Positions 1 to 64,000 of a DNA stretch of 64,000 bases are shown here, piece by piece. The notes under the pieces were generated by a model that saw only the letters and a program-made list of their open reading frames with translations, did not search any database and had not been told where the DNA came from. The number at the start of each line of letters is the position of its first letter. The first letter of the stretch is position 1. Source of the DNA: Indolivaga macrotermitis (GTDB lineage: Bacteria; Bacteroidota; Bacteroidia; Bacteroidales; Dysgonomonadaceae); assembly GCF_900128985.1 (NCBI RefSeq), contig NZ_FQUC01000019.1, forward strand, positions 1 to 64,000, in the 5' to 3' direction. Both the position numbers and the translations under genes were made by a program.

Positions 1-53
1 AATAGGAAAATTTGTATTTTAGAAAAATTCTGTTTAGTTAACGCAAGTGATGC

Positions 54-94
<41 letters not shown>

Positions 95-297
95 ATATTT
101 TAGCACACAACATCAAATCTAAACTGTTAAAATTTAGATTATTATCGATGTTCTTATGTGTGAAAACCTGAGTCATTCAGAGATTGTAATAGGTTGTTTA
201 CATGGCAAATATAAGAAATGTTTTGATTTTAACAAAAATACCCTTCGAAGTAGTACCTTCTCAATTTATCGTTATTGGTATATGAAATCGTATTACA

Positions 298-328
298 TTG
301 ACTTTGATAAATAACTTATGTATCTTTG
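298..328 (+). promoter_or_regulatory. Bacteroidetes promoter of the aspartate dehydrogenase-like gene
   Basis: TTG at 298-300, a 20-bp spacer and TATCTTTG at 321-328 match the Bacteroidetes primary-sigma consensus exactly. Transcription should start near 333-335, on or next to the ATG at 335, so the mRNA is predicted to be leaderless or nearly so. Confidence 0.75.
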
Positions 329-334
329 TTTATT

Positions 335-1123
335 ATGGAAAAACTGGTAATTGTAGGATGTGGGCATCTAGCCGAAATCGTAGTAGATGCAGTTATTAAC
401 GGCTTATTGCCCGAGTATGATTTAGTAGGGGTTTATTCCCGGACAAAAGCAAAAGCCGAATATCTGGCGAATAAGATGCAGCAGCAAGGAAGAACTTGCA
501 CCCCATGCAGTAGTTTAGTTGATTTGTTGGCGCTTAAACCCGATTATCTGGTAGAAGCAGCATCGCCTGCTGCAATGAAAGAACTGACATTGCCCGCTTT
601 AAAAAACGGAACGTCTATCGTTACCCTATCTATAGGAGCACTGGCAGATACTGCTTTTTATAAGGAAGCAATAGAAACGGCAAAAGCAAATGGTACACGC
701 ATATATATAGCATCGGGCGCAACAGGTGGTTTCGATGTGCTCCGAACCGCTACCCTTATGGGCAATGCTTCTGCGCGCTTCTTTAATGAAAAAGGACAAC
801 GGGCTTTAAGAAGATCCGCTGTTTATGATCCGGCACTCGAAACAGAAAAGCGCATCGTTTTTTCAGGGACGGCCAGAGAAGCTATCGGAGTATTTCCTAC
901 GGGATTGAATGTATCGGTTGCCGCATCATTGGCATCCGTAGGGCCCGAAAAAATGCAGGTAGCTATGCAATCAACACCCGGATTTATCGGCGATACCCAA
1001 AGAGTAGAAATAAAAAACGATCAGGTACATGCTGTAGTAGATGTATACAGTGCCACGCCCGAGATTGCAGGCTGGTCTGTTGTCAGTACTTTGCAAAATA
1101 TTGTTTCGCCCATAGTATTCTGA
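335..1123 (+). CDS. Aspartate dehydrogenase-like protein (DUF108/NadX family)
   Basis: The 262-residue protein resembles L-aspartate dehydrogenases, which oxidise aspartate to iminoaspartate with NAD(P) and can feed NAD synthesis. An N-terminal dinucleotide-binding motif GCGHLA is at residues 8-13, a VEAAS stretch near 70, and the family block FPTGLNVSVAASL near 187-199. I chose ATG 335 because the in-frame TTG at 326 lies inside the -7 promoter element. No nadA or nadB is adjacent, so a role in NAD synthesis is inference; other members of the family may use different amino-acid substrates. It appears to be transcribed alone. Confidence 0.75.
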   Translation: MEKLVIVGCGHLAEIVVDAVINGLLPEYDLVGVYSRTKAKAEYLANKMQQQGRTCTPCSSLVDLLALKPDYLVEAASPAAMKELTLPALKNGTSIVTLSIGALADTAFYKEAIETAKANGTRIYIASGATGGFDVLRTATLMGNASARFFNEKGQRALRRSAVYDPALETEKRIVFSGTAREAIGVFPTGLNVSVAASLASVGPEKMQVAMQSTPGFIGDTQRVEIKNDQVHAVVDVYSATPEIAGWSVVSTLQNIVSPIVF

Positions 1124-1134
1124 CAATCAAGCTT

Positions 1135-1171
1135 AATCTATATGTTCTATATGAGATAGAGCATATAGATT
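1135..1171. repeat. Inverted repeat after the aspartate dehydrogenase-like gene
   Basis: AATCTATATG at 1135-1144 pairs perfectly with CATATAGATT at 1162-1171, and the inner TCTAT/ATAGA bases extend the hairpin. No T-run follows on either strand, so it is not a classical terminator. It could stabilise the 3' end of the mRNA. Confidence 0.6.
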
Positions 1172-1282
1172 GAAAATATTCCCCAATAAGAGATTAATAA
1201 ACTTAATTTAGCATGGTTATTGCAACAACTTTCAGAAACCAAATGTTTATTTGGAAAACTGAGTAATTAGCTGAATTTTTTT

Positions 1283-2179
1283 ATGATCAACTTTAAGCAA
1301 ATAGAACTGACGGACAGAAAACAAATAGATTCTTGTCTGGAGAACAATACATACCGAGCGTGCGACTTTTGTTTTACCAACATGTTTACATGGAATGCTA
1401 AATTCAAAACACAGTACGATATAAAACACAAAACCCTGTTTTTACGATTCAACGAGATCGACGGTAAAACTTATTACATGATGCCCATAGGTCCGATGCC
1501 TGTGGAGGCAGCAATAGAAGAAATAATGGCAGATGCCGCCGCTTGTAAAATACCTTTTATGATGAAAGGAATTACCGAGGAGATGTGGCACGAAATAAAT
1601 AAAGCCATGCCCGGCAAATTCGACTATTTCCACGAACGAAATAACGATGAATATATCTACCTTTCTGAAAAACTGATAACACTTTCCGGTAAGAAACTAC
1701 AAAGCAAACGAAACCACATCAACCGGTTTATATCCGACAATCCCGATTGGGAATATTTCCCCCTGACCAGTAGAAAAGATCTGGATGAATGTGCTTTTAT
1801 GCTCGATGAATGGGAAAACATCAAAGATGATAAAAATAAATCTCTCGCATACGACTATATAGCAACTAAACTGATGCTCGAACACTTTGATGAGTTGCAG
1901 CTTAAAGGCGGAGCGATAAAGGTGAATGGTAAAATAATCGCTTTTACGATTGGCGAACGGCTAACAAATGATACCTTTGTAGTACACGTCGAGAAGGCTT
2001 TTGCCGATATCAACGGAGCTTACACAATTATCAATCGCGAGTTTATCAAACACGAAGCTTCGGAATTTAAATATATCAACCGGGAGGAAGACATGGGATT
2101 GGAATCGTTACGACAAGCCAAATTGTCTTACCAGCCCGAAATATTACTCGAAGAAGGATTTTTATTACCTAAAAAATGA
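1283..2179 (+). CDS. DUF2156 (LPG synthase C-terminal-like) acyltransferase-fold protein
   Basis: A 298-residue protein of the DUF2156 family, which shares the GNAT-like fold of the C-terminal catalytic domain of phosphatidylglycerol lysyltransferase (MprF). The middle has the typical KKLQSKRNHINRF stretch (about residues 137-149), and the C-terminal half carries a GNAT-like core ending in NREEDMGLESLRQAKLSYQP. No membrane segments are seen, so it is probably a soluble aminoacyl or acyl transferase of unknown acceptor. Its stop overlaps the start of the next gene (ATGA at 2176-2179), indicating translational coupling. A small palindrome, CCAAAT/ATTTGG, at 1239-1254 lies upstream. Confidence 0.75.
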   Translation: MINFKQIELTDRKQIDSCLENNTYRACDFCFTNMFTWNAKFKTQYDIKHKTLFLRFNEIDGKTYYMMPIGPMPVEAAIEEIMADAAACKIPFMMKGITEEMWHEINKAMPGKFDYFHERNNDEYIYLSEKLITLSGKKLQSKRNHINRFISDNPDWEYFPLTSRKDLDECAFMLDEWENIKDDKNKSLAYDYIATKLMLEHFDELQLKGGAIKVNGKIIAFTIGERLTNDTFVVHVEKAFADINGAYTIINREFIKHEASEFKYINREEDMGLESLRQAKLSYQPEILLEEGFLLPKK

Positions 2180-3003
2180 TACAGTTTGCCAATACAGATA
2201 CCACCCCTTTAGTACGTTCGATGTGGAAAACCTGCTTCGAGGATACAGAGGAATATCTGGATTTGCATTTCACCCGTAAGTATAAACCCGAAAATACCCT
2301 TCTATATTTTGAAGACGGAGTTGCCGTAGCTGCATTACAGATGCTACCCTACTCTATCCGTTTTTACGGTGAAGTTGTGTCCTTCTATTATCTGGCGGGA
2401 TTATGTACCCTGCCCGAATACAGGAACAAAGGCTATATGGGACAACTTATAAATACTTCTTTCGAGGTAATGAAAGAACGGGAAGTTGCGTTGTGCGGAC
2501 TGGTTCCTGCCGAAGAATGGCTTTTCTCCTATTATAGTAAATATGGTTTTACAGTTGTTTTCGATTCATCGGAAAACACTATTGAACTAAAACCCATGTT
2601 GAAGAGTAAAGACCCGTATTCGGAATTTGACAAAAAGTATCAGCAGTCAAACTTTACAGTTCTGAAAAACCGGAATGACTTCGAAGCCATCATAATTGAT
2701 TATCTGGCAGAAGATTGCCCCCCTAAAGGAAACCTGAGGGGAATGGCAAGAGTGCTACTTCCCGAAAAGGCTCTCGGATTATTCGCGAAGAAAAATCCGG
2801 ACAAGAACTTCAGTCTAAAAGTAGAAAACCAAGCATATAAAATAGAGAACGGAAAAGTTGATTACATCAACTCTTCCGCTCCCGATATAGATATTTCTTT
2901 GTTTACGCGATTGCTATTCGGCTACCATACATCTTTACTCGATGCTGAATACGCATCTCAGTTCGACGAACATCAGCCGGTCATCAACCTGATGCTGGAA
3001 TAA
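2176..3003 (+). CDS. GNAT family N-acetyltransferase (Eis-like layout)
   Basis: A 275-residue protein whose N-terminal half is a GNAT domain with the acetyl-CoA loop in YRNKGYMGQL (about residues 82-91), followed by LVPAEEWLFSYYSKYGF. The C-terminal 120 residues (KKNPDKNFSLKVENQAYKIENG onward) resemble the SCP2-like domain found after GNAT in Eis-type enzymes. The substrate is unknown. It is coupled to the DUF2156 gene by a 4-bp overlap and converges on the next gene with only 11 bp between them. Confidence 0.75.
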   Translation: MIQFANTDTTPLVRSMWKTCFEDTEEYLDLHFTRKYKPENTLLYFEDGVAVAALQMLPYSIRFYGEVVSFYYLAGLCTLPEYRNKGYMGQLINTSFEVMKEREVALCGLVPAEEWLFSYYSKYGFTVVFDSSENTIELKPMLKSKDPYSEFDKKYQQSNFTVLKNRNDFEAIIIDYLAEDCPPKGNLRGMARVLLPEKALGLFAKKNPDKNFSLKVENQAYKIENGKVDYINSSAPDIDISLFTRLLFGYHTSLLDAEYASQFDEHQPVINLMLE

Positions 3004-3014
3004 CAGTAACTTCT

Positions 3015-3842
3015 TCAAAATTCTCTCAAACCAGAGGGCTTTCCCCTGCTTAGGGTTTTGAGTACAATATCCTTTCCGACACTGATTCCTTTTTCCTTCA
3101 GTGCGATCTCGACTGTTTTATACGCCAATTCGGGATGATTATTGTCCTGACTAAGATGGCAAAGCCATACTTCATCTAACTGGTTACTATAAATAGAAGT
3201 CAGCAGTTCGCCCGTCAGCCTGTTACTCAAATGCCCCATGCCCGAAGTGATACGCTGTTTCAGATGCTGTGGATATCTGCCGTTCAACAACATTTCTTCA
3301 TCATAGTTAGCTTCTATGATCAGGTGGTTGGCCGTTTTCGCAAATTCTTCGATAGTGGGGGTTATGCGCCCGACATCGGTAATCAGAACCACAGTTTTCT
3401 CGCCTATCTTTATCTGATAACCGACATTCTCTATTGTATCGTGCGGTACATCAAAAGCCGTAATCTGAAAGTCTTTTATGCTGAAAGGCATATTCTTTTC
3501 GATCACCCTTCGTGATGCACTTATACTTGATTCGAGATATTTAGACCGTTCAATACCGAAATGTACGGTTTCGGTAGCATAAACCGGAATATTGAGCTTT
3601 CCGCCCAAACCGCTTATCGACTTGATATGATCTCCATGATCGTGCGTAACAAGAACCGCAATAATGGTTTCCATTGCTACACCATAATCCCTCAGATACT
3701 TTTTGAGGGTACGCATGCCAATCCCGGCATCAATCAGAATACCATACTTCGATGTACCCAGATAATAACAGTTACCACTACTTCCACTCGAAAGGCTTAT
3801 CAGACGAAATGCAGGTACCGATGTAAAAAGGTCATACTGCAT
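3015..3842 (-). CDS. walJ: MBL-fold metallo-hydrolase, WalJ/YycJ family
   Basis: A metallo-beta-lactamase-fold protein of 275 residues. The metal-binding motif THDHGDH sits at residues 66-72, the N-terminus has the family's SLSSGSSGNCYYL stretch, and further metal ligands are expected in TDVGR and HLSQDNNH. WalJ/YycJ/VicX proteins are putative exonucleases linked in Firmicutes to the WalRK cell-wall system and DNA replication; no walRK is present here. It lies 5 bp downstream of the oxidoreductase gene and is probably cotranscribed with it. The symbol rests on similarity only. Confidence 0.75.
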   Translation of the reverse strand: MQYDLFTSVPAFRLISLSSGSSGNCYYLGTSKYGILIDAGIGMRTLKKYLRDYGVAMETIIAVLVTHDHGDHIKSISGLGGKLNIPVYATETVHFGIERSKYLESSISASRRVIEKNMPFSIKDFQITAFDVPHDTIENVGYQIKIGEKTVVLITDVGRITPTIEEFAKTANHLIIEANYDEEMLLNGRYPQHLKQRITSGMGHLSNRLTGELLTSIYSNQLDEVWLCHLSQDNNHPELAYKTVEIALKEKGISVGKDIVLKTLSRGKPSGLREF

Positions 3843-3847
3843 ACGAA

Positions 3848-4795
3848 TTATAAAGAAAGGGTTGAAAGCGAATGCGCTTTCGCATTAAATTCGTCGACAA
3901 TAGATTTCACAACCTCCGCCGCCGACGGTAAATCATTAATCAGTGAAGCTACCTGACCTATCTCCAGTTCACCTTCGACTAAGTCACCTTCGAAGATTCC
4001 TTTTTTGGAACGTCCGCGTCCGAGAAGTTCGCGCATCTCTTCGACAGATGCCCCACGATCTTCCGCCTCAGTTACCTTATTATAAAATTCATTCTTAATC
4101 ACCCGTGTCGGGCTCAGTTTTTTCAATGATAGCATCGTATCACCCTCTTTCAAGCTAACACACAGTTTTTTGAATTCATCGGATGCCGAACTTTCCTGAG
4201 TCAGGGCAAAGCGGGTACCAATCTGTACGCCTTCGGCTCCTAAAGCAAAAGCAGCTAAAGCTGTAGTTCCCGTAGCAATACCTCCGGCAGCTATCAATGG
4301 AATCTGCAATACCTCGCGAACCTGAGGAATCAAAGTCAGAGTAGTAGTTTCTTCACGTCCGTTATGCCCTCCGGCCTCGAAGCCTTCGGCAACAACAGCA
4401 TCAACTCCTGCTTCCTGACATTTGAGAGCAAATTTAGAACTGGAAACTACATGGGCTACAGTAATACCATGTTCCTGCAATTTCTTTGTCCATGTCTTCG
4501 GATTTCCTGCCGAAGTAAATACGACTTTTACTCCTTCAGCTATAATTATCTCGATGATTTCGTCGATATTGGGATATAGAAGGGGTACATTCACCCCGAA
4601 AGGTTTGTCGGTTGCAGCTTTACACTTTTGAATATGCTCACGCAAAACTTCGGGATACATAGACCCTGCCCCTATCAGCCCTAATCCTCCGGCATTACTA
4701 ACAGCCGAGGCCAAACGCCAGCCACTGCACCAAACCATTCCTCCCGAAATAACCGGGTATTTAATCTTAAAAAGTTCTGTAACTCTATTGCTCAT
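3848..4795 (-). CDS. Nitronate monooxygenase / FabK-like FMN oxidoreductase
   Basis: A 315-residue TIM-barrel flavoprotein of the 2-nitropropane dioxygenase/FabK family. The start YPVISGGMVWCSGWRLASAVSNAGGLGLIGAG is typical, as are VVAEGFEAGGHNG and IAAGGIATGTTALAAFALGAEGVQIGTRF, which bind FMN phosphate. Members either oxidise nitronates or act as enoyl-ACP reductase II (FabK). A generic nitronate monooxygenase annotation is safest, since no fab genes are near. It is first gene of a two-gene unit with the WalJ-type hydrolase and has a good promoter at 4821-4851. Confidence 0.8.
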   Translation of the reverse strand: MSNRVTELFKIKYPVISGGMVWCSGWRLASAVSNAGGLGLIGAGSMYPEVLREHIQKCKAATDKPFGVNVPLLYPNIDEIIEIIIAEGVKVVFTSAGNPKTWTKKLQEHGITVAHVVSSSKFALKCQEAGVDAVVAEGFEAGGHNGREETTTLTLIPQVREVLQIPLIAAGGIATGTTALAAFALGAEGVQIGTRFALTQESSASDEFKKLCVSLKEGDTMLSLKKLSPTRVIKNEFYNKVTEAEDRGASVEEMRELLGRGRSKKGIFEGDLVEGELEIGQVASLINDLPSAAEVVKSIVDEFNAKAHSLSTLSL

Positions 4796-4820
4796 TATAA
4801 TATATATTTTTCAATAAAGA

Positions 4821-4851
4821 CAAAGATAATGTATCCCGATAAGGATAGCAA
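4821..4851 (-). promoter_or_regulatory. Promoter of the oxidoreductase-walJ operon
   Basis: On the minus strand TTG (4849-4851), a 20-bp spacer and TATCTTTG (4821-4828) give an exact Bacteroidetes promoter. The predicted leader is about 20 nt to the ATG at 4795. Confidence 0.75.
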
Positions 4852-4859
4852 GCGATAGA

Positions 4860-5326
4860 TAAGATGGATTTATATTAAATAGGAATCTATATTCGAAATA
4901 TGTTCTTTTAAATAATTACTTAGTTTCCTTTTCTGCGAGCAATCAAAAATTGCTTATCCTCCTTTTAGATTTAGCCCTAAAAAGAGATCAAAAGTGTTTT
5001 AGTGTTTCGAATTTTTGTTTCTGTCCCATTTCATTCTCGTCTGTAAAGTTTGGACATCGTCGTAAAGCACGGGGTACCCGTTGTGAGAAGAAAGCGTTAA
5101 AAGACAAATAGAATTTGTATCAAACGTTTTTTATTTGTCTTAGCTTTCGAACACCTAACGGGTCGGGCTTGCAGGCGCAGTCTTAATCTTTTGCTTCGTT
5201 TTGTATCAAGGCAAAATGAAGAACAAACCCGATAGGGTGCGTTAGTAAATATAGTTAGAAAAGAGTAAGAATATTTTTCACCTACTGATGAGCATAATAA
5301 ATATAAGCTTTTTACGACCTTCTAAC
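4860..5326. other. Gene-free region with nested inverted repeats, REP-like
   Basis: No coding frame is convincing. Two hairpin-forming segments are visible. The first has AAGACAAATA (5101-5110) pairing with TATTTGTCTT (5132-5141), with outer arms GAAAGC (5090-5095) and GCTTTC (5143-5148). The second has CTAACG (5155-5160) pairing with CGTTAG (5240-5245) around imperfectly complementary GC-rich sequence. GGGTACCC lies near 5074. The segment is more GC-rich than its surroundings and looks like a dispersed extragenic repeat or the remnant of an element. Only one copy is in the window. Confidence 0.5.
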
Positions 5327-6223
5327 TTAAATCTCCTTCGGCTTCTTTCCAAAAAGAATTACAAGGATCACCGACAGTAAAATAAGAACCAACCCGAAGA
5401 AACTCGACATACCGAAAGCCTCGTGAAAATAAAACACGCCGATACAAACGGCAACAAGAGGTTCCATCGATCCCAATATCGATGTGATAGTAGAACCGGC
5501 GTACTTAATCGCCAATATTAAGGTAAGATCGGAAAGTACTGTCGGCAGAAATGCCAATAAGACTAAACGCGTCCACGGCTGGACACCGGACACCGGGTCT
5601 ATTCCGGTTGTAGTGAGGGCAAAAGTCATAAAGATCAACGCACCTGCCAGCAGGATATAAAAAGTCAAAACTTCCGCATTCATCGAAGAAACCGACGACT
5701 TATTAACACCTACTATGTAACACGCATAGCTGAAAATTGTAATTGCAGCAATACCTATTCCAGCCGGATTGATAACCCCATTGTTAGTCCAACAAAGCAG
5801 AGCCACACCAAGCAAAGATAAAATAGCGGTGAGAAGTAAAATAACAGAACGCCTCTCTTTAAAGAAGAATACCATTATCAAGCTTACCGATATCGGATAT
5901 ATAAAATGGATGGTAGTAGCTACACCACTGGGTATATATTTGTAAGAATAAATCAGACAAAGGGCAGTTCCGGCATAGAGTGTACCCAACCATGTCAAAG
6001 TAATTATATCTTTAACCGATACTTTCAGGTTTTCTTTTTTGACAAGGCAAACAGCACCCATCATTACTGTCGATATAAGAAAACGATAGAAAAGGATAGT
6101 GGGCAAACCTACCCCGTCCTCGTTCATCAAAGGGAGAGAAAATAAGGGAATTAAACCGAAAGTTCCGGACGAAATCAGGGCATAAATAATACCTTTTGCA
6201 CTATTCAGGCTTTTCTGGGACAT
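5327..6223 (-). CDS. EamA/DMT family transporter
   Basis: A hydrophobic protein of about 298 residues with ten predicted membrane segments in two EamA repeats, the usual size and layout of drug/metabolite exporters (RhaT/YdcZ-like superfamily). The second repeat contains YAGSTITSILGSMEPLVAVCIGVFYFHE, a typical family signature. The substrate cannot be told. I prefer ATG 6223; an in-frame GTG at 6250 would add nine polar residues. A -7 element (6292-6299) lies upstream. A second EamA gene of a different branch is at 43975-44865. Confidence 0.8.
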   Translation of the reverse strand: MSQKSLNSAKGIIYALISSGTFGLIPLFSLPLMNEDGVGLPTILFYRFLISTVMMGAVCLVKKENLKVSVKDIITLTWLGTLYAGTALCLIYSYKYIPSGVATTIHFIYPISVSLIMVFFFKERRSVILLLTAILSLLGVALLCWTNNGVINPAGIGIAAITIFSYACYIVGVNKSSVSSMNAEVLTFYILLAGALIFMTFALTTTGIDPVSGVQPWTRLVLLAFLPTVLSDLTLILAIKYAGSTITSILGSMEPLVAVCIGVFYFHEAFGMSSFFGLVLILLSVILVILFGKKPKEI

Positions 6224-6291
6224 AACACTACTATTTGAACTTAATTTCACAATCGAGGCCTGAGACCTTCTTTATTACCTACAACTCAATA

Positions 6292-6299
6292 CAAAGGTA
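6292..6299 (-). promoter_or_regulatory. -7 element of the EamA transporter gene
   Basis: TACCTTTG on the minus strand fits TAnnTTTG. No clear TTG lies at the expected distance, so the -33 part is weak or activator-dependent. Confidence 0.5.
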
Positions 6300-6518
6300 A
6301 AAATATTATTTCCGTTTCCCCGGGACTATCAGTCATAAGGCCTCAGAATTTTTTATCGATTTGGTAAGTAAAACTGCAATAATCAGTTATACTGATCAAA
6401 GTATACTATCAAAATACTTGCCGGAACTTAAGATCAAGGCATTATAAATTTATCTATACAATAAAAACAGAAGCAATATGCGTATAAAAAATAAAATAAC
6501 GAAAATAGAGTTACTTAT

Positions 6519-6629
6519 GTCACCTTTGTCACTTTTAACAACAGAACTCACTCATTGTAAGATTATTACAAAGGTGACACAAAACTCACACGTGTCACCT
6601 TTTTGTCACCTTATTGTTACCTGTGTCAC
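6519..6629. promoter_or_regulatory. Phased GTCAC array upstream of dihydroorotase
   Basis: GTCAC occurs in direct orientation at 6519-6523, 6528-6532, 6594-6598, 6605-6609 and 6625-6629. The variant GTTAC is at 6616-6620, and one inverted copy (GTGAC) is at 6574-6578. Most are followed by CTTT or TTT. Spacings of 9 and 11 bp put sites close to one helical turn apart. The last sites lie just upstream of the -7 element at 6653, where a -33 box is missing, which suits an activator binding array. A second array of the same layout is at 61163-61273. Confidence 0.6.
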
Positions 6630-6652
6630 CCTTCATATTCTCAACAAAATAG

Positions 6653-6660
6653 TATCTTTG
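6653..6660 (+). promoter_or_regulatory. -7 element of the dihydroorotase gene
   Basis: TATCTTTG fits TAnnTTTG, and the predicted start site is near 6666 with a leader of about 26 nt. No TTG stands at the -33 distance; the GTCAC array occupies that region instead. Confidence 0.65.
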
Positions 6661-6691
6661 TCCACAGAATAATCATCAAACGCTATAAGCC

Positions 6692-8032
6692 ATGTATTTG
6701 ATACATAACGCAACTATTATAAACGAAGGTAAATCGGTCAAAGGATCCGTACTTACCGAAGGCGAGTTTATTAAAACTATATATAACAGCCCGAATGATG
6801 TGCCAACGGACATTCTGAACAGGGCTACTGTTATAGATGCAACCAATCTTTGGCTGGTTCCCGGAGTAATTGATGATCAGGTTCACTTCCGCGATCCGGG
6901 ATTAACCCACAAAGGAGATATCACGACCGAAAGCCGTGCTGCTATTGCCGGAGGGGTTACTTCATTTATGGAGATGCCAAACACGAAACCACAAACAACA
7001 ACTATCGAAGCACTGGAAGCTAAATTCGAATCGGCGGAAAGCCGTGCATTTTCGAACTACTCCTTTTATCTGGGGGCGACTAATGATAATCTGGCCGAAC
7101 TGAGAAAAGTCGATAAAAAGAACGTTTGCGGCATCAAGATATTTATGGGTTCTTCGACCGGAAATATGCTGGTCGATAGCCGGCAAGCTTTAGAGAGAAT
7201 CTTCGGTGAAATCGATATGATTATCGCTACTCATTGCGAAGAAGAAGAGATTATTCAAAAGAATATTGCTTATTATAAAGGTCTTTATGGAGAGGATCCT
7301 CACGTAAAATACCACCCATTGATACGCAGTGCCGAAGCCTGTTATCAATCGTCAGCCAAAGCTATCGAATTAGCCGACAAATACGGAGCCCGCCTTCACA
7401 TCCTGCATCTTTCTACTGCCCGCGAAATAAGCCTTTTTGAGGCAAAACCGCTCATCGAAAAGAAGATCACAGGCGAAGTATGCGTACATCACCTTTGGTT
7501 CTCAGACGAAGATTACGAGAAATACGGAACACGGATCAAGTGGAATCCGGCAGTAAAAACATCCGAAGACCGGACGGCTATTATGCAAGGTTTATTGAAT
7601 GGCAGGCTGGATGTTATCGCAACTGACCACGCCCCCCATTTACTGGAAGAGAAACTGGGCGGCTGCTTTAAAGCTGCTTCGGGCGGACCTCTTGTTCAAC
7701 ATTCATTACAGATGATGATTGAGTTGTCCAAACAAGGAAAGATAAGCAAAGAGGAAGTAGTGAACAAGATGAGTCATGCCCCTGCTGCATTATTCAGGGT
7801 ACACAAACGGGGATATATAAGGGAAGGTTATTATGCCGATTTAGTATTAGTTGACCCAAACAAAGAATACACTATCACACAGGATAATATATTATACAAG
7901 TGTAAGTGGTCTCCGCTCGAAGGTGAAACATTATCGTCTACCATTTCCAAGACATTCCTCAATGGTGAAATTGCTTTCGACAATGGCCGGTTAAACGATA
8001 TAAAAGGGAAAGCCCTGACTTTCGATAATTAA
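6692..8032 (+). CDS. pyrC: Dihydroorotase, class I-type amidohydrolase
   Basis: A 446-residue amidohydrolase. Dihydroorotase closes carbamoyl-aspartate to dihydroorotate in pyrimidine synthesis. HFRDPG is at residues 65-70, the likely carbamylated lysine K149 in GIKIFMGSSTG, the metal ligand H181 in ATHCEEEE, the HILHLST block near 236, and TDHAPH at 311-316. The usual HxH pair after strand 1 reads Q63-V-H65, so the first metal histidine is replaced by glutamine. I believe this is a recurring form in Bacteroidetes enzymes. It stands alone, with a bidirectional terminator at its end. Confidence 0.85.
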   Translation: MYLIHNATIINEGKSVKGSVLTEGEFIKTIYNSPNDVPTDILNRATVIDATNLWLVPGVIDDQVHFRDPGLTHKGDITTESRAAIAGGVTSFMEMPNTKPQTTTIEALEAKFESAESRAFSNYSFYLGATNDNLAELRKVDKKNVCGIKIFMGSSTGNMLVDSRQALERIFGEIDMIIATHCEEEEIIQKNIAYYKGLYGEDPHVKYHPLIRSAEACYQSSAKAIELADKYGARLHILHLSTAREISLFEAKPLIEKKITGEVCVHHLWFSDEDYEKYGTRIKWNPAVKTSEDRTAIMQGLLNGRLDVIATDHAPHLLEEKLGGCFKAASGGPLVQHSLQMMIELSKQGKISKEEVVNKMSHAPAALFRVHKRGYIREGYYADLVLVDPNKEYTITQDNILYKCKWSPLEGETLSSTISKTFLNGEIAFDNGRLNDIKGKALTFDN

Positions 8033-8061
8033 AAAAAGGAAAGAATAAATCTTTCCTTTTT
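8033..8061. terminator. Bidirectional terminator between dihydroorotase and oxidoreductase genes
   Basis: AAAAAGGAAAGA (8033-8044) and TCTTTCCTTTTT (8050-8061) form a 12-bp stem with a 5-nt loop, with A and T runs on both sides. It serves the two convergent genes and overlaps the stop codon of the minus-strand gene. Confidence 0.8.
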
Positions 8062-9034
8062 ATCGTAATATATCATCCATAACTTTAGATGTCCGAGCGC
8101 CACTTTCTCCGGTAGAAGGGCACTTTCCGATACCTCTAAGTTCGTCTACTATTGTCTGTATTAATGGTTGCTGGATATGTTCGGGGGTCTTAATTTCAAA
8201 GATTTGAGACTGCCCTCCAAAAGTTAATTTAACGGGAGAGAATGCAAAAGTACTAAAGCTGATATCACCCTTTGTTCCGGTTATAACGATAGAATCCTGA
8301 ACAGAACTTTCTTCTACCACAAAGCACCACTGGGCAACGCCCTGCACACCCGATTTAAAGCGCAGCACAGCCGATATGGTATCCTTAACATCATAGAGTT
8401 TACCTAAGTTTGCAGAAAACCCTCTGGCCTCTTCTATTTCCCCTAATAAGAAATCGAGTATATCCAATGTATGTGGAGCGAGGTCATAAAAGTATCCTTC
8501 GCCCGCGATATCCTTATCTATTCTCCATGTATGATGGGATGGGTCAAAGTCCGTGGGCTGAGCCATCTTAAAATGCTTTACATCCACACATAATACATCC
8601 CCTAGCACACCTGAATCCAGTACCTCTTTCACTTTCACAAAGTACGGTAAAGCCCGTCTGTAAAAGGCAACAAACAACTTCTGATTCTCAGCCACTGCAA
8701 CCTCTATCATTTCCTTACAATCAGCATAGTGCATCGCCATAGGCTTTTCGACATACACAGATTTCCCTGCCCTTAAAGCTTTCAGAGCATATTCCTTATG
8801 GGTACTCGGAGGTGTTGCCACATAAATAGCCTGCACTTCGGGATCTGATATCAGATCATCCGCATCTGCATAGTATTTAGGAACATTGTGCCGCTGAGCA
8901 AAGTCTTTTGCCTTTGCTTCATCACGTCTCATCACTGCTTCGAGATGAGAACCCTCTATTTTATAAAAAGCCGGTCCGCTCTTCTTCTCGCAGACATCAC
9001 CGCAACCTATTATACCCCAGTTTATTTTATCCAT
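8060..9034 (-). CDS. Gfo/Idh/MocA family oxidoreductase
   Basis: A 324-residue NAD(P)-dependent dehydrogenase, probably acting on a sugar or cyclitol. The Rossmann motif GIIGCGDV starts at residue 7, and the family's EKP motif is at residues 96-98 (YVEKPMA), where the lysine is catalytic. The C-terminal half has the alpha/beta substrate domain with DLAPHTLDILDFLLGE. No signal peptide is seen, so it is cytosolic, unlike the many secreted members in Bacteroidetes. No sugar-transport neighbours help to define the substrate. Confidence 0.85.
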   Translation of the reverse strand: MDKINWGIIGCGDVCEKKSGPAFYKIEGSHLEAVMRRDEAKAKDFAQRHNVPKYYADADDLISDPEVQAIYVATPPSTHKEYALKALRAGKSVYVEKPMAMHYADCKEMIEVAVAENQKLFVAFYRRALPYFVKVKEVLDSGVLGDVLCVDVKHFKMAQPTDFDPSHHTWRIDKDIAGEGYFYDLAPHTLDILDFLLGEIEEARGFSANLGKLYDVKDTISAVLRFKSGVQGVAQWCFVVEESSVQDSIVITGTKGDISFSTFAFSPVKLTFGGQSQIFEIKTPEHIQQPLIQTIVDELRGIGKCPSTGESGARTSKVMDDILR

Positions 9035-9066
9035 AACGTTTAGTTTATATCTATACTGAATAAAAC

Positions 9067-9100
9067 AAATGTCTCCCGGGCTTGTTTCCGAGAGACATTT
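9067..9100 (-). terminator. Terminator of the OmpA-family gene
   Basis: AAATGTCTC (9067-9075) pairs with GAGACATTT (9092-9100), with extra CCGG/CCG pairing inside. A T-rich stretch follows on the minus strand. It lies just after the stop of the OmpA gene. Confidence 0.65.
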
Positions 9101-9121
9101 TATATATTAATTGCTTTTCCT

Positions 9122-10531
9122 TTATTCTATCACAAATATTACCACACGATTCCATTCGTTTACCGTAAATGGCTGGATTCTATCTCCTGACCAATTAATA
9201 GAAACACGTGCCGGATTTATTCCATATCTTTCAATCAAAGCTTTCGATACTGCCTTAGCCCGACGTTCAGATAACTTCATATTATATTCAGGGTAAGCAG
9301 TTTTCTTATCAGCATAGCCGGTAACCACCACATTTACCTCAGGATGTTGATTCAAGTAATTAGCTGCTTTATCGATCTTCATCCACTCAGATTGATCAAT
9401 CACTGATTTATCAATTCTGAAGAACACCGGATCCGGCAAGAACTTGATATCTTGTACTGGAGCAGTAGGTCTTACTTCTACAGGAGGGGGAGGAGGAGGA
9501 CATGTAGGACATTTCTGATTAGCCAATGACTCTCTCAATATATTGATATCATTATTCAGCTTATTTATCAGTTTAGCATCCATTGGAGCTGCAACATCCC
9601 AGCTTGTTTTACCAAACTTATATGCGACTGACAGTGTTGCCTGAGCGATACCATCCATACTTTGATTATCTCCTGTTTGTCCATCAAATGAGTCTCCGAC
9701 AACAGATCCTGAAACTTCAGCATGCAATGCAAATTTCTCACTCAAACGGAACTTACCAATAAGACCGGCATGAGCACCCACCAACATAATGTTATCATTA
9801 CCCATGTGAGAGAATGAATTGTAGAAGCCAACACCACCGAAAGGGGTTAATTCAAAGAATCGTTTTGGATTATAGTTTCCAAAAAGATTGAATAAGTCGA
9901 ACATGAAATCAACATTAAACTGGAAATAACGAACATGATCCATATACAAAGCACCATTTTCTCTACCTGGTATCCAATAATAGTTATCGCCATCCATTCC
10001 AATTATAGACTGATTATATCCAACACCAGAAGGTGTCGTCAAATCCCATCTAGAATTCCATGTTGGGTCCCAAGTCAGCATACCTGCACCAACAGTAGTT
10101 GGATATCCTGACGTACCAACAACGCTTTGACCCATATAGTTTTTAGTTCCATGGTTCCACTTTACGTATGTACCATAGCTACCATCATTGAATCCGTGCA
10201 ATGAACCTCCTGTGAAATTCAGTCTCAATCCCCAGATCGGAGAGAAATATTTAGAAATTGAAATCTGAGGAGCAAAGGTTACCCTATCGGTGAAAGATCC
10301 TTTATTGTCATCAATACCCATCAATATCTGAGCACCACCTCCGACAGAGATAGTCCAGTTATCTTTGAAAGCATTCTTTTTCCAAGTTGTTTTATAGGTG
10401 TTATATGTTTGGTTAGGTTGACCATACTCAACCTCATCAGGAATAAGATCCCGACTAAATTCCTCTTGTGCTGACAATGAAAATATCCCGCAAGAAAACA
10501 ATAACGATAGGAATAAAACCTTTTTGTTCAT
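9122..10531 (-). CDS. OmpA family outer-membrane protein
   Basis: About 469 residues from ATG 10531, which starts a clean signal peptide (MNKKVLFLSLLFSCGIFSLSAQ). The N-terminal 300 residues are rich in aromatic alternating strands, as in an 8-stranded or larger beta-barrel. A short linker with the sequence CPTCPPPPPP follows, then a C-terminal OmpA/MotB peptidoglycan-binding domain (FFRIDKSVID to the end) with NMKLSERRAKAV. It should anchor the outer membrane to peptidoglycan, like the abundant OmpA-type porins of Bacteroidales. The two cysteines in the linker could form a disulfide. A longer open frame upstream lacks a signal sequence at its start and was rejected. Confidence 0.85.
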   Translation of the reverse strand: MNKKVLFLSLLFSCGIFSLSAQEEFSRDLIPDEVEYGQPNQTYNTYKTTWKKNAFKDNWTISVGGGAQILMGIDDNKGSFTDRVTFAPQISISKYFSPIWGLRLNFTGGSLHGFNDGSYGTYVKWNHGTKNYMGQSVVGTSGYPTTVGAGMLTWDPTWNSRWDLTTPSGVGYNQSIIGMDGDNYYWIPGRENGALYMDHVRYFQFNVDFMFDLFNLFGNYNPKRFFELTPFGGVGFYNSFSHMGNDNIMLVGAHAGLIGKFRLSEKFALHAEVSGSVVGDSFDGQTGDNQSMDGIAQATLSVAYKFGKTSWDVAAPMDAKLINKLNNDINILRESLANQKCPTCPPPPPPVEVRPTAPVQDIKFLPDPVFFRIDKSVIDQSEWMKIDKAANYLNQHPEVNVVVTGYADKKTAYPEYNMKLSERRAKAVSKALIERYGINPARVSINWSGDRIQPFTVNEWNRVVIFVIE

Positions 10532-10579
10532 ATCAAAACATATGTTAATGTTAATTCTAAAATACATGTAATACAGCGA

Positions 10580-10587
10580 CAAAGATA
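10580..10587 (-). promoter_or_regulatory. -7 element of the OmpA-family gene
   Basis: TATCTTTG on the minus strand fits TAnnTTTG and predicts a leader of about 43 nt. The upstream region is a T/A-rich tract without a clear TTG at the right distance. Confidence 0.6.
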
Positions 10588-10703
10588 TATTGTTTTTTTT
10601 TAATGTGAAATACAAAATACATTTTTTTCTGATTTTAACGGAAGAATTAACCCTTAAAAAAGAGAAATATAACGATATACATATATATGTAAAGTAAATT
10701 ATT

Positions 10704-10711
10704 TATATTTG
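10704..10711 (+). promoter_or_regulatory. -7 element of the DUF6056-like membrane protein gene
   Basis: TATATTTG fits TAnnTTTG about 37 bp before the preferred ATG at 10748. It is also consistent with the alternative GTG start at 10730. Confidence 0.5.
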
Positions 10712-10747
10712 CTTTCAACAATTTCTTAAGTGAAATATAACTATGAT

Positions 10748-12151
10748 ATGTTAATGAAACCCCTTTCCAAATCAGATAAAACCTCTATTTTGAGTAAAAA
10801 TAAGTTAATCTCATTAGAAGCCAAATTCGAATTTATCGATGAAGGCGAAAGGGGTAATAAAGCACTATCCCGGTTGGTTTTCGCAGGATTACTTTTTTTT
10901 GTTTTTTTAACGTTATTAACATTAAATACTCTAACTCCCCTCATAGGAGACGATTACGTATACAGTTTTATATATCAAACCGACCAAAAATTACTCTCTT
11001 TCAATGATGTTATCAACTCCCAATTTAACCATTATTATAAATGGGGAGGAAGAACAGTTGTGCACATAATAGATCAATGCCTCTTACTTAATTACAGTCC
11101 AATTATCGCCGACACGCTAAACAGTATAGCTTTCATTGCTTACATAATAGCTATATACTTTCATATCACAGCCCGGAAAACTATCAATATAAACTTATTA
11201 GTAGTAATATTTACCCTTGTCTGGTTTATACAACCGGTTTTCGCTGAAACAGTACTTTGGCTGACCGGAAGCTCAAATTATTTATGGGGCACACTCCTCA
11301 TATTATTATTCTTGCTACCCTACCGGTTTTATAAAAACACAAAACAAAGCATCACAAAAACAGTCCTATTTTCAGCAATTATGCTTCTGTCGGGAGTCAT
11401 ATCGGGATGGACAAACGAAAACACTGCTGCCGCTATGATCATTATGATTATCGCATACATATACTATTACAAAACAAAAAAATGGGATATACCCATATGG
11501 GCATATGCAGGACTCATCGGGTCGATCATCGGTTACACTTTAATGATCATAGCTCCCGGTAATTTCGTTCGGGCAAGCGAAGCTCCTTCTCTAAGCGCTT
11601 TTCTTATAATATACAGGCTACTGACCTATACCCAACGATTTATCGTATATCTGGGATTACTAAACTTTGCATTAATCATTGCATTAATTCTGTATAAAAG
11701 ATTCAGCCCTCGTAACCCGAACAAAGATATTAAATGCATAATCATCTATTTTGTGGGTATCTTCGTTTCTATTTACATTATGATAGCTTCACCCAGTTTT
11801 CCTGCAAGAGCCTGGTTCGGAACTATCACATTCAACATTATTGCATTTGGTATCGTATATCAACAATTAAACAGAGACGAAATTCTAATCAGGAGAATAA
11901 AGACCTGTCTATTCATATTCCTTCTCATTTCTTTTTCTGCAAGTTATTATGATGCCTATAAAGACACCTCATGGATAAATCAAATATGGAAAGAAAGAGA
12001 AGCTATTATTGCAGAGAAGAAGCAAGCCGGTGAGACAACAGTCACATTCAAAGAATATCAGGCTAAGACCAAATTCGGACTAGGAGATACATACTATGCC
12101 CTACCTAACATTTCTAAATATTATGGCATAAACTTCGAATTAGAAAAATAA
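10748..12151 (+). CDS. Polytopic membrane protein, DUF6056-like (GT-C-type candidate)
   Basis: About 467 residues with a cytosolic N-terminus of roughly 45 residues and some 10-11 membrane segments. The first loop contains GDDYVYSF and WGGRTVVHII, the pattern of DUF6056/GtrV-like proteins. These are suspected membrane glycosyltransferases that put an acidic residue in the first periplasmic loop. It lies 17 bp upstream of a GT14 glycosyltransferase, so the pair may act on one glycan. The start is uncertain: ATG 10748, ATG 10754 or GTG 10730. Confidence 0.65.
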   Translation: MLMKPLSKSDKTSILSKNKLISLEAKFEFIDEGERGNKALSRLVFAGLLFFVFLTLLTLNTLTPLIGDDYVYSFIYQTDQKLLSFNDVINSQFNHYYKWGGRTVVHIIDQCLLLNYSPIIADTLNSIAFIAYIIAIYFHITARKTININLLVVIFTLVWFIQPVFAETVLWLTGSSNYLWGTLLILLFLLPYRFYKNTKQSITKTVLFSAIMLLSGVISGWTNENTAAAMIIMIIAYIYYYKTKKWDIPIWAYAGLIGSIIGYTLMIIAPGNFVRASEAPSLSAFLIIYRLLTYTQRFIVYLGLLNFALIIALILYKRFSPRNPNKDIKCIIIYFVGIFVSIYIMIASPSFPARAWFGTITFNIIAFGIVYQQLNRDEILIRRIKTCLFIFLLISFSASYYDAYKDTSWINQIWKEREAIIAEKKQAGETTVTFKEYQAKTKFGLGDTYYALPNISKYYGINFELEK

Positions 12152-12168
12152 ACTCAAAGGACTTTAAA

Positions 12169-13053
12169 ATGCAGTCAGTTCTGATAACAGCATATAAAAA
12201 CATACAACACCTCGAAGAAATCATCGATTTCTTCGACGACAACTTCAATATATACATACACATAGACAAGAAAAGCGTTATCCCTTCCGGAGCAATAGAC
12301 GAATTATACAAAAAAGGAAATGTCAAATATATTTCCCGTAAATACAAAATAAACTGGGGAGGCTTGAACCATCTTCTGGCAATCCTCGATATCACCAGAC
12401 AAGCGTTTGACAACAATGAAAACCAGTATTTCCACCTGATTACCGGGCACGATTACCCAATCAAGCCGAAAGAGGAGTTCGATATATTTTACCAAAAGAA
12501 CAAAGGCCTCAACTTCATGGAATACCATCAGCTGCCATACGAACCGTGGCCTGAACAGGGGATGGACCGACTTTCGCGATACAATATGTATGATTTGATC
12601 GACGGAAGATCCGGGAAAAATGAAATCTTATTGAAACGTTTTTCCAAACTTCAAAAGTTATTGGGAATCAAAAGAAGCTTCCGTAAAGATTTCCCGCAAC
12701 AGCATGGAGGCTCAACCTATTGGTCTTTAAGTAGAGAATCTATAGGGTATACATTCTCTTATCTGAAAGAAAACCCTTGGTTTCTCAAAAGATTCAAATA
12801 TACATTTTGTGCAGAAGAAATATTTTTCCAGACAATTTTAATGAATTCCCCTCTAAAAGACAAAATCATAAATAACAATATGCGTTTCATTGTTTGGGAA
12901 AACAGGAACGGTAATTTCCCTGCAAACCTCGACCTGACTGATTATAACAATATACAAAATACGGAAGCCTTATTTGCCAGAAAGTTCGAATATCCTACAT
13001 CCGGACAATTGCTCTCGCTGATAAAGAAAGACCTTCAACAAAAAACACAATAA
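12169..13053 (+). CDS. GT14 family beta-1,6-N-acetylglucosaminyltransferase-like protein
   Basis: A 294-residue glycosyltransferase resembling the Core-2/I-branching family. IYIHIDKKS (residues 28-36) is the usual early strand, followed by INWGGLNHLLAILDITRQAF, YFHLITGHDYPIK near 87-99, and the acidic catalytic region in YTFCAEEIFFQTILMNS. No signal peptide or membrane segment is present, so it acts on the cytosolic side. In bacteria such genes occur in capsule and exopolysaccharide clusters; here it is paired only with the preceding membrane protein. Confidence 0.8.
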   Translation: MQSVLITAYKNIQHLEEIIDFFDDNFNIYIHIDKKSVIPSGAIDELYKKGNVKYISRKYKINWGGLNHLLAILDITRQAFDNNENQYFHLITGHDYPIKPKEEFDIFYQKNKGLNFMEYHQLPYEPWPEQGMDRLSRYNMYDLIDGRSGKNEILLKRFSKLQKLLGIKRSFRKDFPQQHGGSTYWSLSRESIGYTFSYLKENPWFLKRFKYTFCAEEIFFQTILMNSPLKDKIINNNMRFIVWENRNGNFPANLDLTDYNNIQNTEALFARKFEYPTSGQLLSLIKKDLQQKTQ

Positions 13054-13144
13054 CTGTGTTAATATATAAAAGTAAGAAGACAACTTTTTTATTCGGGAAC
13101 AAAAATACCGCAAACAAGGTATTTCAAAGCCAAACTCAGAAACG

Positions 13145-13152
13145 TACATTTG
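13145..13152 (+). promoter_or_regulatory. Promoter of cysK
   Basis: TACATTTG (13145-13152) fits TAnnTTTG, with TTT at 13122-13124 as a near-consensus -33 after a 20-bp spacer. The predicted leader is about 20 nt. Confidence 0.6.
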
Positions 13153-13177
13153 TATCAATAAACAAACAGAAAAAATT

Positions 13178-14125
13178 ATGGGAACAATCGCAAAACAGTT
13201 GACAGACCTCATAGGTAATACACCGTTACTTGAACTGTCAAACTACGAAAAGAAACACAAACTGGAAGCTAAAGTTATTGGCAAACTAGAATATTTCAAC
13301 CCAGCATCGAGTGTCAAAGACCGTATTGCACTAGCAATGATCTCCGATGCCGAAGAAAAAGGAATTTTAAAACCGGACAGTGTTATTATCGAGCCTACAA
13401 GCGGAAATACCGGTATCGGGCTTGCTTTTGTATCAGCTGCCAAAGGGTACAAGCTTGTGCTCACTATGCCTGAAACGATGAGTATCGAGCGCCGCAACCT
13501 CCTAAAAGCATTAGGAGCAAATATCGTATTGACACCCGGCCCTGATGGAATGAAGGGAGCAATAGCCAAAGCAAACGAATTGAAAGAGACAACTCCTAAT
13601 GCTATTATCCTTCAACAATTCGAAAATCCTGCGAATCCTGCAATCCACAGAAAAACTACTGCGGAAGAAATTTGGAGAGACACCGACGGAAAAGTAGATA
13701 TCTTTGTATCAGGAGTAGGAACAGGCGGTACCGTTAGCGGAGTTGGCGAAGTACTGAAACAACGTAATCCCAATGTAAAGATCATAGCTGTTGAACCCAC
13801 AGATTCACCTGTTCTATCAGGAGGAAAACCCGGGCCACACAAAATACAAGGTATCGGCGCAGGATTTATCCCTAAGACATACGATGCCAGTGTTATTGAC
13901 GAAATTATTCAAGTAAAAAACGACGATGCCATACTTACCAGCCGTGTTTTAGCCCGCGAAGAAGGTCTATTAGTGGGTATTTCATCAGGTGCCGCTGTAT
14001 TTGCTGCGACCGAACTGGCTAAACGCCCCGAAAACAAAGGCAAAAACATTGTAGTAATATTACCTGATACAGGCGAACGTTATCTATCGACAGTGCTTTA
14101 CGCTTTCGAAGAATATCCTTTATAA
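13178..14125 (+). CDS. cysK: Cysteine synthase A (O-acetylserine sulfhydrylase)
   Basis: A 315-residue PLP enzyme that makes cysteine from O-acetylserine and sulfide. PLP-binding lysine K47 lies in PASSVKDRI, the substrate loop TSGNTG is at residues 74-79, [12 protein letters not shown] binds the PLP phosphate, and GISSGAAV is the C-terminal serine loop. Length and motifs are standard for CysK rather than CysM. It has its own promoter and terminator; no cysE is near. Confidence 0.93.
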
Positions 14126-14177
14126 GAAATGGAGTAGAATTGTACTATAAAAAGCCGCACTTAGCAGCTTTATACTG

Positions 14178-14215
14178 AAAAACAGAAGATTGTTCATTTA
14201 CAGTCTTCTGTTTTT
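14178..14215 (+). terminator. Terminator of cysK
   Basis: AAAAACAGAAGA (14178-14189) and TCTTCTGTTTTT (14204-14215) form a perfect 12-bp stem ending in a T-run. Confidence 0.85.
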
Positions 14216-14278
14216 CTCTTTTAGGGAAGCCCCATATAACGATATATCATTCAAGACCAATACAGACAGATAAAATCT

Positions 14279-14324
14279 CACTACATATAGTGATTGCAAC
14301 GATTGGGTAATCATTTTACATTTG
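14279..14324 (+). promoter_or_regulatory. Promoter and possible operator of the hmuR-hmuY operon
   Basis: TTG (14294-14296), a 20-bp spacer and TACATTTG (14317-14324) match the Bacteroidetes consensus exactly. Just upstream, CACTA (14279-14283) and TAGTG (14288-14292) form a small palindrome against the -33 box, a plausible operator. The implied leader is about 130 nt long. Confidence 0.7.
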
Positions 14325-14344
14325 TCTACGTAAAATTTGCTAAC

Positions 14345-14378
14345 CAACGGTAATCGGGTTATATCATATTTACCGTTG
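14345..14378 (+). promoter_or_regulatory. Inverted repeat in the hmuR leader
   Basis: CAACGGTAA (14345-14353) and TTACCGTTG (14370-14378) form a perfect 9-bp stem with a 16-nt loop inside the predicted 5' untranslated region. It could be an RNA structure controlling expression or a protein-binding site. No known riboswitch was recognised. Confidence 0.5.
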
Positions 14379-14458
14379 ACAAATAGGGTTAGTACAGTAA
14401 ACCGGACTTTAATCCAAGTTGACCTACACCTTAAACATTTATATAAAGAAATAAATAT

Positions 14459-16522
14459 ATGTCAAAACATGTATATGTTGCGATTGCCTTATGGGCAGTC
14501 GCCCTGCTATCTTTTGCTCAAAAAAACGAGACCGCAGACATCACTGCAAAAGATTACCACCTGAAAGAAGTCGTGGTCACAGGCCAGTTTATCCCCCAAT
14601 CGATACAAAACTCAATCTATAAAGTAAAGGTTATCTCCAATCAGGAAATTCAGCAAAAATCAGCGACCGATATACAAAGCCTGTTAAACACGGAGCTCGG
14701 CATACGGCTATCCAACGATATGAATCTCGGCGAAACAGATTTCGAGATCATGGGTATGGGAGGCAATAATGTAAAAGTGTTATTAGATGGTATTCCTATG
14801 ATAGACCGTTTATACAAGAAACAAAGTCTCAACCAAATAGATATCAATACAATCGAACGGATAGAAATAGTAGAGGGTCCCATGTCGGTTATATATGGTA
14901 CTGACGCATTAGCAGGTGTTATCAATATCATCACAAAAAAAGGAATCCCTGAAAACGGCAAGAACCTATCAGTAGGAGCCAGAATACAGGAAGAAAGCAT
15001 TGGTGACGAATACAACCTTTTCGACAAAAAAGGAATCCATAACCAAAGTGTAAATGCCCGATACTCGTTTGATAACGGATTATACATTAGCGGTAACTTT
15101 GCCCGTAACCGTTTTGGAGGATGGCAAGGAGATTCCATCGGGCGAAAAAAACAATGGCAACCCAAAGACCAATACCTCACCGGAGGACAGGTGGGTTTTC
15201 GTAAATCCAATTACGACCTATCTTACCGTTTAGACTATATGAATGAGAATCTATTGAACGAAGCCGATATCAGCACCCTGACAAATACTACTTCGAACAA
15301 AGAATACATCGTAAACAGATATACCCACCAGCTCCAGGCTAACTGGAAAGCCAGTAACTCATTAGATTTTGCTTTTGCCGGATCATATCAGGATTACAAG
15401 CGGCGGATAAGAACAACTAATATCGACCTGACTACAGGTAAGGAAACCCTTTCAACAAATCCCGAAGACCAAGACAAAACGACCCTCGACTCATGGTTCG
15501 GGCGTGTTATGGCTGTCTGGAAAATACGAAATAACCTTAGCTTTCAACCGGGTATAGAAGTACAATCCGACAACGGATTCGGAAATCGTATGGATGGAGA
15601 ACACCGGATAACCAATACCGCTCTTTTCTTATCAGCAGAATATACTCCTCTTGACTGGTTAAGCCTCCGTCCGGGATTTCGATCCTCCTTCAACTCTGTG
15701 TATGACGCACCTTGGGCAACCCCGGCTATGAATGTCAAGGCAAGGATAACTGAATATATGGATCTGAGGGCATCGTATGCAAGAGGATTCAGGGCTCCTA
15801 CCCTACAAGAACTGTATTACTCATTCCATGACAGTAATCACGATTTGTACGGAAACCCGGATCTCAAGTCGGAATATTCGAACAGTTACCAGCTTTCTTT
15901 GACTTGGCGTGCCATCCACAATGAACAAATAAGATTTACCACACAGTTGACAGGCTTCTACAACGATTTCAGAGACCGTATATCCCTGATCGAATCGAAA
16001 ACCCAGATCGGATACAGCAAATACTATAACATTGACCGGTACAAAACACTGGGCTTCACTATCGAAAATAACTTATATTGGAAATATCTTCGGGCATCCC
16101 TCAACTTTTCTTACTTAGGCAGATACAACAAACTCTATGAAAACGAGAGTTACCAAGACGAAGATATGTCGCAGTTCAGATACTCACCCGAACTAAGTGC
16201 CAGCATCAGCTATACATGGAACAAGGTAGCCACATTTGCAGCATACTACAAATTCACCGGAGAACGAAAGGAATATGGTATCGCCGAAGATAATACACTT
16301 GGCCTGCTAGGTACAAACAGTTATAACTGGGCAGATTTTACAATATCACGCCCAATAGGCAAATTACTAACCATTGCCGGAGGTATAAAAAACATCTTTA
16401 ATATAACCACCATCCGCAATACTGCCGGATCGGAAGAAATACATAACCAAGATACGGGAGTAAGCCAGATAGGCTGCGGCCGGTCTTATTTTATCGGATT
16501 ATCATTTAATTTTCAAAAATAA
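14459..16522 (+). CDS. hmuR: TonB-dependent outer-membrane receptor, HmuR-like
   Basis: A 687-residue receptor with a short signal peptide (to about residue 20) and a plug domain whose start LKEVVVTGQFIPQSIQNSIYKVKVIS holds the TonB-box region. A plug core with VLLDGIPMIDR and IERIEIVEGPMSVIYGTDALAGVINIITKK follows, then a 22-stranded barrel ending in an aromatic residue followed by QK. There is no carboxypeptidase-like N-terminal extension, so it is not SusC-like. The HmuY-family lipoprotein gene 5 bp downstream points to haem as ligand. In Porphyromonas gingivalis hmuY precedes hmuR and hmuSTUV follow; here the order is reversed and no STUV genes are seen. Confidence 0.85.
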   Translation: MSKHVYVAIALWAVALLSFAQKNETADITAKDYHLKEVVVTGQFIPQSIQNSIYKVKVISNQEIQQKSATDIQSLLNTELGIRLSNDMNLGETDFEIMGMGGNNVKVLLDGIPMIDRLYKKQSLNQIDINTIERIEIVEGPMSVIYGTDALAGVINIITKKGIPENGKNLSVGARIQEESIGDEYNLFDKKGIHNQSVNARYSFDNGLYISGNFARNRFGGWQGDSIGRKKQWQPKDQYLTGGQVGFRKSNYDLSYRLDYMNENLLNEADISTLTNTTSNKEYIVNRYTHQLQANWKASNSLDFAFAGSYQDYKRRIRTTNIDLTTGKETLSTNPEDQDKTTLDSWFGRVMAVWKIRNNLSFQPGIEVQSDNGFGNRMDGEHRITNTALFLSAEYTPLDWLSLRPGFRSSFNSVYDAPWATPAMNVKARITEYMDLRASYARGFRAPTLQELYYSFHDSNHDLYGNPDLKSEYSNSYQLSLTWRAIHNEQIRFTTQLTGFYNDFRDRISLIESKTQIGYSKYYNIDRYKTLGFTIENNLYWKYLRASLNFSYLGRYNKLYENESYQDEDMSQFRYSPELSASISYTWNKVATFAAYYKFTGERKEYGIAEDNTLGLLGTNSYNWADFTISRPIGKLLTIAGGIKNIFNITTIRNTAGSEEIHNQDTGVSQIGCGRSYFIGLSFNFQK

Positions 16523-16527
16523 CTAAT

Positions 16528-17865
16528 ATGAAAAAATATCTTTATCTGAGTTTAATGTTCGCAGGATTATTCGTTACATCTTGTAGCGACGACGATCCTC
16601 CGCTTCCTGATAATACTATTAACTTTTCAGCAACTGAACTGGGTATTTCAGAAACCGAATCAAATAAATCATTTACCCTTAATATCGACAGGGCAGAAAG
16701 CTCCGATATAGCCGTTTCTATCGGGATTAATACCAATGGAATCGATTATGGCGATGATATAACAACTACCCCCGCAGCAACAGATAATACTATCAATGTT
16801 ACCATTCCTGCAGGATCAACTTCAGCTACTATTATGGTAACCAAAGTAGCTGAACTTTTCGATGGAGATGAATCCATCAGTTTCGATATTAAATCAGTAA
16901 GCGGAGGCCTTGTCCTTGGAGATAAGAAATCACTTAAACTGACATTCAGTGCCATTGTATCCGAAGGAGCTTCGTTAACCCTCAACGGTGGAGAAGGTGG
17001 AGCAAGTGCAGTAAACTCGGTGTATGTCGATTTCAGCAGTAACGAACAAACATCTGTTGCACGCAATTCATGGAACCTCGGCTTTTATAATGGAAGTGAA
17101 TTCGGCGTGATCTTAAACAACGTTTTACCTGCAACTGCTACAGCTACAGACCTGACAGTAGATGCAGTAATCTCTGAAGCGGATGAAACAGCTTATAAAA
17201 CTGAACTAAGCTTAAATTATACCGATAAATTCGCCTATATTGACGATTTATCCGGAGAAATATCAGGAACAATTATCAAAGAAGGTAAAGTATATCTGGT
17301 GAATTTCGCAGAGCAAACCCCTCAGCTTTATAAAGTAAAAGTAAGCCAGAAAGATGCCAATACTTATACACTGCAATATGCAGCAAGTAACAGCTCAACC
17401 GTAAATAGTCTGGATATCCCGAAAGATGCAAAATATAATTTCACCTATGCTTCATTCGTAGATAATAAGATCGTACAGGTTGAACCCGAAAAAGAAAAAT
17501 GGGATATACAATGGACACGTGCCGTTTATCATGCACAAGGAATTCCGTATGTATTCGCCGATATGGTCTTTATCAATAACCGCGCAGGCATAACAGCCGC
17601 TTCTGTAGAGATAACAAGCACCCTGAATTATACAAATGTATCAGTAACAGATGCTGCCAATGCTGCATTTTCGTCGGATGTAGATGTTATAGGTAGTAAC
17701 TGGAGAGCCACTACCGGAAATAACGCCGGAGTTACCCAAACACATTTCTATCTGGTGAAAGATGCAGCCGGAAATATCTATAAACTACGCTTTTTAAAAC
17801 TAGGAGTAGGTAGTGATGGCGGAACCCGCGGTTACCCACAGATTGAATATGCTTTGGTTAAGTAA
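16528..17865 (+). CDS. hmuY: HmuY-family haem-binding lipoprotein with N-terminal Calx-beta-like domain
   Basis: A 445-residue lipoprotein: signal peptide with lipobox VTSC (Cys19), followed by SDDD, the acidic tail that marks surface export in Bacteroidetes. Residues about 30-135 look like a Calx-beta domain (SETESNKSFTLNI, VTIPAGSTSATIMV, DGDESISFDI). The C-terminal 300 residues match HmuY proteins, starting near VYVDFSSNEQTSVARNSWNLGFY. HmuY captures haem outside the cell and hands it to HmuR. The P. gingivalis protein is about half this length, so the front domain is an addition. It is cotranscribed with hmuR. Confidence 0.8.
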   Translation: MKKYLYLSLMFAGLFVTSCSDDDPPLPDNTINFSATELGISETESNKSFTLNIDRAESSDIAVSIGINTNGIDYGDDITTTPAATDNTINVTIPAGSTSATIMVTKVAELFDGDESISFDIKSVSGGLVLGDKKSLKLTFSAIVSEGASLTLNGGEGGASAVNSVYVDFSSNEQTSVARNSWNLGFYNGSEFGVILNNVLPATATATDLTVDAVISEADETAYKTELSLNYTDKFAYIDDLSGEISGTIIKEGKVYLVNFAEQTPQLYKVKVSQKDANTYTLQYAASNSSTVNSLDIPKDAKYNFTYASFVDNKIVQVEPEKEKWDIQWTRAVYHAQGIPYVFADMVFINNRAGITAASVEITSTLNYTNVSVTDAANAAFSSDVDVIGSNWRATTGNNAGVTQTHFYLVKDAAGNIYKLRFLKLGVGSDGGTRGYPQIEYALVK

Positions 17866-17966
17866 CCCAATACACTTCGAGTAAATTGGAGAGTCTAATA
17901 CTTGATAAATATTTTTTGTACACTTTTATTTAATGGAGAATTGAGAATGAAACCCCTAAAGGGGAA

Positions 17967-18003
17967 CTCCCCAAACCCTCTCTAATGGAGAGGGTTTGGG
18001 GAG
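17967..18003. repeat. Perfect 16-bp palindromic hairpin, REP-like or bidirectional terminator
   Basis: Arms CTCCCCAAACCCTCTC (17967-17982) and GAGAGGGTTTGGGGAG (17988-18003) flank a 5-nt loop. They are preceded by CCCCTAAAGGGG near 17953-17964. It lies between the convergent hmuY and DJ-1-like genes and could stop transcription both ways, though no T-run follows. The GC-rich text contrasts with the neighbourhood and looks like a dispersed palindromic repeat. Only one copy was seen in the window. Confidence 0.7.
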
Positions 18004-18006
18004 AAA

Positions 18007-18612
18007 TCATTTTCCACTAAATAAAAAACCATTTTTATAAAATGAATAACTTTCTTCAATTATTTCTGGCTCATCTGTATCCAGTGCATATAATATTTCG
18101 CGGCAAAATTCCAATTGAGCAGTTCCATTGGCAGTAACGATATTACCGTCGCGAACGGCTGGTTTTTCGATATAATGCGCATCACCGGTATATTTTTCGC
18201 CTGCTATATTTTTCAAATATTCGAGCGCATTACTTGTATGCTTTACATGATTGAGGAATCCATGTTTACCGAGAAAAACCGAAGCATTGCAGATTCCGGC
18301 AACCAATTTATTTTCCCGAATCATTTTTTCTACCAAAGGGACTAAGGATTCCGCTTCGGGCGAGAACCAGTTGTTATCTCCACCTACCAGCACCAATCCG
18401 GCACAATCTTCGGGAAAAGTATGTATGTCGTAATCCGGTAAAAGCCTGAATCCTCCTATAGAAATTATAGGTTCTTTAGTGAGAGATAGGGTTTTTGCGA
18501 TATATTTAACCGGTCTTCCCGGTATTACTCCTGTATTTAAGCAAACAGCAGTATGTGCCGCTTCCCAATCGGCAAAACGGTTTAACAATACAAAAATGAT
18601 TTCTTTTTTCAT
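18007..18612 (-). CDS. DJ-1/PfpI family protein
   Basis: About 201 residues with the class I glutamine amidotransferase-like fold of DJ-1/PfpI. The nucleophile elbow is AGICNASVFLGKHG, with Cys as the likely active residue, preceded by LVLVGGDNNW. Members include deglycase-like chaperones, proteases and regulators; none can be chosen here. I take ATG 18612 because the longer frame would need a TTG start. It lies 23 bp after the DUF4251 gene, probably in one transcript. Confidence 0.75.
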   Translation of the reverse strand: MKKEIIFVLLNRFADWEAAHTAVCLNTGVIPGRPVKYIAKTLSLTKEPIISIGGFRLLPDYDIHTFPEDCAGLVLVGGDNNWFSPEAESLVPLVEKMIRENKLVAGICNASVFLGKHGFLNHVKHTSNALEYLKNIAGEKYTGDAHYIEKPAVRDGNIVTANGTAQLEFCREILYALDTDEPEIIEESYSFYKNGFLFSGK

Positions 18613-18635
18613 ATTTATTTCATTTATATTCTTTT

Positions 18636-19121
18636 TCAATAAGTTCCATAAAAAGAAATAGACTGTCTATTGGTTGATATAACGGACAATGTACCATATC
18701 CACTATTACCCAAAGAAAGAATAAGTTTTAAGCCCGATTGCTGGATCTTCGATAAATCTTTCGGGACTATAGTTATTTCGGAAGTATTTTTCTTCTGTTC
18801 CACCTTATAGTCAAAATCTGTGCTCACGAAACTTATTCCCAGATTCCGGGCATCGGTTGGGGCAACATATGCACGTCCAAAGTATGGTAAACTGGCTTGA
18901 ACCGAATCCGGAGATATTTTCAGATAGTAATTATCCGTCAAAGTAATAGACCTTCCGGACATAGGTGTAGCATTTCTCGCTGTAAATGTAAAATTGCGGC
19001 TCTCGATTTTTTCAATATTTGCATCCACTTTAGCCTGCTGCTCAGGCGTCAAAGCTTTTGTTTTACATGCAGCAAGTACTACCAAACAAAAAACAGATAA
19101 AATAAATGTCAGCTTTTTCAT
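18636..19121 (-). CDS. DUF4251 domain lipoprotein
   Basis: About 161 residues: a lipoprotein signal peptide with lipobox LAAC (MKKLTFILSVFCLVVLAAC), then a DUF4251-type beta-rich domain (SRNFTFTARNATPMSGRSITLTDNYYLKISPDSVQASLPYFGRA). The family is common in Bacteroidales and has no known function. ATG 19121 gives the best signal peptide. It sits between the MFS and DJ-1-like genes on the same strand. Confidence 0.75.
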   Translation of the reverse strand: MKKLTFILSVFCLVVLAACKTKALTPEQQAKVDANIEKIESRNFTFTARNATPMSGRSITLTDNYYLKISPDSVQASLPYFGRAYVAPTDARNLGISFVSTDFDYKVEQKKNTSEITIVPKDLSKIQQSGLKLILSLGNSGYGTLSVISTNRQSISFYGTY

Positions 19122-19178
19122 ATCCCTTTTCTTTTTCAAACATTCTTATTGAAGTATTTGTTTTGTTCCACTTCTGTT

Positions 19179-20378
19179 TTAGTGTTGTTTTACTTTTCCG
19201 GCAAAAAGCCAGTGAGCAATAAGGGCAATCAAGACAAAACTGGTTCCAACGCCAACAGAACCATACCATCCAAACGAATTCCATGCCTTCCCGCTAATGA
19301 ATGTTCCTAACGAGCCTCCTATAAAATAGCTCACCATATACACTGTATTCAGCCTGTTAGTAGCTTCGGGATTAGTCGAAAATACAATTGTCTGGTTTGT
19401 TATGTGCATCGATTGTAAACCCACATCAAGCAAAATAATTCCTACAATAAGGCCTGCATACGAAAATCCCCACATACCGAATATAATCCACGAAACGATC
19501 ATCATTATAATAGCAGCCACTATCAGTATATTTTTATTCATACGGTCGGTCATCCGTCCAACGGCAGAAGCAGCAACAGCACCGCCGACTCCAACCAAAC
19601 CCAGCATTCCGGCAATATCACTACCTGCAAAAAACGGCGGACGTTCCAGATGAAAAGTCAGAGTTGTCCAAAAGGCCATGAAAGAGCCGAATCCCAATGC
19701 TCCCCGAACCGATGCAAGCCGTAAACTCGGTACTGTCTTTATATAATGCAAAAGAGACTGCATAAGCTTCAGGTAAGTACCATGAAATGTCGGTTTTATA
19801 TCAGGCAGAACTATCACTATAGCTATACCGAATATAGTAACAATTCCAATTGCAATATAGTATACTTCGCGCCAACCCCAATATTCACCGATCAGTCCGC
19901 TAAATACTCTGGAAACAAGGATACCTACAAGAAGCCCACTCATAACCAAACCTACATTTTTACCCTTTTCATCCGGTCTCGATAGTTGTGCGGCAATAGG
20001 AACAAACATCTGAGGGACAACCGAACTGAATCCGATCACAAAACTGGAAACAAAAGTTATATAAATATTGGTACTCACAGCGAAAGCCAAAAGAGACAGA
20101 ATGATAACGATAAAATCAGCTATGATGATCTTCTTCCGCCGGAACATATCTCCTAATGGAATAAGCAGCAGTAAACCCATAGCATAACCTATCTGGGTAA
20201 GCATTGCTATATTATTGGCTGTAGCTTCAGAGACATTGAATTCTCTGGCTATTTTACCCAAAAGAGGTTGATTATAATAATTATTTGCGACAATCAGCCC
20301 GGCACCGATAGTCATTAGCCACAAAGTAGTTTTCGTCAAATAAATCCGGGAATTTCTATCTTCTTCTAATTCTCTCAT
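19179..20378 (-). CDS. MFS transporter
   Basis: About 399 residues and 12 membrane segments. The loop between segments 2 and 3 reads LGDMFRRKKIIIADF, a variant of the MFS signature G-D-x-x-x-R-[RK]. The protein resembles the YnfM/arabinose-efflux branch of the superfamily, whose substrates are usually unknown. ATG 20378 is preferred over an in-frame TTG two codons earlier. A -7 element is at 20431-20438. The DUF4251 and DJ-1-like genes may be cotranscribed downstream. Confidence 0.85.
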   Translation of the reverse strand: MRELEEDRNSRIYLTKTTLWLMTIGAGLIVANNYYNQPLLGKIAREFNVSEATANNIAMLTQIGYAMGLLLLIPLGDMFRRKKIIIADFIVIILSLLAFAVSTNIYITFVSSFVIGFSSVVPQMFVPIAAQLSRPDEKGKNVGLVMSGLLVGILVSRVFSGLIGEYWGWREVYYIAIGIVTIFGIAIVIVLPDIKPTFHGTYLKLMQSLLHYIKTVPSLRLASVRGALGFGSFMAFWTTLTFHLERPPFFAGSDIAGMLGLVGVGGAVAASAVGRMTDRMNKNILIVAAIIMMIVSWIIFGMWGFSYAGLIVGIILLDVGLQSMHITNQTIVFSTNPEATNRLNTVYMVSYFIGGSLGTFISGKAWNSFGWYGSVGVGTSFVLIALIAHWLFAGKVKQH

Positions 20379-20430
20379 TACCAAATAAACAAATACCTAA
20401 AAGACAATTTACGACACAGTTCTTCTCTTA

Positions 20431-20438
20431 CAAAAATA
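20431..20438 (-). promoter_or_regulatory. -7 element of the MFS transporter gene
   Basis: TATTTTTG on the minus strand fits TAnnTTTG and predicts a leader of about 47 nt. No TTG is at the -33 distance. Confidence 0.45.
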
Positions 20439-20458
20439 CACATTTTGCACATTTATCC

Positions 20459-20489
20459 TTTTATCTTTTAAATATTTATTATACATTTG
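20459..20489 (+). promoter_or_regulatory. Promoter of the tRNA-Lys gene
   Basis: TACATTTG (20482-20489) with TTT at 20459-20461, spaced by 20 bp, fits the Bacteroidetes pattern. The predicted start is about 25 bp before the mature tRNA. Confidence 0.65.
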
Positions 20490-20519
20490 CACTCGCTTTT
20501 CAAGAAAAGCAATACCGGA

Positions 20520-20592
20520 GATTCCGTAGCTCAGTCGGTAGAGCACATCACTTTTAATGATGGGGTCCTGGGTTCGAGCCCCAGCGGGATCA
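20520..20592 (+). tRNA. tRNA-Lys (anticodon TTT)
   Basis: Cloverleaf of 73 nt. Acceptor arms GATTCCG and CGGGATC pair over 7 bp with one G-U, with discriminator A. The D-arm is GCTCAGTCGGTAGAGC, the anticodon arm CATCA-CTTTTAA-TGATG with TTT at 20553-20555, and the T-arm CTGGG-TTCGAGC-CCCAG. The 3' CCA is not encoded. A terminator follows directly. Confidence 0.95.
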
Positions 20593-20600
20593 CAGAAAAG

Positions 20601-20627
20601 AAAAGGTCATCAAATCGATGGCCTTTT
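20601..20627 (+). terminator. Terminator of the tRNA-Lys gene
   Basis: AAAAGGTCATC (20601-20611) pairs with GATGGCCTTTT (20617-20627), with one T-G pair, and ends in a T-run. Confidence 0.8.
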
Positions 20628-20640
20628 TTGTTTATATCAA

Positions 20641-20648
20641 TATATTTG
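20641..20648 (+). promoter_or_regulatory. -7 element of the GNAT gene at 20698
   Basis: TATATTTG fits TAnnTTTG and lies right after the tRNA terminator. The leader would be about 44 nt. The -33 part is not clear. Confidence 0.5.
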
Positions 20649-20697
20649 CATTCGGTCAATTTATTTTACTTTTAAAACAAAACCTTTCTCTCATAAA

Positions 20698-21213
20698 ATG
20701 GAATGTAAAATACGTCATTGGAAAATAGAAGATGCGGAAGATCTTGCAGAAGCACTGAATAACCAAAAGATTCTCGATAATCTAAGAGATGGGATACCAT
20801 TCCCTTATACAGTAGAAGATGCTAAAGAATACATCACTACAATACTCAATGCGGATAAAGAAGCTATATACGCTTTTGCAATCACCGCCGACGACAAAGC
20901 AATAGGAAGCATAGGAGTATTCCGTCAGGTCAATATCCATTCGAAAACTGCCGAAATAGGATATTACATTGGAGAGCCATATTGGGGAAAAGGATTTGGG
21001 GCAACCGCCTTAAAACAAACCTGTGATTATATTTTTCAGAATACAGATATTATCAGAATCTTTGCCGAACCATTTGCTTATAATATCAGTTCGTGCCGGA
21101 TACTAGAAAAATGCGGATTCGAATACGAAGGAACTCTCAGAAAGAATGCCATTAAAAATGGCATTATCCTCGATATGAAAATGTATTCGATCATAAAAGA
21201 AAAAGCCGTTTAA
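20698..21213 (+). CDS. GNAT family N-acetyltransferase, RimJ/RimL-like
   Basis: A 171-residue acetyltransferase. A substrate region WKIEDAEDLAEALNNQKI is followed by the acetyl-CoA motif GYYIGEPYWGKGFGATALKQTC (about residues 90-111) and NISSCRILEKCGFEYEGTLRKNAIKNG, which is typical of the RimJ/RimL branch that acetylates protein N-termini or small amines. I chose ATG 20698; the open frame runs back through the tRNA and is not coding there. It has its own promoter and terminator. Confidence 0.85.
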   Translation: MECKIRHWKIEDAEDLAEALNNQKILDNLRDGIPFPYTVEDAKEYITTILNADKEAIYAFAITADDKAIGSIGVFRQVNIHSKTAEIGYYIGEPYWGKGFGATALKQTCDYIFQNTDIIRIFAEPFAYNISSCRILEKCGFEYEGTLRKNAIKNGIILDMKMYSIIKEKAV

Positions 21214-21227
21214 TAAACAGCTTTTTC
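21199..21227 (+). terminator. Terminator of the GNAT gene
   Basis: GAAAAAGC (21199-21206) pairs with GCTTTTTC (21220-21227), and GTTT/AAAC pairing inside extends the stem. It overlaps the last codons of the gene and is followed by T-rich sequence. Confidence 0.7.
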
Positions 21228-21254
21228 TTTTTCTATAAAATCCACGGATCATTC

Positions 21255-22244
21255 TTATTTAAAAAGGTTATACGAAAAACCAAGATTGAAGAAAGGAGTC
21301 ATTGAGCGGCTAAATTCAACCAATGGATCACCATCTACACCTTTACGGTCTGTTTTATAAAATCCACTATTAATTACCCCCGAAGCACCACCACGGGCAA
21401 TCAGGTAAAAATGCTTATTTATAATAAATTCATAAACCAGTTGGGGTTTTATTGCTGTACTGCTGTACAAACAAGTTTTAGGTAACCCTTCTATTTCAGG
21501 GCGCATATAGAAACGCTCTCCATCCATCGATGTTCCTAATGAAACACGGTGGCTGTCGCCAAGCTGATAACGCAAATAAACACTGCTTGGCAATGTTACA
21601 TCAACGCTGAGTTTAGGATTAAACTGATGCCAGTAAGTAACAATCGGGAGCACCGGTATCTGATCATAAAGAGTCATACCATATACGCCAATACTAAAAC
21701 TAGTGGTCGGAGTATTCTTTAGTAACATTACAGCTGAGAAAGTTCCTTCTACCTCTTCAAAACCTTTATCCCATCCGTCGCCCGAGATATTAGCATTCAG
21801 TATAAGATGTTTACTCCCTATTTTTGTCCGAAAAGCACCACTAAGAGTTCCTTTGTAATAATTATAAGCATCTTCATTTTTGGCAAATACGGAGGATACA
21901 CTACTGGTTGTATTGTCAAGAGCTTCAAATTTATAGAAGTTAGCCTGACCGTTTACATAAAGCGAAAAATTCTTCAATAATACTACCGGCACTGTTGCTG
22001 CAAATTTTATAGTGTGGATATCCCTCATTTTTCCGTTTTCGATTTCCTTTTCGTTCTGTTTTAGCTTGTAATCATAAGACGGATTCGTTTCCCAATACAA
22101 GTTAAATGTACGCGATTTCGAAAAATTCCGGGCAACATAACTTCTCAATTCCCTGGCAAGAGAATCTTGTTTTGAAGTTTGAGCTGTTACTGTCATAACC
22201 TGACTTGCACATACAATGACCAGAGCAAATACTAATTTATTCAT
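21255..22244 (-). CDS. Outer-membrane beta-barrel protein, DUF6268-like
   Basis: A 329-residue protein with a cleavable signal peptide (to about residue 22, VTAQ) and a barrel-type sequence that ends in an aromatic-rich strand, NLGFSYNLFK. It resembles the DUF6268 group of Bacteroidales outer-membrane proteins, whose role is unknown. It is divergent from an AraC-type regulator 163 bp away, with repeats in the shared control region, so that regulator probably controls it. Confidence 0.65.
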   Translation of the reverse strand: MNKLVFALVIVCASQVMTVTAQTSKQDSLARELRSYVARNFSKSRTFNLYWETNPSYDYKLKQNEKEIENGKMRDIHTIKFAATVPVVLLKNFSLYVNGQANFYKFEALDNTTSSVSSVFAKNEDAYNYYKGTLSGAFRTKIGSKHLILNANISGDGWDKGFEEVEGTFSAVMLLKNTPTTSFSIGVYGMTLYDQIPVLPIVTYWHQFNPKLSVDVTLPSSVYLRYQLGDSHRVSLGTSMDGERFYMRPEIEGLPKTCLYSSTAIKPQLVYEFIINKHFYLIARGGASGVINSGFYKTDRKGVDGDPLVEFSRSMTPFFNLGFSYNLFK

Positions 22245-22290
22245 TTGTAGAGTTATTCATTTAAAAGTGATGATTATTTTAATCCGGAGA

Positions 22291-22298
22291 CAAAGGTA
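22291..22298 (-). promoter_or_regulatory. -7 element of the outer-membrane protein gene
   Basis: TACCTTTG on the minus strand fits TAnnTTTG, with a TTG (22317-22319) 18 bp upstream. The leader is about 42 nt. Confidence 0.6.
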
Positions 22299-22312
22299 TT
22301 TGGTGTAATATG

Positions 22313-22374
22313 GATGCAAAAGGTCAAAAAAGATGCAATATTGGACTAAAGGTCGAATAATCATCAATATTCGA
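22313..22374. promoter_or_regulatory. Candidate AraC operator region between divergent genes
   Basis: GATGCAA occurs twice (22313-22319 and 22332-22338), and AGGTC follows each copy (22321-22325 and 22350-22354). The second overlaps an inverted pair TCGAATA (22353-22359) and TATTCGA (22368-22374). Direct repeats of this size next to a promoter suit binding by an AraC-type protein, probably the one encoded at 22408. Confidence 0.5.
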
Positions 22375-22407
22375 ACCTAATAACCTACTTTTACAAAAAC
22401 TGATATA

Positions 22408-23274
22408 ATGAAAAAAGGCATACAATTATTCGATTGGCAGAAATACCTTAAAAGTGGGAATATAACTTCGATAGGTGACGATATTATCCTGTTGGAAAGG
22501 CCTATCATGGAGTCTATGTTCGACTATCCGTTCAAAGTAGATATGATAACTGCTTTCATTGGCCTATCGGGAAGAATCGAAGGCTCAATAAATCTGAAAC
22601 ACTACGTATCGGTTGCCCCATGTCTGACAATTATTTTACCGGGACAAATATTACAGCACGGATATATGAGTGACGATTTTACAGGCCTTTTTATAAGTAT
22701 GTCTAAAAAGTTTATAAACAGCCTGAATTTAGGATCAAGTACTGTTTTATTTATGTCGATCAGCGAAAACCCTGTAGTCTCTCTGTCTGAGAAGGATCTG
22801 CAATCTACGGTTACTTTCTATAACATGCTGAAAGATACAATAGAAAGGACGGATAACCCCTACCGTATGGAAACTGTGAAATTCCTGACAATGGCTTTCT
22901 TCTTTGGAACCAGCTATCAGTTCCATAAAAAGAACAACGATGATAGGTCCAAATCGAAGCATGAAATTATGTTTGACAAGTTTCTGGGTCTTGTCAGACA
23001 ACACTATAAACATGAACGGAGTATCGGTTTTTATGGAGATATACTTTGTCTTACCCCCAAATATTTATCGACCCTGATAAAAGCCAATACAGGAACAACA
23101 GCCAACGACTGGATAGGCCGTTATGTTATACTCGAAGCCGAAGCCCTGCTAAAGTCTACCAATATGACCATACAGCAAATAAGTGACGATCTGAACTTCC
23201 CTTCCCAATCTTTTTTTGGGAAATACTTTAAACGGCATACGGGTATGTCTCCCAGAGAATACAGAAATAAGTAA
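22408..23274 (+). CDS. AraC family transcriptional regulator
   Basis: A 288-residue regulator. The C-terminal 100 residues form the double helix-turn-helix of AraC/XylS proteins, including LCLTPKYLSTLIKANTGTTANDWI, ISDDLNFPSQSFFGKYFKRHTGMSPREYR. The N-terminal 170 residues form a sensory domain without a clear family. It is divergent from the DUF6268-like outer-membrane protein and presumably regulates it. No effector can be named. Confidence 0.85.
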   Translation: MKKGIQLFDWQKYLKSGNITSIGDDIILLERPIMESMFDYPFKVDMITAFIGLSGRIEGSINLKHYVSVAPCLTIILPGQILQHGYMSDDFTGLFISMSKKFINSLNLGSSTVLFMSISENPVVSLSEKDLQSTVTFYNMLKDTIERTDNPYRMETVKFLTMAFFFGTSYQFHKKNNDDRSKSKHEIMFDKFLGLVRQHYKHERSIGFYGDILCLTPKYLSTLIKANTGTTANDWIGRYVILEAEALLKSTNMTIQQISDDLNFPSQSFFGKYFKRHTGMSPREYRNK

Positions 23275-23454
23275 TCGGAGCAATATATGGATTAATGATA
23301 CCAAACTAAAATTTATTCCGGAAATGAGAATCAAAAAAGCCCAACCACATTATATAAGCAAATACAGCAGAGGCTACAATACATGTATCCTCTGCTTACA
23401 TTAAAAAAGAATAAGCAGATATTATAAAAGCGCCTCCAGCTTATGTATTACCCA

Positions 23455-23748
23455 TTAAACGGGAACAGACTCGCTTTTCAAAAACAACCGGGCATCGGTA
23501 CACACACCGTTCTGAATAGAACAAGCCAGTGTAGCTCTCTCGGTACGCACCTCTAATACAAGCCCATAAGACTGTTTATTGAATGCAGGAGAAAAAACGT
23601 AAAAAATTGGGGAGTATTTATGTTTTGCGATAATTTGATCCACCGTTTTGCCCACATATAGATACATAATATTCATTTCGGGGGACAGCCGAAACGGAAG
23701 ATAACGAATAAAAAACCGCACGAAGCGGAAGATCGAAGACTTCATCAT
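23455..23748 (-). CDS. Small hypothetical protein
   Basis: A 97-residue protein of unknown family, starting MMKSSIFRFVRFFIRYLPF with a basic amphipathic or weakly hydrophobic N-terminus. The rest (MYLYVGKTVDQIIAKHKYSPIFYVFSP, YGLVLEVRTERATLACSI, CTDARLFL) has the composition of a folded alpha/beta protein. The frame stays open upstream to 23913, but the upstream part is Cys/Pro-rich and probably untranslated leader. A 7-bp hairpin GGTTTGC/GCAAACC (23765-23791) lies just before the start. Confidence 0.5.
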   Translation of the reverse strand: MMKSSIFRFVRFFIRYLPFRLSPEMNIMYLYVGKTVDQIIAKHKYSPIFYVFSPAFNKQSYGLVLEVRTERATLACSIQNGVCTDARLFLKSESVPV

Positions 23749-24464
23749 AATTTGTAAGTTTGTGGGTTTGCTCTCCTCCTCGATGCAAACCGTTATACAA
23801 TAAAAAGCGGGAGGACATCGCCTATTCGCAGAACAGGGAGTCCAAGCCCTCACGCACAAACAGGAAACACCTCCCACCCTATACTTTTTTAATATATAAG
23901 GCGGGACGGGCATTCTGCTGTTCTTGATGCGCGATTAAATTTTGGACTTTTGTTCTGCACCGAATCAGCTAAACGCTTATACCGTAAACCATTAATAACA
24001 CTTTGCTTTAAACAGCAAGACAAATATACAGTTATTCTTCTATTTTCGTGTATACTATATGTTTCCGGTAGTGCTGTTTGAACCAAAAATGCGCATCAAG
24101 ATAATCATAAAAAATAAAAAAACAACTATAATTTATAAGACATACAATAAGGGCATTGACCTATAGAAGACTATATGACTCTCAATCTCAATGCAGATAA
24201 TAGCGACAGACTCTCTAAGATATAGCAGGTTAACTGAAATCAAATACAGCAACCTTTTATTAAATTGCATAGAATCCTCCCAGAAAAAATTGTTGATTAT
24301 ATGAAAAGTATAAAAGAAGGAAAAAAAATTTCAGCCCGGTCATAAATAGAGAATTGCCCTCACATAGAAAAATATGACACAGCGAAGAACTAAAAGCAAA
24401 ACTGGAATAAAAAACTCCCGGATTAATTATCCGGGAGTTTTTGTTTATACAGGTAAGAATAAAA
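23749..24464. other. Gene-poor region with GC-rich structured stretch
   Basis: No convincing gene. Bases 23765-23930 are more GC-rich than the surroundings and contain several inverted pairs (GGTTTGC/GCAAACC at 23765-23791, and GGGAGG/CCTCCC-type pairs between about 23810 and 23880). They may be a structured leader of the small minus-strand gene. From about 24000 to 24400 the sequence is AT-rich with stops in all frames. Confidence 0.45.
24415..24437. terminator. Terminator downstream of the ABM-like gene
   Basis: CTCCCGGAT (24415-24423) and ATCCGGGAG (24429-24437) form a 9-bp stem with A5 before and T5 after, so it can work in both directions. It most likely ends the minus-strand gene at 24465. 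Confidence 0.75.
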
Positions 24465-24752
24465 TCAAGCCACTGAGTAAATCTTAATCTCAGGATTTTT
24501 ATCAAAGAGAGGAGCCAACTCTTTCACTACATCGTTGTTGAACAGCTCTGTTGTCAGATAATTCTGTGCATCTTCCACACTTTTAAAGCCATGTAAGACC
24601 TGAACATCTTCGTCTCTTATAAGCAGTTCTTTTTGAGTAGCGCCTTGTATCTCGTCCAAAAACGGTTGTTTATATTTACTGTAAACCGCAGCTGCTGCAG
24701 GACGATTGGAATCCGAAACATACATTGTAATTTCTAAAAATGCCTTTGTCAT
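24465..24752 (-). CDS. Putative quinol monooxygenase / ABM-like small protein
   Basis: A 95-residue protein with the size and pattern of antibiotic-biosynthesis-monooxygenase-like dimeric alpha+beta barrel proteins: an opening strand KAFLEITMYVSDSNR, a helix with YSKYKQPFLDEIQG, and a closing strand IKIYSV. A catalytic role is unproven and it could instead be a small stress-related barrel protein. It lies 114 bp downstream of an AraC regulator on the same strand. A near-consensus -7 (GACCTTTG, 24808-24815) suggests its own promoter. Confidence 0.6.
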   Translation of the reverse strand: MTKAFLEITMYVSDSNRPAAAAVYSKYKQPFLDEIQGATQKELLIRDEDVQVLHGFKSVEDAQNYLTTELFNNDVVKELAPLFDKNPEIKIYSVA

Positions 24753-24781
24753 CTTATTTTTTTTTATGATTAAAAAAATAT

Positions 24782-24815
24782 GGTAGATACTACCTTTTCT
24801 GATGGCACAAAGGTC
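24782..24815 (-). promoter_or_regulatory. Weak promoter and small palindrome of the ABM-like gene
   Basis: GACCTTTG on the minus strand (24808-24815) misses TAnnTTTG by one base. GGTAG/CTACC flanking ATA lies at 24782-24794, between it and the gene, and could be an operator. Confidence 0.35.
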
Positions 24816-24866
24816 AGTTTAAGTACAAATACGGGCAATGGATAAAATGGAATATAAATGGTAGAA

Positions 24867-25751
24867 TCAGGAAACAGCCGATCTGAACTCGCCCGGAGAC
24901 ATCCCGACATGCCTCTTGAAGAACTTCACAAAATAAGAAGGGTCTTCGAATCCCAAGTCAAAACCAACTTCATTTACAGTTAATCCCGAATGGGTAAGCA
25001 AACGTTTTGCTTCGAGTATCAAGCGGTCATTTATTATCTCCAAAGGAGTTTGAAACGAAACCGATTTTGTATAGTTTGTCAATGTTTTGGCTGATACATT
25101 CATCAGTCCGGCATATCCGTTCACTGAGTGTATAGTACGATAACCTGTTTCGAGCAACTGCCTGAACCTGACAAACGAAATATGATAAGGATTATTAACC
25201 GAGAGTTTTTTATTCGTGCGTCTCTCTCCTATACGCTGGATAGATATCAGGAACAGATTTAAAAGATGTTTCAGGTAATCTTTATGAGCAAACTCGTCTT
25301 CCAGATTCAGTTCCGTCCGTATCTGGCTAAAAATCTGCTTTAAGCTTTCCAATTGTTCTTCTTTCAGGACAAAGCAGGGGTCACTCTCAAACGAATTGAA
25401 GATAGTATACTTCAAAAACACACTGACCTCGTTCTCATCGGCAAGGAATGACTCACTGAAATGAAGAATATACCCATCGCAAATACTATTATCAAAGTAA
25501 TGAATCTGCCCCTTCGATACAAAGAAAACAGTGTCCTGATGGAAATCATATTCTTTAAAATCGACAAAATGCTTTCCATAGCCTTCTGTAAACCATATAA
25601 TCTGGTAAAAGCTATGCATATGCGGTTTAGCAGCACATCCGTCACTATCCATCAGATATTCATCCAAAGAATACAGTTCAAGCTGGAGTTTTTCAGGATG
25701 GTTTTCTTCCAAATGATATTGCTCTATATTATTTCTTTTCTCGGATAACAT
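24867..25751 (-). CDS. AraC family regulator with cupin sensory domain
   Basis: A 294-residue regulator. The N-terminal half has the cupin/AraC-binding pattern (KPHMHSFYQIIWFTEGYGKHFVDFKEY, DTVFFVSKGQIHYF). The C-terminal half is an HTH_18 domain (VNGYAGLMNVSAKTLTNYTKSV, VNEVGFDLGFEDPSYFVKFFKRHVGMSPGEFR). The effector is unknown. The downstream ABM-like gene is a candidate target. A -7 element is present at 25774-25781. Confidence 0.85.
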   Translation of the reverse strand: MLSEKRNNIEQYHLEENHPEKLQLELYSLDEYLMDSDGCAAKPHMHSFYQIIWFTEGYGKHFVDFKEYDFHQDTVFFVSKGQIHYFDNSICDGYILHFSESFLADENEVSVFLKYTIFNSFESDPCFVLKEEQLESLKQIFSQIRTELNLEDEFAHKDYLKHLLNLFLISIQRIGERRTNKKLSVNNPYHISFVRFRQLLETGYRTIHSVNGYAGLMNVSAKTLTNYTKSVSFQTPLEIINDRLILEAKRLLTHSGLTVNEVGFDLGFEDPSYFVKFFKRHVGMSPGEFRSAVS

Positions 25752-25773
25752 TTCAGCTACTTAGTTATAGCCA

Positions 25774-25781
25774 CAAATATA
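25774..25781 (-). promoter_or_regulatory. -7 element of the AraC gene at 25751
   Basis: TATATTTG on the minus strand fits TAnnTTTG, about 23 bp before the ATG. The -33 part is not evident. Confidence 0.5.
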
Positions 25782-25816
25782 TAATGTTCCTGTAATTGAA
25801 AAAAGACTAAGCCCGG

Positions 25817-26755
25817 TCATTTTGTAGAGGTATCCTCCTCGTGTATCTCGATAACCCTTGTGGCTACGGCATATTCGTCGGGAATAATCTTCCCTCCCAT
25901 TTCATTAGCCCATGCTTCTGTAAACTCCGCACCGATATAGATTATAATGGCTGAATAATAGATCCACGTGATCAGTACAGCCATAAATGCAGCGGCTCCG
26001 TATACAGTTCCAACATTGGCGATACCTATGTAAAAAGATATGCCCCACTGCCCTACTAAGAACAGTACTGTAGTTACAACAGCTCCAACAAATATATCTT
26101 TGCTCTTTATTTTGGCATCAGGCAGTATCTTGAAGATCAATGTAAAAATGATTGCTGTAATCGCGATGTTTATCAGTACTCCCACTGTATTGACCGCTAT
26201 CTCTGCTATCTCAGGATAATTAGACATAAACCTGTCGCTCAGACTAACAATTATATTTGAAATGCTAAACGTAATCAACAGAATAAAGGCAAACACAAGT
26301 ATGATAGAAAAAGAAAGCATCCTGTTTTGAATATACTTGAGCCATCCCTTTTTAGGAACTGCTTTTATTCCCCAAATAGTATTCAATGAACCTTGTATTT
26401 CGGCAAAAATAGCAGTTGCTCCAAATATCGAAACTCCCAAACTGATGATGGTTGCAAGTGTAGACGAATCTGTTTTTTCCGCATTTCCGATAACGTCTCT
26501 CAACTGTTGTACGACCTCTGTTCCCACAATGGGCTCTAATTGAGTATATAACTGGCTGGCTAAATCCATATGGAGAAACACACCGATAGTAATAAGAAGC
26601 GAAAGAAATGGTATCATCGAAAACAAAGTAGCATAAGCCAACGAAGCGCTTAGCCTCGTAATATTGTCGTCGCTAAATCCCTGAATAGTATTCTTTATAA
26701 TCTTTACCAGTACAGAAAAAGTAAGTTTCTTTCCGGTTTGCTGTTCACTTTTCAT
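25817..26755 (-). CDS. YihY/virulence factor BrkB family membrane protein
   Basis: About 312 residues with six membrane segments. Family features are LSASLAYATLFSMIPFLSLLI near the start, NTIWGIKAVPKKGW, and a final pair of segments ending in AAFMAVLITWIYYSAIIIYIGAEFTEAWANE. Such proteins were once called ribonuclease BN, but that activity belongs to another enzyme; their function is unknown. ATG 26755 is preferred because the longer frame adds a basic, unrelated segment. Confidence 0.85.
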   Translation of the reverse strand: MKSEQQTGKKLTFSVLVKIIKNTIQGFSDDNITRLSASLAYATLFSMIPFLSLLITIGVFLHMDLASQLYTQLEPIVGTEVVQQLRDVIGNAEKTDSSTLATIISLGVSIFGATAIFAEIQGSLNTIWGIKAVPKKGWLKYIQNRMLSFSIILVFAFILLITFSISNIIVSLSDRFMSNYPEIAEIAVNTVGVLINIAITAIIFTLIFKILPDAKIKSKDIFVGAVVTTVLFLVGQWGISFYIGIANVGTVYGAAAFMAVLITWIYYSAIIIYIGAEFTEAWANEMGGKIIPDEYAVATRVIEIHEEDTSTK

Positions 26756-26888
26756 AGATGTGTTTTTTATAGAAACAGTGCTGTATTTTCTTTTGTTCAA
26801 CTTAAAAAAAACGATACATTTTTTCATAAAAAGACACGATACATATTGTTTTTCATTAGCTTTACAAAAACTCTCTAAAATCTCATTT

Positions 26889-27503
26889 ATGAGAAAAATC
26901 TTATTTATTTTATTTATATTACTCCCTTTTCTATCAATACAATGTCAAACAGAGACAGATAGTATATTCGTTTTTATCGGTGAAAAGATAAAAGTGGAAC
27001 AATTCACTCCTCAAGTAGAACCCGATGCCATACTCATGGATGCTGCATTCGAAGCCGAATATAAAGTTTTGAAAGGCATATATGGCTATTATCCACATGA
27101 CACGATCCATTTCGAAGCATATGACCATTATGGTTTTCCTCCTTTCGGAAAATACAAGAATGTACTTCTATTCCTCTTTCAGGCTCAGGGCGAATTTTTC
27201 CATATGAAATATCAATTCTTCCCGCTTTACAAGACTAAAGACGGAAGATGGGCCAGTTGCTATTCGACCGATTACAACAGAGAAGATATACAAAGGACGG
27301 ATCTAAAACCCGAAATCATAGATTTTGCCGAAGAGGTATCGTTCGATATAGAAGGCCTTTCGGACGAAGCGGTAGCCGAATATTATCCATCACCCTATTT
27401 CATGATAGAAGGAAACAAGGCAATTGCTGTATGGGGTAATTATGTCGAGGACTTATTCGAGCTGAAAAAGCAAGGGGTACTGAATGCAAGGGGCTACTTT
27501 TGA
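26889..27503 (+). CDS. Secreted hypothetical protein
   Basis: A 204-residue protein with a strong signal peptide (MRKILFILFILLPFLSIQC). The Cys at about residue 19 could carry lipid, although SIQC is not a standard lipobox. The mature part starts with TETDSIFVFIGEKIKVEQF and has alternating charged and aromatic residues without a recognised domain. ATG 26889 was chosen because the longer frame would place 43 unrelated residues before the signal sequence. A terminator follows and separates it from the convergent neighbour. Confidence 0.6.
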   Translation: MRKILFILFILLPFLSIQCQTETDSIFVFIGEKIKVEQFTPQVEPDAILMDAAFEAEYKVLKGIYGYYPHDTIHFEAYDHYGFPPFGKYKNVLLFLFQAQGEFFHMKYQFFPLYKTKDGRWASCYSTDYNREDIQRTDLKPEIIDFAEEVSFDIEGLSDEAVAEYYPSPYFMIEGNKAIAVWGNYVEDLFELKKQGVLNARGYF

Positions 27504-27530
27504 AGATTCATCCTTAATCAAAAATAACAT

Positions 27531-27561
27531 AAAAAGAGGATTATTTTTTAATCCTCTTTTT
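27531..27561. terminator. Bidirectional terminator between convergent genes
   Basis: AAAAAGAGGATTA (27531-27543) and TAATCCTCTTTTT (27549-27561) form a perfect 13-bp stem with A/T runs on both sides. Confidence 0.85.
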
Positions 27562-27577
27562 TCTATAAATACAAAGC

Positions 27578-29434
27578 TTATCTCGGAGTATTGTATCCGT
27601 CATTTTGAGCAAGATCAATAGCCCAAGCCATTATATTGGCAAAGAAATGCGAGTTATAAACCGTATAGCTGGAGGCATATCCGTATGCTTTTGTCAAAGG
27701 TTCGAAATTAGCATTATAATTCAAAGGACAAATGGTATTATAATTTCCTGCACCTAATTGCCGCGACCAGAATCCACCGTCACCACACCAGAATAAGTTC
27801 AGATTCCTGAATTTGCATGATGTGATTTCATCCGCACTTCCCTCAAGAGCATTGGATCCAGGGTTGCGGTAAATCCCATTCGAATATACATCCACAAAAC
27901 CTATGGGAACTCCGGTTACACATACAGTATTAGAAGCATCTTCGCCCCAGTTTTTCTCACGCACATCGCCAAACGGACCATTTAATATAGTAGATTCCAC
28001 TATATAATTAAAAGTAAAAATAGAACCGGCGCTTCTGGCAGCTGTTGTAGCTGCAGCTACAGAGGTTATATTAAGCGTACGGTTAAATAGTCGCTTTACT
28101 GCATCCGGAGCTTCTATAAAAGCTAACACAACTCCCTTATTTTCCAGATACCTGATCAGAATATCTATCGAGTTATCATCCGGAGTCCAGTTATAGGCAC
28201 AAACAATAATATCAGGCCTTTCGGTATCAATATAATTCTGCAATTGAGTGGAAGTTGGAGAAGCAACTGTCGCAACAGGGCTACCATTTATAAAATCGAA
28301 ACCCTCAGCTTTTATTTTACTATAAGATTCTGTCCCAAAATTATAAAGAGAATTCATCATTTTACGTCCACCGTACCCATACGTACCGGGATATAAACTG
28401 GTGGGAGGTAAAGCCAGGTTATAACCAAAATTATCATCTCCCCCGCGTCCGATACCCAATATTTTCATTTTACGATAAGCAATGTCCACAAAAGCGACAC
28501 ATGTCGCAACAGATGTGGCACTATTGGAGGTGATAATTAATCTTTTCCTGTCAAAGGAAGTAGGATCTCCCGAGCCTTTTAAAACAACAGTCTGGGTACC
28601 CCCTGCAAGAGTCCCCGTTCCGTAGAAACTAATTCCATCCACTTCATTAGTTGAAATTATATAAGTTGCACCATTTGCCGAAGCATCTACAGTCAATGTC
28701 AGAGTTATAGTATTAGTATTATCCAGTAATTTATTAACAACATACACTCCATTTACGACAACATCATCGCAATTCATTATATAATTAGGCTTAACAGACG
28801 AATCTTCGATCTTAATCCGAACACTACATTCCGAATCTATACCATCCAGGTAAAATTTCACGAGATCTCCTTCCCCTCCGGCAATTGTATGGTTCCGTGG
28901 AGTTCCTGCACCTTGCAGAATAAGATTAAAAAAACCTGTTGTTAGAAACTCACCCGATGCCATAAAATAATATCCGTTATCAGGCTCGGTCACTGCAGTT
29001 ACAATGTAAGATCCCGGCTTGGTAACCTCTACCTGTACCCTGATATAATGGCTTCCATCCAGAGATTCGTTACTGAGATATTGCCCATGCACCTGAATGG
29101 ATTGGCAATCCATCGTAAATTGAGCCTTTCCCAGCTTTCCGCAAACGCTTTGCCATTCGCTTTCCAATCGCGAATAATAATTATAACAGTCTTCATCAAT
29201 GTTATAGATGAGAATACCATTATCATCATCTACATCCACGATCACCATCTGATCTCTCTGTTCTGTTCTTAAACGGGGAATAAGTATTCCTCTGGGAATA
29301 GTGTCTGTCCCATTTACAATGTTCTTTACATCAAATTCGGTTAATCGGTGGGGACTCTGAGTATTGATCCCGACCTGAGCTTGTGATATCATTGAGATAA
29401 CAAGCCATAATAATGCTAGATAAAATTTTTTCAT
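27578..29434 (-). CDS. Large secreted protein with two beta-sandwich repeats and an alpha/beta C-terminal domain
   Basis: A 618-residue protein with signal peptide (MKKFYLALLWLVISMISQAQ) and the Bacteroidetes start VGINTQSPHRLTEFD often seen in surface proteins. Two related repeats follow, about 105-211 and 217-320. Each opens with M-[DN]-C and shares V.G.Y, LD, SY/TYI, and a GAG/GSG-P turn, suggesting tandem Ig-like or PKD-like sandwiches. The last 290 residues begin KMKILGIGRGGDDNFGY and contain RPDIIVCAYNWTPDD and LENKGVVLAFIE, like an alpha/beta or amidotransferase-type fold. No sorting signal is seen. Function unknown; adhesion or surface binding is a guess. Confidence 0.6.
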   Translation of the reverse strand: MKKFYLALLWLVISMISQAQVGINTQSPHRLTEFDVKNIVNGTDTIPRGILIPRLRTEQRDQMVIVDVDDDNGILIYNIDEDCYNYYSRLESEWQSVCGKLGKAQFTMDCQSIQVHGQYLSNESLDGSHYIRVQVEVTKPGSYIVTAVTEPDNGYYFMASGEFLTTGFFNLILQGAGTPRNHTIAGGEGDLVKFYLDGIDSECSVRIKIEDSSVKPNYIMNCDDVVVNGVYVVNKLLDNTNTITLTLTVDASANGATYIISTNEVDGISFYGTGTLAGGTQTVVLKGSGDPTSFDRKRLIITSNSATSVATCVAFVDIAYRKMKILGIGRGGDDNFGYNLALPPTSLYPGTYGYGGRKMMNSLYNFGTESYSKIKAEGFDFINGSPVATVASPTSTQLQNYIDTERPDIIVCAYNWTPDDNSIDILIRYLENKGVVLAFIEAPDAVKRLFNRTLNITSVAAATTAARSAGSIFTFNYIVESTILNGPFGDVREKNWGEDASNTVCVTGVPIGFVDVYSNGIYRNPGSNALEGSADEITSCKFRNLNLFWCGDGGFWSRQLGAGNYNTICPLNYNANFEPLTKAYGYASSYTVYNSHFFANIMAWAIDLAQNDGYNTPR

Positions 29435-29897
29435 AGTATTCACTTTAATTTTCCATATCTCACTCTCTGGATCTGGCAATCAAAACAACACCGGCTATAC
29501 CAACCAACGGTTACCCCTAAAACAATAATATTTATTACCAATCATAACCTGTGCAGGATTTATAAAACAAACAATACATCTATCCGATATTACCCGTTTT
29601 AAAACAGCATTGATGGTAAGAATATATACAATCCGGTAAGTATTAAAATAATAGATTCAGTTAAAATCAAATCAATTGGAAATTGATCGCAGAAGACATA
29701 TTACTCCGGTGTTTTTCTTCTCCTATTACATAGATTAAGTGTCTATGTAATAATAACCTAAAAACTATATAACACATATATAGCCGAAAAGTATTAGTAA
29801 TAACCCCTCTTTTTTTGTTAAAAAAACCAAGACAGAATTATTTTTTTAACAAAGCTAAACACTTCAAATAAAAAAGGTATCTTATTTAAAAGCTCTT
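29435..29897. other. AT-rich intergenic region with an 11-bp palindrome
   Basis: No coding frame. TATTACATAGA (29724-29734) and TCTATGTAATA (29742-29752) are perfect inverted arms with a 7-nt loop. A possible -7 element on the minus strand (TAGCTTTG, 29850-29857) would give the secreted-protein mRNA a leader of about 410 nt containing that palindrome. No small gene was recognised. Confidence 0.5.
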
Positions 29898-30413
29898 TTA
29901 CAAAATATCAATTATTTGCTTCCAGCCGTCTATTCTTTGCCATTCGGGCTCATTATGGAAAACATTGTGTGGTTGTGTAAAAATAATTTTCTTTCCATCA
30001 AAAAAGTTCAGGTTCTTTGGATGGTCGTCTATCATAATGTCTCCTTTTATCGAGTCTTTCTGTCCACAAAGAATGATCTGACGCCAAGATATAAAGGGAT
30101 AAAACTCTCCCAGCCAGTCTACTTTTTCTTTTAAGCTGGTCGGGAACTCCGTTGCCGAAGAAACGATCAAGACTTTGTATTTATCATTCAGATATTTCAA
30201 GCCTTCTATACTGTCAGGTATTTGTGGAACCGTTCTGAAAAAACCTTCGGACCGGACAATCGATTCAAAATGAGGAAATGCTTCCGACTCCAATATCCCA
30301 TGCATAGATTTTATATCTAAATATTCGCCTGTTAATTCAAATTCTTTATTTATAAATTGCTGGTAAACGTCGGCCAAAACACCATCCATATCCACTAAAA
30401 CCTGTTGTTGCAT
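29898..30413 (-). CDS. 5'(3')-deoxyribonucleotidase-like HAD phosphatase
   Basis: A 171-residue HAD-superfamily protein of the NT5C (5' nucleotidase, deoxy cytosolic type C) group. Motif I is VDMDGVLADV near the N-terminus, motif II sits in LIVSSATEF, and motif III/IV in DIMIDDHPKNL. It should remove phosphate from deoxynucleoside monophosphates and help balance dNTP pools. ATG 30413 is preferred to an in-frame TTG three codons upstream. Two tRNA-Asn genes lie upstream on the same strand. Confidence 0.85.
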   Translation of the reverse strand: MQQQVLVDMDGVLADVYQQFINKEFELTGEYLDIKSMHGILESEAFPHFESIVRSEGFFRTVPQIPDSIEGLKYLNDKYKVLIVSSATEFPTSLKEKVDWLGEFYPFISWRQIILCGQKDSIKGDIMIDDHPKNLNFFDGKKIIFTQPHNVFHNEPEWQRIDGWKQIIDIL

Positions 30414-30539
30414 TCTATTCAAATTTTATAATATCCCTATTACTAATAGATCTCCTATTAGCAAATCTATCAATATTTAAATATTAAATCAAATACCAAT
30501 ACAAAAAAAGGAGCCATAAATATGACTCCTTTCTTTTTG

Positions 30540-30613
30540 CGCTCCCTCCTGGGCTTGAACCAGGGACCCCCTGATTAACAGTCAGATGCTCTAACCAACT
30601 GAGCTAAGGAAGC
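30540..30613 (-). tRNA. tRNA-Asn (anticodon GTT), second in tandem
   Basis: Cloverleaf of 74 nt. Acceptor GCTTCCT/AGGGAGC (one T-G pair) with discriminator G. The D-arm is GCTCAGTTGGTTAGAGC, the anticodon loop CTGTTAA with GTT at 30577-30579, and the T-arm CCTGG-TTCAAGC-CCAGG. The CCA end is not encoded. It follows the other tRNA-Asn by 26 bp and is probably cotranscribed. Confidence 0.95.
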
Positions 30614-30639
30614 AATCCAAAAATCTTTTTACATTAAAG

Positions 30640-30713
30640 CTCTTCAGGCTGGGCTCGAACCAGCGACCCTCTGATTAACAGTCAGATGCTCTAACCAACT
30701 GAGCTACTGAAGA
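30640..30713 (-). tRNA. tRNA-Asn (anticodon GTT), first in tandem
   Basis: Cloverleaf of 74 nt. Acceptor TCTTCAG/CTGAAGA, fully paired, with discriminator G. The D-arm is GCTCAGTTGGTTAGAGC, the anticodon loop CTGTTAA with GTT at 30677-30679, and the T-arm GCTGG-TTCGAGC-CCAGC. The D-arm and most of the anticodon arm are identical to the second copy, while the acceptor and T-stems differ in several compensated pairs. Confidence 0.95.
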
Positions 30714-30741
30714 GTGTTAATACTTTATTTCAAAAGCATGG

Positions 30742-30772
30742 CAAAAGTAGGTCTTATTTCCGAAATATACAA
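30742..30772 (-). promoter_or_regulatory. Promoter of the tRNA-Asn pair
   Basis: On the minus strand TTG (30770-30772), a 20-bp spacer and TACTTTTG (30742-30749) match the consensus exactly. Its -33 box adjoins the -7 box of the divergent PfkB gene promoter. Confidence 0.8.
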
Positions 30773-30780
30773 TATCTTTG
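30773..30780 (+). promoter_or_regulatory. -7 element of the PfkB kinase gene
   Basis: TATCTTTG fits TAnnTTTG, and the leader would be about 13 nt to ATG 30799. It lies directly beside the -33 box of the divergent tRNA promoter, so the two promoters cannot easily be occupied at once. Confidence 0.6.
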
Positions 30781-30798
30781 CACTAAAATTTTAAATAA

Positions 30799-31767
30799 AT
30801 GAAAGTATTAGGAATGGGAAATGCCTTGGTTGATGTCTTGGCATTAATAGATAATGACACCTTACTATCTCAGTTAGAGCTACCTAAAGGCAGCATGCAG
30901 CTTATCGACGAACAAAAGAAAGAAGCATTACATAAGGCTATGGAAAACATGGATACTTTCTTAGCATCAGGCGGATCGGCATCCAACACTATAACCGGCA
31001 TAGCAAAATTAGGTATAGGTACCGGATTTATCGGTCGTGTAGGTAAAGACTTTTACGGAAATTACTATAAAGAAGACCTCGAAGGATATAATGTAAAATC
31101 GCAACTGATTGTTTGTAACGAATCTTCGGGTGTAGCTACAACCTTCGTTTCGAAAGACGGGCAACGTACGTTCGGCACTTACTTAGGTGCAGCCGCCGGA
31201 TTATCAGCTGAAGACCTTAATTCTGAAGACTTTGCCGGATATGATTATTTTTATATCGAAGGCTATCTGGTACAAAACCTCAGCCTTATCCGTAAAGCAA
31301 TACTGTTAGCTAAAGAAAACGGACTGAAAGTCGTTCTCGATATGGCAAGCTACAATGTAGTGGAAGCCAGCAGAGACTTTCTGCTCGAAATCATTCCCGA
31401 ATATGTAGATATCATATTTGCAAACGAAGAAGAAGCTAAAGCCCTTTGTAACACCGAACCCGAAGAAGCCCTAGAGCAAATAGCCGGAATGGTAGATATA
31501 GCAATAGTGAAAATCGGCGAAAAAGGTTCTTTTATTAAACGGGGTGATGAAAAGGTATTCGTGCCTGCCTTAAAAGTAAACTGCATAGATACAACAGGAG
31601 CCGGAGACTTGTATGCCGCCGGATTCTTATACGGGCTCATTAACAATATGTCTCTTGAAGAAGCCGGAGAAGTAGGAACCCTACTTGCAGGAAATGTTAT
31701 TCAGGGAATGGGACCTAAAATGGATTCGGAAAAATGGGATGAATTAATTGCGATTGTAAAGAAGTAA
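30799..31767 (+). CDS. PfkB family carbohydrate/adenosine kinase
   Basis: A 322-residue kinase of the ribokinase/PfkB family, closest in pattern to adenosine kinase-like members. The N-terminus is GMGNALVDVLALID, the first PfkB signature is ASGGSASNTITGIAKLG (about residues 57-73), and the second is DTTGAGDLYAAGFLYGL, whose Asp is the catalytic base and whose GAGD forms the anion hole. The substrate is not certain (adenosine, inosine or a sugar). It ends at a strong terminator at the left border of the accessory segment. Confidence 0.85.
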   Translation: MKVLGMGNALVDVLALIDNDTLLSQLELPKGSMQLIDEQKKEALHKAMENMDTFLASGGSASNTITGIAKLGIGTGFIGRVGKDFYGNYYKEDLEGYNVKSQLIVCNESSGVATTFVSKDGQRTFGTYLGAAAGLSAEDLNSEDFAGYDYFYIEGYLVQNLSLIRKAILLAKENGLKVVLDMASYNVVEASRDFLLEIIPEYVDIIFANEEEAKALCNTEPEEALEQIAGMVDIAIVKIGEKGSFIKRGDEKVFVPALKVNCIDTTGAGDLYAAGFLYGLINNMSLEEAGEVGTLLAGNVIQGMGPKMDSEKWDELIAIVKK

Positions 31768-31792
31768 CAGATACTGAAGATATATACAAAGT

Positions 31793-31820
31793 AAAAAGGT
31801 GACATAAACGTCACCTTTTT
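31793..31820 (+). terminator. Terminator of the PfkB kinase gene
   Basis: AAAAAGGTGAC (31793-31803) and GTCACCTTTTT (31810-31820) form a perfect 11-bp stem with a 6-nt loop and a T-run. Confidence 0.85.
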
Positions 31821-31867
31821 CTTTTATCGTAATATTACAATCTTAAACTGCAAGTTAATAATCAGGC

Positions 31868-32020
31868 ATTTATATAAAACAGAAAAGGTTGTCATCACGA
31901 CAACCAATCTTCATTGTTAACCTTAAATCTAATACCATGAAAAACACAGTACAAATATAGATGTTTTATGTTATACAACATAATTTTTATACTTGTTTTT
32001 TCAAAAATTAACTCTATTTA
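31868..32020 (-). repeat. Dispersed repeat, copy 1
   Basis: First of three direct copies (others at 36127-36276 and 38970-39122). An 82-bp core is identical in all three; the rest differs by only a few bases. Copies 1 and 2 also share about 28 bp further right (to 32048 and 36304: CAAAATT, then AAAAAAGCATTTA). It contains a minus-strand small-RNA-like unit, and a palindrome TTATGTT/AACATAA at 31967-31984 upstream of that unit. Confidence 0.9.
31877..31946 (-). ncRNA. Putative small RNA, copy 1
   Basis: On the minus strand TATATTTG (31952-31959) gives a -7 element, and about 55-60 nt on, GGTTGTC-GTGAT-GACAACC (31887-31905) followed by TTTTCTGTTTT is a classical terminator. The predicted RNA is about 70 nt. 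The sequence is identical in all three copies through promoter and terminator. A short frame beginning at 31938 (MVLDLRLTMKIGCRDDNLF) overlaps the hairpin, so a micropeptide is an alternative. No function or family was recognised with confidence. Confidence 0.55.
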
Positions 32021-32194
32021 TCAAAATTCGAATTAAAAAAGCATTTATCCGGCTCGGATATACGTTTTTTAATAATATAAAGCTCTATAAAAGGGATCAA
32101 AAAGAAGTCCTCCGCAGGTGTGATTATACTAACCGAATTGATACTTATAAAAGGACAGTCAATCTTTTACCTATAAAGTTGAAAACGAAAATTT

Positions 32195-33736
32195 ATGGAA
32201 AGCAAGAAAACATATGGTTATAAAAGCTACTTAATCCTATCAGGCTTCATTATCCTGAAATTCATAATTCAGTATCATATGATAGCACAGGGTTATGAGC
32301 TGCACAGAGACGAGTTTTTACATCTCGATCAGGCGCACCATCTCGCATGGGGATTTGTTTCGATCCCTCCTTTCACCTCATGGACATCTTTACTCATATA
32401 CCATCTTGGGAATAGTATTTTCTGGATAAAATTCTTTCCGGCACTTTATGGAGCGCTAACCATATTAATCGCATGGAAGACAATAGAGACACTAAAAGGA
32501 AGCCTATTTGCATGTATATTAGGTGCAACGTCGTGTTTGCTATCTGCCTACCTGCGAATAAATACCTTATATCAGCCCAATTCGTTCGAAATCCTCAGTT
32601 GGGCATTCTTATTTTATTGTATTGTACGATACATATCATCCGAAAAAGATAAATGGCTTTATTGGTTTGCTATAGGTTTGGCATTTGCCTTCTTGAACAA
32701 GTATAATGTTATGTTTCTCACAATCGGCATCTTTATCGCCGTTTTACTAACCAAACACCGTAACATTTTCAAAAATAAGACAATATACATTGCTGCATGT
32801 ATCTCTTTAGTTATAGTTAGTCCCAATCTTATCTGGCAAATTAGTAACGGACTACCCGTAATCACGCACATGAAAGAACTAAGCAGTTCGCAATTGGTAA
32901 ACGTAGACCGCATATCATTTCTCAAAGAACAATTTCTATTTTTCCTTCCGTCATTTTTTGTAGTCATTTCAGGAATAGCCGGACTCTTTTTACATAAACC
33001 TTTTCGGCAATACAGGCTGATTGTATATACCTATATTCTTACAATATGCCTGTTTCTCTTTTTCAAGGGAAAGCCATATTACGCTTTGGGGCTTTATCCG
33101 GTATTAATTGCTTTCGGAGCCGTTTACATAGATAATCTGACAGGACAGAAATGGAGAAAACTGGTGTACCCGGTATTAATATCCTTCATTGTAGGAATAA
33201 GTATTCTTTATATACCTCTTATTTGCCCTATATTTTCACCCGAAAAAATAGAGAATGACCCGGAAATAACGGGACTCTACCAAAAAAGCGGGCAACTTAG
33301 ATGGGAAGATGGGAAAGAGCATCATATACCACAAGACTATGCAGATATGCTTGGCTGGAAAGACCTCACCAAAAAAACTTTACAGGCATGGGCTACGTTT
33401 GATCCACAACAACAAATGAAGACTCTTATATTATGTGATAATTACGGACACGCAGGAGCAATAAATTATTACAGTAACAGAGCCATAGAAGCGACATCAA
33501 TAAATGCCGATTACGCAGACTGGTTTCCGGGAAAAGAAAAAACGATTGAAAATATTATACAGGTAGGAGGAAAGATATCCGATAAATCTTACCACTATTT
33601 CGATACAATTTATGAATCCGGCAGTGTCGAAAACCGCCTTTCGAGAGAATACGGAACTCCAATATTTATATTAAAAAGGGCAAAGTTGCCGATTAATGGA
33701 GAATCGTTAAAACAAATACTATTAAATAAGGACTAA
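32195..33736 (+). CDS. GT39/ArnT-like membrane glycosyltransferase
   Basis: A 513-residue GT-C glycosyltransferase with about ten membrane segments. The first periplasmic loop has YELHRDEFLHLDQAHHLAWGFVSIPPF, matching the PMT/ArnT family in which an Asp in this loop is catalytic. The soluble C-terminal region (about 380-513) is typical. It probably transfers a sugar from a polyprenyl-phosphate donor to a lipid or polysaccharide on the periplasmic face. It is the first gene inside the accessory segment and has no glycan-pathway neighbours. Confidence 0.75.
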   Translation: MESKKTYGYKSYLILSGFIILKFIIQYHMIAQGYELHRDEFLHLDQAHHLAWGFVSIPPFTSWTSLLIYHLGNSIFWIKFFPALYGALTILIAWKTIETLKGSLFACILGATSCLLSAYLRINTLYQPNSFEILSWAFLFYCIVRYISSEKDKWLYWFAIGLAFAFLNKYNVMFLTIGIFIAVLLTKHRNIFKNKTIYIAACISLVIVSPNLIWQISNGLPVITHMKELSSSQLVNVDRISFLKEQFLFFLPSFFVVISGIAGLFLHKPFRQYRLIVYTYILTICLFLFFKGKPYYALGLYPVLIAFGAVYIDNLTGQKWRKLVYPVLISFIVGISILYIPLICPIFSPEKIENDPEITGLYQKSGQLRWEDGKEHHIPQDYADMLGWKDLTKKTLQAWATFDPQQQMKTLILCDNYGHAGAINYYSNRAIEATSINADYADWFPGKEKTIENIIQVGGKISDKSYHYFDTIYESGSVENRLSREYGTPIFILKRAKLPINGESLKQILLNKD

Positions 33737-33771
33737 ATATATTTATAGAGAAACAGTATCCAATTGTTTTG

Positions 33772-33779
33772 TACATTTG
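33772..33779 (+). promoter_or_regulatory. -7 element of the secreted protein gene at 33808
   Basis: TACATTTG fits TAnnTTTG and predicts a leader of about 23 nt. No TTG was found at the -33 distance. Confidence 0.5.
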
Positions 33780-33807
33780 TATATAGCACACTATAAATAA
33801 TTAATTT

Positions 33808-34521
33808 ATGAGACAGTTTTTATTAATAATATTTGCCTTTACTTCATTTCTAAATATTTCGGCTCAAGACAGGGTAAATAAACCTTTACCTACCATATCA
33901 GACCAGACCTTAGTCGTGCTAAACAAAGCTTTAGGCTGTTATTATTTCGAAAGCACAGGACAATGGCAGGAGCATGCGAACAATATCACAGGAGTAGATA
34001 ACTTTACGAAACTCGAATTCAGGGAGCTGACCTATCTCGGAAAGACCTATCTGGTCTTATTGAAATACTATATACAAGGAGATCATAGATACCCTACCCT
34101 TAAACTTGATTATAGAGAAGCTGAGTATATACGGTTTTATGCGATGGAAAAAGAGGATTACTTATCGGCTATAGATGAGTGTGGCACCGATTGTGTTATA
34201 AGAATAAAACCGATATACAGCACTTCTATGCTAAATGCCTTCGGCCCATTCGCTACTTTCGGTCGATTTAGTGTAGACTTCTTTGATGCTAAGAAGGAAC
34301 AAAAAGACAATATGTATATACAATTCAAAAAATATCCGGAGAAGAATATAGCCCGTTTTATTATTTATACAGACTGGAAGAACTCAAGGAACGAATACAT
34401 CCCCATGCTCAATAAAATGAGTGATCCCAATAATGTCAAGCTAGGTACAGAAGAACTTTATACTTCTTTTTATTATGAGACTACCCTCGATTCGTTCGAT
34501 AAGTTCTTTTATTTAAAGTGA
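33808..34521 (+). CDS. Secreted hypothetical protein
   Basis: A 237-residue protein with a clear signal peptide (MRQFLLIIFAFTSFLNISAQ) and no lipobox. The mature part (LNKALGCYYFESTGQWQEHANNI, TYLGKTYLVLLKYYIQGDHRYPTLKLDYREAEYIRFYAM) has mixed alpha/beta composition. It has three cysteines, two of them close together in DECGTDC. No domain was recognised. It lies between the glycosyltransferase and a convergent GNAT gene inside the repeat-bounded segment. Confidence 0.6.
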   Translation: MRQFLLIIFAFTSFLNISAQDRVNKPLPTISDQTLVVLNKALGCYYFESTGQWQEHANNITGVDNFTKLEFRELTYLGKTYLVLLKYYIQGDHRYPTLKLDYREAEYIRFYAMEKEDYLSAIDECGTDCVIRIKPIYSTSMLNAFGPFATFGRFSVDFFDAKKEQKDNMYIQFKKYPEKNIARFIIYTDWKNSRNEYIPMLNKMSDPNNVKLGTEELYTSFYYETTLDSFDKFFYLK

Positions 34522-34531
34522 TAGAAATATA

Positions 34532-35053
34532 TTATATCTCTCCATGTAAGTCAATCTCGAAAAGGCAACAGTTTGGTTCGTCTTGATAATGACTAGGCAA
34601 TGTTGCTGTGTCTGTCAATCTGGACATCCCTAAAAAATTAAATCCTGCCGAAGTATAATGCTTTATCAATTTAGTGTTATTGCCTAATGTATCTAAACGA
34701 ATAAATGGTTTTCTTATGTTTTTTCCATATTGTTTTGACCATTCTACAATTTTGTCAATGTACCTCTTTCCTCGAAAATCAGGATTGTTACATATCCGGT
34801 GAATATAAATCGAATCATCTTGATCTTTGTCGCCCCAAATTTCTTTGTCTCCAAATGTAATAGCCCAATTGCAGACAATTACATTATCAATAGTCATTTT
34901 CCATTGCCGTCCTTCAGTTATTTCATTTTCAATAAACGATTTCTGAAAAAATGGCCAGACTACCATTTGCCTTTGAATCTGGAGGTTTCTTGCTGCTTCA
35001 TACAGTGATAAAATTTTATTAGTATCAGTCAATACGCAATTTTCGATTTTCAT
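34532..35053 (-). CDS. GNAT family N-acetyltransferase
   Basis: A 173-residue acetyltransferase. The core has IYIHRICNNPDFRGKRYIDKIVEWSKQY (about residues 82-109), the acetyl-CoA binding loop, and then LDTLGNNTKLIKHYTSAGFNFLG, which is characteristic of the C-terminal half of GNATs. The substrate is unknown. A near-consensus -7 (GATCTTTG, 35080-35087) lies upstream on the minus strand. Confidence 0.75.
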   Translation of the reverse strand: MKIENCVLTDTNKILSLYEAARNLQIQRQMVVWPFFQKSFIENEITEGRQWKMTIDNVIVCNWAITFGDKEIWGDKDQDDSIYIHRICNNPDFRGKRYIDKIVEWSKQYGKNIRKPFIRLDTLGNNTKLIKHYTSAGFNFLGMSRLTDTATLPSHYQDEPNCCLFEIDLHGEI

Positions 35054-35106
35054 ATTTTAAAATGTTTTTTAACGTGTTGCAAAGATCAGATTTGTCCATA
35101 ACTTGT

Positions 35107-35214
35107 AAAACCCGATTCTTGCTGAAAGCAGGAACATGAAAGATTTGTAAAATAACATAGCTAGGGAATATAACTGATGAAAGAGGAAAACAAGGTAAGC
35201 AAGAATCGGGTTTT
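35107..35214. repeat. 17-bp perfect inverted repeat in the Ada-like promoter
   Basis: AAAACCCGATTCTTGCT (35107-35123) and AGCAAGAATCGGGTTTT (35198-35214) are perfect inverted arms separated by 74 bp. The right arm ends on the -33 position of the promoter for the Ada-like gene. This suits either a pair of operator sites for a looping regulator or the ends of a tiny insertion element. No target-site duplication is seen. Confidence 0.8.
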
Positions 35215-35241
35215 CTTCATAAGCTCATCATTATATCTTTG
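35211..35241 (+). promoter_or_regulatory. Promoter of the Ada-like gene
   Basis: TATCTTTG (35234-35241) with TTT at 35211-35213, 20 bp upstream, fits the Bacteroidetes pattern. The leader is about 23 nt to ATG 35269. The -33 box lies within the right arm of the 17-bp inverted repeat. Confidence 0.65.
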
Positions 35242-35268
35242 TATAAGAAATTAATAAAACAAACGAAA

Positions 35269-36108
35269 ATGAACTCTCAAGAAAGATTAGATTATATACG
35301 GATTGCAGAAGCGATTGAATATATCCGCGAGAACTTCAAAAATCAGCCCACGTTAGAAGATATTGCAGGCAAAGTTTGTTTAAGCCCTGCTCATTTTCAA
35401 CGTTTATTTACTGCCTGGGCAGGTGTCAGTCCTAAAAAGTTTCTGCAATACATCAGTATCGAACATGCGAAAAAAATTTTGAAGGAAAGCACACTATCCG
35501 ATGCCGCTTTTGAAACGGGACTTTCAGGCACAGGCCGTTTGCATGATTTATTTATCAATATTGAAGGAATGACACCCGGAGAGTACAAGAATGGCGGAGA
35601 AAGCCTCTCTATTAATTACAGCTTTGTGGAAAGTCCGTTTGGTAATATTATTGTCGCTGCTACGCCCAAAGGTATTTGCCATATGGCTTTTGCAGATGAA
35701 CCGGAGAATGCTTTTCGTACCTTGAAAGAAAAATTCCCAAATGCCAGATATTCCCAGATGGTGGATAGAATGCAACAAAATGCCATATTTATCTTCACTC
35801 AGGATTGGAATAAACTGAGCGAAATAAAATTACATTTAAAAGGTACAGAATTTCAATTGAAGGTATGGGAAACTTTGTTGAAAATACCAATGGGTAGCTT
35901 AAGCACTTATGGTGATATCGCTTCAAAATTGAATAACCCGAATGCTTCGCGAGCCATAGGTACTGCGATCGGCAATAATCCGGTAGCCTTCCTGATTCCT
36001 TGTCACAGGGTAATCCGTTCGTCAGGAGAATTGGGCGGATATCATTGGGGACTTACCCGTAAAACCGCAATTATCGGATGGGAAGCTGCAAAAACCTATA
36101 GAAGTTAG
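35269..36108 (+). CDS. Ada-like AraC regulator fused to O6-alkylguanine-DNA alkyltransferase
   Basis: About 279 residues. Residues 10-105 form an AraC-type double helix-turn-helix (LEDIAGKVCLSPAHFQRLFTAWAGVSP, DAAFETGLSGTGRLHDLF). Residues 115-275 form a methyltransferase domain with the active site IPCHRV (Cys about 245), preceded by the DNA-binding helix GDIASKLNNPNASRAIG. It should repair O6-alkylguanine by transferring the alkyl group to Cys and may regulate transcription. The N-terminal zinc methylphosphotriester domain of E. coli Ada is absent. ATG 35269 is chosen because the frame's earlier codons overlap the promoter. Confidence 0.88.
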   Translation: MNSQERLDYIRIAEAIEYIRENFKNQPTLEDIAGKVCLSPAHFQRLFTAWAGVSPKKFLQYISIEHAKKILKESTLSDAAFETGLSGTGRLHDLFINIEGMTPGEYKNGGESLSINYSFVESPFGNIIVAATPKGICHMAFADEPENAFRTLKEKFPNARYSQMVDRMQQNAIFIFTQDWNKLSEIKLHLKGTEFQLKVWETLLKIPMGSLSTYGDIASKLNNPNASRAIGTAIGNNPVAFLIPCHRVIRSSGELGGYHWGLTRKTAIIGWEAAKTYRS

Positions 36109-36126
36109 AGTATAGAAACGAACCAT

Positions 36127-36276
36127 TATAAAATAAGAAAAGGTTGTCATCACGACAACCAATCTTCATTGTTAACCTTAAATCTAATACCATGAAAAAC
36201 ACAGTACAAATATAGATATTTCATGTTATACAACATAATTTTTATACTTGCTTTTTCAAAAAAATAACTCTATTTA
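36127..36276 (-). repeat. Dispersed repeat, copy 2
   Basis: Second direct copy of the roughly 150-bp repeat, 19 bp after the Ada-like gene. The 82-bp core is identical to the other copies. Differences lie in the promoter-distal part (for example TTTCATG instead of TTTTATG, and CTTTTTC after ACTTG). Similarity to copy 1 continues to 36304. It separates two groups of accessory genes. Confidence 0.9.
36132..36201 (-). ncRNA. Putative small RNA, copy 2
   Basis: Same unit as copy 1: TATATTTG on the minus strand at 36207-36214, terminator stem GGTTGTC/GACAACC at 36142-36160 followed by a T-rich tail. This tail differs slightly from the other copies (TTTTCTTATTTTAT). The micropeptide frame would start at 36193. 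Confidence 0.55.
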
Positions 36277-36324
36277 GCAAAATTGGGATCAAAAAAGCAT
36301 TTATTTTACCATTTTATTGCCTGC

Positions 36325-36396
36325 TTTGTAGGGGCGTATTGCATACGCCTAAAAATAACATCAGACAAACGGATATATACAATACGCCCATACAAA
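36325..36396. repeat. Nested inverted repeat with GGCGTAT palindrome
   Basis: TTTGTAGGGGCGTATTG (36325-36341) pairs with CAATACGCCCATACAAA (36380-36396) with one mismatch over 17 bp. Inside it GGCGTAT (36333-36339) and ATACGCC (36343-36349) form a smaller hairpin. The GC-rich text in an AT-rich gap resembles a dispersed extragenic palindrome. Confidence 0.7.
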
Positions 36397-36600
36397 CCGG
36401 ATATGTTGCCATTGACTTACTTAATTCTTTTGAAAAAGAACAGTGGATTTTGAATCATCAGAATTGAGTATCCTGAATATTTAGTATTTTCAGAGCAGAA
36501 TAGAAACAAAGAATTGACAATTATTATGATGATACCAATTTAACCGTTCTTCCGACCTCTTGAGAAACACTCAAACTGCACTTTTCTAAAAATAAAACGA

Positions 36601-37461
36601 ATGACAAAAAATAAAATCGCAAAGAGAAAGTTAGTAATCATATTAAGCGCACTTGCACTATCCATAAATAGCTATGGACAAAATTGGGCTGATAGTATAT
36701 TTTATTCAAGTCTTCGCCCAAATGAAGATTTACAATTACAGACACTCTACACAGATACCCTTGAGTATATTGATTACGATGACAACTATGATAATTTCCT
36801 TATATCTGTAAAAAAAGACGATAAAACATTTGGAGAACTTATCTGTAACGATATTCACCAAATAGTTTCCGATTTGAATCTGAAACGTGGCGATATTATA
36901 GAAATGCAGTGGGCAATAGACAGTCTTCGCCCCGAAGGCGACAAAGAATTGCTCTGCTTTAGGGAATACGCCATAGAGATAACCAAAATAAAAGACGGCG
37001 AAAAAAGAATCGTGCCCACCGAAGAAATAGAAACAGAGGAAGCAACAAACAAAAGAATATTTGAGGTAAGTTATCAGTCGGGGAGCACAACAAAATATAC
37101 GCTAAGAAAGATAGGATTAGAAGTCGATAAGCCAATAATAAGCGTGAAATTTTGGGCAGAAAGATATATAAATGGAGAATGGAAATTTGCCACTTCCGAC
37201 TACTATTATCTCTACTACAAAGAAAATAAGATACAGAAAATTGAAGACCCTGGATTAAGCGATAACTTGTTGAAAACTAATCCTACCGAATGGGTAACAG
37301 CTTCAAAAAATTTGCAAACGAATTACCCTCTATGCTTGATGAACAAACAGAAGATGCCGAAAAAATTCGGGAATTATTATGGGATTCAGGAAAAGATGTT
37401 GCTATTTTGGTTGAAGACTCTGACGAAAGTGAAGTTATTGCTATTGAGGTTGTGGAAGTAA
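36601..37461 (+). CDS. Secreted hypothetical protein, probable frameshifted N-terminal part
   Basis: The frame gives 286 residues with a signal peptide (KLVIILSALALSINSYGQ). Acidic alpha/beta sequence continues to about residue 230 (SDNLLKTNPTEWVTAS). The last 50 residues (after A6 at 37305-37310) lie out of frame over the start of the next reading frame and have leucine/lysine-rich, noise-like composition. A one-base shift at the A6 run would join ASK to KFANELPSML in the next frame. It is therefore either a broken gene or one using -1 frameshifting. No known domain was recognised. Confidence 0.5.
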   Translation: MTKNKIAKRKLVIILSALALSINSYGQNWADSIFYSSLRPNEDLQLQTLYTDTLEYIDYDDNYDNFLISVKKDDKTFGELICNDIHQIVSDLNLKRGDIIEMQWAIDSLRPEGDKELLCFREYAIEITKIKDGEKRIVPTEEIETEEATNKRIFEVSYQSGSTTKYTLRKIGLEVDKPIISVKFWAERYINGEWKFATSDYYYLYYKENKIQKIEDPGLSDNLLKTNPTEWVTASKNLQTNYPLCLMNKQKMPKKFGNYYGIQEKMLLFWLKTLTKVKLLLLRLWK

Positions 37462-37868
37462 ATATAATCGAAGAAAGACGCAAACATTGGAAAACAGGCG
37501 AATTTCTTGACGAAATGGAAAGGAAGAAAATCATAATTCCTTTACTGAATGACCATTTAGAAATTAAAGAAGGAGGAGAATTTCCTTGTATTGTACACGT
37601 ATTACGGGGCAGTAGTTCCTATTTTGAGATAAAAAGGCGAGACGGAAAATACGTGATTGAGAACAAAAAATACGATACAATAGGCGAAGGAATAGAAGAT
37701 TATTTTAAGAACGACTATTTCAAACATTTTTATAAAAATGAAGAACAAAGGGAACAAATATGGGAATCATTTGTCAGGGATGGTAGTTTGCAAAGAGCGA
37801 TAGACTTCATAAATGAAATTATTGATGACGAGTTTCTTGATTCTCCATTGAATGAAATTTACGGATAG
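37290..37868 (+). CDS. Hypothetical acidic protein, possible C-terminal part of the preceding gene
   Basis: From ATG 37290 the frame gives 192 residues, acidic and without a signal peptide (ELPSMLDEQTEDAEKIRELL, VAILVEDSDESEVIAIEVVEV, WESFVRDGSLQRAIDFINEI). The same frame has a stop at 37278-37280, so it cannot extend further upstream. It overlaps the preceding frame by 172 bp, too much for a normal operon, so the two are probably one original gene joined at the A6 run. If independent it would be a cytosolic protein of unknown function. Confidence 0.5.
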   Translation: MGNSFKKFANELPSMLDEQTEDAEKIRELLWDSGKDVAILVEDSDESEVIAIEVVEVNIIEERRKHWKTGEFLDEMERKKIIIPLLNDHLEIKEGGEFPCIVHVLRGSSSYFEIKRRDGKYVIENKKYDTIGEGIEDYFKNDYFKHFYKNEEQREQIWESFVRDGSLQRAIDFINEIIDDEFLDSPLNEIYG

Positions 37869-37887
37869 AAAACAACTGAATGAGATA

Positions 37888-38874
37888 ATGATGGCATTAA
37901 AAAACATAGTAATCATTCTAAGCCTTCTTGTGTTGGTTTCATGTTATGGGCAAACAGAAAAAGCACAAACGAAAAGCCCACCAGAACAACAGCAAAATGA
38001 AAATTCATTAGAGGAAAGATATGATCATATTGAGACATTTTTTCACCAAGACCTAAAGGTGGTAGCAAAAAATGGTAAATAGGGATTTATCGACAGAACA
38101 GGGAGTGAAGCTATTCCTTTGAAATATGATTATGCTTGGGCTTTCCAATCGAATAAAGATTACGCTCAGGTAAGATTAGATGACGAAACATTTTTTATTG
38201 ACAAGGTAGGACAAAAGCTGGACACCGACAGTATTGATGCACTTGAATGGCAAGAACGTATGGATGAATTTAACGTCAATCCTCTTGTTTCGGCAAAAGA
38301 AGTAACGAGAATAGCTCCCATCATTAAAAAATGGACTGATTTTTACAAACTTGATTTTACAGCAGCACGGCTTATAAGTCGTAACGATAGCGCTTGCATA
38401 AAATGTCCCTCCTCCCCCGAAACAGATGGTGTAAACTATCGGGAGTTTGAAAAAGGAGTTGATACAGGCAAGCGTACAGATGTAGATTATTCACCTGACA
38501 AACAATGGTACGTAGATTTGGGGATAATGTACGACGAAATGGACGGAAAAAAATATTTCATAGGTTGGGACGATTGTCAATCAATATACCTTATTGACCG
38601 TAAACGAAAACACCAAAATATGATTATGTGGAATGGAAGTTCAGGATTAGCAGAAGGTGTATTTTGGAAATCTAATGATCTGTTTGTGGTTGTAGGATAT
38701 GATCATAATTGTCGATTTATAAAAGTATTTGATATTGTAAACGAAACAATAAGTCATTACCAAATAATACTTAAAGAAGACAATATCGGTGGATATATGA
38801 ATAAGGTATACCTGAAAGAGAAAGGAATAATTACAGAAGACGATGCCGGATACGATAAATATATGAATCAATAA
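37888..38874 (+). pseudogene. WG-repeat lipoprotein gene interrupted by an amber codon
   Basis: From ATG 37888 a lipoprotein signal (IVIILSLLVLVSC) leads to AKNGK, then TAG at 38080-38082, and the same frame continues GFIDRTGSEAIPLKYDYAWAF to a stop at 38872-38874. The pattern KWGFIDRTG...IPLKYD is the WG repeat, and the stop stands exactly where its Trp codon TGG belongs. The full product would be about 328 residues, with a beta-rich C-terminal part (DVDYSPDKQWYVDLGIMYDEMDGKKYFIGWDD). Either it is a recent pseudogene or the amber codon is read through. It follows another damaged gene. Confidence 0.75.
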
Positions 38875-38969
38875 TTATTCTATATACATCTTCTTTTTTC
38901 CATGTAGGCTATGCCAACCTGTCTTTTCAACATGTGTAACTCTCTTATTTTTAAACTATTTACACTAAT

Positions 38970-39122
38970 TTATATATAAAACAGAAAAGGTTGTCATCAC
39001 GACAACCAATCTTCATTGTTAACCTTAAATCTAATACCATGAAAAACACAGTACAAATATAGATATTTTATGTTATACAACATAATATTTATACTTGTTT
39101 TTTCAAAAATTAACTCTATTTA
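38970..39122 (-). repeat. Dispersed repeat, copy 3
   Basis: Third direct copy of the repeat, identical in the 82-bp core. Its right end (ACTCTATTTAGCA) runs through the stop codon and last codons of rmuC; copy 2 carries the same ACTCTATTTAGCA sequence and copy 1 a one-base variant. Confidence 0.9.
38979..39048 (-). ncRNA. Putative small RNA, copy 3
   Basis: TATATTTG on the minus strand (39054-39061), a predicted start near 39048, and a terminator stem GGTTGTC/GACAACC at 38989-39007 with TTTTCTGTTTT after it. The palindrome TTATGTT/AACATAA lies just upstream of the -7 element, around 39069-39086. It is downstream of rmuC on the same strand. The micropeptide frame would start at 39040. Confidence 0.55.
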
Positions 39123-40381
39123 GCAGAATCTCCACCCGGAAGATCCTTTTGAGCCTTCACTCCAAGTTCTTTTAACATTTCGGCCTGCCTTATCAGGTTA
39201 CCACTGCCATCTCTCAGTTGCCCGAAAGCCTTGTCATAACTCTTCTGTGTACGTTCGATATTCTTACCTACATCCTGCAAAGTTTCTACAAATCCTGCAA
39301 ACTTATCATAGAGTATAGCTCCACGACGAGCAATTTCCTGTGCATTACGGCTCTGATATTCACGTTTCCAGAGATCAGCAACCACCTTGAGTGACGCAAT
39401 AAGATTAGTCGGACTTATTAGTAAGATGCGTTTCCGGTAAGCATAATCCCAAATAGAAGAGTCGAGCTGCATCGCCAGAATATAGGCAGGTTCGTTAGGG
39501 ATAAACATCATCACAAAATCAAGCGAATCAATATAATCCTGATACGATTTGGAACTCAGCTCATCAATGTGTTTTTTGATAGATAGAATATGCTCCTTTT
39601 CTCCCACCAAACGCTCTTCATCCGTTTCCGATTCAACATAACGGACATAGCCGTTCAGCGAAACCTTCGAGTCAATCACAATCTTACGTCCTCCGGGATA
39701 AACAACTACCACATCGGGCTGCAATGCTTTATTTTCGTCATTCAGAATTCGTTCACCGTTCTCGTTAGTCAGTATTTCCTGTGTAAAATATTCCTCTCCC
39801 TTTTTCAGCCCCGATTTTTCGAGGATCGACTCAAGAATCATTTCACCCCAGTTTCCCTGAATTTTATTATTCCCTTTCAAAGCCTTAGTAAGGTTATTCG
39901 CATCTTCACTGATCTGGTAATTTAGGGCGACCAGTTCGCGTATACGTTCTTCGAGCGAAAAACGTTGCTTGGACTCTTTATCGTAAGTTTCCTCAACCCG
40001 GGTTTTGAACTCGGTCAGCTTTTCCCTCAACGGATTCAGTATCGACTCCATATTCTGGCGGTTCATATCAGTAAATTTCGATGTTTTTTCTTCCAGAATA
40101 CGGTTTGCCAATATCTGAAAATCCTTATTCAGCTGTTCGCGGGTGTTCGCCAGTTCTTCTTGTTGAGTAGCAAGCAACGCCTCCTTAGATTGCAGCGAAG
40201 CTTCCAGCAAAGCCTTCGTCTGTACCGATTCTATCTCGCGACGTTGAAATTCGGAAGATTCATTTCTCAGCCTTTCGTTTTCCTGCTTCAATTCTTCTAT
40301 CTGCTGCTTTCCTGAGCGATACACCCAAAAAACTGAAAATAAAGCAAATGCAATAATTATAGCAATATAAATAAACTCCAT
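39116..40381 (-). CDS. rmuC: DNA recombination protein RmuC family
   Basis: A 421-residue protein: one N-terminal membrane segment (IYIAIIIAFALFSVFWVY), a long coiled coil (about residues 22-115, with repeated LEASLQSKEALLATQQEEL-type heptads), and the RmuC nuclease-like domain with GNWGEMILESILEKSGLKKGEEY, PDVVVVYPGGRKIVIDSKVSLNGY and ISPTNLIASLKVVADLWKREYQSRNAQEIARRG. RmuC limits DNA inversions and is thought to cut at recombining sites. Its stop codon lies in repeat copy 3, which forms the right edge of the accessory segment. Confidence 0.88.
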   Translation of the reverse strand: MEFIYIAIIIAFALFSVFWVYRSGKQQIEELKQENERLRNESSEFQRREIESVQTKALLEASLQSKEALLATQQEELANTREQLNKDFQILANRILEEKTSKFTDMNRQNMESILNPLREKLTEFKTRVEETYDKESKQRFSLEERIRELVALNYQISEDANNLTKALKGNNKIQGNWGEMILESILEKSGLKKGEEYFTQEILTNENGERILNDENKALQPDVVVVYPGGRKIVIDSKVSLNGYVRYVESETDEERLVGEKEHILSIKKHIDELSSKSYQDYIDSLDFVMMFIPNEPAYILAMQLDSSIWDYAYRKRILLISPTNLIASLKVVADLWKREYQSRNAQEIARRGAILYDKFAGFVETLQDVGKNIERTQKSYDKAFGQLRDGSGNLIRQAEMLKELGVKAQKDLPGGDSAK

Positions 40382-40556
40382 ACCGACTTATTTGTTTTAT
40401 CATATATAATTCACATCATAAAGTTATAACAATTAAGTAACAGAGGGAAACCGATCTCCAAACTTTTTAAAGTAAACCAAAAGACAATATAAATAACCCG
40501 GATATCTTTTTTCAAAAAAATGTGATTTACTTTGTAGGGCATTGAGTAATATACAA

Positions 40557-40907
40557 ATGAAGATACTTTACAGCAAACATTTTCCGCCAAAGGGATTCGC
40601 GGCTATTAATCTTTTCGGGATAATTATAGGAAGAAAAGAATACGGTAGCTTAACGAAATACGAGATTAATCACGAGAAAATACATACCTCGCAGATAATC
40701 GAACTGCTTTGGATATTTTTTTACTTGCTATACGGAATGGAGTGGCTTATCAGAATCGTACAGTACCGCCATCCTTTAAAGGCATATTACAATATATCGT
40801 TCGAAAGGGAGGCGTACCATAACGATAAAGACCTGGATTATTTAAAAAACCGCCCATGGTACTCTTTTATAAACTATTACAGGCAACCCAACGATGGAAA
40901 AGACTAG
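40557..40907 (+). CDS. Small HExxH-motif membrane-associated protein
   Basis: A 116-residue protein starting MKILYSKHFPPKGFAAINLFGIIIGRK. It contains INHEKIH (HExxH, about residues 41-47), followed directly by a hydrophobic segment IIELLWIFFYLLYGMEWLI and FEREAY, whose Glu could be a third zinc ligand. The pattern recalls a miniature zinc metallopeptidase core, and I believe similar small proteins occur across Bacteroidetes. Activity is unproven. It overlaps the msrAB gene by 14 bp, so the two are translated from one mRNA. Confidence 0.65.
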   Translation: MKILYSKHFPPKGFAAINLFGIIIGRKEYGSLTKYEINHEKIHTSQIIELLWIFFYLLYGMEWLIRIVQYRHPLKAYYNISFEREAYHNDKDLDYLKNRPWYSFINYYRQPNDGKD

Positions 40908-41835
40908 ATTTATATTTTATATCTTATTACTTCTAAGCATAGGTACCTCATGTGCCCAAAAGACAGAACAATCAAAAACAAAGACAATGAAATACAATGA
41001 ACTGACTCCCGAAGAAGAACGGGTAATTATCGACAAAGGAACTGAATACCCTTATACAGGGGAATACGTAAATAACAAAAAGGAAGGCACTTATGTCTGC
41101 AAACGATGCGATGCTCCATTATACAAATCATCAGACAAGTTCGATTCTCACTGCGGATGGCCGTCTTTTGACGACGAAATACCCGGAGCCGTAAAACGCA
41201 TCCCCGATGCAGACGGATTACGTACCGAGATTGTTTGTGCCAATTGCGGCGCACATTTAGGGCATGTATTTCTGGGAGAAGGATTCACTCCTAAAAATAC
41301 AAGACATTGTGTCAATTCCATTTCAATGAAATTCGTACCCGAACAAAACGCTAACATCCGTAAAGCATATTTTGCATCGGGCTGCTTCTGGGGAACCGAG
41401 TATTATTTCATGAAAGCCAAAGGTGTAAAACACACAGCTGTAGGATTCATGGGTGGGCATGTAGATCATCCGACATATCAACAGGTTTGTGAGAAAAACA
41501 CAGGGCATCTCGAAACAACTGAAGTGGAATATGATACAAAGAAAACCGGTTACGAAGAATTAGTCAGATTGTTCTTCGAAACACATGACTTTACCCAAAC
41601 CAACGGGCAAGGTCCTGATATAGGTCCTCAATATCTGTCTTGTATTTTTTACACAACAGATGAAGAAAAAGAAATCGCCGAGAAATATATCGCGATACTT
41701 ACCGAGAAAGGATATAAGGTAGCAACCATGCTGAAACCGGCTTCTACATTCTGGAAAGCCGAAGATTATCATCAACAATATTACGAACATAAAGGAACAA
41801 AACCTTATTGCCATGTATATAAGAAAATTTTCTGA
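40894..41835 (+). CDS. msrAB: Peptide methionine sulfoxide reductase MsrB-MsrA fusion, lipoprotein
   Basis: A 313-residue bifunctional enzyme that repairs both stereoisomers of oxidised methionine. A lipoprotein signal ends in GTSC (Cys20). The MsrB domain (about 33-147) has zinc cysteines C69/C72 and C115/C118 and the catalytic region RHCVNS (Cys139). The MsrA domain (about 155-313) has the active site GCFWGTE (Cys164). The order B-A is the reverse of many fusions. The signal implies periplasmic or outer-membrane repair. It is coupled to the upstream HExxH gene. Confidence 0.92.
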   Translation: MEKTRFIFYILLLLSIGTSCAQKTEQSKTKTMKYNELTPEEERVIIDKGTEYPYTGEYVNNKKEGTYVCKRCDAPLYKSSDKFDSHCGWPSFDDEIPGAVKRIPDADGLRTEIVCANCGAHLGHVFLGEGFTPKNTRHCVNSISMKFVPEQNANIRKAYFASGCFWGTEYYFMKAKGVKHTAVGFMGGHVDHPTYQQVCEKNTGHLETTEVEYDTKKTGYEELVRLFFETHDFTQTNGQGPDIGPQYLSCIFYTTDEEKEIAEKYIAILTEKGYKVATMLKPASTFWKAEDYHQQYYEHKGTKPYCHVYKKIF

Positions 41836-41897
41836 TCGTATAAAACCCTGTTTTAAAGAAAAATAAATCATTTTTTGTATTTTATCATGGCTCAGAA

Positions 41898-41928
41898 TTT
41901 TTATATTAAAACAATCACATTATTTTTG
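41898..41928 (+). promoter_or_regulatory. Promoter of the DUF5606 gene
   Basis: TATTTTTG (41921-41928) with TTT at 41898-41900, 20 bp upstream, fits the Bacteroidetes pattern. The leader is about 49 nt. Confidence 0.6.
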
Positions 41929-41982
41929 TGCACTGTTTAAAGCCCTTAGGCTCGTATTTCATAAAAATTAAAAATAAGATTT

Positions 41983-42534
41983 ATGTTGAAAACTATTTTA
42001 TCTGTATCAGGCAAGCCAGGATTGTTTAAGCTAATCTCCAATGCTAAGAATATGGTTATTGTTGAATCATTGGCAGATAAAAGAAGGCTTCCTATCTATG
42101 CAAGAGATAAAGTCGTTTCTTTAGGAGATATTGCCATGTACACCGACGAGGCCGAAGTGCCTTTGAGCGAAGTGCTGACTAAAATACAAGAAAAAGAGAA
42201 TGGAGGACAATGTTCCATCGCTCCTAACTCCAAACCTGAAGAGTTAAGAAAGTATTTCGCCGAAATACTTCCTACATATGACCGTGAGAGGGTTTATGAT
42301 TCAGATATCAAAAAACTGCTTACATGGTATAACCTGCTCACTACTGCCGGAATTCCATTTATTGAAGCTCCCGCACAGGAAGAGGAGGGTGTTAAAGAAG
42401 AACCCATAGAAGAAACTAAAGCAGAGAAACCTGCTAAAGCGGAAAAAGGAGAAAAGACTGAGAAAAAGGAGACTAAGAAGAAAGCAGCTCCAAAAGCAAA
42501 AAAAGAAGACAAAAAGGATAAAGAAAGCAAATAA
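41983..42534 (+). CDS. DUF5606 domain protein with lysine-rich tail
   Basis: A 183-residue protein. Residues 1-135 match the conserved Bacteroidetes DUF5606 family (MLKTILSVSGKPGLFKLIS, RRLPIYARDKVVSLGDIAMYT, LPTYDRERVYDSDIKKLLTWYNLL), thought to bind nucleic acid or the ribosome, though without proof that I know of. The last 45 residues are a low-complexity Lys/Glu/Ala tail, probably disordered and basic. It is monocistronic, with promoter and terminator. Confidence 0.8.
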   Translation: MLKTILSVSGKPGLFKLISNAKNMVIVESLADKRRLPIYARDKVVSLGDIAMYTDEAEVPLSEVLTKIQEKENGGQCSIAPNSKPEELRKYFAEILPTYDRERVYDSDIKKLLTWYNLLTTAGIPFIEAPAQEEEGVKEEPIEETKAEKPAKAEKGEKTEKKETKKKAAPKAKKEDKKDKESK

Positions 42535-42559
42535 AAGGCTTCTTGCTCCGACATATACC

Positions 42560-42591
42560 AAAACGCTGCCTCCAAAAACAGGTAGCGTTTT
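42560..42591 (+). terminator. Terminator of the DUF5606 gene
   Basis: AAAACGCTGCC (42560-42570) pairs with GGTAGCGTTTT (42581-42591), with one G-T pair, and ends in T7. Confidence 0.8.
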
Positions 42592-42615
42592 TTTATTTTA
42601 CTTCAATATAAATAG

Positions 42616-42623
42616 TACTTTTG
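42616..42623 (+). promoter_or_regulatory. -7 element of the membrane protein-ATL-Fur operon
   Basis: TACTTTTG fits TAnnTTTG and predicts a leader of about 19 nt to ATG 42648. The -33 region is T-rich without a clear TTG. Confidence 0.55.
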
Positions 42624-42647
42624 GGTTATACTATAAACAATACCCTT

Positions 42648-43178
42648 ATGGACAAAGAACCCGAAAAAATCCGTTTGATAAAAATTATCAGGGGACTGTG
42701 TATTTTTTTTATACTTGCCCTTATCGTATCAGGGATAACTGCATTTCCGCTTGAAACAGAAATGAGGATAGCCTGCAATATTCTGGGCATAGACACCACC
42801 CTCTCTCCTGATGAGTACTCAGGACTGCAATACTGGATAGCTACAGTATATGCCGCTCTTCTCGATACAAACCAAGCATATCCGTTTCTCGCTTACGGAT
42901 TCGACTGGCTTGCATTCGCCCATATTGTTATAGCAATAGCATTTGTAGGTGTGTATTTAAAGCCCGTACAAAATATATGGGTAGTACATTTCGGCATGAT
43001 TGCCTGTATTGGGATCTTACCTCTCGCGTTCATTTGTGGACCGATCAGGGAAATTCCTTTTTACTGGACGCTTATAGACTGTGCATTTGGCGTATTCGGA
43101 ATTATTCCGCTATACTTTTTACATAAATATATCAAGAAACTCGAAGCCCTATTGGGATATACTCCCCGTGAATACTGA
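42648..43178 (+). CDS. Hypothetical integral membrane protein
   Basis: A 176-residue protein with four predicted membrane segments: IIRGLCIFFILALIVSGITAF, FDWLAFAHIVIAIAFVGVYL, IWVVHFGMIACIGILPLAFI and LIDCAFGVFGIIPLYFLHKYI. A conserved-looking periplasmic loop lies between segments 1 and 2. No family was recognised. ATG 42648 is preferred over a TTG nine codons upstream that lies in the -7 element. It is the first gene of a tight operon (gap of 8 bp) with an alkyltransferase-like protein and a Fur-family regulator. Confidence 0.65.
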   Translation: MDKEPEKIRLIKIIRGLCIFFILALIVSGITAFPLETEMRIACNILGIDTTLSPDEYSGLQYWIATVYAALLDTNQAYPFLAYGFDWLAFAHIVIAIAFVGVYLKPVQNIWVVHFGMIACIGILPLAFICGPIREIPFYWTLIDCAFGVFGIIPLYFLHKYIKKLEALLGYTPREY

Positions 43179-43186
43179 TTTACCTG

Positions 43187-43540
43187 ATGACAGATAAGGA
43201 AAAACAAGAATTTGCAGATGCTGTTTACGAAATAGTTCGTTTGATACCTTACGGACGGGCGACCAGCTACAAAGCTTTAGCAAAAGCTGTAGGTTATCCA
43301 AGCCATTCGCGATTGGTCGGACGCATTATGTCAAACTCCGATTCGGCAAACAACAACATTCCGGCACACAGGGTAGTAAACAGCCAGGGGATACTTTCGG
43401 CAAAACAGGCTTTCGGGAATTCCGGCGAAATGCAACACCTGCTGGAAAATGAAGGTATATCTGTAAAAAACGACCGGATACAAAACTGGAAAAAGGTATT
43501 CTGGAGCCCTATAGATGAAATAAAACTACAATCAGAGTAA
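43187..43540 (+). CDS. Alkyltransferase-like protein (ATL, MGMT fold without catalytic Cys)
   Basis: A 117-residue protein with the DNA-binding half of O6-alkylguanine-DNA alkyltransferases: IPYGRATSYKALAKAVGYPSHSRLVGRIM, then NNNIPAHRVVNSQGIL. The active-site motif PCHRV reads PAHRV (Ala60), so it cannot take the alkyl group. ATL proteins bind O6-alkylguanine and recruit nucleotide excision repair. It lies in an operon between a membrane protein and a Fur-family regulator, only 2 bp before the latter. Confidence 0.88.
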   Translation: MTDKEKQEFADAVYEIVRLIPYGRATSYKALAKAVGYPSHSRLVGRIMSNSDSANNNIPAHRVVNSQGILSAKQAFGNSGEMQHLLENEGISVKNDRIQNWKKVFWSPIDEIKLQSE

Positions 43541-43542
43541 CA

Positions 43543-43959
43543 ATGGAAGAACTAAATCACATAGCCCGTCTCGAAGCCCGGAATATAAAGCCTACAGCTG
43601 TAAGGCTCCTTATATTCAAAGCAATGATACAACAGAAACAAGCTTTCAGCCTGTCGTCACTCGAAAGCGTTCTGGATACAGTCGACAAGTCTACCTTATC
43701 GCGAACTATTACCTTATTTCACAACAACCTGCTGATACATAGCATCGATGATGGATCGGGTTCAATGAAATATTCGGTATGCAGTTCCGATTGCCAATGT
43801 TCAATCAACGACCTGCATGTACACTTTAATTGTACCAACTGTAAACAAACATACTGTCTCGAAAGTATATCTATCCCGAAAGTCCAGTTACCTACAGGTT
43901 TCGTTTTACAAAGCGTAAATTTTGTAATGAAAGGGTTATGTAATAAATGCCAGAAATAA
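43543..43959 (+). CDS. Fur family transcriptional regulator
   Basis: A 138-residue regulator. A winged-helix DNA-binding domain with IKPTAVRLLIFKAMIQQKQAFSLSSLESVL and DKSTLSRTITLFHNNLLI is followed by the dimerisation domain. Cysteine pairs in FNCTNCKQTYC and GLCNKCQK form the structural zinc site, and HVHFNC supplies possible metal ligands. Whether it senses iron, zinc or peroxide cannot be told. It is the last gene of the operon and ends 15 bp before a convergent EamA gene. Confidence 0.85.
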   Translation: MEELNHIARLEARNIKPTAVRLLIFKAMIQQKQAFSLSSLESVLDTVDKSTLSRTITLFHNNLLIHSIDDGSGSMKYSVCSSDCQCSINDLHVHFNCTNCKQTYCLESISIPKVQLPTGFVLQSVNFVMKGLCNKCQK

Positions 43960-43974
43960 TCAGGCGCAAAAAAC

Positions 43975-44865
43975 CTACTCCGAAACAGGCTTCAGCCGTT
44001 TCCGTTCAGATACTACATTGATCATTTGGAGGATAGTAGACAATACAATCAATCCTAAACCTATATAGAATGCATAGTTCAGTTCCTGAGCCTCATTAAA
44101 AAGAATCATTGCAAGAATAATACTATATACAGGCTCCAGATTATAACTCAGGTTAACCGTAAATGCCGAAATAACTTTCAAAGCCTGAATCTGCAATATA
44201 CACATCAGGATTGTACAAAACGCAGCAAAGACCAAAAGATATGCAAAATCCTGCATGGAAGGAGTAAAACTTTCGACCGGAAAGCTGTATAAATAAAATG
44301 GCAGTAAAATACTCAGACAGAGAAAGCCTCCTACCAGTTCGTAGAGCAGCATGGTTGTAGAAGAATAATCCTTTCCCACTTTTTTATTCATTATCGTAAA
44401 CATAGCACATAATGCCGAGGAAATCACACCGAGAATGATCCCTGTCTGATAACGCATATCCAGATTAAAGATAAGTATGATACCCGATACAGTGATCAGG
44501 CTTAAAAGAAGCTCTTTGAGCGATATTTTATGCCGGTTGATAACAGGTTCCAGTATAGCAGTAAAAAAGCCGACCAGCGAAAAGCAAACAACCCCTATCG
44601 AAACATTCGAAGCCTTAATACTTCCGTAAAAGAAAATCCAATGCATTGCTAACAGAAAGCCGACCCCTCCGATCCGGAGCATATCGCGGAAAGGTAACAA
44701 GCGGAATTTTTTCCACAAGGCAAGCAATATAAACAACATCAGAGACGAAATAAGCATACGGTACCAGACCAACAAGCCTTCGTTCAGGGAAATAAGTTTA
44801 CCGAATATACCTGTAAATCCGGCTAAGAGAATAGATACATGAAGCTTAATAAATGCCTGTTTCAT
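43975..44865 (-). CDS. EamA/DMT family transporter
   Basis: A 296-residue protein with ten membrane segments in two EamA repeats (GFTGIFGKLISLNEGLLVWYRMLISSLMLF at the start, NLEPVYSIILAMILFNEAQELN in the second repeat). The substrate is unknown. A TACCTTTG -7 element on the minus strand at 44888-44895 precedes it with a leader of about 17 nt. It is not closely similar to the EamA protein at 5327-6223. Confidence 0.83.
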   Translation of the reverse strand: MKQAFIKLHVSILLAGFTGIFGKLISLNEGLLVWYRMLISSLMLFILLALWKKFRLLPFRDMLRIGGVGFLLAMHWIFFYGSIKASNVSIGVVCFSLVGFFTAILEPVINRHKISLKELLLSLITVSGIILIFNLDMRYQTGIILGVISSALCAMFTIMNKKVGKDYSSTTMLLYELVGGFLCLSILLPFYLYSFPVESFTPSMQDFAYLLVFAAFCTILMCILQIQALKVISAFTVNLSYNLEPVYSIILAMILFNEAQELNYAFYIGLGLIVLSTILQMINVVSERKRLKPVSE

Positions 44866-44887
44866 TTAGAATCTGAATTCGAGGCAT

Positions 44888-44895
44888 CAAAGGTA
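44888..44895 (-). promoter_or_regulatory. -7 element of the EamA gene at 44865
   Basis: TACCTTTG on the minus strand fits TAnnTTTG, with a leader of about 17 nt. Confidence 0.55.
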
Positions 44896-44936
44896 GATGT
44901 TTTCCATTGATTTCGATTCAATGAAATAACGCATTA

Positions 44937-46145
44937 TCAGAATTTAGTGATCGAAGGATGTTTTCCTTTGTATTTAGGATCATAGTTATCAATCCACCAA
45001 TAATACATCAGAGTAGCTAATATACAATAAACGACAGCATGCACCCACAAAGTAACGAATTCGAACCACACATCGGGCAAAGTAGCACCCATTGTATTAA
45101 TCTTTACAAACCCATGAATACCGGGAGTCGAAGGCAGCAAATAAGCTACCGCTTTCAATGGTTCGGGTACAGCCGGCCAAGGCCACGAAATACCAGATAA
45201 GAATAAAAACGGCAAACTGGTAAATACAATCAAAAGCATAATAAACTCGCGCTGCGAAGAAAAATAAGAAATGGTCATTGCGAAGAATGATGCAGCAAGT
45301 ATATAAGGAAAGAGAAAAACGGCAATCGTTTCGGGATTTCCGATCTGGGGCAGATCGAAAATATATGGCACAACCCTGAGAATCCATGCCGAAGACACAA
45401 AATAGATCATACTATAGCAGAAGCCCTTTCCGATAGTCAGTTTCAACGGATGAACATCCTTTCCTTCCGATACAAGTGATGCTACCGTAAAACGTTTCTT
45501 ATCGTTATGTGTACCCACAATAGTTCCCACCCCTAACAATAAAGTTTGCTGGATTACCAAGATAAGGATAGCGGGTACAAGAAAACTGGCAAAACCGTTC
45601 GATACGTTATAGAAAGGTACCCATTCGTAATCCACAGCCTGCATGGTGGCAGCATCCTGTTCCTGTGTTCCATACCCCATATCTTCGACCCTGATATTGG
45701 CTCCCATATCAAGCGAAACTTCGGTACATGTCAGCAACAAAGCTTTGTAGTACAACATACTGCTTATATCGGAATACAGTGACACTGTGGTTTGCTTATT
45801 CGTATTCAGGTCAGTACTGAACGAACGGGGAATAACAATAATACCATAAGCTTCTTTGCGGCGCATAGCCTCTCTAGCTTCTTCCATATTCGCAACTGTT
45901 GCTACAACATGTACATCGGCAGCACCATCGACCTTACGGACAAACTCGCGGGATAAAGACGTATTCGATTCATCTACAACTATAGCCTTTACTTCGTGAA
46001 CAGTCTCATTGTTATACAAAAAAGCATACAGCACAGGGTACAACAGAGGTACTATAACGAGAAGAAGAATCACAGCAGGATCCCGAAAAACGACTTTCAT
46101 TTCATTTTTCCAGACATAATATATATCGAGCAGTAATTTCTTCAT
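44937..46145 (-). CDS. ABC-2 type export permease (YbhR-like)
   Basis: A 402-residue permease with one N-terminal membrane segment, a large periplasmic region (about residues 45-185) and five C-terminal segments, typical of YbhS/YbhR/YhhJ-type ABC-2 permeases. Signatures are FRDPAVILLLVIVPLLYPVLYAFLYN and LFLSGISWPWPAVPEPLKAVAYLLPSTPGIHGFV. It is the last gene of a TolC-HlyD-permease-permease operon, 12 bp after its partner. The expected ATPase gene is not in the operon. Confidence 0.85.
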   Translation of the reverse strand: MKKLLLDIYYVWKNEMKVVFRDPAVILLLVIVPLLYPVLYAFLYNNETVHEVKAIVVDESNTSLSREFVRKVDGAADVHVVATVANMEEAREAMRRKEAYGIIVIPRSFSTDLNTNKQTTVSLYSDISSMLYYKALLLTCTEVSLDMGANIRVEDMGYGTQEQDAATMQAVDYEWVPFYNVSNGFASFLVPAILILVIQQTLLLGVGTIVGTHNDKKRFTVASLVSEGKDVHPLKLTIGKGFCYSMIYFVSSAWILRVVPYIFDLPQIGNPETIAVFLFPYILAASFFAMTISYFSSQREFIMLLIVFTSLPFLFLSGISWPWPAVPEPLKAVAYLLPSTPGIHGFVKINTMGATLPDVWFEFVTLWVHAVVYCILATLMYYWWIDNYDPKYKGKHPSITKF

Positions 46146-46157
46146 AACGACTAAAGC

Positions 46158-47327
46158 TTATTCTTCGTAAATATCTTCGTAAAGAAAAGAACCTATCCTT
46201 CCTGTAAATAATAATCCGACCAAAAAGAAACCCAACAATGCTGCATAATGGTATGCCGAATATCCCATCGCTATACCATTTAGTGCCTGATCGACATAGA
46301 TCAGGAAGAAATGACGGAGTGGGAATAAGAAACTCAATCCATAAAGCATAGGACTCATCGCTATAGACGGAAACGAAAATCCGGTAATAGAAAACGAAAT
46401 CATCCCCAAGAGACTTGCTCCACTCAATGCCAAACGGTAATTGATGAAAACTCCCAATAATATTAGGCCGAAACCCTGTGCAGCCAAAATCAGGAATATA
46501 TAAGCCAGACACATAGGCCAGAACCCCGAATTGAGAGGGAAATGATTATATCCATACATCACCGACATAAAGAATAGTGACAGAATAAAGAATAAAATAG
46601 TATATGGCAGTAATTTACCCATAACAGCTTTCATCTTAGACCCTCCGGCTAATTCCAGTAATTTTTTACCAGTACCGGATTTCACCTCTGCCCCGAAAGC
46701 AGATATAGTAAACATCGACAATATCAGGAAAATAACGCCGGGAATCATCACATTATTCAGATAAACCGAATAATTGAGCATAGGGTTCCCTATCACATGG
46801 GCATCTATTACAATAGGTTGCAAAACAGGCATCAATTGCCCTTCGGTATAACCTTGTGCCTCTCCCATCTTCAATCCTACAGAAGCAGAAGCCAGTACAC
46901 TGATCATTTTCATATCCTGAAAGAGAAGCGAACCCGAAATAAGGAAAGCATTATTGGTATAAAAAACGATTTTCGGGCGGTCACCCGATACGGCATCTTT
47001 AGCAAAATCACGGGGAATGGTAAATATACCATATACCTGAGCACGTTCCATCGAAGTGCGTGCCTCCTGAAACGAAAGGCTCTTGAATTCGATATTGGTT
47101 TTCGCAAAAGCATCCAATTGACGGACAAGCGAACGGGATGTCGAAGAATTATCCAGATCAACCACCGCAATAGGTATCTTGGTCGGGAGCCCCTCATGCA
47201 TCATATACATAAGTATACCGAAAGTGAGTAGAGGCGCAACAACCATCCCCCAAATACAAATTTTAGAAGATATTATCCGCTTGCACTCACGTACAAAAAC
47301 AACCCACATACCGGTATTCTGGCTCAT
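46158..47327 (-). CDS. ABC-2 type export permease (YbhS-like)
   Basis: About 389 residues with the same architecture as the next gene: an N-terminal segment (ICIWGMVVAPLLTFGILMYMM), a periplasmic domain of about 150 residues and five C-terminal segments (SISFSITGFSFPSIAMSPMLYGLSFLFPLRHFFLIYVDQ). The two permeases should form a heterodimer. ATG 47327 is preferred over a TTG one codon earlier. It starts 6 bp after the HlyD gene. Confidence 0.85.
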   Translation of the reverse strand: MSQNTGMWVVFVRECKRIISSKICIWGMVVAPLLTFGILMYMMHEGLPTKIPIAVVDLDNSSTSRSLVRQLDAFAKTNIEFKSLSFQEARTSMERAQVYGIFTIPRDFAKDAVSGDRPKIVFYTNNAFLISGSLLFQDMKMISVLASASVGLKMGEAQGYTEGQLMPVLQPIVIDAHVIGNPMLNYSVYLNNVMIPGVIFLILSMFTISAFGAEVKSGTGKKLLELAGGSKMKAVMGKLLPYTILFFILSLFFMSVMYGYNHFPLNSGFWPMCLAYIFLILAAQGFGLILLGVFINYRLALSGASLLGMISFSITGFSFPSIAMSPMLYGLSFLFPLRHFFLIYVDQALNGIAMGYSAYHYAALLGFFLVGLLFTGRIGSFLYEDIYEE

Positions 47328-47333
47328 CAAACC

Positions 47334-48323
47334 TTATCTCTTAATTATGATAGACATACCCGGCAACACATCCGGCTGGTCTTCTACAAAACGGCCTCTG
47401 ACCTCGAAAGTCTTGCGATCAAAACCGCCTGTAGTCTTGGTCGCCTTCCATGCGGCATAAGAACCAAGGTCTTTCATATAATATATTTTCAGCTTTACAT
47501 CTTTATCCAAAGCAGGTACGAATGCATTAATTTCTCCTCCTACTTTAAAATCAACCAACAGGTCTTCACGAATATTAAAAGTACCCCATTTGTCAGACAA
47601 ATCCATTACATTCATTATAGGCGCACCTGTTCCAACCAATTCTCCTACATTAGGGAAACGGTCTGAAATACGGCCGTCGACAGGCGATATCAGATAAGTC
47701 TCGTTAATATAAGAGTCTACTTCGGCTACAGCACCTTTTGCCTTAGCGACCATCGCAAGGGCAGCTTCTTTATCTTCACGCTGAGCTCCATTGACAGCCA
47801 TATCGTACTGATATTTTGCTGCTTTCTCGGTAGCCATAGAAGCTTTATAATTGGCTTCAGCCTCATCCCGTTTTTGTGTGGTGGTTACCCCTTTCTCATA
47901 TAGATTCTGAACACGGACATACGATTTATATGCAATATCTGTTCCTACTATGGCTTTTTGCCACATTTCGTAAGCCGATTGCAATTGTTCGGAACGTGTT
48001 CCCCGTTCAGCTTTTGCACTTTGCGCGGCAGCACCCTGTTCGGCTGCATTAGCCTGAGACAATTTAGCTACCACATCCGGTGCACTAAGTATTGCGAGTG
48101 TATCTCCACGTTTTACATAATCGCCTTCCTGCACAAAAAATTTCTCGATACGCCCCGGAACCTTACTCGAAATACGAACCTCGGTTATCTCAGCTTCACC
48201 CTGTAATGTATTGTCTTCCTGATTGAGAAAGAAAAAACCATAAAGGGCCGCAGCTATTATTACCGCAGCAAAACCCAGAATGGGGATAAGTTTAGACCCT
48301 GATTTATTATCTTGTACGCTCAT
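47334..48323 (-). CDS. HlyD family membrane fusion protein
   Basis: A 329-residue periplasmic adaptor: a single membrane anchor (LIPILGFAAVIIAAALYGFFF), a split lipoyl domain (ISSKVPGRIEKFFVQEGDYVKRGDTLAIL and YLISPVDGRISDRFPNVGELVGTGAPIM) flanking a coiled-coil hairpin of about 110 residues, and a C-terminal beta-barrel. It should link the ABC permeases to the TolC channel. It is 13 bp downstream of the tolC gene. Confidence 0.9.
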   Translation of the reverse strand: MSVQDNKSGSKLIPILGFAAVIIAAALYGFFFLNQEDNTLQGEAEITEVRISSKVPGRIEKFFVQEGDYVKRGDTLAILSAPDVVAKLSQANAAEQGAAAQSAKAERGTRSEQLQSAYEMWQKAIVGTDIAYKSYVRVQNLYEKGVTTTQKRDEAEANYKASMATEKAAKYQYDMAVNGAQREDKEAALAMVAKAKGAVAEVDSYINETYLISPVDGRISDRFPNVGELVGTGAPIMNVMDLSDKWGTFNIREDLLVDFKVGGEINAFVPALDKDVKLKIYYMKDLGSYAAWKATKTTGGFDRKTFEVRGRFVEDQPDVLPGMSIIIKR

Positions 48324-48336
48324 ATTTTTAGGGGAT

Positions 48337-49761
48337 TTATTTTTCTGTTAAATTACGTCCTAATGCTTTGTTCAAATATACTTTACACAATTTTATATCG
48401 ATTTTCGAATCGATCAGTTCCGAATGAGCCGACAGCCATGCTGTATGAGCCGCAATAACATCCGAAGCCGGAATAACTCCTTCTTCGAAACCCACATTTG
48501 CATAACGCAGGTTCTCATCGGCTTTCTCCATATTTTTTTCTGACGATGCGTATTTCTTATAGGCCTCGCTTAGTTTGAAGTTCGACTGGTTGACCTGCAG
48601 TTCGATCTTTTCTTTAGCCTCATCCAACTGGTATTGCTGGATACGGGTTTCGGCTTTTGCCGCATTGTACTTAGCCGAACTCGACATTATGTTTAAAGGA
48701 ACTTTAAGCGTAAGACCCAAAGTCCACATACCTCCGAATTTAGTATCGAATCCATCGAACCCACTCGGATTGGTATACAGGTAACTGGCCATAAATGCGA
48801 GATTAGGCATAAACTCGGAACGTGCCACCCTTTCTTTTCCTTTATATATTTTAGTAGCCAGTTCGAGGCTTTTTAATTCGGAACGGTTAGTAAGCGCTTC
48901 CTCTACCGAAGCCAATTCGGGTACAGAAGGAATTTGAGTTTGTATATTATTCTCCTCGTCCAGCAACGATATATTTTCTTCGATAGGTAAACCGCAAAGC
49001 TGATTCAATGCCATACGGGATAATGCCAACCCATTATCTACTTTAGTCAGGGCAACATCGGCCTCATTCAATTTTACCGAAACCGACAACACATCGGCTT
49101 TAGTAGCCACACCTTCTTGTTCCATAATCGAGATATCGGAATGCATCTTCTCCAGAAGGTATTTATATGATCCTGCTAATGTCTTTTTATCTGCTAATGA
49201 GACCACTTGCCAGTAGGCTGCGTCTACCTCGGTAATTATATCCTGCAGTTTAGTATCTTTCTGTGCTGCAGCTAGTTGCTGCGAATTTTTCATTATATCG
49301 TTATAAGCGACTATTTTCCCTCCCATAAACAGGGGTTGAACCAAAGTAACCCCACCGACCCAGATATTTTTAATATCGATTTCGCCAATACCACGTATCT
49401 TGTTGCGTATATCATCCGATATAGGAATTTCTGTTCCCGGAGGATAAGGTAAGGTAATGCCTATTGAACTCAGATCCGGAACAGTTATAGATGCCGGTAT
49501 AGCAGACGACGGAATCAATTGCAGATTCTTTTGATTACGCAAATATGCACCCATCAGGGAAATATCGGGTAAATATTTCGAAAAAGCTTCTTTCTTGTTA
49601 TAGTAAGCTACACGCTCCTGTTCGGACGCTATCTTGAGATTTTTATTATTCTCAATAGCCAGATTTCGAACCTCGTCGATACTTAAGGTTCTCTGTCCGG
49701 ATACGAATGGGACAGATGCGGTTGTTAAAAATAATATCCCGAGAAAAAGTTGTTTATACAT
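48337..49761 (-). CDS. TolC family outer-membrane efflux protein
   Basis: A 474-residue outer-membrane channel with a signal peptide (LFLGILFLTTASVPFVSGQ) and two OEP repeats of long helices, including VRNLAIENNKNLKIASEQERVAYYNKKEAFSKYLPDISLMG and EIDAAYW-type segments. It is the first gene of the export operon. No clear promoter was found before it; the upstream gap holds the 49827-49872 inverted repeat. Confidence 0.9.
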   Translation of the reverse strand: MYKQLFLGILFLTTASVPFVSGQRTLSIDEVRNLAIENNKNLKIASEQERVAYYNKKEAFSKYLPDISLMGAYLRNQKNLQLIPSSAIPASITVPDLSSIGITLPYPPGTEIPISDDIRNKIRGIGEIDIKNIWVGGVTLVQPLFMGGKIVAYNDIMKNSQQLAAAQKDTKLQDIITEVDAAYWQVVSLADKKTLAGSYKYLLEKMHSDISIMEQEGVATKADVLSVSVKLNEADVALTKVDNGLALSRMALNQLCGLPIEENISLLDEENNIQTQIPSVPELASVEEALTNRSELKSLELATKIYKGKERVARSEFMPNLAFMASYLYTNPSGFDGFDTKFGGMWTLGLTLKVPLNIMSSSAKYNAAKAETRIQQYQLDEAKEKIELQVNQSNFKLSEAYKKYASSEKNMEKADENLRYANVGFEEGVIPASDVIAAHTAWLSAHSELIDSKIDIKLCKVYLNKALGRNLTEK

Positions 49762-49826
49762 ACACCGGTTAATTTAATTTCGGGTCTGGAACTAGCACTA
49801 TCAGATAATTTAACTTATGATAAATA

Positions 49827-49872
49827 ACGCAAGGTTATACAATTTGTTCAGAATAGTATAATAACCTTGCGT
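49827..49872. repeat. 12-bp inverted repeat upstream of the tolC operon
   Basis: ACGCAAGGTTAT (49827-49838) pairs perfectly with ATAACCTTGCGT (49861-49872), and further pairing is possible towards the 22-nt loop. The T-run is on the plus-strand side only, where no gene ends, so it is not a normal terminator for the minus-strand murF-alr gene. It could be an operator for the export operon or a poor terminator. Confidence 0.65.
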
Positions 49873-49903
49873 CTTTTTTTATTAAAATTTAAAATTTTGC
49901 TTT

Positions 49904-52375
49904 CTACTCCCTGAAATAGATACGTTTTACACGGGACGATACCGAAGTCAGTATCTCGTAAGGAATAGTATTAATCGTTTTTGCCAGGTCTGTTACAGAA
50001 AGAGAATCTCCGAAGATAATCACCGGATCTCCTTCTTTAACATCGAGCCCTGTAACATCTATCATCGACAAGTCCATACAAATATTTCCGACAAAGGGTA
50101 CCAGTTTATCTTTGACCAATACATGTCCTGCCCCGTTTCCAAACTGGCGGCTCAATCCATCGGCATAACCAATACGGAGGGTAGCAATATCCGAATCATG
50201 TTCAACTTTTCCTTTCCGCCCATAGCCTACAGTTTCGCCGGCTTCTATATGTTTGATTTGTAATATAGTTGTTCTCAGTGTACAAACATTACGTAATCCG
50301 CTCAATCCGCTGGCACTGACCCCATACTGGCTGATACCCAGCCGAACCATATCCATTTGCTCTTCGGGGAAACGTTCTATCCCTGCCGAATTCAGTATAT
50401 GCTTCCATATAGGATAGTCTAATCCTTGCTGCAAAGCAGCTGCTAATTTTTTGAATGTCGATATTTGCCCGGTTGTAAATTCATCAAAAGCCCAGCTCTC
50501 ACTAGCTGCCAGATGGGAAAATGTAGATACTACGCGTAATGCCTTCTGCGACAACAGACGCTCTACCAATCTCGGCAGATCTTCTTCTGTAAAGCCCAGA
50601 CGGTGCATACCTGTATCCATCTTTATATGAATAGGAAAATCGGAAATACCCCGGCGTTGCGCCTCCCGGATAAAGGCATCCAATATCCTGAAATTGTAAA
50701 CTTCGGGTTCGAGATACGACTCAAATAGCTGATTAAATCCACCTACTTCGGGATTCAATACAATGATAGGGGTTTTGATACCCGATTTTCTCAGCAGGCT
50801 ACCCTCTTCTGCAACAGCTACTGCAAAGTAATCGCACTTATGGTACTGCAACATTTTGGCAACCTCAACCGAACCCGATCCGTAAGCATCGGCTTTCACC
50901 ATGCAAATCATCTTAGTCTCAGGATTCAGCCGCGACCTGTAGAACTTGAAATTATGTACGATCGCATCCAGATTTATATCCAGAACCGTTTCGTGTGTTT
51001 TCTGTTCTATCAATTCGGCTATACGCTCAAATTCGAAGCTACGTGAGCCTTTCAGAAGGATAGTTTCGGCATGGAAGTCATTCCAGATACCCGATTCGAT
51101 AAACTCTTCGGTAGTTTCGAAAAATGCATGAGGTATATTTTCGAATATCTGTTGCTGTTTCGATATATGCTTACCGACACCGATAATCTTCTCCACATTG
51201 GCAGCCCGTGCCGAATCTAGTACCGACCGGTAAAGTGCCTCATCGGAATACCCTGATTGCAAGATATCCGAAAGTATCAATGTTTTCTTCTGTGAATCTT
51301 CGGTTGCCTGCTGTCCGAGAAAAGACAAGGCTATCTTCAACGAGTTGATATCCGAGTTATATGTATCGTTCACTATTATATTCTGGTTCTTACCCTGACG
51401 CACATCCAGACGCATGGCCACCGGTTCGAGCTGGCGTACTTTCCGTTGGATAATTTCGATAGAAGTAGTCAGATAAAGGGCTACAGCTATCGCACTGGTT
51501 ACATTCTCAATAGAAGCATCGTCTACAAAAGGTAGCTCTATCGTAAAAGGCAGTCCCAAAAACGAATAAGTTATATACGATACCGTATCGGTACGGTCTA
51601 CACTCTGTATCAGTAACGGGCTGGACGATCTTAAGTTATAAGACCACGTAAAGCGTTTTTGCGATAGGCATGCCGATGTCATACATTCATCGAGCAACGG
51701 ATTGCCTTCTTCGCAAATTATCACATCGCAGTTGATAAATAATTCGAGTTTTTCGAGACATTTTTGTTTCAGACTTTTGAAATTCTCCTGATGCGCATCC
51801 CCGATATTAGTAAACACCCCGATAGTGGGCTGTATAATCCTTTGTAGTTTAGCCATTTCGTTGGGCATGGATATTCCTGCCTCAAAAAGCCCCAACTCGG
51901 TATTCTCATTCATCTGCCAGACAGACAGGGGTACTCCTATCTGCGAATTGTAACTCCGGGGCGAGCGTGTAATACGACGCTCCGAACCAAGCAACTGGTA
52001 TATCCATTCTTTCACTATGGTTTTACCATTACTGCCGGTAACAGCTATTACCGGAACATTAAAATGATCGCGGTGAAAAGTCGAGACAGCCTGCAAAGCC
52101 TGTAATGTATTCTTTACAAGCAGGAAATTGACGTCTGTCAGGGTCTCCCACTCGGGAGCAAGCGAGTCCACAACAAAATTACGGATACCTAATTTATAAA
52201 GTTCTTCTACGTACTTATGCCCGTTATTATTCTTCGTTTTCAAGGCAAAGAACAGGGTTTCTTCGGGGTTAAATACTTCGCGGCTATCGGTCAGCAAGTG
52301 ACTGATATTATACTCGGGGTAAGTTACGCTTTTTATTTTCAGCGTTTTTGCTATATCAGCTATATTATATGCCAT
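49904..52375 (-). CDS. murF-alr: Bifunctional UDP-MurNAc-tripeptide:D-Ala-D-Ala ligase / alanine racemase
   Basis: An 823-residue fusion. Residues 1-455 are MurF-like: the ATP loop TGSNGKT is at 113-119 (a normal Mur P-loop), then SYNSQIGVPLSVW and NDTYNSD. Residues 463-823 form alanine racemase with PLP lysine K495 in MVKADAYGSG, the second catalytic Tyr region MVRLGISQYGVSASG, and MDLSMIDVT near the end. It makes D-alanine and adds D-Ala-D-Ala to the peptidoglycan precursor. The fusion is known from Bacteroidetes. Confidence 0.93.
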   Translation of the reverse strand: MAYNIADIAKTLKIKSVTYPEYNISHLLTDSREVFNPEETLFFALKTKNNNGHKYVEELYKLGIRNFVVDSLAPEWETLTDVNFLLVKNTLQALQAVSTFHRDHFNVPVIAVTGSNGKTIVKEWIYQLLGSERRITRSPRSYNSQIGVPLSVWQMNENTELGLFEAGISMPNEMAKLQRIIQPTIGVFTNIGDAHQENFKSLKQKCLEKLELFINCDVIICEEGNPLLDECMTSACLSQKRFTWSYNLRSSSPLLIQSVDRTDTVSYITYSFLGLPFTIELPFVDDASIENVTSAIAVALYLTTSIEIIQRKVRQLEPVAMRLDVRQGKNQNIIVNDTYNSDINSLKIALSFLGQQATEDSQKKTLILSDILQSGYSDEALYRSVLDSARAANVEKIIGVGKHISKQQQIFENIPHAFFETTEEFIESGIWNDFHAETILLKGSRSFEFERIAELIEQKTHETVLDINLDAIVHNFKFYRSRLNPETKMICMVKADAYGSGSVEVAKMLQYHKCDYFAVAVAEEGSLLRKSGIKTPIIVLNPEVGGFNQLFESYLEPEVYNFRILDAFIREAQRRGISDFPIHIKMDTGMHRLGFTEEDLPRLVERLLSQKALRVVSTFSHLAASESWAFDEFTTGQISTFKKLAAALQQGLDYPIWKHILNSAGIERFPEEQMDMVRLGISQYGVSASGLSGLRNVCTLRTTILQIKHIEAGETVGYGRKGKVEHDSDIATLRIGYADGLSRQFGNGAGHVLVKDKLVPFVGNICMDLSMIDVTGLDVKEGDPVIIFGDSLSVTDLAKTINTIPYEILTSVSSRVKRIYFRE

Positions 52376-52478
52376 TTTTTCGGTAGTTTGGGTATCTTGT
52401 TCATTCTACTTTTACACAACAATACCCGACTGAATTGAGTTCGATAAAGGGTTACTTTTTAATAGAAAAAAACACCGT

Positions 52479-53462
52479 TTAGCGGATTTTATACTCCAAT
52501 GATTCTATTTCGTTCTGACAATCAAAACCGGGATGTTTTTCCCTGAAAGAATAAAGCTTCGACAGTGTTTGTTTCAGAAACTGCTGATGCTCGGGAGTAT
52601 CCTCGTTAAAAGGGCGATGTTCGATCGCTTTATGGAGACTTTGCCATTGCTTTATAATCTGTTTTGTTGTATCATCGAAAAATGTATCTGCAAAAATACT
52701 CCAAATATATCGAATAGCCATATCATTCGGGTGAATCATATCGTCGGCATAAAAACGATAATCGCGTAACTCATCCAGAACAATCTCATAAGATGGGAAA
52801 TAAAACACCGACGGATACATCTGTTGTAATTCATCAATAGCCAGAAGCAACACAGACTTACTCAACTGATTGTTGTGTGCCCCGTCTTTCCAGTGACGAA
52901 TAGGGCTGACTGTAAATAAGATTTTCAGATCAGGATTTACAACCTGTAACCTGTCTATCAAAGATTTCCAATCTCGAACGATGTCACTTACCGACAAACG
53001 GAAATGGTCGAATTCCGAAGCAGGCACTTTATGGCAATTTGCGACAATATTGCCGGATTCTTTCAGGCGGTATACATACGATGTTCCAAACGTGATAAGC
53101 AAAATATCCGCTGTACGGATATCGGAAGATGTTTTTTTGCGGCCTGAATTTATAACATCCAAAAACCGCTGTTTATCGGTTTCACAAAATTCGCTGTGAT
53201 GGAGGAACGAACGGTATACTCCTTCATGCTTAAATATGTCAGTCTCTGTAAAAACTTTCTCATCCAGTAATAAGCGGATAGCCTGACTGATAGATGCCGG
53301 ATTGTACAGTACCCCAAAAGGATTCAGATTTACAGGGAACTTATTGTCAACAAAGTTCTTTCCTATATTTTCGGCAAAACATGAGCCGAACAATATCAAC
53401 TTGGTCTGATAGCCAATATCTAATGGCGAACGGGGTATATCTATTTTCTTTCTAAATTCCAT
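52479..53462 (-). CDS. GSCFA domain protein
   Basis: A 327-residue protein with the eponymous motif GSCFAENIG (about residues 27-35) and IHPNDMAIRYIW near 245, in the style of SGNH-hydrolase relatives. The family is common in Bacteroidetes and may act on glycans or esters; no activity is established that I know of. ATG 53462 overlaps the stop of the DUF3298 gene as TGATG, so translation is coupled. No signal peptide is present. Confidence 0.8.
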   Translation of the reverse strand: MEFRKKIDIPRSPLDIGYQTKLILFGSCFAENIGKNFVDNKFPVNLNPFGVLYNPASISQAIRLLLDEKVFTETDIFKHEGVYRSFLHHSEFCETDKQRFLDVINSGRKKTSSDIRTADILLITFGTSYVYRLKESGNIVANCHKVPASEFDHFRLSVSDIVRDWKSLIDRLQVVNPDLKILFTVSPIRHWKDGAHNNQLSKSVLLLAIDELQQMYPSVFYFPSYEIVLDELRDYRFYADDMIHPNDMAIRYIWSIFADTFFDDTTKQIIKQWQSLHKAIEHRPFNEDTPEHQQFLKQTLSKLYSFREKHPGFDCQNEIESLEYKIR

Positions 53463-54562
53463 CAGTTGTTGTATAAATGCATTTTTAAATAAGGACGCAG
53501 ATCGGTGTAGGAGATAAATACCTCTTTTTCCCACGCCCCTCCACCGAGGGCATACATCGGGAATACAAAGACCAAACCTGTGGGAAGGGTATAGAAAGTA
53601 TGGGGTTCATCAAAATCTTTGGAATCCAGTTCATACTCGCGTTCTTCCCATACCTGAGCCTTTACTTTCTTATAGAAAAAGTCGTTGAAATCATCTGATT
53701 TCATATTTACGATATCATCTAAAGGTATAAGTTTCCCTGTTTCGACACTGAAATTATAATAATCAGTATTGTACATACCATGTGCCCCTCCCATATAAGT
53801 ATCCTCAAGTTGGCGAACAATAAAAACAGTCGAATCCATAAAAACAGGTTCTACAAGTGATGTATAACCACAATTATAACAATCATCCTCAGAGCCATAA
53901 AGCACTTTTTCATCAATAGAGTGCTTAAAATTCAGAGTCTCGGTATAATTCTCACCCAAAGTCAACTTCCGAAACTGCTCCGAAGCAAATACCTTACTAT
54001 ATAAACCGGACGCCGTTTTCGGTGTAAAGCTAAACTCATAACCATAGTTATATTTCATCTCTTTGAAAGCGGAACAAAACTTCAACCGATATGAGTATTT
54101 ATCATAAGCTCTGAATCCAATCTCTGTCCGGTAAAGGACATCTCCACCCAGTGTAATTCGGTCGGATCTGATTTCCATACCATCGGGTGCACTGCTTATT
54201 GCCTCCCTCCCTAATTGATAGAAAGAAGTATGATATCTGTAATTATTATCCTCGACTCCCATACGGCAAACAAGGATCAATTGAGCCTTTTGCTCTTCAT
54301 AGATACCTTCATATACTTTTATAAAGGGGTCACTTATCCACACAGTATCCTTATCTCCAATCGGGTAGGGTTTTCCGCGCAGTATCTGTTTTTCAAAATT
54401 GGTCGGAATAGGTACTTCTTTAAGTTCGGTTACATATTCCGATTCTTTATTTTCGGAAGGCTTTTCTTTATTTTTCGATCCACAGCCCGGTAATACCAGT
54501 CCGGAGATGAAAAGGATTAAATAAATTACTATTGTGTATTTCGGTTTATTTTCCTTTCTCAT
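53462..54562 (-). CDS. DUF3298-domain (RsiV-like) lipoprotein
   Basis: A 366-residue lipoprotein with a signal peptide and lipobox LPGC (Cys27). The C-terminal 120 residues carry the DUF3298 pattern (YMGGAHGMYNTDYYNFSVETGKLIPLDDIV, LPTGLVFVFPMYALGGGAWEKEVFISYTDLRPYL). This domain occurs in RsiV anti-sigma factors that bind lysozyme. The gene overlaps mltF by 17 bp and the GSCFA gene by 3 bp. Its link to a lytic transglycosylase is suggestive, but function is unknown. Confidence 0.75.
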   Translation of the reverse strand: MRKENKPKYTIVIYLILFISGLVLPGCGSKNKEKPSENKESEYVTELKEVPIPTNFEKQILRGKPYPIGDKDTVWISDPFIKVYEGIYEEQKAQLILVCRMGVEDNNYRYHTSFYQLGREAISSAPDGMEIRSDRITLGGDVLYRTEIGFRAYDKYSYRLKFCSAFKEMKYNYGYEFSFTPKTASGLYSKVFASEQFRKLTLGENYTETLNFKHSIDEKVLYGSEDDCYNCGYTSLVEPVFMDSTVFIVRQLEDTYMGGAHGMYNTDYYNFSVETGKLIPLDDIVNMKSDDFNDFFYKKVKAQVWEEREYELDSKDFDEPHTFYTLPTGLVFVFPMYALGGGAWEKEVFISYTDLRPYLKMHLYNN

Positions 54563-55925
54563 ACATATCCCTAAACTTATTCCAGTTCTTGGTTACCTGA
54601 TTTACATAGTTAACCACTTCCGAACCCCGGAGATAGCCGTTTTTACATACCGAATCGGTATAATATTCGGGTTTACTTTTCAGCTCGATATATTTTTCGA
54701 CACTACCATCCCATTTGTACGGATCGTCGCCATACTTACGTGCCAATGCCTGAGCATCTGCAATATGGCCGTTTCCTCCATTGTAGGCCGCTAATACAAA
54801 TTTGAGGCGCTGCTCTTCGCCCGGTACCCTTTTAAAGATATCATTCAACCGTGCAACAAGCCCTGCCCCGACCTTGATACTCACTTCGGGATTAGTCAAT
54901 TCTTCAGGAGCCGCCCCAAACGAAGCAGCAGTGCGTGGCATTAAGCCCATCAGACCGACAGCCCCTGCCCACGACGAGAGATTGGTTTTAAACCGGGATT
55001 CTTGATAAGCTATCGATGCCAGCAAAAGCCAGTCGTATCCGGCTACGCCTTCATATTTTTTGAATAATGGATCGAAAGGTGTTATAAAGCCTTTCGGCAA
55101 ATCTTTTGGTATTTTATATTCAACATCAAGCATTTTACTTAGCTCGAAATACTTTTTGGTGATATCTTTATATATCGGTTTCCGGCTGTTTTGGGCAAAC
55201 CAAGCGTTCAGCGAATCCGCTAGTTCCGGTGTATCTTTACGCACAGCCCACGATGAACGCTGTTCAAAACTAAGGGGCAAAGAGACATCGATATTGCGGT
55301 AATATGTTTTGTTTAATTTGGCAATATACTCATCTGCCACTGTATAATTTATTTCTTTACGCGCAACCATCCCGATAAGGTCTTCGACGGTTATCGTATC
55401 TTTTTCTACATCTTTAATCAGGATACCTTTTCCCAGTTCGGCATCCAGATTCAAAAGCCGCCTGTGGTATTTGGTATCGTGTTTTACATATACTTCTTTT
55501 CCTATAAGCTGAACAACGTCGGTTACCATCGAGTCGCGTTTACCTGTACGCTGCACCAGTACCTGATGCGATATCTGTTCGAGCCCGCAGTATATAATAG
55601 AATCTTTGAGCTCGTTTTGTACAGTCACAGCGGAAGCGATAAGGTCTCCTTCGCCATTTTCTAACATCTGCAAAAGCCGTGTCGAGTTTTCGGCTACTTT
55701 TATATTCAGCTTCAGCCCATGGTAGTCGCAAAACTGTTTAACAAGGTCATAATCGTAACCCATAGCCTCATCTTTATATATAAAATACGAGGTAGAGCTA
55801 CTCATGGTTATCACATTCAGTTCACCGGTCTCTTTGATTTGTTTAAAATCATAAGTTCGTGTTTTATGCTCTGCGCAAGATGTTGTTATCAGCAGAAGAA
55901 CGGCAATAAAATACAGTTTATTCAT
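54546..55925 (-). CDS. mltF: Membrane-bound lytic murein transglycosylase F-like protein
   Basis: A 459-residue lipoprotein (lipobox ITTSC, Cys17). Residues about 35-265 form a periplasmic amino-acid-binding (SBP_bac_3) domain (GELNVITMSSSTSYFIYKDEAMGYDYDLVKQFC). Residues about 290-440 form a lytic transglycosylase (SLT) domain with the catalytic Glu in AYQESRFKTNLSSWAGAVGLMGLMPRTAASFG and FVLAAYNGGNGHI. It cuts peptidoglycan glycan strands. Two further genes overlap its end, forming a three-gene coupled operon. Confidence 0.9.
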   Translation of the reverse strand: MNKLYFIAVLLLITTSCAEHKTRTYDFKQIKETGELNVITMSSSTSYFIYKDEAMGYDYDLVKQFCDYHGLKLNIKVAENSTRLLQMLENGEGDLIASAVTVQNELKDSIIYCGLEQISHQVLVQRTGKRDSMVTDVVQLIGKEVYVKHDTKYHRRLLNLDAELGKGILIKDVEKDTITVEDLIGMVARKEINYTVADEYIAKLNKTYYRNIDVSLPLSFEQRSSWAVRKDTPELADSLNAWFAQNSRKPIYKDITKKYFELSKMLDVEYKIPKDLPKGFITPFDPLFKKYEGVAGYDWLLLASIAYQESRFKTNLSSWAGAVGLMGLMPRTAASFGAAPEELTNPEVSIKVGAGLVARLNDIFKRVPGEEQRLKFVLAAYNGGNGHIADAQALARKYGDDPYKWDGSVEKYIELKSKPEYYTDSVCKNGYLRGSEVVNYVNQVTKNWNKFRDMYEKGK

Positions 55926-56000
55926 TTGTCGTTTTATAAATAAGTTGTTACGATTTCAAAACACACTACTAAATACGCACAATTACTTAAAATATAACGG

Positions 56001-56008
56001 CAAATATA
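56001..56008 (-). promoter_or_regulatory. -7 element of the mltF operon
   Basis: TATATTTG on the minus strand fits TAnnTTTG and lies right after the T-run of the trhO terminator. The leader would be about 70 nt. Confidence 0.55.
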
Positions 56009-56012
56009 AAAA

Positions 56013-56047
56013 ATCTCTGCTATTATCGTGTCAATAACAGCAGAGAT
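56013..56047 (-). terminator. Terminator of trhO
   Basis: ATCTCTGCT (56013-56021) pairs with AGCAGAGAT (56039-56047), with TTAT/AATA pairing inside, followed by T6 on the minus strand. Confidence 0.8.
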
Positions 56048-56071
56048 ATATAAAATAGGTAAAGGACTGTT

Positions 56072-57103
56072 TTATCTGAATACTTTTAGTTTATCCGATT
56101 TACCTTTACGATATATCATTGCATCATTCCGAATGCCTTTACGTAGTTTTTTCTGGGTATCGGCAGGAAGCAACACAATGTCTTTGCACTCGTCAGAGCA
56201 GCATCCGTGCATTTTTTCGGCACATTCGGGACACTGGATAAATAACAGATGGCAGCCTTCGTTGGCACAATTAGTATGAGTATCGCACGGTTTGCCACAT
56301 TGATGACAATGTGCAATCACATCATCGGTGATGCGTTCGCCTAAACGGTTATCAAATACGAAGTTTTTACCTATAAATTTACTATTGAGCCCTTCGGCCT
56401 TTATCTGGCGGGTATATTCGATGATACCTCCTTCAAGCTGATACACATTCTTAAATCCCTGATGTTTGAAGTATGCACTGGCTTTTTCGCAACGAATACC
56501 TCCTGTACAATACATCAACAGTTTCTTATCTTCCTTATGCTCTTTGAGCATATCATCGATAATCGGCAACGATTCGCGGAATGTTGTGACATCCGGAGTC
56601 ACAGCCCCTTCGAAATGTCCGATCTCGCTTTCGTAATGATTACGCATATCCAGAACTATCGTATCGGGATCATCCATCAGTTCATTAAATTCTTTGGCTT
56701 TCAGGTGAACCCCGATATCTGTCACATCAAAAGTATCGTCATTCAGGCCATCGGCAACCACTTTTTCTCGGACTTTGACAGTCAATTTCAGGAATGATTT
56801 GTTATCCTGTTCAACAGCTATATTTAAACGGATATCTTTCATAAACGGATATGTATCAAGATATTCTTTAAAAGTTTGCAGATTTTCGGCCGGTAACGAC
56901 AATTGGGCATTTATGCCTTCGTGTGCGACATAGATACGACCGAGAACACCGAGTTTGTCCCACTCAAGAAACAAGTCGTCACGAAACTTTTGTGGATCAT
57001 TGATATGCGCATAAGCATAAAAGGATAGGGTAAGCCGTTTTTGTCCGGCCTCGTCTATTAGTTTTGCCCTTTCATCTGCGCTCATTACATTGTACAGTTG
57101 CAT
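56072..57103 (-). CDS. trhO: tRNA uridine(34) hydroxylase (rhodanese-like TrhO/YceA)
   Basis: A 343-residue protein with an N-terminal UPF0176 domain (YVAHEGINAQLSLP), a rhodanese domain with the active site YCTGGIRCEKASAYF (first Cys near 202), and a C-terminal Cys-rich part (CHQCGKPCDTHTNC, CCSDECKDIVL) that should bind zinc. TrhO hydroxylates uridine 34 of some tRNAs. A palindrome AATTCTAA/TTAGAATT (57144-57163) lies upstream. Confidence 0.88.
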   Translation of the reverse strand: MQLYNVMSADERAKLIDEAGQKRLTLSFYAYAHINDPQKFRDDLFLEWDKLGVLGRIYVAHEGINAQLSLPAENLQTFKEYLDTYPFMKDIRLNIAVEQDNKSFLKLTVKVREKVVADGLNDDTFDVTDIGVHLKAKEFNELMDDPDTIVLDMRNHYESEIGHFEGAVTPDVTTFRESLPIIDDMLKEHKEDKKLLMYCTGGIRCEKASAYFKHQGFKNVYQLEGGIIEYTRQIKAEGLNSKFIGKNFVFDNRLGERITDDVIAHCHQCGKPCDTHTNCANEGCHLLFIQCPECAEKMHGCCSDECKDIVLLPADTQKKLRKGIRNDAMIYRKGKSDKLKVFR

Positions 57104-57143
57104 ATTATACAGTGATTTTATGAGTAATTTATGAACTAAATAA

Positions 57144-57163
57144 AATTCTAACTAATTAGAATT
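57144..57163. promoter_or_regulatory. Palindrome upstream of trhO
   Basis: AATTCTAA (57144-57151) and TTAGAATT (57156-57163) form a perfect 8-bp palindrome with a 4-nt centre, about 40-60 bp before the trhO start. It could be an operator. No consensus promoter was identified in this gap. Confidence 0.45.
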
Positions 57164-57268
57164 AAGCGCAAAGAAAAGGCAAAAAGATGGAATCTTCCTG
57201 CCTATCAATTATTGATAATTTTGATATCTATGTATTTAATTATAAAAGACGTCTAATAATAAACTCTA

Positions 57269-59122
57269 TTAAAAATTCTGCATATCGCACAACTTACGGT
57301 AATATCCGTTAAGGTCGTAAAGCTCATCATGATGACCACGCTCTACTATACGCCCTTCGTGCATCACACAAATTTCGTCGGCACTTTTGATTGTCGACAA
57401 ACGGTGGGCAATTACAATAGTAGTACGGTTCCGCATCAGATTCTCTAAAGCTTCCTGTACCAGGCGTTCCGATTCGGTATCGAGAGCAGATGTAGCCTCG
57501 TCCAGAATCAGTATCTGAGGGTTTTTCAATACGGCACGGGCAATACTCAGGCGCTGACGCTGACCTCCGGACAGTTTACCACCACGGTCACCGATATTAG
57601 TATCGTATCCGTTTTCACTGGCTGAAATGAAATCATGCGCATTGGCTACCTTAGCTGCTTCTTCAACCCCTTCCATTGTCGCATTTTCGACCCCGAAAGC
57701 TATGTTATTGAAAAATGTGTCGTTGAACAGAATAGCCTCCTGATTGACATTACCCATAAGCCCACGCAGATCAGTAATACGAGCCTGACGGATATCGACT
57801 CCGTCAATTGTAATCTGTCCTTCATTCACATCATAAAAACGGGGAAGAAGATCTACCATAGTCGACTTACCAGAGCCCGATTGTCCGACCAGAGCAATAG
57901 TCTTCCCTTTGGGTATCGTCAGGTTTATATCCTGAAGCACCCAGTTATTTTTATATTTGAACCAAACGTTTTTGTATTCAATATCCGAGTTAAAGGATAA
58001 TTTAACCGGGTTTTCGGGGTCATTAATATCACTTTCGGCATTCAGTATTTTATCAATACGTTCCATTGAGGCCAATCCTTTTTGAATGGCATACGCCGAT
58101 TTCGAAAATTCCTTAGCCGGATTGATAATACTATAAAACATCACCAGATAGAACATAAAGCTCGAAGCTGTGATCGAAGCATCATTACCTAAAATAAGCG
58201 TCCCCCCGTACCACAATACAACTGCGATAGTAGCTGTCCCCAGAAACTCGCTCATCGGGTGAGCCAACTGCTGGCGGCGAGCTATACGGTTCGACATACG
58301 CCGAAGGTCGTTTCCTCCACTGTAAAAACGATCCGAGACTTTTTGCTCGGCATTAAATGCTTTGATAATCCTCAGTCCTCCGAGAGTCTCCTCAATTTGA
58401 GCCATCAGCTCTCCCCACTTATTTTGAGCCTCTGCCGATTTCTTTTTCAATGTTTTACTTACACGTCCCATCACAAATCCGGATAACGGAAGCAAAACCA
58501 ACACAAAAATGGTAAGTTGCCAACTCACAATTAACATGGTTGTAAAATATACCAAAATGAGTATCGGGTTCTTAAACAGCATATCCAATGAACTCATGAT
58601 CGAGTTTTCTACCTCTCCCACATCACCGGTCATACGAGCAATTATGTCCCCTTTACGTTCTTCGGAAAAAAAAGAAAGCGGCAAGGAGAGTATTTTATCG
58701 TTTATCTGATTGCGGATATCACGCACCACTCCTGTACGGATCGGTATCAAGAAATATGAACTCAGGTAATAAACCCCGGTTTTAATAAATGTAAGTATTA
58801 TCAACGCAACAGCTAGCGCAAACAAGACACTGGCTGCTCCATACAGATCGATATAATGAGCCGAATAATAGTAGAAATTATTCTTTAGCGCCCCTCCTAT
58901 ACTCTCCATTTTTTGCATAAAGGAAGCCGCGTCTGCACTTATCCATGGAACAAAATCATATACTTTATCATCGATCCTGAACAGAATATTCAATATAGGT
59001 ACAATAAGGGCAAATGAAAATACATTCATCAGCGCCGATAATATATTGAATACGAAACTTAGTATGAGTTGACCTCTGTAAGGTGGGATAAACCGCCTTA
59101 AGACTTTTATAAAATCCTTCAT
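57269..59122 (-). CDS. ABC transporter, fused permease and ATPase (MsbA-like)
   Basis: A 617-residue half-transporter with an N-terminal six-segment exporter domain (about 20-330) and a nucleotide-binding domain: Walker A GQSGSGKST, signature LSGGQRQR, Walker B ILILDEATSALD and H-loop IAHRLST. The pattern fits MsbA and lipid A or glycolipid flippases, although drug exporters look similar. A periplasmic insertion between segments 1 and 2 (about 50-100) is larger than usual. The promoter is at 59140-59168. Confidence 0.85.
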   Translation of the reverse strand: MKDFIKVLRRFIPPYRGQLILSFVFNILSALMNVFSFALIVPILNILFRIDDKVYDFVPWISADAASFMQKMESIGGALKNNFYYYSAHYIDLYGAASVLFALAVALIILTFIKTGVYYLSSYFLIPIRTGVVRDIRNQINDKILSLPLSFFSEERKGDIIARMTGDVGEVENSIMSSLDMLFKNPILILVYFTTMLIVSWQLTIFVLVLLPLSGFVMGRVSKTLKKKSAEAQNKWGELMAQIEETLGGLRIIKAFNAEQKVSDRFYSGGNDLRRMSNRIARRQQLAHPMSEFLGTATIAVVLWYGGTLILGNDASITASSFMFYLVMFYSIINPAKEFSKSAYAIQKGLASMERIDKILNAESDINDPENPVKLSFNSDIEYKNVWFKYKNNWVLQDINLTIPKGKTIALVGQSGSGKSTMVDLLPRFYDVNEGQITIDGVDIRQARITDLRGLMGNVNQEAILFNDTFFNNIAFGVENATMEGVEEAAKVANAHDFISASENGYDTNIGDRGGKLSGGQRQRLSIARAVLKNPQILILDEATSALDTESERLVQEALENLMRNRTTIVIAHRLSTIKSADEICVMHEGRIVERGHHDELYDLNGYYRKLCDMQNF

Positions 59123-59139
59123 TCGTGTGATTTACAATG

Positions 59140-59168
59140 CAAAACTAACTTCTAAAAAAGAGCCGCAA
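59140..59168 (-). promoter_or_regulatory. Promoter of the MsbA-like gene
   Basis: On the minus strand TTG (59166-59168), an 18-bp spacer and TAGTTTTG (59140-59147). The leader would be about 12 nt. Confidence 0.6.
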
Positions 59169-59306
59169 GTTAGTTATAAATATTCTCTTACGAAAACAGA
59201 GATAAACAGATAGTTATTACCTACGGGAAATTCTCCATTTATTTTAACATAAAAAAACAGGATAATCAAAATCTGACCATCCCGTCGTAAATATTCTTAG
59301 CCGGCA

Positions 59307-59747
59307 TCAATCTACCGGCAATGTTGTAGCAATAGCTATCCTGTTCCATGCATTGATAACTACAACCGCCATTATCACCTCCGCCAATTTCGGAGTCCCC
59401 AATATTTTTTCGGCTTCGCGGTATGTTGCATCCGAAACACCTCCCTTACTGATATGCGTAATTTCTTCGGTCAATTGGAGTATTATTTTCTCGGTATCGG
59501 TATAAAGATTCGTTTCATGCCATGCATTGAGCAGATAAATCCGTTGTTCGGTTTCTCCGATCTTACGGGCATCACGGGTATGCATATTCAGGCAAAAAGC
59601 ACAACCGTTTATTTGTGATGCTCTTATTTTTATCAGTTCCTTTTCAATCGGGGTAAGTGAAGTTTGCTGCAAAGCATTTTCGAGCGACAACATTGCTTTA
59701 TACAATTCGGGTGCTGTCGCATACATATTAAGTCTTTTCGTTTCCAT
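59307..59747 (-). CDS. Carboxymuconolactone decarboxylase / AhpD-like protein
   Basis: A 146-residue protein of the CMD family with a CxxC redox motif, NGCAFCLNMHTRDARKIGE (Cys49, Cys52, His56), as in AhpD-like alkylhydroperoxidases. It probably reduces peroxides or acts as a thiol oxidoreductase; no peroxiredoxin gene is adjacent. A -7 element TAACTTTG is at 59781-59788 on the minus strand. Confidence 0.85.
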   Translation of the reverse strand: METKRLNMYATAPELYKAMLSLENALQQTSLTPIEKELIKIRASQINGCAFCLNMHTRDARKIGETEQRIYLLNAWHETNLYTDTEKIILQLTEEITHISKGGVSDATYREAEKILGTPKLAEVIMAVVVINAWNRIAIATTLPVD

Positions 59748-59780
59748 ATTTTATAAAGTTTACTTGTTTGATAATATTTA

Positions 59781-59788
59781 CAAAGTTA
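59781..59788 (-). promoter_or_regulatory. -7 element of the AhpD-like gene
   Basis: TAACTTTG on the minus strand fits TAnnTTTG and predicts a leader of about 28 nt. Confidence 0.5.
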
Positions 59789-59851
59789 GTAAGCTTGCCT
59801 GAGAAGAAACTTAAACAGGATTAAGAAATCAGAAACCACCCGGTTGATATT

Positions 59852-60988
59852 TTATTTCTTCATCCGTAGGAAATAATTCTCGAAGTATTTTTTAGAAAGG
59901 TGCGCCACCAGAATAGTACCTACAGTAACCAGCACATAGAAAAGAATATTACGCGGATAAAACCCGAAAGAAACAGGCAATTTTTTCAAAAGTAGAATCA
60001 CCGCCGAAATAACCGTTATGTGGTACATATAGATTCCGTAAGATATTTCACCCAAATAAGAAAAGAACTTATTTTCGAGCTTGATTATATTACCCGAAAT
60101 CATAGAAACCCCTACTATCAGGTACAGAAATAAAAAATTCACAATCAGAGGAGACAGCACAGGCGTTTCGAAAACTACGTCCCAAAACGGGTATAAAATA
60201 TTAGTATCAAAAATAATAAAGATAAACAGTATCAGATACACGATCACTTGCACGGGCTTTTTATAACAATACAAAGTATTTAGATTACGCTTAGCTCTAA
60301 ATATAAAGTATGCGCCTAGTCCGCCAACAGCCATAGCCTCGAATTTAAGCATGTTTACCAGAAAGGTATACAAATCCGGCATATCGATAAAAAAGGGGAT
60401 TATAGATAATAAAGCTTTGACTACAATAACCCCAATAAGCAACCCCAGGATATTCTTCCTGATAAATTTGAATAAAGGCGCCCATATGAGATAAAACACC
60501 TCCTCGACCCCGATAGACCAAAGAGGCTCCAGCATATGATGCCCGTAATAAAACGTAACTAATCCGGGAAAGAACAGTAAAAAATACAGCCACACTTCAC
60601 TCAGAGTATAAGGTACTTTGTAATCGATCTGGAACTGCTGAATAAGAAACGGAATAATAACAGCACCCAGAAAAACCAACAAAAAATAAAGCGGCCAGAT
60701 ACGCAAGACTCTTTTCCGGTAAAAGTTTTTCACTTTTACCGTTTCTGTATTTTTCCGTTCTTTCAGGAGAATATAAGTAATAAGAAAGCCACTAAGCACA
60801 AAGAAAAAAGTAACCGCATTTCCTCCATTCTGTAATAGGCTTAACGAACCAAGCGATCCGATAGCATTTTTGAGTTTCATACTCTCGCTATGATGGATAA
60901 CGACCAGATACGCCGCAAAAAAACGAAGTGTATTTAGTCCTTTAAAGTAGGTTATGTTAGTGTATAAACCCTGCTGGTTTTCGTTCAT
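59852..60988 (-). CDS. Acyltransferase 3 (OafA-like) membrane protein
   Basis: A 378-residue protein with ten membrane segments. The family signature LNTLRFFAAYLVVIHHSES near the N-terminus holds the catalytic His, and FFFVLSGFLITYILLKERK with WPLYFLLVFLGAVIIPF follows. Such enzymes O-acetylate or otherwise acylate surface polysaccharides. No glycan cluster surrounds it, so the acceptor is unknown. Confidence 0.87.
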   Translation of the reverse strand: MNENQQGLYTNITYFKGLNTLRFFAAYLVVIHHSESMKLKNAIGSLGSLSLLQNGGNAVTFFFVLSGFLITYILLKERKNTETVKVKNFYRKRVLRIWPLYFLLVFLGAVIIPFLIQQFQIDYKVPYTLSEVWLYFLLFFPGLVTFYYGHHMLEPLWSIGVEEVFYLIWAPLFKFIRKNILGLLIGVIVVKALLSIIPFFIDMPDLYTFLVNMLKFEAMAVGGLGAYFIFRAKRNLNTLYCYKKPVQVIVYLILFIFIIFDTNILYPFWDVVFETPVLSPLIVNFLFLYLIVGVSMISGNIIKLENKFFSYLGEISYGIYMYHITVISAVILLLKKLPVSFGFYPRNILFYVLVTVGTILVAHLSKKYFENYFLRMKK

Positions 60989-61162
60989 AAAATATAAGGT
61001 GCTAATCCTTTTTTATTTTATATGAATCAAGAATAACAATTTATCCGAATCCAAAAGTACTGAAAAATAAAGAAACGAAATAGTGGAAAAGATACTCATA
61101 TTTTATCTATAAAGAAATGACCTATACAGAAATAGAGAAAATAAAAAAAAGTCGAAAAAAGT

Positions 61163-61273
61163 GTCACTTTTGTCACCTTTGTCACTTTTTATGATGTGAA
61201 ACACTAAAAAACAACACATTAGTAAATACACAAAAGTGACACCGGTAAACAGCACATGTCACATTTTAGTCAC
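61163..61273. promoter_or_regulatory. Phased GTCAC array upstream of the subtilase
   Basis: GTCAC in direct orientation at 61163-61167, 61172-61176, 61181-61185, 61258-61262 and 61269-61273, with one inverted copy GTGAC at 61236-61240. Spacings are 9 and 11 bp within groups. The last two sites begin 48 and 37 bp before the -7 element, the same distances as sites 6605 and 6616 before the dihydroorotase -7. Confidence 0.6.
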
Positions 61274-61282
61274 TTTATGTTT

Positions 61283-61313
61283 TTGGCTGTGTACCGAATC
61301 ATCTATATATTTG
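61283..61313 (+). promoter_or_regulatory. Promoter of the subtilase gene
   Basis: TTG (61283-61285), a 20-bp spacer and TATATTTG (61306-61313) match the consensus exactly. Transcription should start about 6 bp or less before ATG 61325, so the mRNA has almost no leader. Confidence 0.75.
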
Positions 61314-61324
61314 TTTATCATAAT

Positions 61325-62716
61325 ATGAAATGCCATAAAATGTTTAAAATCGCCTCTTTTTACATATTGCTCATATTCTCGCTGTCATCATTTGCTGCCG
61401 ACGGATATATGTTCCGGCTACAGCTTAAAGACAAAGCTCACAGTAACTATTCAGAAAGTAAGCCCGAAGCATTTCTGTCTAAAAGGGCTTTGGAACGAAG
61501 AGAAAAACAAGGTATCAGTATCGATTCAACCGATATTCCCATATCCGAAAGATATATAAAAGAAATAGAGTCGGCAGGTTGCAAAGTTGTTGCACGAAGT
61601 AAGTGGATGAATACCGTAAGCGTATATTGTACCGACAGCTTACTATCGGAAATACTCAAAGATTTCCGTTTCGTAGAAAAGGTGTCTTTCGTTTGGAAAA
61701 GCGATACCACAAAAACACAAGACCGTTCGAGAAAGAAAATCGACTTGCCTCAGCCCAAGGCTGACAATAAATACGGATACGGATACGACCAGATAAAAAT
61801 GCTGAACGGAGAGGCGCTTCACGAAAAAGGATATAAAGGCAAGGGCTTGGAAATTGCGATTATAGATGCCGGATATGAAAATCTGAAAGACATACTAATG
61901 TTAGACAATGTTTTTATCAGGGGAATAAAAGACTTTGTTTACGATGGAATCGATATTTTCAAGAGTAGCGAACATGGTTTAAACGTATTATCCATACTCG
62001 CGACTAACCGCCCGAATATATACATAGGAACAGCACCCGAAGCTAGATACTGGCTATTGAGGTCGGAAGACGGACGATCGGAATACCCTATCGAAGAAGA
62101 CTATTGGGTGGCCGCCGCCGAATATGCCGATAGCGTAGGTGTAGATTTGATTAATACTTCTTTGGGTTACTCCAAATTCGACCGGTTTGCAGAGAGTTAT
62201 ACACACGACCATATCGATGGAGAAACAACATTTATCAGCAAAGCAGCTAAAATAGCCACTCAGAAAGGGATGTTGGTAGAAGTCAGCGCCGGAAACGAAG
62301 GGGCAAAAACATGGCGGACAATATCAGTCCCTGCCGATGTTGATGATGTACTTACGGTAGGTTCGGTTCGCCGCGATTCTACCCTATCCTCTTTCAGCTC
62401 AGTGGGGCTATTATCTCTCCCGAAAATAAAACCGGATGTAGTGGCTTTGGGCGATAAAATCAATGTAATAGGAGGAGACGGTAGCATCACATTCAATAGC
62501 GGAACATCTTTTTCGGGGCCTGTTATATGCGGAATGGCAGCGTGTTTGTGGCAAGCATTTCCTCAATTGACTTCGCTACAGTTATTAGATATAATACGGA
62601 AATCATCTGATAGATACGAGAATCCGGATAATAGATATGGATACGGGATTCCCGATATGCAGAAAGCGATGGTTCTTGCGGAAGAATTCACAAATTCATC
62701 AAACACAACTTTCTAA
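61325..62716 (+). CDS. Secreted subtilisin-like serine protease (S8 family)
   Basis: A 463-residue protease with a signal peptide (MFKIASFYILLIFSLSSFAAD), a propeptide region to about residue 135, and the S8 catalytic triad: Asp in IAIIDAGYEN, His in SSEHGLNVLSIL, Ser in NSGTSFSGPVICGMAA; the oxyanion Asn lies in EVSAGNEG. Asp is followed by AGY rather than the usual TGV/SGI. No C-terminal sorting domain is seen. ATG 61325 is fixed by the promoter; the open frame upstream runs through the GTCAC array. It lies 12 bp before xseA and may be cotranscribed with it. Confidence 0.87.
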   Translation: MKCHKMFKIASFYILLIFSLSSFAADGYMFRLQLKDKAHSNYSESKPEAFLSKRALERREKQGISIDSTDIPISERYIKEIESAGCKVVARSKWMNTVSVYCTDSLLSEILKDFRFVEKVSFVWKSDTTKTQDRSRKKIDLPQPKADNKYGYGYDQIKMLNGEALHEKGYKGKGLEIAIIDAGYENLKDILMLDNVFIRGIKDFVYDGIDIFKSSEHGLNVLSILATNRPNIYIGTAPEARYWLLRSEDGRSEYPIEEDYWVAAAEYADSVGVDLINTSLGYSKFDRFAESYTHDHIDGETTFISKAAKIATQKGMLVEVSAGNEGAKTWRTISVPADVDDVLTVGSVRRDSTLSSFSSVGLLSLPKIKPDVVALGDKINVIGGDGSITFNSGTSFSGPVICGMAACLWQAFPQLTSLQLLDIIRKSSDRYENPDNRYGYGIPDMQKAMVLAEEFTNSSNTTF

Positions 62717-62728
62717 CTTTTCAGAGAC

Positions 62729-63964
62729 ATGGATCAAACAGCAATTTCATTATACGAACTGAATAATCTGGTAAGAGGAGTCCTCACGACCAGCTTCGAC
62801 CAACTTTTCTGGATACAGGCCGAGACGAGCGATGTTCGTTGCAATCAGAATGGGCATTGTTATCTCGAATTCATCGAGAAAGATGCAAGTAACCGAAACA
62901 TTATAGCAAAAGCCCGTGGAAGCATCTGGTCAAATGTTTTCAGGCTTCTCAAAGCCTATTTCGAATCAGAAACAGGGCAAACTTTCGCTTCCGGACTGAA
63001 AGTTCTGATACAGGTAAGCATCGAGTTCCATGAAGTATACGGATATAGCCTGAACGTTCACAACATAGACCCGACCTATACACTGGGAGACCAGGTCAAA
63101 AACCGGGCATTGATACTCAAGCAACTCGAAGAAGAAGGAGTGCTAACCCTAAACAAAGAACTGCAATTAGCAAAACCAGCCAATCGCATCGCCATAATTT
63201 CGTCCCCTACCGCTGCCGGATACGAAGACTTTTGTAATCAACTCGAAGGAAATAAAGAAGGTTTTATATTTTATACCAAGCTGTTTCCGGCGATAATGCA
63301 AGGTGAACGTACCGAAGGTGCAATCATTGCCGCATTAGACAGAATATACGAAAACACCGGTAAATTCGATGCTGTAGTCATCATCCGGGGAGGAGGCGCT
63401 ACTTCCGATCTCAGCAGTTTCGACTCGTATCTACTCGCTGCAAATTGTGCCCAGTTCCCCCTACCGATTATTACAGGAATAGGACACGAACGGGATGATA
63501 CGGTTCTGGATATAGTAGCTCATACACGAGCCAAAACCCCAACTGCCGTAGCTGAGTTTTTACTTCGGAACATATCAGAAACAGCAGATGAATTGAATAA
63601 TATTCAAGACTCGATCATTTTCGAAACCAACAAAAGGCTCACCGAAGAAACGGCCGTACTCACAACTTTATCGGCGAAGTATTCATATATTACAAAGGAT
63701 AAAACTAAAGACCAGCTAAATAAGCTTCATCTGATTACGGAAAGATTGAAAAATGCAGTCAATAAACTCATTCAGGAGCAAAAGCACAATCTTATATCGA
63801 AGGAACAACACATCGAATTGATCTCTCCCGAGAATATCCTGAAGAAGGGATACACTCTTACTTTAGCAGGTAATAAAATAATAAAAAGCGTAAGCCAAAT
63901 AAAGAAAGGTGAGATTATAACCAACCGTTTTTCTGACGGAGAAATAGAGTCAGTAGTAAAATAA
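62729..63964 (+). CDS. xseA: Exodeoxyribonuclease VII large subunit
   Basis: A 411-residue protein with an N-terminal OB-fold (about 1-110, ELNNLVRGVLTTSFDQLFWIQAETSDVRCNQNGHCYLEF) and the catalytic domain with RIAIISSPTAAGYEDF, VVIIRGGGATSDLSSFDSYLLA and ITGIGHERDDTVLDIVAHTRAKTPTAVAEFLL. The C-terminus is a helical region. With XseB it degrades single-stranded DNA. xseB would be expected just after it, outside the window. Confidence 0.93.
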   Translation: MDQTAISLYELNNLVRGVLTTSFDQLFWIQAETSDVRCNQNGHCYLEFIEKDASNRNIIAKARGSIWSNVFRLLKAYFESETGQTFASGLKVLIQVSIEFHEVYGYSLNVHNIDPTYTLGDQVKNRALILKQLEEEGVLTLNKELQLAKPANRIAIISSPTAAGYEDFCNQLEGNKEGFIFYTKLFPAIMQGERTEGAIIAALDRIYENTGKFDAVVIIRGGGATSDLSSFDSYLLAANCAQFPLPIITGIGHERDDTVLDIVAHTRAKTPTAVAEFLLRNISETADELNNIQDSIIFETNKRLTEETAVLTTLSAKYSYITKDKTKDQLNKLHLITERLKNAVNKLIQEQKHNLISKEQHIELISPENILKKGYTLTLAGNKIIKSVSQIKKGEIITNRFSDGEIESVVK

Positions 63965-64000
63965 CAGGTCATTTTGTCCCTTTTTTCCGGATAATATCAA

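Follow-up and report, generated by a model that had tools for sequence, protein, structure and literature searches.

The locus between a pfkB-family kinase gene and rmuC raises a simple question: what is a short block that is repeated there three times in the same direction without a single difference, and what decides when it is used? The window (the whole 64-kb stretch of DNA analysed) carries this block at 31881-31962, 36136-36217 and 38983-39064. It is exactly 82 bp long, in agreement with an earlier note made from the letters alone, and on the minus strand it comprises 15 nt before an RNA start and 67 nt of RNA. Over the wider repeat delimited in that note (31868-32020, 36127-36276 and 38970-39122), the pairwise identities are 143/154, 149/153 and 143/154, and the changes are indeed scattered beside the core: RNA positions +1 to +62 are the same in all three copy pairs (62/62), while 20-33 of 37 positions are kept at -82 to -45 and 10-16 of 35 at +76 to +110.

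FopS in three copies

The earlier note had seen in the core a minus-strand TATATTTG box and a GGTTGTC/GACAACC terminator with T-run, both of which are present (an 8-pair stem followed by a T-run in each copy), and had taken the whole for a stand-alone small RNA. The Rfam search that it proposed gave the family: copies 1-3 match the covariance model of FopS (RF04319) with 77, 78.5 and 77 bits for a cut-off of 56, and E-values over the whole window of 7.7e-10 to 1.5e-9 are more than chance would give. The minus-strand unit is FopS, a stand-alone sRNA of ~70 nt that has a -7 box and a terminator to itself, and the RNA is therefore already known. In Bacteroides, FopS is a published multicopy sRNA that represses translation of glycan-transporter mRNAs, its expression was shown at about 65 and 70 nt, and its authors name an unidentified, bile-responsive regulator of its transcription (PMC11697453). 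The RNA described here resembles that of B. thetaiotaomicron in length, 5' seed, terminator hairpin, multicopy state and TAnnTTTG promoter but differs in copy number, with six matches in the genome (five over the cut-off and one weak) vs the 12-15 reported (PMC11697453). Three RRM_1 proteins are encoded in the same genome, and RbpB, the FopS partner, is an RRM protein. GibS (RF04182), which has the first ~31 nt of the seed region in common with FopS, was rejected as a candidate: its matches in this genome reach 40.5-50.9 bits, with a cut-off of 115, and all fall on FopS genes.

FopS was found in 6/6 genomes of the genus and 66/66 family genomes searched, as well as in 90/392 genomes of the order at E ≤0.001, 77 of them above the cut-off, the family and order loci being the best matches of longer lists. 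Since a single column varies between +1 and +62 in nine copies from six genomes of the genus, selection on the RNA is supported rather than gene conversion alone. The covariance check that the earlier note advised was made on an alignment and on single stems. Run on 23 aligned rows, RNAalifold failed to recover the terminator hairpin and returned 0 compensated pairs, a result that is uninformative because the terminators were misaligned, whereas stems inspected singly were mostly compensated (47 distinct terminator stems among 242 FopS sequences). Of these 242 sequences, 161 passed the T-run test and 113 had a minimum-energy fold that leaves most of the first 24 nt unpaired. The suggestion that the core encodes a micropeptide, MVLDLRLTMKIG, has next to no chance of being right. 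Its frame is open in 158/199 ATG-bearing sequences over the 63 nt tested, but in the other 41 it ends prematurely, within 21 codons, the ATG is missing altogether in 45/244 distinct FopS sequences, the frame is lost through 1-nt and other insertions in some, and small frames were excluded by the FopS authors in B. thetaiotaomicron (PMC11697453).

The arrangement of the copies is explained by synteny (Table 1). In two relatives, a single FopS separates pfkB from rmuC, while here copies 1 and 3 flank ~7 kb of extra genes; the neighbours of the three copies differ because the FopS repeat borders genes that are absent at this site in these relatives. At locus L070, a homologue of the glycosyltransferase sits between two FopS genes beside rmuC. 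The literature searched contained no mention of FopS copies bordering ~7 kb at pfkB-rmuC. Direct copies with differing neighbours might also be expected of a mobile repeat, such as a miniature transposon, whose identity would stem from recent copying and not from function, and so might the common orientation of neighbouring pairs ≤5 kb apart (24/24 among the rows transcribed) and the presence of FopS on a Bacteroides phage and viral contigs. This reading is nevertheless very improbable: neither terminal inverted repeats nor a target duplication was seen, the RNA part is near-invariant across species while the flanks diverge, promoter and terminator are kept, and function was shown by others.

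Table 1. Features of the pfkB-rmuC region (positions in the window)
Feature	Position	Strand	Basis or remark
FopS sRNA gene, copy 1	31875..31947	-	RF04319, 77 bits; identical 82-bp block; RNA start taken at 31947
FopS sRNA gene, copy 2	36132..36202	-	RF04319, 78.5 bits
FopS sRNA gene, copy 3	38977..39049	-	RF04319, 77 bits
-7 box TATATTTG, copy 1	31952..31959	-	sequence
-7 box TATATTTG, copy 2	36207..36214	-	sequence
-7 box TATATTTG, copy 3	39054..39061	-	sequence
Cur/BT4338-type palindrome, copy 1	31967..31982	.	14/14 fixed positions; consensus PMC3878776, PMC6989115
Cur/BT4338-type palindrome, copy 2	36222..36237	.	13/14 fixed positions (1 mismatch)
Cur/BT4338-type palindrome, copy 3	39069..39084	.	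14/14 fixed positions
Terminator hairpin, copy 1	31887..31905	-	
Terminator hairpin, copy 2	36142..36160	-	
Terminator hairpin, copy 3	38989..39007	-	
pfkB-family kinase	30799..31767	+	Pfam PF00294; left neighbour of single FopS in relatives (synteny)
rmuC	39116..40381	-	Pfam PF02646; right neighbour of single FopS in relatives (synteny)
Extra block 1, PMT_2-type glycosyltransferase	32195..33736	+	Pfam PF13231
Extra block 1, protein without Pfam match	33808-34521	+	
Extra block 1, protein without Pfam match	34532-35053	-	
Extra block 1, AraC/O6-methylguanine methyltransferase fusion	35269-36108	+	Pfam search
Extra block 2, frames without Pfam match	36601..38874	+	broken by frame change and TAG at 38080-38082

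A Cur-type palindrome in the FopS promoter

Cur is the master regulator of sugar use in gut Bacteroidota. Its consensus, wwwTATGTTnTAnAACATAwww, was proposed and tested by others (PMC3878776, PMC6989115), and the palindrome that accompanies the three copies is of this type. The earlier note had rightly picked it out but placed it upstream of the promoter. In each of the three copies, a gap of just 7 nt separates the palindrome from TATATTTG, and it lies where the -33 element would be. Perfect matches occur just twice in the whole genome (4.66 Mb), at FopS copies 1 and 3, although with ≤2 mismatches there are 77 places per strand reading vs 100 in the backward control, so that there is no genome-wide enrichment.

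Association with FopS is another matter. Among the matches listed on named contigs, the palindrome (≤2 mismatches) occurs in 80/131 distinct FopS promoters and starts at -35 to -39 in 79 of these 80, vs 0.5 expected from shuffles. This set (L081-L199) is biased to the FopS type of the window because its members were selected for an exact 32-mer characteristic of that type. A larger set has it in 140/249 promoters vs 13/247 at -150 to -75 and 2/207 at +75 to +150; sequences containing N or having too short a flank were left out of these counts. A proximal site (≤2 mismatches, start at -34 to -39) is found in 132/277 distinct FopS promoters from at least 12 Bacteroidales families; not one of these promoters keeps the -33 TTTG element (0/132), and 14 others carry the palindrome near -68. 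The arrangement TTTG-N18-22-TAnnTTTG is accordingly seen in 0/132 proximal promoters vs 62/129 without a site and 11/14 distal ones; the Fisher value for the promoter-class association, 9.4e-17, overstates the certainty because distinct promoters share descent and are not independent. Base 12 of the seed, G or A, tracks these classes (G12 in 127/132 proximal, A12 in 13/14 distal). Most Bacteroides FopS examined carry the site at -68, where activation is the likelier effect. The paper on B. thetaiotaomicron FopS describes canonical promoters and no strong sub-diversification (PMC11697453), in contrast to the classes found here, and the literature searched contained no mention of a Cur-consensus palindrome at FopS promoters or of such classes.

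The distance from palindrome to -7 box is 7-11 nt at FopS (18/18) and mostly 32-33 nt at other genes from the same search, which covered 3-33 nt only, although 14/57 non-FopS sites have a gap of 8-11 nt as well. Elsewhere in this genome, the box of sites with ≤1 mismatch lies 32-74 nt away or is absent, and the genome's ara-like site (L233) has no TAnnTTTG within 80 nt. Among the matches listed for named loci, five site-orientations with ≤1 mismatch lie away from FopS, one with a spacing of 8, and in Bacteroidaceae-like genomes other Cur sites were matched in 1/10 genomes, at two places. Spacing that varies from 7 to 11 nt fits a blocking site rather than an activator's; this difference in spacing between FopS (7-11 nt) and other genes (32-33 nt) was not found mentioned in the literature searched.

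Is Cur then the protein concerned? The palindrome could be used by another regulator, or be mere promoter sequence, since the genome encodes more than one Crp-type protein (two pass the Pfam cut-off) and the published inducer of FopS is bile (PMC11697453). The 3-kb loci of both proteins have no palindrome with <3 mismatches, whereas BT4338 reportedly has one in front of it, and searches of PDB and NCBIfam for the Cur orthologue among them gave no answer. That Cur is uninvolved is improbable, however, with 14/14 fixed consensus positions in two of the three copies and, within this family, an identical perfect palindrome in front of LacI-, GntR- and Nudix-type regulators as well as sugar genes (named by eye from sequence), which is also the make-up of the published Cur regulon (PMC6989115; consensus PMC3878776).

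Candidate targets and a proposed circuit

The seed GUGUUUUUCAUGGUAUUAGAU shows complementarity to the beginning (AAUACCAUGAAAAAC) of many messages for exported proteins. It has 49 places in all vs 25 for the backward control, and 10 of the 25 non-FopS matches examined (44 in all) fall on the ATG of an open frame at least 200 aa long. These candidate targets include Porin_O_P, GH5, GH89, GH95 and GH88 proteins; SusC, the target class in B. thetaiotaomicron, accounts for 0 of the 10. Duplex energies give z of -1.5 to -5.5 but are not independent because the sites were picked by seed match.

The explanation that we favour, with roughly two chances in three for the whole, is that these are three paralogous FopS genes with a Cur-type site at which Cur most likely blocks transcription. 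Each copy would be transcribed leftwards from its TAnnTTTG promoter into an RNA of ~70 nt with an exposed 5' seed, which, by analogy with B. thetaiotaomicron, would block translation initiation at message starts. In the promoter class of these copies, a palindrome identical to the Cur/BT4338 consensus replaces the -33 element. That Cur, a Crp-family regulator, binds it is quite probable; given binding, repression is somewhat the better supported effect. With good sugars plentiful, Cur would be inactive, FopS made and glycan-use messages silenced; with carbon short, Cur would be active, FopS off and these messages freed. Both the action of FopS and the recognition of this consensus by Cur have been demonstrated by others in Bacteroides (PMC11697453, PMC6989115).

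Cur is known to control another sRNA in B. thetaiotaomicron, MasB, and to work as both activator and repressor (PMC10994844). MasB, whose target is a tetratricopeptide-protein mRNA and which is set beside FopS by description and not by sequence, is activated by Cur (PMC10994844), and the published inducers of FopS are bile salts, not sugar (PMC11697453). The same sRNA and site might serve an activating Cur, FopS being made under carbon limitation to shut host-glycan loci when their substrate is missing. The MasB precedent would suit this scenario, as would the statement, in the FopS paper, that SusC is repressed 'when substrates are limited' (PMC11697453), and the loss of the -33 TTTG from all 132 proximal promoters could equally mean that they need Cur, as activator-dependent promoters do. 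Still, the site is centred near -28 and its distance from the -7 box varies over a 5-nt range, unlike the 32-33 nt at sugar-regulator genes from the same search, and we consider activation unlikely at these copies.

Repression by Cur would give FopS a familiar logic. In enterobacteria, CRP represses Spot 42, an sRNA that silences sugar-use messages. The loop proposed here resembles it, although RNA and species are unrelated and the repression step is our inference. More tentatively, and with the odds against it, FopS might consist of two or more promoter-coded isoform sets read oppositely by Cur: G12 copies, with the Cur site over the core promoter, would be shut off by carbon limitation, and A12 copies, with the site at -68, switched on. 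Since the pairing partner of base 12 is the nucleotide immediately preceding AUG, this would change which messages are silenced. The FopS repeat might in addition be a recombination site that gathers and drops genes. If true, the isoform sets would be the equivalent, in Bacteroidota, of Spot 42/CRP, but with a pair of RNAs that are swapped, and the same seed under different switches is a possible reason why many copies are kept. The conserved site at FopS, directly testable on existing data (Cur ChIP-seq and Theta-Base RNA-seq), would unite in one circuit the transcription factor Cur and the FopS RNAs, the two chief regulators of glycan use known in Bacteroidota.

The triplicated unit as a FopS small RNA

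The unit that an earlier note had singled out as triplicated, and had rightly read as a stand-alone small RNA, is an already known sRNA, since all three copies exceed the curated cut-off of Rfam family RF04319 (FopS). The genome has six matches to this family, five of them above the cut-off, and encodes three RRM proteins. As the note had claimed, the copies share a difference-free block of 82 bp, on the minus strand 67 nt of RNA preceded by 15 nt of promoter, and their comparison confirmed that the flanks are less alike. FopS was described in Bacteroides thetaiotaomicron, whose 14 paralogues, all about 65-70 nt long, pair close to the start codons of SusC-type transporter mRNAs and repress their translation; they are induced by bile salts and are bound and counteracted by the RbpB protein (PMC11697453).

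FopS is present in all six genomes of the genus, all 66 of the family and, among the matches listed, 90 of the 392 drawn from the order (77 above cut-off). In nine copies that share one promoter type and come from the six genus genomes, mean identity is 99% over RNA positions +1 to +62, with one variable column, vs 32-66% in the RNA tail and flanks (-110 to -45 and +76 to +110) in an ungapped comparison where length changes depress the flank values; this supports constraint on the core, which does not vary as freely as its surroundings. Among 244 distinct sequences, collected with a pattern tolerating three mismatches in the first 21 nt, the first 31 nt are near-invariant apart from base 12 in the 5' seed (G in 82%). 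FopS-like sequences also occur in 17 viral contigs (L384-L400), two of which (L386 and L397) closely match a B. ovatus copy (L403), and, unannotated, next to a DNA methyltransferase in Bacteroides phage BX-TP2 (L401).

The pfkB-rmuC locus and candidate targets

Genomes G005 and G003 have a single FopS directly between pfkB and rmuC (loci L010 and L011), with a left flank like that of copy 1 and a right flank like that of copy 3. In the window, copies 1 and 3 are separated by about 7 kb containing copy 2; FopS and pfkB are about 1.1 kb apart in G001, and in G008 two FopS genes beside rmuC enclose a gene whose product is homologous to the glycosyltransferase of the window (68% over 474 aa). This synteny suggests that the extra genes were either gained in the window or lost in relatives through recombination between direct FopS repeats. 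All 24 neighbouring FopS pairs recorded at distances of up to 5 kb share one orientation, and one oppositely oriented pair, 10 kb apart, was found among the matches listed for the order (G285). The second extra block seems to have disrupted reading frames: two of them overlap at 37290-37461, and an in-frame TAG (38080-38082) splits another; three frames of this block were scanned without a Pfam match.

Features of the locus, and loci with the recurring leader
Feature	Position	Strand	Remark
Candidate FopS target	27578-29434	-	large exported protein without Pfam match; start AATACTATGAAAAAA complementary to FopS seed
Two tandem near-identical tRNA genes	30540-30713	-	also adjoin pfkB in L010 and L011
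pfkB	30799-31767	+	
FopS copy 1	31875-31947	-	identical block 31881-31962; palindrome 31967-31982
FopS copy 2	36132-36202	-	identical block 36136-36217; palindrome 36222-36237
Inverted repeat around GGGGCGTATTGCATACGCC	36325-36396		arms 21 nt, 90% complementary; small repeat element adjoining copy 2
Second extra block	36601-38874		
FopS copy 3	38977-39049	-	identical block 38983-39064; palindrome 39069-39084
rmuC	39116-40381	-	
Recurring leader with Cur-type palindrome			L298, L301, L311, L314, L315, L320, L325, L333, L335, L336, L337

With up to two mismatches, AATACCATGAAAAAC occurs at 49 places in the genome, including five FopS genes (backward control, 25), and 10 of the 25 non-FopS seed places examined coincide with an ATG that opens a reading frame at least 200 aa long. 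These 10 candidate targets include Porin_O_P, GH5, GH89, GH95, GH88, TonB_C/M56 and Laminin_G proteins, and three have no family above its cut-off, one of which adjoins the FopS cluster in the window. Seed matches at starts are partly compositional because ATGAAAAA starts are frequent among exported proteins.

Cur-type sites at FopS promoters

The palindrome of copies 1 and 3, TATGTTGTATAACATA, matches every fixed position of wwwTATGTTnTAnAACATAwww, which was put forward as the consensus for BT4338, or Cur (PMC3878776), and for which ChIP-seq and a deletion of the fusA2 site gave support (PMC6989115). No other perfect match occurs in the 4.66-Mb genome, copy 2 being one of ten one-mismatch places; with up to two mismatches the consensus is no more frequent than its backward control (77 vs 100).

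Among the matches listed on named contigs, fetched by a 32-mer that biases them to the window's FopS type, 80 of 131 distinct promoters have the site with up to two mismatches (79 at -35 to -39), vs 0.5 expected from shuffled sequences. It was found in 140 of 249 promoters of a wider locus set (control stretches, 13/247 and 2/207), and the final tally of 277 promoters comprises 132 with a proximal site, in at least 11 families besides that of the window's genome, 14 with a distal site (near -68), two with a site elsewhere and 129 without. A -33 element is kept in 11/14 distal vs 0/132 proximal promoters, and base 12 is G in 127/132 proximal promoters, A in 13/14 distal ones, and G in 78 and A in 51 of those without a site. 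Of the eight Bacteroides finegoldii FopS genes read, one has a perfect proximal site and five have a site of up to two mismatches at -68, one of these perfect; the remaining two have three mismatches at -68 and no site, respectively.

FopS promoters of a type without TAnnTTTG (L012, L014, L017, L025, L029, L060, L134, L152 and L178) have a conserved upstream box, TGAACTT- or GTGAACTA-like, and look like promoters of an alternative sigma factor. A Cur-type palindrome, here 8-10 nt upstream of the -7 box, also precedes a recurring structured leader (GGCAAGCG...CGGTTGCC) of other genera in the family; five of the leader loci were compared with Rfam and gave no match.

Spacing and the sign of a proposed Cur effect

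A perfect palindrome followed by TAnnTTTG at 3-33 nt was found in 44 of the 66 family genomes, and its backward control in none. In the loci read, from this search blind past 33 nt, spacing is 7-11 nt at all 18 FopS sites; at 57 non-FopS sites it is 32-33 nt in 34, their genes including LacI-, GntR- and Nudix-type regulators (assigned by eye), 8-11 nt in 14, ten of which are the single recurring leader, and other in nine. A Cur-type site that overlies the core promoter and is loosely spaced from it would suggest a block of transcription, and repression at proximal FopS promoters is the effect we favour, with a probability of roughly 0.6 should Cur bind there. This is a preference rather than a result, because the search stops at 33 nt and the one-mismatch sites in the genome either have no box or are separated from it by 32 to 74 nt.

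Cur has been published as an activator as well as a repressor and activates the sRNA MasB (PMC10994844), sRNAs near BT4338 sites were tested for a different purpose (PMC10294740), and the FopS report mentions Cur once, for a mutant phenotype (PMC11697453). No paper naming both BT4338 and FopS was among the matches listed, nor was a Cur-type promoter wiring of FopS found in print, in a search of the main texts of open-access journal papers. This wiring is open to testing with data that already exist.
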